Source: a virus | Virus record (IMG/VR): IMGVR_UViG_3300010885_009104 | Coordinates: 1-22,651 of that record | Strand: one strand, 5' to 3' | Length of the DNA: 22,651 nucleotides | Part shown: positions 1 to 22,651 of the stretch, in pieces | Numbering within the stretch: the first letter of the stretch is position 1 | How the letters are laid out: the number at the start of each line of letters is the position of its first letter | The notes under the pieces: generated by a model | What the model saw: the letters and a program-made list of their open reading frames with translations, nothing else | Databases searched by the model: none | Told to the model about the DNA's origin: nothing | Position numbers and translations under genes: made by a program

Positions 1-2759
1 AAATCTGTATCGTAAAGGTCAACTGGTTGTAATGCACGTTTTCCAAAGTCATATAGCTGTAAATCTGGCTCAAATTCTATAATGGGTCTTTTAGCTCTAT
101 TGTCCTGATCCAATATTAGATCGGTCCTATTGTACAAACTAGACAACGCCAGTATGTCTTTGTGGAACCAACGATTACATCTACTCCACGGACTTTGATC
201 TCTACTAGATCTATTAATAACGATATAGTCTGGTGTAGTCAAACTGGTACTAGTGTTTATCTCTAGACTACCGTAGAATGCGCTACCCACAAAATAAGGA
301 TATGTAGGTGTACCGCCCGATTCTTGAGTAGCGAAGTAGGCGTATGTTCCTTTAGGAAAATCCGGAGTTACACAGAATCTACCATTGTACTGATCTAACG
401 TTCCACTGCCAGATGAGTAAGAATAATCCTCTATAAATGTACCGGGATTATATTCAAAACTTACGGTACTACCTTCTAATATAGTAACATTTGAACTTAA
501 CTGTACTTGAGTAGGGGCTCCATAGAACGGTTCTAGGCCTTCTGCTGTCTGTAGGCCGTTCTTGACTATCCACACTGAACCGGCTGTAATACCTGCATCA
601 TTGGAATTTAATCTCATTCCCGGATTCAGTCCAAACGTGCTACTTACTGTGATATTACTACTAGAAGTAGCGTTGGCTGTTACTGTAACTGTTTTGCCGC
701 TAGGTCTGCTAGCTAATCCACCGTTATAGACATAAGAACTTTTCATTCTGATAACTGAACTACCACTGCTGTTTGGATCTACATAACCGTAAGGTCCATA
801 TATAGGATAGCCGTCACTGGCGAAACCTATTAATTTGCTATGCCCGTCTGAGTTTAGATATCCGTTTTCTTCTGCCGTAAATCCTGACACATTACCCCAA
901 GCATTTGCTGTGATAAATGTGCTGTCGGTATAGTGATAACCATTTTCGGATCCAGGATAACCGCCGTAGGAATCTTGTCCGTTGATCTTAGCTAGACTGG
1001 AATTATAATGCCACTGTGTTCCGTTTACTCCTGGAACATAGCATCCGTTATAAGTTCCATTGATCACTACACCAGGTAACGTCATTCCAATAATGCCGTT
1101 TCTTAATAAAGCAGAGGCATGTTCTCCCTGCTGATTAAGTCCGCCTCGATAAGGGATCTGTACTGTTAGGTCCTGATCAATCACATAGTTTGGATTAACC
1201 GCATTAGGAAAGGTGCCCACTAATATCGTAGTACCGTCAGGAGCATCTGTAGTAGTGATAGTAAGATGATCTTTTGATGCATTTAAACTAGCATTAGACA
1301 ATGTATCGAAACTAACAGTAGGATCAAAGTTAGCACCTGATATCGGTTCGTTAATATCTAAGTCCGATACTAATGTCAACCTGATACTAGTTCCAACACC
1401 ATCTACATAGTATTCGTTGTTTTCATAATTTGCAGGGGTAACACCTGTGTCAAATCGTATTTTCAGTCCATTAGTAAAGGTAACGCCATTGGGACTGATG
1501 TAATTCTGCTTACCTAGTATCTCTGTTGGAACATCTATCGCGTGACTATTAACTTCGACTAATTTTATAATACCTACTTGCCCTTCTAGACTTCCGTCTT
1601 GATAGTAGAGAGTATCAAGATTAGCAGTAATGACCGGTACTTGTTTCAAAGTGCCATCTGGATCTTTGTACCATTCAGTATTGCCATAACTTACACCCGA
1701 TTGCACAATAACTTTATTGTTTGTTGGTATACTAGTTATGTAATTCAAGTTGAATGTATAGTCAGAGCCGGTAACTACCAGTTCTATCTGCCATACCCCA
1801 TAACGCTGTGTAGCTGCCACAGTGGTGCTATCTGCTGTCCAGTATGCATCATCTTCGTACGGTTGTCCGAATACAAGATACTTGTTATTTAGATTTGTAC
1901 GTTGGCCGTCAATGCCGGTGTAAGTTCCCAAGAACGTACTCAATAACTGACCTTGAATCTGAGAATAACTTAATGTAGTGACTAGATCGACGTTCTGTAC
2001 CACATTCATATCTACGTATAGATCTTGTGCAGTCTTACTTGGAACGTTAAACGTAACCGTACCTCTATCATCGCCGTTATTAGATACACCAAACACTTGT
2101 CTACTAGACAAGTTATTGTTATTGAGCTGTTTACCGCTTAAACCTGGATCGGACTGTATCCAGAAAGATTTACCCGGTTGATTAACTTTAAACTGATAAC
2201 TGCCTCCCCGAACCAATACTAAGTCAGGGTTAGTTCCGTTACCGTAACCGCTAATGTTGTAGACTTGTGTACCGTTGTTTGGATAGATATAAAAAGTTCG
2301 TTCAAGATCAGCTGCTCCGGAGAACACATCAACTGCTTGTGGTCCGCTAGGTAACCAATAGTACTGCCCAAAATTGATAAACGCATCTAGGTTAACATGG
2401 GGATCAAAACTGTAGAATTCATTGGACCATAAACCGCTAGGATTATTGACCTTACCTCCAAGATAACTTATCTTTTGTAGTACTTCGGGATAGGTAATAT
2501 GGAAGTCAACATTCCCTGATACTGAATCTTTAACTATAACTCCCGGTTCAAGTTGATAAGTTGAACGTGCTGTAGTGGGTTCCTGTACATATTTTGAAAA
2601 ATCGTTCTTACCAGGACTAAACTTTCTACCTACGTACCCATTAATCGGAACTAAATTAGGTTGCGTTACCAGCTGATCAAGAGTCGCATTTAAGAACTTC
2701 TGATTAGCATCAGTCTGGAATATCCCTGGTAGAAAAGGTAATGTTTTTGTTATAGGCAT
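1..2759 (-). CDS. Large virion structural protein with YHYH domain (3' end beyond window)
   Basis: The frame stays open from an ATG at 2759-2757 to the left window edge, so at least 919 residues are present and the C-terminus is missing. The N-terminus (MPITKTLPFLPGIFQTDANQ) leads into a region rich in Asn, Tyr and Gly with many short beta-type stretches, as in phage baseplate and fibre proteins. Around residues 590-680 a YHYH-type domain is visible: an NGYHYT segment, then SKLIGFASDGYPIYGPYGY (about residues 638-657), which matches the family's HS-x-IIGxAxDGxPIYGP core. It lies 12 nt downstream of gp6, the slot T4 uses for wedge protein gp7, so a peripheral baseplate role is plausible by position only; I see no direct gp7 similarity. 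It is probably co-transcribed with gp6 from the late promoter near 6195. A virion role is likely; the exact function is unknown. Confidence 0.75.
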   Translation of the reverse strand, partial: MPITKTLPFLPGIFQTDANQKFLNATLDQLVTQPNLVPINGYVGRKFSPGKNDFSKYVQEPTTARSTYQLEPGVIVKDSVSGNVDFHITYPEVLQKISYLGGKVNNPSGLWSNEFYSFDPHVNLDAFINFGQYYWLPSGPQAVDVFSGAADLERTFYIYPNNGTQVYNISGYGNGTNPDLVLVRGGSYQFKVNQPGKSFWIQSDPGLSGKQLNNNNLSSRQVFGVSNNGDDRGTVTFNVPSKTAQDLYVDMNVVQNVDLVTTLSYSQIQGQLLSTFLGTYTGIDGQRTNLNNKYLVFGQPYEDDAYWTADSTTVAATQRYGVWQIELVVTGSDYTFNLNYITSIPTNNKVIVQSGVSYGNTEWYKDPDGTLKQVPVITANLDTLYYQDGSLEGQVGIIKLVEVNSHAIDVPTEILGKQNYISPNGVTFTNGLKIRFDTGVTPANYENNEYYVDGVGTSIRLTLVSDLDINEPISGANFDPTVSFDTLSNASLNASKDHLTITTTDAPDGTTILVGTFPNAVNPNYVIDQDLTVQIPYRGGLNQQGEHASALLRNGIIGMTLPGVVINGTYNGCYVPGVNGTQWHYNSSLAKINGQDSYGGYPGSENGYHYTDSTFITANAWGNVSGFTAEENGYLNSDGHSKLIGFASDGYPIYGPYGYVDPNSSGSSVIRMKSSYVYNGGLASRPSGKTVTVTANATSSSNITVSSTFGLNPGMRLNSNDAGITAGSVWIVKNGLQTAEGLEPFYGAPTQVQLSSNVTILEGSTVSFEYNPGTFIEDYSYSSGSGTLDQYNGRFCVTPDFPKGTYAYFATQESGGTPTYPYFVGSAFYGSLEINTSTSLTTPDYIVINRSSRDQSPWSRCNRWFHKDILALSSLYNRTDLILDQDNRAKRPIIEFEPDLQLYDFGKRALQPVDLYDTD

Positions 2760-2771
2760 CTGTTTTTATCT

Positions 2772-5700
2772 TTAGTTTATGATAGTATTTACCGATTGAT
2801 TTTGTAGGTTTAATTGTGCCGCAGTAATAGCACTAATTACTTCGATGTTTTCCACAGTGGCACAGCTAATCAATATCTCGTCTGGTTCTGAAGAGATCTG
2901 CTGCAATGAACCGTAGACTTGTGACGCACTGTTAGGCACTATAATAATGCTGCTGATATTAGGTGCAAGACCTTGCTGTATGTATGTAGCCAGTTCAGTA
3001 AAGTAGAATGTTTCGCCAAAATCCCAATTGGTTGTATTAAAGAACGCATTGATATAAGCTAAAACCTTACTACGTATCTCACTGTCAGTGATATTGACAT
3101 TGCTGTTCTTGATTACTTTAAAGGTAGCTTGAAATTCTGATCTGGCTTTATTGCCGAACAGTGGTTTAAATTTAGCATTGTTAAATACCAAGGCATCACT
3201 GACACTCTTGTAATTTTCTAAATCACCAAATTGTATTCTCAATGCTTCGTTAGTGGCTTCATTGGGTTCTGTTGCTGTTCCTGTAGTATCTAATGCCCAT
3301 GCCCTATATTGTGCTTCGTATTCTTTGGTCAATACATAAAGATCTATTAGATTGTTTGGACTTGGATCTAGTCTTCTATTACCCGGAGCATTATGTCTAT
3401 ACTGGAAATATAGATCTTGTCGACCGATTCGGGCAATATAATCATTGCTCAACGTCAATGATCTAGTAGATCCGGATATGGTCAACACATAAAATGCTTG
3501 TTCTGTGGTTGTATAGAATATCTGTCCTTCTACATAATTGTTTACGGAAGGCAATATCGATACTTTATTAATAAACTCTGTATTGACTAATGCATTGCTT
3601 ACGTTGGTATAGGTGACGAAACTATCGTATCCATATGTCTTGACAAAGAATACATATTTGTTGTTTGGATTTGTGGTGGGTTTTACCACAGTATCGAAGA
3701 TATCGGGATTGTCCGGAACACCGTCATCGTTTGAATCACTATAGGTAATAAGAGCCTTGCTAGCATCAACATAACCATCGGACTCTGCGACTTGATCGTA
3801 TATATACCAGAGTATATTTTGCGATAATGGTGCACCTGAATCAGGGTCTCCATTGACCTTTAATACATTTACATTATCGTTAACTGTACGACCAGTAACA
3901 GGATCAAATATTTTAAAACTATTATCATAGTAAAATTTAGTTTCTCTTTTGCTGGCAAATACGTAATCTAAACCTCTAATGGCTGTAGTATAGATCGGAC
4001 CATTGACTGTAAAACTTAACAACCAACTAGCATCTAGACTTTGACCGTAAGGGTCACCTTCGTTGGCTTGGCTGAATGGGTCCGTTAGATCCATGTTCTG
4101 TGCGGTTACAATAACCCACTCATTGGCCGACTGACTATATCTGATACCAAATTCTGTATAGCTGGATATCAGTGTTATTAACTGAGACTTAAAGCTAGTG
4201 CTAAAATCGTTGGCAAACGCTGGAATCACTATAGTGGCTATAGCCCCGTCGGGAACATTATCAGTCAACCAGACTGGACCTTTTCCACTGGACAGGTTTC
4301 CCTGGCTACCGTTGCCAAATAATTTTTCCACTGCCACATAAAGTAATAATTGTCCATTGGTAGGTAATACATTTGATTCAGGTAAAGGTACTATCTCATT
4401 CAACGAATTAAAATAATTTCCTGCACCTGGGCTGAATATGACTATACAGTTATTTCTTACGTAAGCGTTGTTGCCTGGAACTCCATAACCAACCTGTTGT
4501 GGGAAATTAGCGGAGTCAACAAAGTAACCTGTAGATGATCCTGATCCTACAGTACTACGATACCAATATAACCCAGTCAATGCAAATCTGTTAAAATAGG
4601 CATAATAAAAATGTAATAGTGATCTATCACGGACAGCAGGGAGTATCTGATTTTCAATTATCCGATTAATATCTGCCCGTGTGGTCCATGTAAAGTCAAA
4701 AGTAGAAGCCGCATCTTCCTCAAATAATACTCCGTCTTCCGCAAAGATATTTGTGCTGGAATATCGTCCGGTAGCATCAACTACATCAAGAAACCTACTA
4801 ACTCCACTACTGGTCCTGTTAACTGCCTTGACTTTACTGACACTGCTAAAATTAGTATAAGGGAAAATGTTATAATCTTCGCCCGTAACCATACGATTCT
4901 GCGTATAGTATTGCTGTGGTGCCTTAGTGCGTATTTCTGTGATACTTTCTCTAGCCACTGCATTTGCTATGGTATACTTTAAACTTGACACTATGGTCAA
5001 TGTTTCAACACGGCCTAACTTGCTGAGATAAGGTATAGCCAATGTGATGTTCTGCATCTCATCAGGCGTAATCTTGTAGCTAAGTCCTGCACTAGATCTG
5101 CAATAGGCACGGAATGTTCCTTGTGGTATAGCGGAGAATGTACCATCTCCAAACACCAGACCCACTTGATCACCATTGCGTGTTATAGTCTGGAAGCATT
5201 TTTTAGGAGAGTTATTATTGTATATTATATTCACTCCATTAACCGTTGGTACTTCTGTCCATTGAGTAAACACCGATCCTGTATTGCTGAGTTCGTATAG
5301 CCATACATCTGTATTATTGATGTTATCATAATTAATAGCTACTGAATTATTAGGGATAGCTTCACTAAAGGTAAATGCTACATTCTGTAGCGTACCCTGT
5401 TTAAAATAGAAAAAGAATCCTGTGTTATTGCTGGCATTACCTAGATTATCATTCTTATATAATATGTTAAGCGGGCGGCTAGGCGCAGGAGGTACTTCAT
5501 AAATGTAATTCTTATCTTGACTGGTAGCACTGACTACCTCAAAAGATAGATTAGCATTTTCTACCTGCGATTGGAATGAAAACACTGGCATCATGCCTGG
5601 AGTTAGATTTAGGTTATATTCATCGTTGGTAACACCCGCAATAACTTTACTGCCAGCCGGGCGACCAATACTTTGATTGGTAGGTAATGCGGCATTGAGG

Positions 5701-6176
5701 ATAGTAACAAACTGCTCAAACCAGTTGATATTTGTGGGATCATTCCATTTTACTATGAGGTTGCTGATGTCTGACCCATTGCTGTCCGTTAGTGTTTCTG
5801 TAGTCTGTACACTGTCGAATTTTAAGAAACCTGTGCCTGCAAGATTACGTTTTGGATTATAGCTGACTAGTCGTGCTAATTTTAATACGCTGTCTCTGCG
5901 TTCAGCAGTATCGATAAAGTTTTCTCTAGCATTGAGGTCTGAGCGGAATGCAAGACTTTGCCCTAGGAAGGCTATCATATCTATCAGTGCTATATATTCA
6001 CTGGACTCCACGAAATCATTAAAATCTTCGGAGTAGTATAGTTGCAGATAGTCTATCATGCTCTTACGCAGAGTCTGGAAATCATAACTCTGGAAGTCTG
6101 CATTTTGGAAACTTTCGTAGATCCTAGTCCAATCTTGATTGACTAGGAGGCTGTTCTGTCGTGTGGTATTTGCCAT
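2772..6176 (-). CDS. 6: Baseplate wedge protein gp6
   Basis: The 1134-residue product resembles T4 gp6, the wedge subunit whose dimers form the continuous ring holding the baseplate together. The N-terminal region is characteristic: residues about 15-110 contain an aromatic-rich segment (LQLYYSEDFNDFVES), then ALIDMIAFLGQSLAFRSDLN and an ARENFIDTAERRDSVLKLAR stretch, followed by YNPKRNLAGTGFLK. A second gp6-like part is near residues 400-450 (ARESITEIRTKAP, then TGEDYNIFPY), the J-like segment shared with other phage baseplate wedge proteins. It is much longer than T4 gp6 (about 660 residues); the extra length lies mainly in the middle and C-terminal half. The ATG is preceded by GAGG at a good distance, and a late-promoter box sits at 6194-6201. 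gp25 is just upstream and the YHYH protein 12 nt downstream. Confidence 0.92.
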   Translation of the reverse strand: MANTTRQNSLLVNQDWTRIYESFQNADFQSYDFQTLRKSMIDYLQLYYSEDFNDFVESSEYIALIDMIAFLGQSLAFRSDLNARENFIDTAERRDSVLKLARLVSYNPKRNLAGTGFLKFDSVQTTETLTDSNGSDISNLIVKWNDPTNINWFEQFVTILNAALPTNQSIGRPAGSKVIAGVTNDEYNLNLTPGMMPVFSFQSQVENANLSFEVVSATSQDKNYIYEVPPAPSRPLNILYKNDNLGNASNNTGFFFYFKQGTLQNVAFTFSEAIPNNSVAINYDNINNTDVWLYELSNTGSVFTQWTEVPTVNGVNIIYNNNSPKKCFQTITRNGDQVGLVFGDGTFSAIPQGTFRAYCRSSAGLSYKITPDEMQNITLAIPYLSKLGRVETLTIVSSLKYTIANAVARESITEIRTKAPQQYYTQNRMVTGEDYNIFPYTNFSSVSKVKAVNRTSSGVSRFLDVVDATGRYSSTNIFAEDGVLFEEDAASTFDFTWTTRADINRIIENQILPAVRDRSLLHFYYAYFNRFALTGLYWYRSTVGSGSSTGYFVDSANFPQQVGYGVPGNNAYVRNNCIVIFSPGAGNYFNSLNEIVPLPESNVLPTNGQLLLYVAVEKLFGNGSQGNLSSGKGPVWLTDNVPDGAIATIVIPAFANDFSTSFKSQLITLISSYTEFGIRYSQSANEWVIVTAQNMDLTDPFSQANEGDPYGQSLDASWLLSFTVNGPIYTTAIRGLDYVFASKRETKFYYDNSFKIFDPVTGRTVNDNVNVLKVNGDPDSGAPLSQNILWYIYDQVAESDGYVDASKALITYSDSNDDGVPDNPDIFDTVVKPTTNPNNKYVFFVKTYGYDSFVTYTNVSNALVNTEFINKVSILPSVNNYVEGQIFYTTTEQAFYVLTISGSTRSLTLSNDYIARIGRQDLYFQYRHNAPGNRRLDPSPNNLIDLYVLTKEYEAQYRAWALDTTGTATEPNEATNEALRIQFGDLENYKSVSDALVFNNAKFKPLFGNKARSEFQATFKVIKNSNVNITDSEIRSKVLAYINAFFNTTNWDFGETFYFTELATYIQQGLAPNISSIIIVPNSASQVYGSLQQISSEPDEILISCATVENIEVISAITAAQLNLQNQSVNTIIN

Positions 6177-6189
6177 ATTAACCTCGTTT

Positions 6190-6213
6190 TAGATATTTAT
6201 CGAAAACAAAATA
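6190..6213 (-). promoter_or_regulatory. T4-type late promoter upstream of gp6
   Basis: The minus strand reads CGATAAATATCT at 6202-6191, with the GATAAATA octamer at 6201-6194, close to the T4 late consensus TATAAATA. The same 12-mer occurs upstream of the tube-cap gene (13300-13289). The surrounding 24 bp match 22 of 24 positions, including a TATTTTG block upstream of the box. The 44-nt gap between gp25 and gp6 is the only sizeable gap in this part of the block, which fits an internal promoter. Confidence 0.7.
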
Positions 6214-6220
6214 TGGGATT

Positions 6221-6598
6221 TTAAAGAGTTCTGTTGGGTTGACTAGATTGTCTGTTAAAATCGACTACTAGAGTGCTACGTTGATTGGTTGATATGTATC
6301 GTAGCACTATTTCTATCTGAATACCCCTGTCATACTGGGTAACTATGACATTTTCAGCTGCTACACGTGGTTCAGATGCGATTATACGATTAACATCCTG
6401 CATGATAGTGGCTTTACTGGTTTCATCTAGCGGTTCAAATATCATATCCCATATCACAGTACCGACATCAGGATTCATTAATTTTTCGCCTTTACGTAAG
6501 TTAAAGTGATTGGTTAAATCCTGTTTTACTAGTTCAAAGTCCGTGATTCTAAAATGCTTTGATCTGTTTACTGTGCTAAATCCGTTATATAGGGCCAT
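6221..6598 (-). CDS. 25: Baseplate wedge protein gp25
   Basis: This 125-residue protein matches the gp25 family in length (T4 gp25 is 132 residues) and motifs. It has a hydrophilic N-terminus, then LTNHFNLRKGEKLMNPDVGT, the conserved segment that tells gp25 and type VI secretion TssE proteins, then IFEPLDE, a central helix and a C-terminal strand pair ending in IEIVLRYI. In T4, gp25 sits at the sheath-baseplate junction and helps start sheath polymerisation around the wedge core with gp6 and gp53, both encoded nearby here. The ATG lies 7 nt after the gp5 stop, and GAGAGTG overlapping the end of gp5 could serve as ribosome binding site, so it is probably translated with gp5. Confidence 0.92.
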   Translation of the reverse strand: MALYNGFSTVNRSKHFRITDFELVKQDLTNHFNLRKGEKLMNPDVGTVIWDMIFEPLDETSKATIMQDVNRIIASEPRVAAENVIVTQYDRGIQIEIVLRYISTNQRSTLVVDFNRQSSQPNRTL

Positions 6599-6605
6599 GT
6601 TGTAT

Positions 6606-8765
6606 TTACACTCTCGCTACGATTTTAGAAGTGTTACTTGCCACAATAGTCGCTACCTGCGTTTGGCTAAATCGACCTTGATTATAATAATCTGATATAG
6701 CAGTTTTATCCAGATTAACTGCATCTTTAGTACTACGATACCACTGCGTTGTACTTTGAACTCCTGCTATATGTGCCGCAGATAATAATCCGGCTACCTT
6801 ATCTGCAGGAGTATCTTGGGTGATAACACCGTTGACCTGTAGCTGTTTGTAATTTCTAGCCGTATAATCGTACATAGCCTGTTCCTGTGTTGCAGGGCTA
6901 GCGTAAAAGTCCTGTGGACTACCTATGCCATTCCTTCCAGTCCAATTTGCAGGATTGTTCATATCTTCCTGTGTCTGTGGTGTTCCTACTCTTATATAAC
7001 CCAGATTCTGTAATGCTTGGGAATCTAGTTTATACTTGCCTTGAGCTCCATTATTGTCATAGCCCGCATAACTACCATTGCCTTCTGTATAACCTATCTG
7101 GGCTGTATAGGCTCTTAACTGATCGTTGCTCAATGCTCCCATGGCTGCACCTGGATCGGGTTGTTGGATGAAACTTGATGTAGGTGCTGGTCGCGCTACC
7201 GTGCCTATGTCTGCTAGGGTCACATTGACTCCTGGAGTAACTACTGGTGGATCTATGGAATTACCGTCGAGATCTTTTTGTACAGGAGTTTGAGCGATAT
7301 CTGTGGTCGACGCTTCTTGCTGTCTTATTACTGCGGCAACACTACCCCGCACATAGGGTTCATGTGTTGGTACTTTATAGTTGATTGAGGTCATACCTCT
7401 TTCTAATAACACCCATCCAAATCCGTTAGGTTCCGAATCTGGTAGAGAGAACCTAGAAAGTCTAGCAGGAGGAGGAACATCGCCACCACCACCGCCTCCA
7501 TTCAGTGCTATCTTGCTAGCTTTCAAACTCATACTGCCGCCCGCTACCGCCGACAGACTGGCTGCCGCTTTGAGAATTAACGCACTTCCGCTCTTTAACT
7601 GTGCTACTTGACCATAGAGGTTAAGTGATGCATCTGCTCGGGCTTGTATTGTCTGCCCTTCTAATGCTACTTTAGATCCACCGAATATATTAACACTATT
7701 CATAGCACTTAAGCTAATGTTATGATCACTATGCATCATGAGATTACCTTCGGTACGTATAGATAAATCCCGTTTTCCGTAGATCAGCACGTCACCTTCT
7801 TTAGTTAACTCTACCCATGCGGAACCTGCAGAATTACTAATATACATATAACCATCCGAGTCATCCATTAGAATCTGATGCCCTGCTGATGATCTTAGTC
7901 TGACTAGATTGTTCTTCTTAAAAATATCACCATCATCCATCACCAGACTGTGGCCACCTACTCTAGTATATATAGGTAGATCCGCATTACTAATCGTACC
8001 TGTTGCTATTTGTTGTTGCAGATCGGGATTATTGGCTATATCTTGTTTAGGTATAGGACGACCCGGAGTACTGAATCCGTATACGCTACTGACTGGATCT
8101 CTCTGCATACTACTAGTGATCGCGCCACGACTGTTTAGATCTTGATCTAGGCCTTGATTTATCAAAGTCACAGTCTGTGATACATTAATCGGTTTTAGTG
8201 CTGCGGCCCATCCAGACTGGTAGTTAGTGGGATCGTATTCATTAAATTCGCCCACGGGATATTTACGACCGGGTGATAGATATTGTGCCAGATCTGCTGG
8301 TATGCTGGTACTCGATATCTTATCTAATGTAACAGCACCCAGACCTGGAGTCATATATCGGCTTAATTCTGAGCTGACACAGGCAAACCAATAACCTTCT
8401 TTAGTTTCACCCGCGGGGAAGCAGCATAGCACAGTGGAACCGATATCCGGAGATACCATAAAAAATCCATAACTCTGTTTAGTTACGTTGTAGTTATTAA
8501 GTTGACTCTGCGTGGTAGATGCCTGACCTTGAGTCTCTCCCGAAAATGGGCTGGCATAGTTTACTAAGGTCCAGTTACTTTCTAGGTTAGGTGCATCACC
8601 ACCAAACTGTGGTATATAGACCCACAGTCGTCCGTTACGGGTAGAAATATCTATCTTCTTAACTACACCTTTGTATATTCCTTCTTTGAGAGGAATCTCA
8701 GCTCTCGTGGTATCTTGATCCCTCGATTGCTTGGTTCCTGACATAACTGCATTTTGAACTGACAT
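6606..8765 (-). CDS. 5: Baseplate hub/tail spike gp5 with C-terminal muralytic domain
   Basis: This 719-residue protein is the central spike. Residues about 27-135 form the gp5/VgrG OB-fold (GIYKGVVKKIDISTRNGRLW, then a VSPDIGSTVLCCFP segment). Residues about 270-424 are short repeats typical of the triple-stranded beta-helix needle (LVMDDGD, ILMDDSDGYMYI, then regular 8-10-residue repeats). A run of six glycines at 423-428 and a Pro/Thr linker follow. Residues about 544-700 look like a peptidoglycan-cleaving domain: YTEGNGSYAGYDNNGAQGKY resembles the ESGGNP...GAxGxYQ pattern of lytic transglycosylases and lysozymes, with Glu561 the likely catalytic acid. In T4 the lysozyme lies between the OB-fold and needle; here it follows the needle. 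The ATG has only a weak GGAA upstream; the hub gene ends 29 nt before it. Confidence 0.88.
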   Translation of the reverse strand: MSVQNAVMSGTKQSRDQDTTRAEIPLKEGIYKGVVKKIDISTRNGRLWVYIPQFGGDAPNLESNWTLVNYASPFSGETQGQASTTQSQLNNYNVTKQSYGFFMVSPDIGSTVLCCFPAGETKEGYWFACVSSELSRYMTPGLGAVTLDKISSTSIPADLAQYLSPGRKYPVGEFNEYDPTNYQSGWAAALKPINVSQTVTLINQGLDQDLNSRGAITSSMQRDPVSSVYGFSTPGRPIPKQDIANNPDLQQQIATGTISNADLPIYTRVGGHSLVMDDGDIFKKNNLVRLRSSAGHQILMDDSDGYMYISNSAGSAWVELTKEGDVLIYGKRDLSIRTEGNLMMHSDHNISLSAMNSVNIFGGSKVALEGQTIQARADASLNLYGQVAQLKSGSALILKAAASLSAVAGGSMSLKASKIALNGGGGGGDVPPPARLSRFSLPDSEPNGFGWVLLERGMTSINYKVPTHEPYVRGSVAAVIRQQEASTTDIAQTPVQKDLDGNSIDPPVVTPGVNVTLADIGTVARPAPTSSFIQQPDPGAAMGALSNDQLRAYTAQIGYTEGNGSYAGYDNNGAQGKYKLDSQALQNLGYIRVGTPQTQEDMNNPANWTGRNGIGSPQDFYASPATQEQAMYDYTARNYKQLQVNGVITQDTPADKVAGLLSAAHIAGVQSTTQWYRSTKDAVNLDKTAISDYYNQGRFSQTQVATIVASNTSKIVARV

Positions 8766-8794
8766 ATATTTTTATTCCGTATTCTATTATTGTA

Positions 8795-11700
8795 TTAAAA
8801 GTCAAACTCCGGGATATTAATCTCTGGGATATCAATCTCCGGGACATCAATCTCCGGGACATCAATGTCAGCAGGTACCAGATCTGTATCTAACGCCGAG
8901 ATGTCTGGGTCAACAGACGAGATAAGAGACTCGTCAGCAACGGGATTCCCATCTCCGGAATAAACACTCGGCTCACCGCCATTGGCCTCTACTGGAGCTG
9001 TCTCTGATGCCGGACCACCTTCCATATCGCGGGCCGCATCTTCTGCATTGGCTTTGGCCAACGCTTCCGGTGATGGTCTATTAATAAAAGATTTAAGTTC
9101 AGATACTCCTTTTGATATCACTGCGTTAAGCTCCTTGGTAACTAGATTGCTAATGGCGCTCACAGCTATGCTTTGCACTTGTCCCAACAATCCCGATACT
9201 AATGCATTTCCAGCGCCTCCACCACCTCCAGCGGCGTTTAACACTGAAGACACGCCAGCTGCCAATCCTGCTGTTCCAGCTTTAACGATATTCGGACCGC
9301 TAAATCGACTGGGCAATGCTGCTGGTACTTGGGGGAATCCTGCATTAGTGTATGTATTAAATCTTTGACCTACCGTAGAAAAATCTGTCGCCCTTGTATT
9401 ATCATCTATTAATAATCTAACCAAATCTAATGTCTGTTCAAACTTTCCACGATTAAACGTGTTTTCAACGGTAACAATACGATAAACGCCGCTCCATAGG
9501 CCAGATGCAAAGTAAGGATTATCTCCTGGGTTAGCCAGACCTGTAGTCTGATCATAGTCTATCGGGCTTCTAAAATTTAAAAATACATAAAGCTCTCCGT
9601 TGTCGGTCCATAAACTATAATTTGGAGTTTTGTCCGATGTAGTTACCACCTCTAACGTTTGACCATAGAATATATCATCTTGTTTTATCAGAGTTGGATC
9701 ACCTATGATCTTTAATTTCACATTGACCATGTCTCCACGGGAACCTGTCATCAGCGATTTTTGTAAGTCGGCTGCTGTAACTGCCGATTGACTCTGGGGA
9801 CTATTTTTATTTTGTAGCTGTGCATCTTTGGCTATATATTTTCTAGATGGTCTACCTATCTTGCCGTAGTCGTAAGCCGAAAATACATTTTCGCGTCGTG
9901 GGGCGCAAGATACCCCTGTATCCTCATATCCCGGCTGATTTTTATCGTATATCCCGGCGGCTGTTGAGTTTATCTGATCTTTTTCTTTGAACACCGTAAA
10001 AGGTTGGAAATACAATATATTGAAATCGATCTGTAGATCCAGTACATCTCTATTGCTCTGCCATTCGCCGGACACTGGGCTGCGCCCTCCGGTATACATA
10101 TAATTGTATTCTTTAACAAACCCCAATTGTCTACCGATTGGGGCATAAGGATAATCTGTAGTTCTAAGCCATTTCTTTACTACATAGGTTATATCCAGGC
10201 TATAGGTATTTGACTCAGGGATATAATCAACTATCTTAATCCGTGGTATGATCTTATACCATTTCAAAGGTTGGTTGCCTTGTGCATTGTCTGGCTGTGT
10301 GCGTTTGTCCGGATCTTTCCTAAGTTGCTTGTCTATATAACTACTGCTACGTATAGCAAAGTCTATTAACTTATCTAATCGTGTACCTGCAGGAACAGAC
10401 ATGGCGGTTCCGTCAAATGATATTCCGCCTTTGTTTAATCCTGCCGCTTGTTGTGCTGTGTTTGTTGCAGAATTTTTTGGATTTATAGGTGCGGCCTGTT
10501 GAACTGTATTAGGAGAAACAGATATTAATCTGGCATCTCTGATTTCTGGATCTAACTCTACACTTACTTTAGAATAAACAACACTGGTAACACCATTCTT
10601 TTTCATACGTTGGTACCAAGAATTAATTGCATTAGTAATGCCGTTAACTTGGAATTGGGTCTTTGACAATAAATTCAGTGTTGCCTGGGAATTTGGATCA
10701 CCACTTCCCGGAATTCCATTAGGTTGGATTAAGTTTCCAACTTCATCGTAACCGGGTTTACCTGCAAATTCTCTACCTCCGGTAGCTCGATTGGACGCAT
10801 GATCCAACATTCCTATTAGACTATTGCTAATATCTCCCGTTCCTAACATATCTCCCACAGTCTGTGCTTTAACAGAAAACATGGCCGGTACTTCTACATA
10901 TACTTGGCTCAATGCTTGATGGTTAAAGGCTGATGCCGTTATAGTATATTCAGTACCTTTATGCGAATTACGACTTTTAACATCTACTAATCTAATAGGA
11001 AGATATTTGGTATGGGCTCTTAATGCGGGGTCGGGAATGCCATCCTTATAGCCAAAGAAACTAATCTCTAATACGTAAGGCTGATGTAGATAAGATTGAC
11101 CGTTGATAGGGGGGCTGGCTACAGCATCTATCAATCTATCTAACAGAGTGAATCCGTTAGGTTCTATTATAGTGAAGTCACATAAAACAAGATTACTGTT
11201 ACCGCTACGTTCAGTGGTATTCACAGTTGTAGTCAGTCGTAAATTTTCAAAAAAGAAATCTTCGGTAAAGTAAGGATTTCTTAGATAATTACTAGCGTTG
11301 TCTACTTGCCTACCGCCGCTAGCAATCAACAATGTCCCTAGACCTGGTCTATATACCTCTGGGTTATTGACCAGTCGTGTATGCTCATAGGTAGATATAG
11401 CGTATAGACCGATATTATAAGTGTTAGATTCGTAGTCGTGTAACGGGTTAGGACTAGAAACTTGTTTAATATTAGCAAACACATTAGATCCAGCATCTGC
11501 TTCCGCCTGTGCTCTAAAGGGATTATAATAGGTCTCTCCAGTCTCATCATTTTGATACCAGTTCTTATTGAGATTTCCTTCTGCATCACGGGGAGGACCT
11601 GGATCTTTCGCTAACGTCTTTTCATCTTCTGTTAATTGGCGTTCAGCGGTTGCTCCGGGGATAGACCCATCTGATTTAGCGGAACCATTTGGACTTATCG

Positions 11701-12139
11701 GTTGTGTCTTCGCATCTTGACCTATACCTGCTTTATTTCCTTGACTAGCGTATTGTGTTTTTTGGAAACCATACCACGGTTTCCACCCGTTCGGGCTGTT
11801 GGCTGCATAATTTAATGCGTAGTCAACGTTCTGTTTCCAATTATTTGGGTCGACTGCATTTAGATTAGTATCTTTTTCAAATTGATTACCTAAGCCTCCA
11901 CCAAGATATAATTGGTATGGTCCGTATGATCTCTCTTGATTTCCATTTTTAACAAATTGAGATTGATAATTACCTAACCCTTCACTTCTATATACTGCCA
12001 ATGCTACGTTAGGGTCGATGTTGCGCTGTCTAGCTGCGTCTACGATATATTGGCCTACCGTGCTAGGTGGTACCGTATAGCCAGGTCTGACCCTATTGTC
12101 ATTTAGTATTGCTTGGCTGGTGGCGTTTAATTCTGCCAT
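8795..12139 (-). CDS. Baseplate hub-type structural protein with N-terminal muralytic domain
   Basis: This is a 1114-residue multidomain protein. Residues about 25-125 resemble a lysozyme/transglycosylase: helix VGQYIVDAARQRNIDPNVAL, then AVYRSEGLGNY with Glu53 as candidate catalytic acid, then SYGPYQLYLGGGLG matching the G-P-x-Q-L part of such folds. A low-complexity linker (about 125-230) follows. Residues about 232-930 form a large structural region (SYLHQPYVLEISFFGYKDG, and LWSGVYRIVTVENTFNRGKF near its end) of the kind found in phage hub proteins; its position between gp5 and gp53 suggests the gp27 role, but direct gp27 homology is not certain. A Gly/Ala-rich segment (about 975-1010) precedes an acidic tail ending in five-residue repeats of the type DVPEI. 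It starts at an ATG one base after the gp53 stop, with GGAAGA upstream. Confidence 0.72.
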   Translation of the reverse strand: MAELNATSQAILNDNRVRPGYTVPPSTVGQYIVDAARQRNIDPNVALAVYRSEGLGNYQSQFVKNGNQERSYGPYQLYLGGGLGNQFEKDTNLNAVDPNNWKQNVDYALNYAANSPNGWKPWYGFQKTQYASQGNKAGIGQDAKTQPISPNGSAKSDGSIPGATAERQLTEDEKTLAKDPGPPRDAEGNLNKNWYQNDETGETYYNPFRAQAEADAGSNVFANIKQVSSPNPLHDYESNTYNIGLYAISTYEHTRLVNNPEVYRPGLGTLLIASGGRQVDNASNYLRNPYFTEDFFFENLRLTTTVNTTERSGNSNLVLCDFTIIEPNGFTLLDRLIDAVASPPINGQSYLHQPYVLEISFFGYKDGIPDPALRAHTKYLPIRLVDVKSRNSHKGTEYTITASAFNHQALSQVYVEVPAMFSVKAQTVGDMLGTGDISNSLIGMLDHASNRATGGREFAGKPGYDEVGNLIQPNGIPGSGDPNSQATLNLLSKTQFQVNGITNAINSWYQRMKKNGVTSVVYSKVSVELDPEIRDARLISVSPNTVQQAAPINPKNSATNTAQQAAGLNKGGISFDGTAMSVPAGTRLDKLIDFAIRSSSYIDKQLRKDPDKRTQPDNAQGNQPLKWYKIIPRIKIVDYIPESNTYSLDITYVVKKWLRTTDYPYAPIGRQLGFVKEYNYMYTGGRSPVSGEWQSNRDVLDLQIDFNILYFQPFTVFKEKDQINSTAAGIYDKNQPGYEDTGVSCAPRRENVFSAYDYGKIGRPSRKYIAKDAQLQNKNSPQSQSAVTAADLQKSLMTGSRGDMVNVKLKIIGDPTLIKQDDIFYGQTLEVVTTSDKTPNYSLWTDNGELYVFLNFRSPIDYDQTTGLANPGDNPYFASGLWSGVYRIVTVENTFNRGKFEQTLDLVRLLIDDNTRATDFSTVGQRFNTYTNAGFPQVPAALPSRFSGPNIVKAGTAGLAAGVSSVLNAAGGGGGAGNALVSGLLGQVQSIAVSAISNLVTKELNAVISKGVSELKSFINRPSPEALAKANAEDAARDMEGGPASETAPVEANGGEPSVYSGDGNPVADESLISSVDPDISALDTDLVPADIDVPEIDVPEIDIPEINIPEFDF
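8808..8867 (-). repeat. Four tandem 15-bp repeats in the hub gene 3' end
   Basis: Four consecutive 15-bp units (8808-8822, 8823-8837, 8838-8852, 8853-8867) differ at one to three positions. They encode the acidic pentapeptide series of the type D-V/I-P-E-I that ends the hub protein. A unit of five codons keeps frame, so copy number could vary without breaking the gene. Confidence 0.9.
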
Positions 12140-12140
12140 G

Positions 12141-12443
12141 TTATCTTCCCAACGCTAGGATAACATCTTTTTTAGGTATATAGATTTTCGTGCCTATACG
12201 CATGTCAAATACAGGATCCCGTATACTATTGGGATTCCTTACCGCAAATACCCACCAGTAGCTTTGATCACCATAAAGATCAAAAGCTAATAGATCGGGT
12301 CTAAATTGATAAGTCTTGTTCACGGTAAACAATACATCTTCAAGAGATCTGCTTATGACAGGTATCTGTGCTATGTCTAGAAATTTGCCAAATAATGGAG
12401 TCTTACTATAAGGACTGGTAGATGAATATTGTGCATTAGCCAT
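12141..12443 (-). CDS. 53: Baseplate wedge protein gp53
   Basis: This 100-residue protein is shorter than T4 gp53 (196 residues) but keeps the family's hallmark: YQFRPDLLAFDLYGDQSYWW followed by VFAVRNPNSIRDPVFDMRIG and a GTKIYIP ending, a LysM-like fold. In T4, gp53 clamps neighbouring wedges together and attaches the wedge to the hub. The ATG overlaps the tube-cap stop as TAATG and has a strong GGAGG about 9 nt upstream inside the preceding gene, which points to translational coupling. It is followed one base later by the hub gene. Same-operon placement with gp5, gp25 and gp6 supports the call. Confidence 0.88.
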   Translation of the reverse strand: MANAQYSSTSPYSKTPLFGKFLDIAQIPVISRSLEDVLFTVNKTYQFRPDLLAFDLYGDQSYWWVFAVRNPNSIRDPVFDMRIGTKIYIPKKDVILALGR

Positions 12444-13267
12444 TAGATAAACCCTCCTGTGGTCTTGCTATTAGTGTTTAAATATGCACCTAGAGCAAAT
12501 TGTTCCAATGTAAAGTTCCTTGACACATTATTCCTGCTGTAGACAGGTTGTAAGGTTATTGCCAATGTACTATTTGTTGGCAATCTTGTAGTTGAAGGAC
12601 CGCCTAGGTTTACTAAGGGTATATTAACATAGTCAACTTCTGATGGCATAGTGTGACTAAACTGTGTTATGACGCAAGGTACATGTGGTAGATAAGTGCC
12701 ACCGTAACCATCTAGAAATACCATCGGGGGTGGTGTTCCTGCCAACGCTGATGCGCCGTAGAACATCTTAGTACAGCTACGGAAGAACTGTATAGCAGCT
12801 ATGAGATATTGACCTTCTGCTATATTCTGTACTGTGAACTCACCGTTGATAGTTATGTTCTGTACTTCACTGCCTTCATAGAAATAAGAGGAATAATTGC
12901 TGTGCGTTAATTGGGATGTCCCATAACGTGCTACGTGATTGATAGTAACTGCCGGAGTATAGGGAAATATGACACCATTGGTAGTATAAAGTGGTTGAGT
13001 ATAAAATATGTTCTGTATAGGCGGTTGGACACTGATCCTGACACGCCAGTCTTCTTCCATAGGGGCAGCACCTTGCCATGTGTAGTTCTGTGCGGTCAAC
13101 GGGGCTGCGCCAGTTTGTGCATTATAACCAGAACTAGCCAGTCTAGCCGATACTTGATCAGAGGTCGCAGTCTGTCGTGCAGAAAAGTCTATGGTTACAT
13201 TGTTTAATGCATTTTGCTGTTCTACCGAGACGCTTGCGCCGCCGTTTGTTGTTGACTCACTTGCCAT
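12443..13267 (-). CDS. Tail tube cap/initiator protein (gp48/gp54-like)
   Basis: The 274-residue product has a Ser/Thr/Gln-rich flexible N-terminus (about 60 residues), then a beta-rich domain: DWRVRISVQPP, NGVIFPYTPAVTINHVARYG, then EVQNITINGEFTVQN and a helix AEGQYLIAAIQFFRSCTKMF, with PPMVFLDGYGGTYLPHVPCV near the C-terminus. This tube-protein-like pattern is the type seen in T4 gp48 and gp54, which cap the baseplate and seed tube polymerisation. I cannot decide between the two from sequence. It is the first gene of the minus-strand virion block, placed directly behind a late promoter (box 13292-13299), and is coupled to gp53 by TAATG. The initiator ATG is at 13267-13265 with AGGG upstream at a rather long spacing. 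Confidence 0.65.
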   Translation of the reverse strand: MASESTTNGGASVSVEQQNALNNVTIDFSARQTATSDQVSARLASSGYNAQTGAAPLTAQNYTWQGAAPMEEDWRVRISVQPPIQNIFYTQPLYTTNGVIFPYTPAVTINHVARYGTSQLTHSNYSSYFYEGSEVQNITINGEFTVQNIAEGQYLIAAIQFFRSCTKMFYGASALAGTPPPMVFLDGYGGTYLPHVPCVITQFSHTMPSEVDYVNIPLVNLGGPSTTRLPTNSTLAITLQPVYSRNNVSRNFTLEQFALGAYLNTNSKTTGGFI

Positions 13268-13269
13268 AT

Positions 13270-13277
13270 TATAAATA
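13270..13277 (+). promoter_or_regulatory. Late-promoter box TATAAATA facing gp55
   Basis: A perfect T4 late octamer lies on the plus strand. Using T4 geometry, transcription would begin near 13283 and run into gp55. It is 14 nt from the opposing minus-strand box at 13292-13299. AT-rich sequence makes a chance match possible, but the same paired geometry recurs at 21334-21363. Confidence 0.5.
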
Positions 13278-13287
13278 CCCTATTATA

Positions 13288-13311
13288 TAGATATTTATCG
13301 AAGTCAAAATA
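13288..13311 (-). promoter_or_regulatory. Late promoter of the minus-strand virion block
   Basis: The minus-strand box GATAAATA (13299-13292) sits in a 12-mer identical to that upstream of gp6, with the flanking 24 bp 22/24 identical. The box ends 25 nt before the tube-cap ATG. It is the natural start for the whole 13-kb virion operon and the expected target of gp55, encoded just across the gap. Confidence 0.7.
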
Positions 13312-13330
13312 GTGTCTGTTTATAAAAAGG

Positions 13331-13359
13331 TTGACATAGGTACAAAAAACTGTTATTAT
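13331..13359 (+). promoter_or_regulatory. Sigma70-type promoter for gp55
   Basis: TTGACA at 13331-13336, a 17-nt spacer, and TATTAT at 13354-13359 form a near-consensus host promoter. The start is predicted near 13366, giving a leader of about 20 nt ahead of the ribosome binding site (13373-13378) and the gp55 start. A host-type promoter for the late sigma factor makes sense, since gp55 must be made before late promoters can work. Confidence 0.8.
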
Positions 13360-13372
13360 TCAATGACTTAAC

Positions 13373-13388
13373 AAGGAGTAATAAAATT
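13373..13388 (+). promoter_or_regulatory. AAGGAG ribosome binding site with AUU start of gp55
   Basis: AAGGAG at 13373-13378 is followed after 7 nt by ATT at 13386-13388, in frame with gp55. No ATG or GTG occurs in this frame between the upstream stop (13332-13334) and the sigma-factor core; the only TTG (13494) is 36 codons downstream with no ribosome binding site. Confidence 0.7.
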
Positions 13389-14258
13389 AGGCACAATTAC
13401 CTCAACAACAAAGACATCCTTAAAGAGATCCACAAGAGCAAAACTACATATTGTTCGTATTCTGCTACTGAATACTGTGATTATGATCTGATTTTGGATA
13501 GCGTCAAAAAGATTAATAAGAAAAATATACTGGCGGCTAGGCGGTCAAGGGCGGAACGTTTGGGCAAATTAGCTCACGAAGCCGCGGTATTGGCCACTGG
13601 TGAAAAGCAAAAGTTAGAACAATTTGCTATCAAATACACTAAAATTCTCCAGACTGATGTGGTATTCCGTATCATGACATGGGAACATATACCCTTAGAT
13701 TCCGTTAAAACACAGAAGGCACGTAATACTGCTAAGGAACTATTCGACGACGAAGAAGACCTCATCCATACTGAATACGATGAGTTAGACCCTGCACATA
13801 ACAAATACGTCAAAGTCAACTTCCCCCCTTTCTTCCATTACAAGGTAGACGAAGAGGGTAATCCTTATGTAGTGGGACGTAGTCATTGGAAAGGCGGCGT
13901 AGATCAAGGAGAGTTTTCCAAAGAGCACGGGGCTATGACCAACAAGCTAGCACACATGTTTATTAAACTATGTGAACGCTATGCTACCCGCAGTAACTGG
14001 CGCGGATATACATATAACGATGAGATGCGTAGTCAAGCATTATTACAGTTGAGTCAAATTGGACTACAGTTTGATGAGTCCAAATCTCAAAATCCTTTCG
14101 CTTACTATACGGCTGCTATCACTAATAGCTTTACCCGTGTTTTAAACATCGAAAAACGTAATCAGAATCTACGGGATGATATCTTAGAGATCAATAATCT
14201 CAATCCTAGCTATACTAGACAGAATTGGACAAGTAGCACTAGTAATCACGAGGAATAA
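13386..14258 (+). CDS. 55: Late transcription sigma factor gp55
   Basis: The product, about 290 residues if started at ATT 13386, is the phage sigma factor that directs host RNA polymerase to TATAAATA-type late promoters with the sliding clamp. The N-terminus reads RHNYLNNKDILKEIHKSK, which I recognise as the usual start of marine T4-like gp55. The strongest segment is MTNKLAHMFIKLCERYATRS followed by NWRGYTYNDEMRSQALLQLS and DESKSQNPFAYYTAAITNSF, the sigma region 2-like core, ending near LRDDILEINNLNPSYTRQ. Starting at TTG 13494 (254 residues) would delete the conserved NNKDI segment and has no ribosome binding site, so I place the start upstream. The promoter at 13331-13359 and its position across from late promoters fit its role. 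A sequence error turning ATG into ATT is the main alternative. Confidence 0.9.
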   Translation: MRHNYLNNKDILKEIHKSKTTYCSYSATEYCDYDLILDSVKKINKKNILAARRSRAERLGKLAHEAAVLATGEKQKLEQFAIKYTKILQTDVVFRIMTWEHIPLDSVKTQKARNTAKELFDDEEDLIHTEYDELDPAHNKYVKVNFPPFFHYKVDEEGNPYVVGRSHWKGGVDQGEFSKEHGAMTNKLAHMFIKLCERYATRSNWRGYTYNDEMRSQALLQLSQIGLQFDESKSQNPFAYYTAAITNSFTRVLNIEKRNQNLRDDILEINNLNPSYTRQNWTSSTSNHEE

Positions 14259-14278
14259 GATGTTATAATGTGTAGATG
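14250..14278 (+). promoter_or_regulatory. Chained mini-ORFs leading into gp47
   Basis: GAGGA (14250-14254) is correctly spaced not for gp47 but for ATG 14260, which reads ATG-TTA-TAA. Its stop overlaps the next start as TAATG (ATG 14268-14270), which reads ATG-TGT-AGA-TGA. That stop overlaps the gp47 start as ATGA (ATG 14276-14278). Ribosomes could step through by termination-reinitiation. Confidence 0.5.
14261..14269 (+). promoter_or_regulatory. Candidate extended -10 promoter of gp47
   Basis: TGTTATAAT is a TG-N-TATAAT extended -10 element. No clear -35 is visible. With usual spacing the start would be at or beside A14276, the A of the gp47 ATG, giving a leaderless mRNA. Confidence 0.4.
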
Positions 14279-15292
14279 ACAAACTTATTCAAAAAAGCTG
14301 CAATATTCACTGACATACATTTTGGTCTCAAATCCAACAGTCAACAGCATAACGAAGACTGTTTGAATTTCGTCAAATGGGCTACTGCTAAAGCCCGGGA
14401 AGAAGGTTGCGAAACAGCCATGTTCCTGGGTGATTGGCATAACAATCGTGCCAGCATTAATATCGTCACTCTTAATTATAGTCTACGGGCATTAGAACAT
14501 CTCAACGATAATTTTTCCAATGTGTTCTTTATTCCTGGCAATCACGATCTCTACTATAGGGATAAACGTGATATCCAAAGTGTAGAGTGGGCTAAACATC
14601 TTAGAAACGTTCATATCTGTAATGATTGGGTCACTGCTGGAGATGTTACTATCGCCCCATGGCTTGTAGGCGACGATCATAAGAAGATCCCAAAACTAAA
14701 AAGTAAGTATATGTTTGGGCACTTCGAGCTACCACATTTCTTTATGAATGCCATGGTACAGATGCCAGATCACGGTGATGTTAAGCGTGAACACTTTGGA
14801 AACTTTGAACATGTGTTCACCGGACATTTTCATAAACGGCAGAGTCATAAGAATATTACCTATATCGGTAACTGCTTTCCACATAACTATGCGGATGCAG
14901 GAGACGATGAGCGTGGTATGATGATACTGGAATGGGGCAAAGAGCCAGAATATCATACGTGGCAGGATCAGCCACGTTATAGAGTATTGGGGTTAGGTGC
15001 TATACTAAACAATGCTGAAGGCATATTGAAACCCGGTATGCATGTTCGAGTCAATCTAGATATAGATATCAGCTACGAAGAAGCTAACTTTATCAAAGAT
15101 ACATTTATCAAGACCTACGATCTACGTGAGATCACACTGATTCCCCAGAAGAATACAGATCTCGAACAATATGAGATGCAGGGCAATGTGGCATTTGAAA
15201 GCGTAGATCAGATAGTGACCAATCAATTGACCGCTATCACTAGTGAGCACTATGATAACAATCTACTGTTAGACATATACAGGAATCTTTAA
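14276..15292 (+). CDS. 47: Recombination endonuclease subunit gp47 (Mre11-like)
   Basis: This 338-residue metallophosphoesterase is the nuclease partner of gp46, together equivalent to Mre11-Rad50/SbcCD, acting in DNA end resection, recombination-dependent replication and host DNA breakdown. The metal-binding motifs are in order: DIHFG (13-17), GDWHN (52-56), GNHDLY (88-93), GHFE (148-151) and GHFHKRQ (183-189). Length equals T4 gp47 (339 residues). The C-terminal 80 residues, without catalytic motifs, probably contact gp46. It starts 17 nt after gp55 and its stop overlaps the gp46 ATG by one base (TAATG), so the pair is coupled. The ATG at 14276 has no ribosome binding site at normal distance. 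Confidence 0.95.
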   Translation: MTNLFKKAAIFTDIHFGLKSNSQQHNEDCLNFVKWATAKAREEGCETAMFLGDWHNNRASINIVTLNYSLRALEHLNDNFSNVFFIPGNHDLYYRDKRDIQSVEWAKHLRNVHICNDWVTAGDVTIAPWLVGDDHKKIPKLKSKYMFGHFELPHFFMNAMVQMPDHGDVKREHFGNFEHVFTGHFHKRQSHKNITYIGNCFPHNYADAGDDERGMMILEWGKEPEYHTWQDQPRYRVLGLGAILNNAEGILKPGMHVRVNLDIDISYEEANFIKDTFIKTYDLREITLIPQKNTDLEQYEMQGNVAFESVDQIVTNQLTAITSEHYDNNLLLDIYRNL

Positions 15293-17064
15293 TGTTTAAA
15301 ATCAAAGCATTAAGCGTAAAGAATTTTATGAGTGTAGGTAACGCTACACAAGGTATTGATTTCGATCGGCGTGACCTTACGTTAGTGTTAGGAGAAAACT
15401 TAGACCTAGGTGGGGATGATAGCGGTGCCCGTAACGGTACAGGTAAGACTACTATCATTAACGCACTTAGCTATGCCTTATTTGGACAAGCACTGACTAA
15501 TATCAGAAAAGACAATCTGATTAATAAGACCAATACTAAGGGTATGTTAGTTACTATCGACTTTGAATGCGATGGGGAAAAGTATAGGATCGAACGCGGA
15601 CGTAAACCTAACATACTTAAATTCTACGTAGGTGACAACGAACACGAAAGTAAAGACGACAACAGCCAAGGTGATAGCAGAGAGACCCAGCAGGAGATCG
15701 AGAGATTGATCAATATGAGCCACGACATGTTTAAACACATAGTGGCTTTGAATACCTATACCGAACCGTTTCTCAGCTTAAAATCTAATGATCAACGTGC
15801 TATTATTGAGCAATTACTGGGCATTACTATGCTAAGTGAGAAGGCTGAAGTATTAAAAGAACAGAACAAAGCAACAAAAGATGCTATACAGCAGGAAGAA
15901 TTCCGCATAAAGGCTGTCAATGATGCTAACGAACGTATTAAACAACAAATCGATGCTACTAAACGTAGACAGGCTTTATGGCAGAAAAAGCAAGCCGAGG
16001 ATCTGTCTGCTCTACAGCAATGTTACGATGAATTGGCTAGATTGGATATTGAATCTGAACTAGATGCACATAAAAGTCTAGCCGAATATGAGTCTAAAGA
16101 AAAATCAATTAGAGATCTAAAAGCATCAATCAAACGTTTTGAGCAAGATAATACCAGAGAACAAAAAGATATTAAACGACTACAGGATGAGATACAGGCG
16201 CTAGAGAATCATACTTGTCATACTTGCGGTCAAGCATTCCACGATAGCAAGCAGGAAACAGTATTAGAATCCAAACGTAAGTCTCTAGAGGAAACTTCGC
16301 TACAGAATATTATTACCGAGCATCAGATGATAGAATATAAAAATTCTCTAGATACGCTCGGAGAGTTGGGTCAGTGTCCCGAGGTGTTTTACAAGAATGA
16401 AAGCGATGCTTTTGAACATCGTAGCAGTATGGCCAGTGTACTAACACAGCTAACCGCTAAACAGATGGAAGTAGATCCTTATAGTGATCAGATTCGTGAG
16501 ATGAAAGAGCAGGCTTTAGAAGAAATTACTTACGATCTCATGAATGAACTTACCAGAATCAAGGAACATCAAGAGTTTCTAATGAAACTATTAACTAACA
16601 AAGACAGTTTTATACGTAAGAAGATCATCGATCAGAATCTCAGCCATCTTAACGCAAGATTAGGACAGTATCTAGATCGTATCGGGTTGCCACACGTGGT
16701 TAAGTTCCAAAACGATCTCACTGTTAGCATAGAGGAACTAGGACGTGAGTTAGACTTTGATAACCTCAGCAGGGGTGAACGTAATAGATTGATTCTAAGT
16801 CTCAGCTGGAGTTTTCGTGATGTTTGGGAAAGCTTATATCAACCCGTCAACTTGCTATTTATTGATGAACTGGTAGATAGCGGTATGGATGCTAGTGGTG
16901 TTGAAAATAGTCTTGCTATACTTAAGAAGATGAGTAGGGAAGCAAATAAGAGTATTTGGTTGGTCAGCCATAAAGATGAACTAGCCGGTAGGGTTAACAA
17001 TGTGTTAACAGTAGTAAAAGAAAACGGTTTTACAAACTATAACACAGATGTTGACATCGCCTAA
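15292..17064 (+). CDS. 46: Recombination endonuclease subunit gp46 (Rad50/SMC-like ATPase)
   Basis: This 590-residue ABC/SMC-type ATPase powers gp47. Visible motifs: Walker A GARNGTGKT (45-53), a Q-loop region near LNTYTEPFLS (153-162), long charged coiled coils (about 180-300 and 315-450), a zinc-hook HTCHTCGQ with Cys309 and Cys312 at the coil tip, signature LSRGE (492-496), Walker B LLFIDE (521-526), and the H-loop His560. Every key residue for ATP binding and hydrolysis is present, and the size is close to T4 gp46 (560 residues). It overlaps the gp47 stop (TAATG) with AGGA about 7 nt upstream. The last 17 nt overlap the next gene, so the radical SAM gene is read on the same transcript. 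Confidence 0.95.
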   Translation: MFKIKALSVKNFMSVGNATQGIDFDRRDLTLVLGENLDLGGDDSGARNGTGKTTIINALSYALFGQALTNIRKDNLINKTNTKGMLVTIDFECDGEKYRIERGRKPNILKFYVGDNEHESKDDNSQGDSRETQQEIERLINMSHDMFKHIVALNTYTEPFLSLKSNDQRAIIEQLLGITMLSEKAEVLKEQNKATKDAIQQEEFRIKAVNDANERIKQQIDATKRRQALWQKKQAEDLSALQQCYDELARLDIESELDAHKSLAEYESKEKSIRDLKASIKRFEQDNTREQKDIKRLQDEIQALENHTCHTCGQAFHDSKQETVLESKRKSLEETSLQNIITEHQMIEYKNSLDTLGELGQCPEVFYKNESDAFEHRSSMASVLTQLTAKQMEVDPYSDQIREMKEQALEEITYDLMNELTRIKEHQEFLMKLLTNKDSFIRKKIIDQNLSHLNARLGQYLDRIGLPHVVKFQNDLTVSIEELGRELDFDNLSRGERNRLILSLSWSFRDVWESLYQPVNLLFIDELVDSGMDASGVENSLAILKKMSREANKSIWLVSHKDELAGRVNNVLTVVKENGFTNYNTDVDIA

Positions 17065-17902
17065 AATATTACATATAGAGTCTACAGATGTCTGTCAGGC
17101 TGCGTGTCCTCTATGCGCCCGTGAAAGAGATCCGTTGTTTAACAAAAATCTTAAACATCATCTAACAGTAGATCAAATTAAAGATAAGTTCAGCATAGAA
17201 TTTATACAGGGTTTAGAAAAGATGTTTATGTGCGGCAATTACGGAGATCCAGCGGCCGGTTTAGAAACTTTAGATATTTACGATTACTTTAGAGAAGTTA
17301 ACGACTCTATTACTTTAGGAATGAATACCAATGGTGGTATTCGAGATACTAAGTGGTGGAGGCAATTGGCCCAACGATTAAATCAATCGCAAGATTATGT
17401 GGTGTTTAGTATAGACGGATTAGCAGATACAAATCATATCTATCGAAAAAATGTTGTATGGGAACGTGTTATAGCCAATGCTACCGCCTTTATAGAAGCA
17501 GGAGGTTCGGCACATTGGGATATGTTAGTGTATGCTCATAATCAACATCAAGTTGAAGATTGTGAACAGTTAGCAAAAAACATGGGTTTTACTTGGTTTC
17601 GCGCTAAAGTCAGTCGTCGTCCGTATATAAACGGACTAGAATTTCCTGTAGGTTGGAATAATCCCGTAAAGACAGATGGTAAAATCCAATGCATCGCTCT
17701 TAAAGAGCAAAGCGTTTACATCGACGCACAAGGTCGTGTTAGTCCATGTTGCTGGCTAGGTAGTAGACAAAAAGAGTTTGTTACATTAGAGCAGGTATCT
17801 GCATCGTGGGGTATCGACCCGCATCCTGTATGTCGAGCAACCTGTTCTGGATCCGATAACAGTTTTACAAATCAATGGCAAAGAGAGGTACCACTATGTT
17901 AG
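17048..17902 (+). CDS. Radical SAM enzyme with SPASM-like C-terminus (first of pair)
   Basis: This 284-residue protein carries the radical SAM cluster motif CX3CX2C at Cys16, Cys20 and Cys23 (VCQAACPLC), which binds a 4Fe-4S cluster that cleaves S-adenosylmethionine to start radical chemistry. A CGNYGDP segment (62-68) takes the place of the GGEP SAM-binding motif, followed by MNTNGG (92-97) and SIDG (121-124). Near the C-terminus, Cys215, Cys234-Cys235 (VSPCCW), Cys262 and Cys266 resemble a SPASM/twitch auxiliary-cluster domain found in enzymes that modify peptides or proteins. Substrate is not identifiable; no precursor peptide is visible nearby. The ATG overlaps the end of gp46 by 17 nt and lacks a strong ribosome binding site, suggesting coupling. 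The following gene is a paralogue. Confidence 0.82.
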   Translation: MLTSPKILHIESTDVCQAACPLCARERDPLFNKNLKHHLTVDQIKDKFSIEFIQGLEKMFMCGNYGDPAAGLETLDIYDYFREVNDSITLGMNTNGGIRDTKWWRQLAQRLNQSQDYVVFSIDGLADTNHIYRKNVVWERVIANATAFIEAGGSAHWDMLVYAHNQHQVEDCEQLAKNMGFTWFRAKVSRRPYINGLEFPVGWNNPVKTDGKIQCIALKEQSVYIDAQGRVSPCCWLGSRQKEFVTLEQVSASWGIDPHPVCRATCSGSDNSFTNQWQREVPLC

Positions 17903-18903
17903 CCACATGGCACTTTCACATAGAAATATCCAGTAAATGTACCTTACGCTGTCCAAGATGTGCCCGCCAAGAAGTGCCCAACGGTCTAATCAATACTGAG
18001 TTAGATTTAGCGTTCTTCAAACGAAATTTTACTCCGCAATTTTTGCTAGATAGTGTAGAGAAGATCACGTTTTGTGGAGATGATGGCGATCCTATCTACG
18101 CTCGAGAGCTGATCCCGGTAATACAGTATATTAAAAGTGTTAAACCCGTAGAGATCGTGATAGTCACCAATGGGTCATATAAAACTACCGAGTGGTGGGA
18201 AACATTAGCAAGATCTCTCTACGAAAATGACAGTATACATTTTAGTGTAGACGGGTACGACGATACGTCTAATAATCTGTATCGAGTCAATAGCGACTTT
18301 GACAGCATCATGGTCGGAATTAAAACCGTTAGGGCCAACTCTAAATGTATAATAACTTGGGCGGCGATAGCATTTAAATTTAACGAAGATCACTTAGACA
18401 GTATGCAAGAACAAGCAAGGGCATTAGGTGTTGATATTTTCCAAGTAACCAAATCAACTAAATTCGGTAGTGTATATCCCAGTTATGGTGCTGATGATCC
18501 TTTACAACCTAGTACGAAGTTTGTTAGTATTACACATAGATTCCAACGCGAAATAACTCAGCTGACGGCTCGTCGAGAAAATCCAATACACATGATTAAT
18601 CTAAAGATGTACGATCAAGTTAAAAATAACGAAAATATTGTACCCTTGTGTGAGATTGGAAACAAAGGGTTATATATCGATGCTAGGGGTAGATTATTTC
18701 CTTGCTGTTGGGTAGCAAATAGATATAATCACAATACAGAATGGCAATCATTAGCAGAGAAATTCAATCTGCATAACAGAAGTCTAGAAGATGTTATAAA
18801 TGATCCATTCTGGGGGAACGAATTTAAAGCGTTTAAATGGCAAGAATGCAAGACAAAGTGCAATAAACGGGCGGTAGATCAAGAGTATGCTACATCATGG
18901 TAA
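17896..18903 (+). CDS. Radical SAM enzyme with SPASM-like C-terminus (second of pair)
   Basis: I start this gene at ATG 17896 (335 residues) because GAGAGG lies 7 nt upstream; the in-frame ATG at 17875 has no such site. It shows CX3CX2C at Cys15, Cys19 and Cys22 (KCTLRCPRC), a CGDDGDP segment parallel to CGNYGDP in its neighbour, VTNGSYKT, SVDGYDD, and C-terminal LPxxx-type cysteines: a Cys ahead of GLYIDARGRLFPCCWVANRY and a final ECKTKC pair. The shared motifs, including YIDAxGRxxPCCW, show it to be a diverged duplicate or sister of the preceding gene. It overlaps that gene's stop by 7 nt. Function is likely radical-based modification of a peptide, protein or small molecule; the target is unknown. 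Confidence 0.82.
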   Translation: MLATWHFHIEISSKCTLRCPRCARQEVPNGLINTELDLAFFKRNFTPQFLLDSVEKITFCGDDGDPIYARELIPVIQYIKSVKPVEIVIVTNGSYKTTEWWETLARSLYENDSIHFSVDGYDDTSNNLYRVNSDFDSIMVGIKTVRANSKCIITWAAIAFKFNEDHLDSMQEQARALGVDIFQVTKSTKFGSVYPSYGADDPLQPSTKFVSITHRFQREITQLTARRENPIHMINLKMYDQVKNNENIVPLCEIGNKGLYIDARGRLFPCCWVANRYNHNTEWQSLAEKFNLHNRSLEDVINDPFWGNEFKAFKWQECKTKCNKRAVDQEYATSW

Positions 18904-18919
18904 ATAGGAATAACTAGTT

Positions 18920-18943
18920 ATGCATGGTGTGGACATACAATAA
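18920..18943 (+). other. Seven-codon ORF overlapping the endonuclease start
   Basis: AGGAA (18906-18910) is 9 nt from ATG 18920, which opens a seven-codon ORF (MHGVDIQ) ending at TAA 18941-18943. The endonuclease ATG (18924) is in another frame and 13 nt from the same site. The short ORF may divert ribosomes and keep nuclease output low. Chance is possible. Confidence 0.3.
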
Positions 18944-19352
18944 TCAGCCTATAGAAACACTCCCAGACGATTGTGTGGGATTTGTCTATTGCATAGAAAA
19001 TTTAACTAATGGTAAAAAATATATAGGAAAAAAGCTCGCAAAGTTTGCTAAAACTACCTATAAGACTGTAAAATTAAAGAACGGCAACAAAAAACGTAAG
19101 AAAATCCGAAGCAAAGTAGATTCAGACTGGCAAACATATTATGGCTCGAACAAAGAACTGCAGGAAGATGTAACTAAATTAGGTGCCGAGCAGTTTACAA
19201 GGGAAATACTATACCTTTGTCGTAGCAAAGCAGAATGCAGTTATATCGAAGCAAGGGAACAATTTACAAGAAAAGTTCTAGAATCAAAAGATTATTATAA
19301 CGGACAGATCAGCGTTCGTGTCCATGGCTCACACATCATTAATAAATTCTGA
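18924..19352 (+). CDS. GIY-YIG family endonuclease
   Basis: This 142-residue protein has the GIY-YIG signature as GFVY (19-22) and KYIG (32-35) at the usual spacing. A Lys/Arg-rich segment (about 48-63) is followed by SDWQTYYGSNKEL, typical of the phage GIY-YIG subgroup, and a candidate metal-binding Glu lies in SYIEAREQF (about 105-113). Such proteins are free-standing or intron-borne homing endonucleases, or short nickases, in T4-like phages. No DNA-binding module is visible, and the protein is shorter than I-TevI or the Seg enzymes. It follows the radical SAM pair after 20 nt and precedes a hairpin-rich, ORF-free stretch, which could be linked RNA, but no interrupted gene flanks it. Start at ATG 18924; GTG 18927 is possible. 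Confidence 0.8.
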   Translation: MVWTYNNQPIETLPDDCVGFVYCIENLTNGKKYIGKKLAKFAKTTYKTVKLKNGNKKRKKIRSKVDSDWQTYYGSNKELQEDVTKLGAEQFTREILYLCRSKAECSYIEAREQFTRKVLESKDYYNGQISVRVHGSHIINKF

Positions 19353-19410
19353 CATCAAGTCTAACTCATAAAAATCCCCGTAACAAATAAGTATTATCAA
19401 ACAGTATAAA

Positions 19411-19864
19411 GCTATCACCGGCTAATTTCGGGTGACGAACGATAGTCAACTGGACGAGAGTCTCAGGGACCGAAGACTTGGCGCTGTACCAAGCACTTAG
19501 CAACTATCCTTAACAGGACGATGACTGGATATGCCTATGAACCAGTTTTGCTATTTGAATAGATTAGGAATAAGGCTAAAGACGTGGATGCGAATCCACA
19601 GGTTAATATAGTATGTTAGCGTATATTATATTAGCTGCCGTTGTATAAAGACTCAGCTCGAGGTACAGGACAACCGCCTCTGTAATGCTGTAACGCTAGT
19701 GACTGGTGCTACTCGGATGAAGCACTTTTTAACTTTGCCCGCTCTGGGCAAAGTATGACTGATTAATCTGGATGAAACGTTTCTAAAAGCAATATTTCTA
19801 CAAACATTATTAAAAGAAAAGATCACTGAGCGTTAGCGAAAGTGATAGACTTGCATGCAAGTCT
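19411..19864 (+). ncRNA. Candidate structured RNA following the endonuclease gene
   Basis: About 450 nt without a credible ORF but with many short perfect inverted repeats: 19415-19419/19431-19435; 19441-19446/19503-19508 enclosing 19459-19463/19474-19478 and the partly competing 19477-19481/19489-19493; 19524-19528/19542-19546; 19584-19589/19594-19599 with a GCGA tetraloop; 19654-19657/19687-19690 enclosing 19660-19663/19677-19680; 19706-19710/19721-19725; 19732-19740/19746-19754 (nine pairs, loop GCTCT); 19822-19827/19841-19846. The GNRA-type loop appears only on the plus strand, and minus-strand transcription from the neighbouring gene should stop at the terminator at 19866-19892, so I favour plus. 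I do not recognise a known RNA family; no tRNA, tmRNA or complete group I intron core is evident. The RNA ends are not defined. Confidence 0.55.
19847..19864. repeat. 18-bp perfect palindrome
   Basis: AGACTTGCATGCAAGTCT is fully self-complementary and centred on GCATGC. It lies between the structured region and the terminator. It could be a protein-binding site or the 3' end of the RNA. No T-run follows it on either strand, so it is not a simple terminator. Confidence 0.75.
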
Positions 19865-19865
19865 T

Positions 19866-19892
19866 AAAAAAAGGACTACACAGTAATCCTTT
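19866..19892 (-). terminator. Rho-independent terminator of the membrane-protein gene
   Basis: On the minus strand, a ten-pair stem (892-883 with 879-870 of the 19.8-kb region, one U-G pair) closes a three-base UGU loop and is followed by seven U (19872-19866, in part pairing with the stem). It lies 28 nt past the stop of the 77-aa gene. Read on the plus strand the same hairpin is followed by TTTCTTATTAT-type sequence, so it may also slow plus-strand transcription. Confidence 0.8.
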
Positions 19893-19919
19893 CTTATTAT
19901 ATGTGCTAGGAAAAACTAA

Positions 19920-20153
19920 TTACTTGTTCTTCCAGATTACATACAATACCCATACTGCAACTAAACCAATAAGGCCTTGACTGCCTAAGCTGTTAACTAT
20001 GGCTGTGACATTACCGATTACAGATGTAGTAGGTAGGAAAGGGATTGTTACCCCTTTAAATAGTATCTCAAGTACGATACCTAGAGCAATAAGACTAACC
20101 CCAACTTCAGCTAGTGACTGTGCCCATTTTCTTACTGTTGCTAAAATTTCCAT
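19920..20153 (-). CDS. Small membrane protein with two transmembrane helices
   Basis: The 77-residue product has two hydrophobic segments: about 15-37 (LAEVGVSLIALGIVLEILFK) and about 55-73 (SQGLIGLVAVWVLYVIW), joined by a short polar loop with proline, and ends in a basic KNK tail. AAGGAG is well spaced from the ATG. A late-type box (TCTAAATA, 20196-20189) lies upstream and a strong terminator downstream, so it looks like a separate late transcript. Size, two helices and basic tail would allow a holin-like role, but no lysis gene is adjacent, and small virion-associated membrane proteins look the same. Function unknown. Confidence 0.7.
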   Translation of the reverse strand: MEILATVRKWAQSLAEVGVSLIALGIVLEILFKGVTIPFLPTTSVIGNVTAIVNSLGSQGLIGLVAVWVLYVIWKNK

Positions 20154-20188
20154 ATAATTCTCCTTAGCTGTTTATAAACTCAGCAAAA

Positions 20189-20196
20189 TATTTAGA
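20189..20196 (-). promoter_or_regulatory. Late-type promoter box of the membrane-protein gene
   Basis: The minus strand reads TCTAAATA, matching the T4-type late octamer in its last five bases (AAATA plus T at position 3 of TNTAAATA-type variants). It is 36 nt upstream of the ATG, similar in distance to the gp26 box. It lies in the only sizeable gap (20154-20257) of this minus-strand block. Confidence 0.45.
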
Positions 20197-20257
20197 ATCA
20201 TATGACAAATCATTTCAATATAGTTTATTGATTGTTGCTATCGGCATACTTATAGCA

Positions 20258-20476
20258 TTAGAAAAATGGCAGTTGGGTCTTCTTAGTCACGTCCATATGA
20301 TCTTTGATTATATCGTTGATCATTTCACGTTCATGGTAGCTGAGTAGCATAGCGTCATCGTATGATAGTCCACCCCTCATGTGCCAACACATCTCCAGCA
20401 GATTCTTTTTTATGGCCCTTGATTCTTTTTCCAGACGATCTAGAAACTCTGATATTTCTTCGTCTGTTAGAGTCAA
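20258..20476 (-). CDS. 72-aa ORF after gp26, candidate tail-assembly chaperone C-terminal part
   Basis: The protein is small, charged and helical: an N-terminal helix LTDEEISEFLDRLEKESRAI, then CWHMRGGLSYDDAMLLSYHE and an ending TKKTQLPFF. The GG-L-x-Y-x-x-A-M-x-x-S pattern recalls short proteins encoded between the tube and tape-measure genes of many tailed phages, and the gene position matches that of T4 gene 51 (next to 26), but I do not claim gp51 homology. Its only start is TTG at 20476, overlapping the gp26 stop as TTGA, with no good ribosome binding site. The frame is continuous with gp26 after a -1 shift at the slippery run 20497-20488. So it may be made alone by coupling, or as the C-terminus of a gp26 fusion of about 354 residues. 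Confidence 0.7.
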   Translation of the reverse strand: MTLTDEEISEFLDRLEKESRAIKKNLLEMCWHMRGGLSYDDAMLLSYHEREMINDIIKDHMDVTKKTQLPFF

Positions 20477-21321
20477 GAGCCTGTTACGAAAAAATTTGCG
20501 TAGTCAAACTCCACGCTGGTAGTAAATTGAAATTTACAATCTCCGCAGACTATAGTTTCTTCACCTGAGCCGGATTGGCTATTAAGTTCAGCAAATTTAG
20601 CATCTAGAATTTTTATTAACTTGGAGTCAGCGTTCTGATAAAACTCAAAGATAAACTTCTTATCGCTTACTACTTGATTGTCCATGGTCTGTATATATTC
20701 TGTGCTGTCCGCTAATACGTCGATGTTCAGCTCGGCAATCTTACGCATCTGTTCTTTAAGAGCTGTTAATCTCTGCTCTTCAGGGACAGACACATCTGAA
20801 AACTGGGTTACCATACGCTGTTCTTCAAATCTGCTGCTATTGATCTTGTTGACTGATATGTAAGGTTGTGGTTTAAATTTGATCTTTAAACTATCCGTAG
20901 CAAGTAAGGAAGAAAAATCAGGCTGTTTGATACGTGATAGTGTATTCTGCAGATCAATTTCGTATTCATTGGTTTGCTTGCATGATGGGCAAGTTACATT
21001 AACGGGCAATTTGTTGCCGTAGCTGGCGATCCGTATAGCGATGAATACTGCATCTAGATCCACGCTGGGTAGCTGCCATGCATCTTTTATATCAGGTATA
21101 CAGCTCTGTATAACTTCTACAACACTGAGACCGTTGATCAATGCATCAGGTGTTTTCAATGTGACTTCATCCCGTGATGTCAACGGATACACAGGTAATT
21201 CTCCGGATTCTGGCATATTTAAGGAACCTTCAGGATAGAATTGTCCCTGACTAGGCAACTTAAGATAGATAACTGGTTGTCGAAAATGTTTAAGTAAGGG
21301 GTTTGGAGACTTGATTTCCAC
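20473..21321 (-). CDS. 26: Baseplate hub protein gp26-like
   Basis: I start at GTG 21321 (282 residues) because AAGGA (21334-21330) lies 8 nt upstream, and family-like sequence begins there (VEIKSPNPLLKHFRQPVIYL). Starting at ATG 21423 would add 34 unrelated residues and cross the late promoter box. Typical features: LPSQGQFYPEGSL, then a PLTSRDEVTLKTPDALINGL block, VIQSCIPDIKDAWQLPSVDL and AIRIASYGN, which I recognise from gp26 of marine T4-like phages. Two CxxC pairs (Cys111/Cys114 in CPSC; Cys259/Cys262 in CGDC) suggest a zinc site. T4 gp26 is a hub component next to genes 51 and 27-29. The gene is driven by a late box at 21363-21356. Its last codons contain a slippery A-AAT-TTT-TTC run. 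Confidence 0.82.
   Translation of the reverse strand: MEIKSPNPLLKHFRQPVIYLKLPSQGQFYPEGSLNMPESGELPVYPLTSRDEVTLKTPDALINGLSVVEVIQSCIPDIKDAWQLPSVDLDAVFIAIRIASYGNKLPVNVTCPSCKQTNEYEIDLQNTLSRIKQPDFSSLLATDSLKIKFKPQPYISVNKINSSRFEEQRMVTQFSDVSVPEEQRLTALKEQMRKIAELNIDVLADSTEYIQTMDNQVVSDKKFIFEFYQNADSKLIKILDAKFAELNSQSGSGEETIVCGDCKFQFTTSVEFDYANFFVTGS
20488..20497 (-). promoter_or_regulatory. Candidate -1 frameshift site at the end of gp26
   Basis: In the gp26 frame the minus strand reads A-AAT-TTT-TTC, which fits the X-XXY-YYZ slippery pattern (A-AAU-UUU) and overlaps a second, U-UUU-UUC. It lies five codons before the gp26 stop. A -1 shift continues without a stop through five codons into the TTG-started 72-aa ORF. 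Confidence 0.5.
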
Positions 21322-21333
21322 GGTTGAAGTCCT

Positions 21334-21341
21334 TATAAATA
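21334..21341 (+). promoter_or_regulatory. Late promoter box of the tape-measure-like gene
   Basis: TATAAATA, identical to the T4 late consensus, lies 30 nt before the ATG at 21372. By T4 spacing the start is near 21347. It also covers the ribosome binding site of the divergent gp26 gene. Confidence 0.65.
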
Positions 21342-21355
21342 GTTGATGTACTCTA

Positions 21356-21363
21356 TATTTATA
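21356..21363 (-). promoter_or_regulatory. Late promoter box of gp26
   Basis: TATAAATA on the minus strand (21363-21356), 34 nt before the GTG start of gp26; predicted start near 21350. It faces the plus-strand box at 21334-21341 across 14 nt. Confidence 0.65.
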
Positions 21364-21371
21364 GGCTAAAA

Positions 21372-22651
21372 ATGACTGACGAACAATCACGGCAAATGGA
21401 CGCATTTGTAGATTTAATTTCAAATCTAAAAGAAGTGATGGGAAAATCCGGAGATGCTACAGGTGCATTTGGTAGGACGCTGACTGATGCTGAAAAACAG
21501 TTACGAAAACTTGAAATCTCTTTTAAACAAGGGCAAGAAGGTATAGCAGATCTAGCAGCCAGTATCAAAGACGGTTCGGTACACGTATTAGACAGTCTAG
21601 GTCAGTTTAGACAACTACAATCTCAATTGGCTAGATCCGGCAAAGCGATCGATGCAGAAACACTGGCTAGGATTAAGAGTATTAGGCATCAAGCCATTGG
21701 CGCCAGTGTAGTCGAAGGACTCACCACTAGTCTGCAGGGTGCTGCTACAGCTATGATCGATCTGGCTATCGAAAATTTCAAAACATTTGTAAGTGAATTA
21801 CAAGGTTCAGGAAATGCTTTTGGTATGGTAACTAAGATGCAAGTACAGAGCATCGAAGCTACTAGAAAAATGAATAGTGCTATGGCTAGCGGAGGGGAGG
21901 CTATCGGTGCTACTTTAACTGCGGTATTGCCTGGATACTTTAAGATATTTGGTGTAGCACTTATCGGATTAGCTAAACTATTTGGCTACGTATCAGACAA
22001 AACAGCTGAACTAGCAAAATTTGGTGTAGAGACTCTGAACATTGAAGTACAGAAAACTATAAAATCATATCAAGAATCTACCAAGGCCGGTATATTTTTT
22101 GCTAATGGTATGACTGAGATGGCCGATACAGCACATGAAGCCGGGGTTAGCTATAGAGATTTTATGGAAGCAGTGAGCAAGTCGGCTACGGACCTAACAT
22201 TATTAGGTGGTAATGCAGGTGCTGGAGCTGTGGCTGTATCTAAAACGTTTAAAGCTCTTGAGCCTTTTAGGCGAGGTCTGCTTAACATAGGTGCCAGTAT
22301 GGAAGAACAGATCCAAGGCACAGCTGAGTATATGGCTAACTTAGCACAATCTAATCAATTAAAAGGCAAGTCTGATGCTGAATTGGCCAAGGGCGTAGAC
22401 GCTTATATAACTAATCTAAAAGTTATCTCTAGTATTACAGGAGAAGAAGCTAAAGCGGCGCAGGCCCGAGCAAGAAAAGCAGCAGAGCAATCCGCAGTGC
22501 AGAACACGTTGAATAATCTTGAAGGTGAAGCACGACAAAAGTTTGAAACAGGTATAAAACTATTACCTACAGGTATGGAAGCAGCATTACAGCAGATGTT
22601 GGTTAGCGGCACTATAACTAGCAAAGAACTAGCCATAACCGCTGATCAAAT
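21372..22651 (+). CDS. Tape-measure-like tail protein (3' end beyond window)
   Basis: The frame is open from ATG 21372 to the right edge (426 complete codons). The N-terminal 110 residues are helical and charged (QMDAFVDLISNLKEVMGKSG, LTDAEKQLRKLEISFKQGQE). A hydrophobic, Gly-rich stretch follows (about 182-213: IGATLTAVLPGYFKIFGVAL then IGLAKLFGYV), then further Ala/Gln-rich helices (GEEAKAAQARARKAAEQSAV). Long helices with a central membrane-like segment are typical of tape-measure proteins, and gp26-type genes normally sit beside the tape-measure gene (T4 gp29), though here it is divergent. T4 gp29 itself is not clearly recognisable, so another large helical virion protein is possible. TAGG upstream of the ATG is a weak ribosome binding site; the late box is at 21334-21341. 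Confidence 0.5.
   Translation, partial: MTDEQSRQMDAFVDLISNLKEVMGKSGDATGAFGRTLTDAEKQLRKLEISFKQGQEGIADLAASIKDGSVHVLDSLGQFRQLQSQLARSGKAIDAETLARIKSIRHQAIGASVVEGLTTSLQGAATAMIDLAIENFKTFVSELQGSGNAFGMVTKMQVQSIEATRKMNSAMASGGEAIGATLTAVLPGYFKIFGVALIGLAKLFGYVSDKTAELAKFGVETLNIEVQKTIKSYQESTKAGIFFANGMTEMADTAHEAGVSYRDFMEAVSKSATDLTLLGGNAGAGAVAVSKTFKALEPFRRGLLNIGASMEEQIQGTAEYMANLAQSNQLKGKSDAELAKGVDAYITNLKVISSITGEEAKAAQARARKAAEQSAVQNTLNNLEGEARQKFETGIKLLPTGMEAALQQMLVSGTITSKELAITADQ

Follow-up and report, generated by a model that had tools for sequence, protein, structure and literature searches.

A recurrent AUU start codon on the phage late sigma factor gene gp55: a candidate translational throttle

Introduction

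Few events in bacterial gene expression are as rare as a natural AUU start, for which infC and pcnB are the textbook cases. Late transcription in phage T4 is subject to replication-coupled control. Initiator tRNA reads AUU with a third-base mismatch that IF3 disfavours (PMC10158994), and the rare starts of infC and of Streptomyces sigR are both held down by IF3 (PMC5472188). E. coli pcnB (poly(A) polymerase I) is annotated at ATT in MG1655, and Binns and Masters (2002), as cited in PMC13009471, describe an AUU start that limits this potent regulator. In S. aureus, the conserved starts of cvfC1 (AUU) and ccpN (AUA) are directed by an extended Shine-Dalgarno sequence, and AUU or AUA starts combined with such a sequence give about 10% of the AUG yield (PMC13009471). 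The bacterial background is one AUG-to-AUU switch among 61,358 reconstructed starts (PMC5622118). For T4 with a hypothetical stronger late sigma factor, dosage and timing relative to replication have been argued to be critical, since an excess would compete for RNA polymerase core (PMC2988020).

Here we analyse a gp55 homologue in the window, the whole 22,651-nucleotide stretch of DNA studied (positions 1 to 22,651 of IMG/VR record IMGVR_UViG_3300010885_009104). A preliminary description of the window had read gp55 as starting at AUU, with E. coli infC as precedent. The precedent is apt in layout, as MG1655 infC reads ttGGAGGaataaggt ATT AAA; AUU-type gp55 genes share with it the AUU start, an AAA second codon and a strong GGAG Shine-Dalgarno sequence a few bases upstream, and gp55, like infC, is set apart by its start codon. 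They differ in that the gp55 spacing of 7 nt is slightly shorter, that control by IF3 would apply to gp55 by analogy, and that the product is a phage late sigma factor rather than IF3, so there is no autoregulatory loop. The parallel with sigR (PMC5472188) is that of a sigma factor whose rare, IF3-discriminated start was missed by annotation. The sigR start, however, is GTC and not ATT, its product is a bacterial stress sigma factor with an anti-sigma partner, and its repression by IF3 is experimental, whereas gp55 would be limited in this way on the strength of the comparison. The AUU start of pcnB stands in a weaker Shine-Dalgarno context in a bacterial gene, while cvfC1 and ccpN are Firmicutes genes in which the extended pairing is longer than in gp55.

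Among cultured phages, PA5oct, 121Q, RaK2 and GAP32 encode the same protein family (PHROG 12791) in the same divergent gene order with gp47 downstream, but in these and others gp55 is annotated with a start that precedes the conserved N-terminus by a few codons. AB897757 (K64-1) and PP191103 (PHA46) contain gp55 with no annotated gene under the match. We found no earlier description of an AUU-start gp55 in the open-access literature.

Results

The gp55 homologue occupies positions 13386-14258 on the plus strand (290 amino acids plus stop). It matches PHROG 12791, a late sigma factor family, with an E value of 7e-76, and tblastn aligns it with genes of cultured relatives annotated as late sigma factor. 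Direct reading of the gp55 frame places the upstream closing stop, TGA, at 13332-13334 and finds no ATG, GTG or TTG until TTG 13494, which lies 36 codons downstream of ATT 13386. The ATT at 13386-13388 is followed by AGG CAC AAT TAC CTC AAC AAC AAA GAC, encoding R H N Y L N N K D. The same reading bears out that the Shine-Dalgarno sequence AAGGAG (13373-13378) is separated from ATT 13386 by exactly 7 nt (13379-13385). The consensus-like promoter and short leader claimed for the gene are also present on the plus strand: a -35 box TTGACA (13331-13336), which contains the in-frame stop, is followed after 17 bases by a -10 box TATTAT (13354-13359) of the extended type, with TG at 13351-13352, one base upstream. 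Promoter spacing would put the transcription start such that the leader is about 20 nt. Promoter-like matches are enriched upstream of gp55 relatives in comparison with shuffled sequences, and the near relative L117 has boxes identical to those of the window. A search of the leader for a hairpin masking the ribosome site gave only a weak one (z -1.8).

The protein begun at AUU scores 256 bits against PHROG 12791 and the form begun at TTG 13494 scores 212. The match spans residues 2-279 of 290, and residues 2-36 are conserved. The gain of 44 bits indicates that the 36 residues between ATT and TTG belong to the protein, and it upholds the claim that the conserved N-terminus is encoded upstream of any canonical start. 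The open reading frame list gives TTG 13494 for this gene, the choice expected of automated callers, and thereby loses the conserved N-terminus. Initiation of gp55 at AUU 13386 is strongly supported by comparison with related genes.

A nucleotide search of phage sequences returned no match to the window, and relatives were drawn from IMG/VR. A protein search that ignored the start gave 80 relatives, eight of them with ATT at the homologous codon; in seven of these eight no canonical start occurs before a stop. Many of the others have ATG, GTG or TTG at that codon, and in the rest the start precedes it by a few codons. The ATH and DTG patterns were each scanned for at the start codon, and matches with homology to gp55 were combined with the protein-search set into one pool. 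The pool comprises 216 distinct loci, with 70 ATT, 9 ATC, 4 ATA, at least 82 ATG and at least 30 GTG, counts that are not population frequencies (ATH and DTG were scanned separately, and the DTG figures are minima). The remainder start a few codons upstream. Together, ATT and ATC occupy this position in about 79 of the loci, which derive from many metagenomes. There is no canonical start back to the preceding in-frame stop in 58 of these 79, and the upstream canonical codons in the others mostly lack a ribosome site. The nearest relative, L117, comes from a different metagenome and carries the same ATT at 96% protein identity. In L004 and L107 a stop codon immediately precedes AAA ATT, so nothing upstream can supply a start. 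Among the relatives examined, none has its start where TTG 13494 lies.

Other codons at this position were considered. The four loci with ATA each have their own upstream ATG and were not counted, TTG is the better reading in L104, one of the ATT loci, and the start of L124/L492 is ambiguous. A scan for CTG at the start codon found none in the collection. AAG, ACG and AGG mostly prove to be ordinary codons within genes that begin canonically; 11 such loci have no canonical codon within 12 codons and resemble longer N-termini. Five pattern matches in bacterial genomes had no gp55 homology.

The start codon evolves unlike an ordinary isoleucine codon, as judged from codon usage in the same genes: ATT, ATC and ATA number 70, 9 and 0 at the start, against 28, 27 and 16 and 17, 20 and 42 at two internal isoleucine codons (chi-square 5e-10, ignoring relatedness). 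A second, distant clade of gp55 proteins, which share 42-49% identity with that of the window, was checked by an unbiased protein search. In each of the eight nearest members of this clade the codon is ATT or ATC and stands behind a G-rich ribosome site, one member being ambiguous through an upstream ATG.

Switching between start types was followed on two gp55 trees, one built with FastTree from 181 proteins with the start codon left out, the other with IQ-TREE from 175 proteins after removal of long branches. Changes between AUU/AUC and canonical starts number at least 17 and at least 16, respectively; independent contrasts on branches with good support number 11 on the first tree and 12 on the second. 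Some of these switches could be due to recombination of leaders. The ATT state is kept across deep divergence, over which third codon positions are highly variable.

The codon is coupled to its ribosome site. A GGAG Shine-Dalgarno sequence precedes 62 of 66 AUU/AUC starts but 9 of 115 canonical ones; for AUU/AUC starts the spacing is 7 nt in most, and the consensus is AGGAGAANNAAA ATT AAA CAC. Phylogenetically independent pairs agree, about eight having the expected GGAG coupling and none or one running against it (median p 0.008 and 0.039 on the two trees). The sister loci L183 (AGGAG; AGGAGATGCAAA ATT) and L243 (AGGAA; AGGAAACACAC GTG) have nearly identical promoters and form, in sequence terms, a near-minimal natural pair. 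The AUU reading of the preliminary description is strengthened by this pattern, in which the same codon is exchanged for AUG, GUG, UUG or AUC among relatives and the stronger Shine-Dalgarno sequence accompanies AUU.

Gene calling covered 1.42 Mb and about 1,518 genes from 12 sources, namely the window and 11 contigs, and used a score combining coding bias and Shine-Dalgarno sequence. The outstanding AUU gene is gp55 in nine of the 12, and gp55 provides the sole convincing AUU start among all the called genes. ATT calls elsewhere win by low margins only, and their frequency is no higher than that of calls at control codons such as AAA, AAT or ACT. Those inspected in contig G002 mostly have ATG one codon earlier or nearby; one further call, at G006:190, lies at a contig end. 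The caller overlooked the gp55 of G014 despite its ATT start at 17857, so a few further AUU genes are possible. The genes that follow gp55 in its own orientation, gp47 and gp46, begin with ATG. Use of AUU beyond gp55 in these phages is apparently almost nil.

No IF3 homologue was found in 20 phage contigs; most of these are fragments, in which such a negative counts for little, and the greatest weight falls on G001 (338 kb) and G002 (360 kb). G001, an AUU-type phage (loci L331 and L332), carries a single tRNA cluster of roughly 15 kb with about 39 genes, and none of its three CAU-anticodon tRNAs has the GGG/CCC anticodon stem of an initiator tRNA. As neither a phage IF3 nor an initiator tRNA was found, the discriminating factor would be that of the host.

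Downstream of gp55 lies gp47, encoding an SbcD-like nuclease subunit (14276-15292, plus strand; PHROG 100), whose ATG start is in the open reading frame list. On the other side is a divergent virion structural protein gene (12443-13267, minus strand; PHROG 12050), an arrangement annotated also in cultured relatives. A late-promoter-like GATAAATA for this divergent gene (13292-13299, minus strand) lies in the intergenic region it shares with gp55. The corresponding motif, which reads TATTTAT on the plus strand and ATAAATA on the minus strand, occurs upstream of gp55 in 71 of 77 AUU/AUC loci, where 5.7 are expected. The gene thus has the surroundings of its family, adjoining gp47/gp46 and a divergent virion gene in a genome with TATAAATA-type late promoters. 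By homology and context the product is a T4-type gp55 late sigma factor, predicted to bind core polymerase and, together with the sliding clamp, to initiate at late promoters.

Discussion

We propose that initiation at AUU 13386 probably acts as a conserved, gene-specific translational throttle on gp55. A strong sigma70-type promoter would supply the message, and the strong Shine-Dalgarno sequence (AGGAG, 7 nt) would recruit the 30S subunit. Formylmethionine would be inserted at AUU, where the third-base mismatch with the CAU anticodon is expected to make initiation inefficient and sensitive to host IF3. The output of late sigma factor would then be small and IF3-limited despite the strong promoter, and gp55 would be prevented from taking over the RNA polymerase core prematurely or in too large an amount. 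By analogy with the systems described above we infer a low gp55 yield, dependence on IF3 and a benefit in late-gene dosage or timing. The host's IF3 and anti-Shine-Dalgarno sequence are assumed to be typical. Retention of AUU with a strengthened ribosome site, rather than AUG with a weak one, hints at sensitivity to IF3, beyond low yield alone, as the purpose of the arrangement; this is the least certain part of the proposal. Many close relatives carry AUG or GUG gp55 starts and do well with them, so a throttle would be dispensable, and the stronger Shine-Dalgarno sequence could merely repair a weak codon.

Such repair is central to a nearly neutral account, in which AUU is a tolerated weak start that arose by mutation, was rescued by a stronger Shine-Dalgarno sequence and has no regulatory role. 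The frequent switching among AUU, AUG and GUG and the compensatory-looking changes in the ribosome site, like those at GUG and UUG starts (PMC5622118), would fit it. Drift, however, should also hit the roughly 1,500 other genes of these phages, in which AUU does not recur, and it sits poorly with the maintenance of ATT across deep divergence and its recurrence in the second clade; we regard this account as improbable. A dynamic sensor is doubtful, although it is the strongest of the competing readings. Here gp55 synthesis would rise as the abundance of IF3 relative to ribosomes or initiation complexes shifts during infection, and translation would time the late switch in the manner of infC. 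AUU and AUC are the very codons of infC, whose use is set by IF3 levels (PMC5472188), and a strong Shine-Dalgarno sequence that restores capacity points to something besides low yield as the reason for keeping the codon. On the other hand, no IF3 homologue was found in the 20 phage contigs, and the S. aureus AUU gene cvfC1 does not respond to growth medium (PMC13009471).

The remaining explanations fare worse. A phage that turned AUU into an efficient start, for instance through its own initiator tRNA or initiation factor, might be suspected from the large tRNA complement of G001 with its three CAU tRNAs; the lack of initiator stems in these, the failure to find IF3 in 20 phage contigs and the absence of AUU from the other called genes make this very improbable. 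Initiation elsewhere, at TTG 13494 downstream or at an upstream or shifted site, is harder still to credit. Gene callers would list TTG 13494, and an incidental canonical codon stands upstream in some loci, but the downstream start forfeits the 44 bits of conserved N-terminus, including aromatic residues near the N-terminus that have been described as invariant in gp55 (PMC2988020). The stops abutting AAA ATT in L004 and L107 oppose an upstream start, and the divergent orientation of the neighbouring gene leaves nothing to couple to or frameshift from. The preliminary description had named a single-base error in the window, ATG read as ATT, as the plain alternative. ATT is indeed one base from ATG, yet about 70 relatives from separate metagenomes, L117 among them, share it in independent assemblies, and error can be treated as excluded. 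The throttle is the simplest reading and the one we prefer.

On this evidence the rare AUU start recurs in dozens of lineages of uncultured T4-related phages and is specific to one gene, which encodes a viral master regulator. The gene exists as AUU, AUC, GUG and AUG alleles, each with a Shine-Dalgarno sequence to match, and so offers a natural evolutionary experiment on what rare starts are for. The AUU start also suggests a control point in late phage transcription additional to the replication-coupled one of T4. For annotation, the consequence is that gene callers would drop the N-terminus of the late sigma factor in these phages. More speculatively, across a large family of T4-like and jumbo phages the middle-to-late switch may be gated at translation initiation, gp55 being the one gene subjected to start-codon proofreading by host IF3 and equipped with a strong Shine-Dalgarno sequence to match, an arrangement that would have arisen repeatedly. 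We favour this wider view only tentatively; if true, the onset of late-gene expression would be set by the condition of the translation machinery in the infected cell.

Other features of the locus and the window

In AUG-type relatives a late-promoter-like motif often lies about 40 nt from the gp55 start and overlaps the likely gp55 promoter; polymerase carrying gp55 might there repress its own gene. An inverted repeat of the type GTTAG-N6-CTAAC covers the -10 region in 14 of 33 GTG, 13 of 78 AUU/AUC and 3 of 97 ATG loci. It is found upstream of gp55 in L008, L013-L017, L122 and L173, among others, and is a possible operator.

Elsewhere in the window, the baseplate hub gene on the minus strand is listed from TTG 21423, though GTG 21321 behind AAGGA appears the likelier start (region 21319-21363); a late promoter TATAAATA lies at 21363-21356. 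Two adjoining genes with radical-SAM domains follow gp46 (17048-18903). The small protein encoded at 18924-19352 matches PHROG 447, whose label, NAD synthetase, is doubtful here, and has a weaker match to homing endonucleases.
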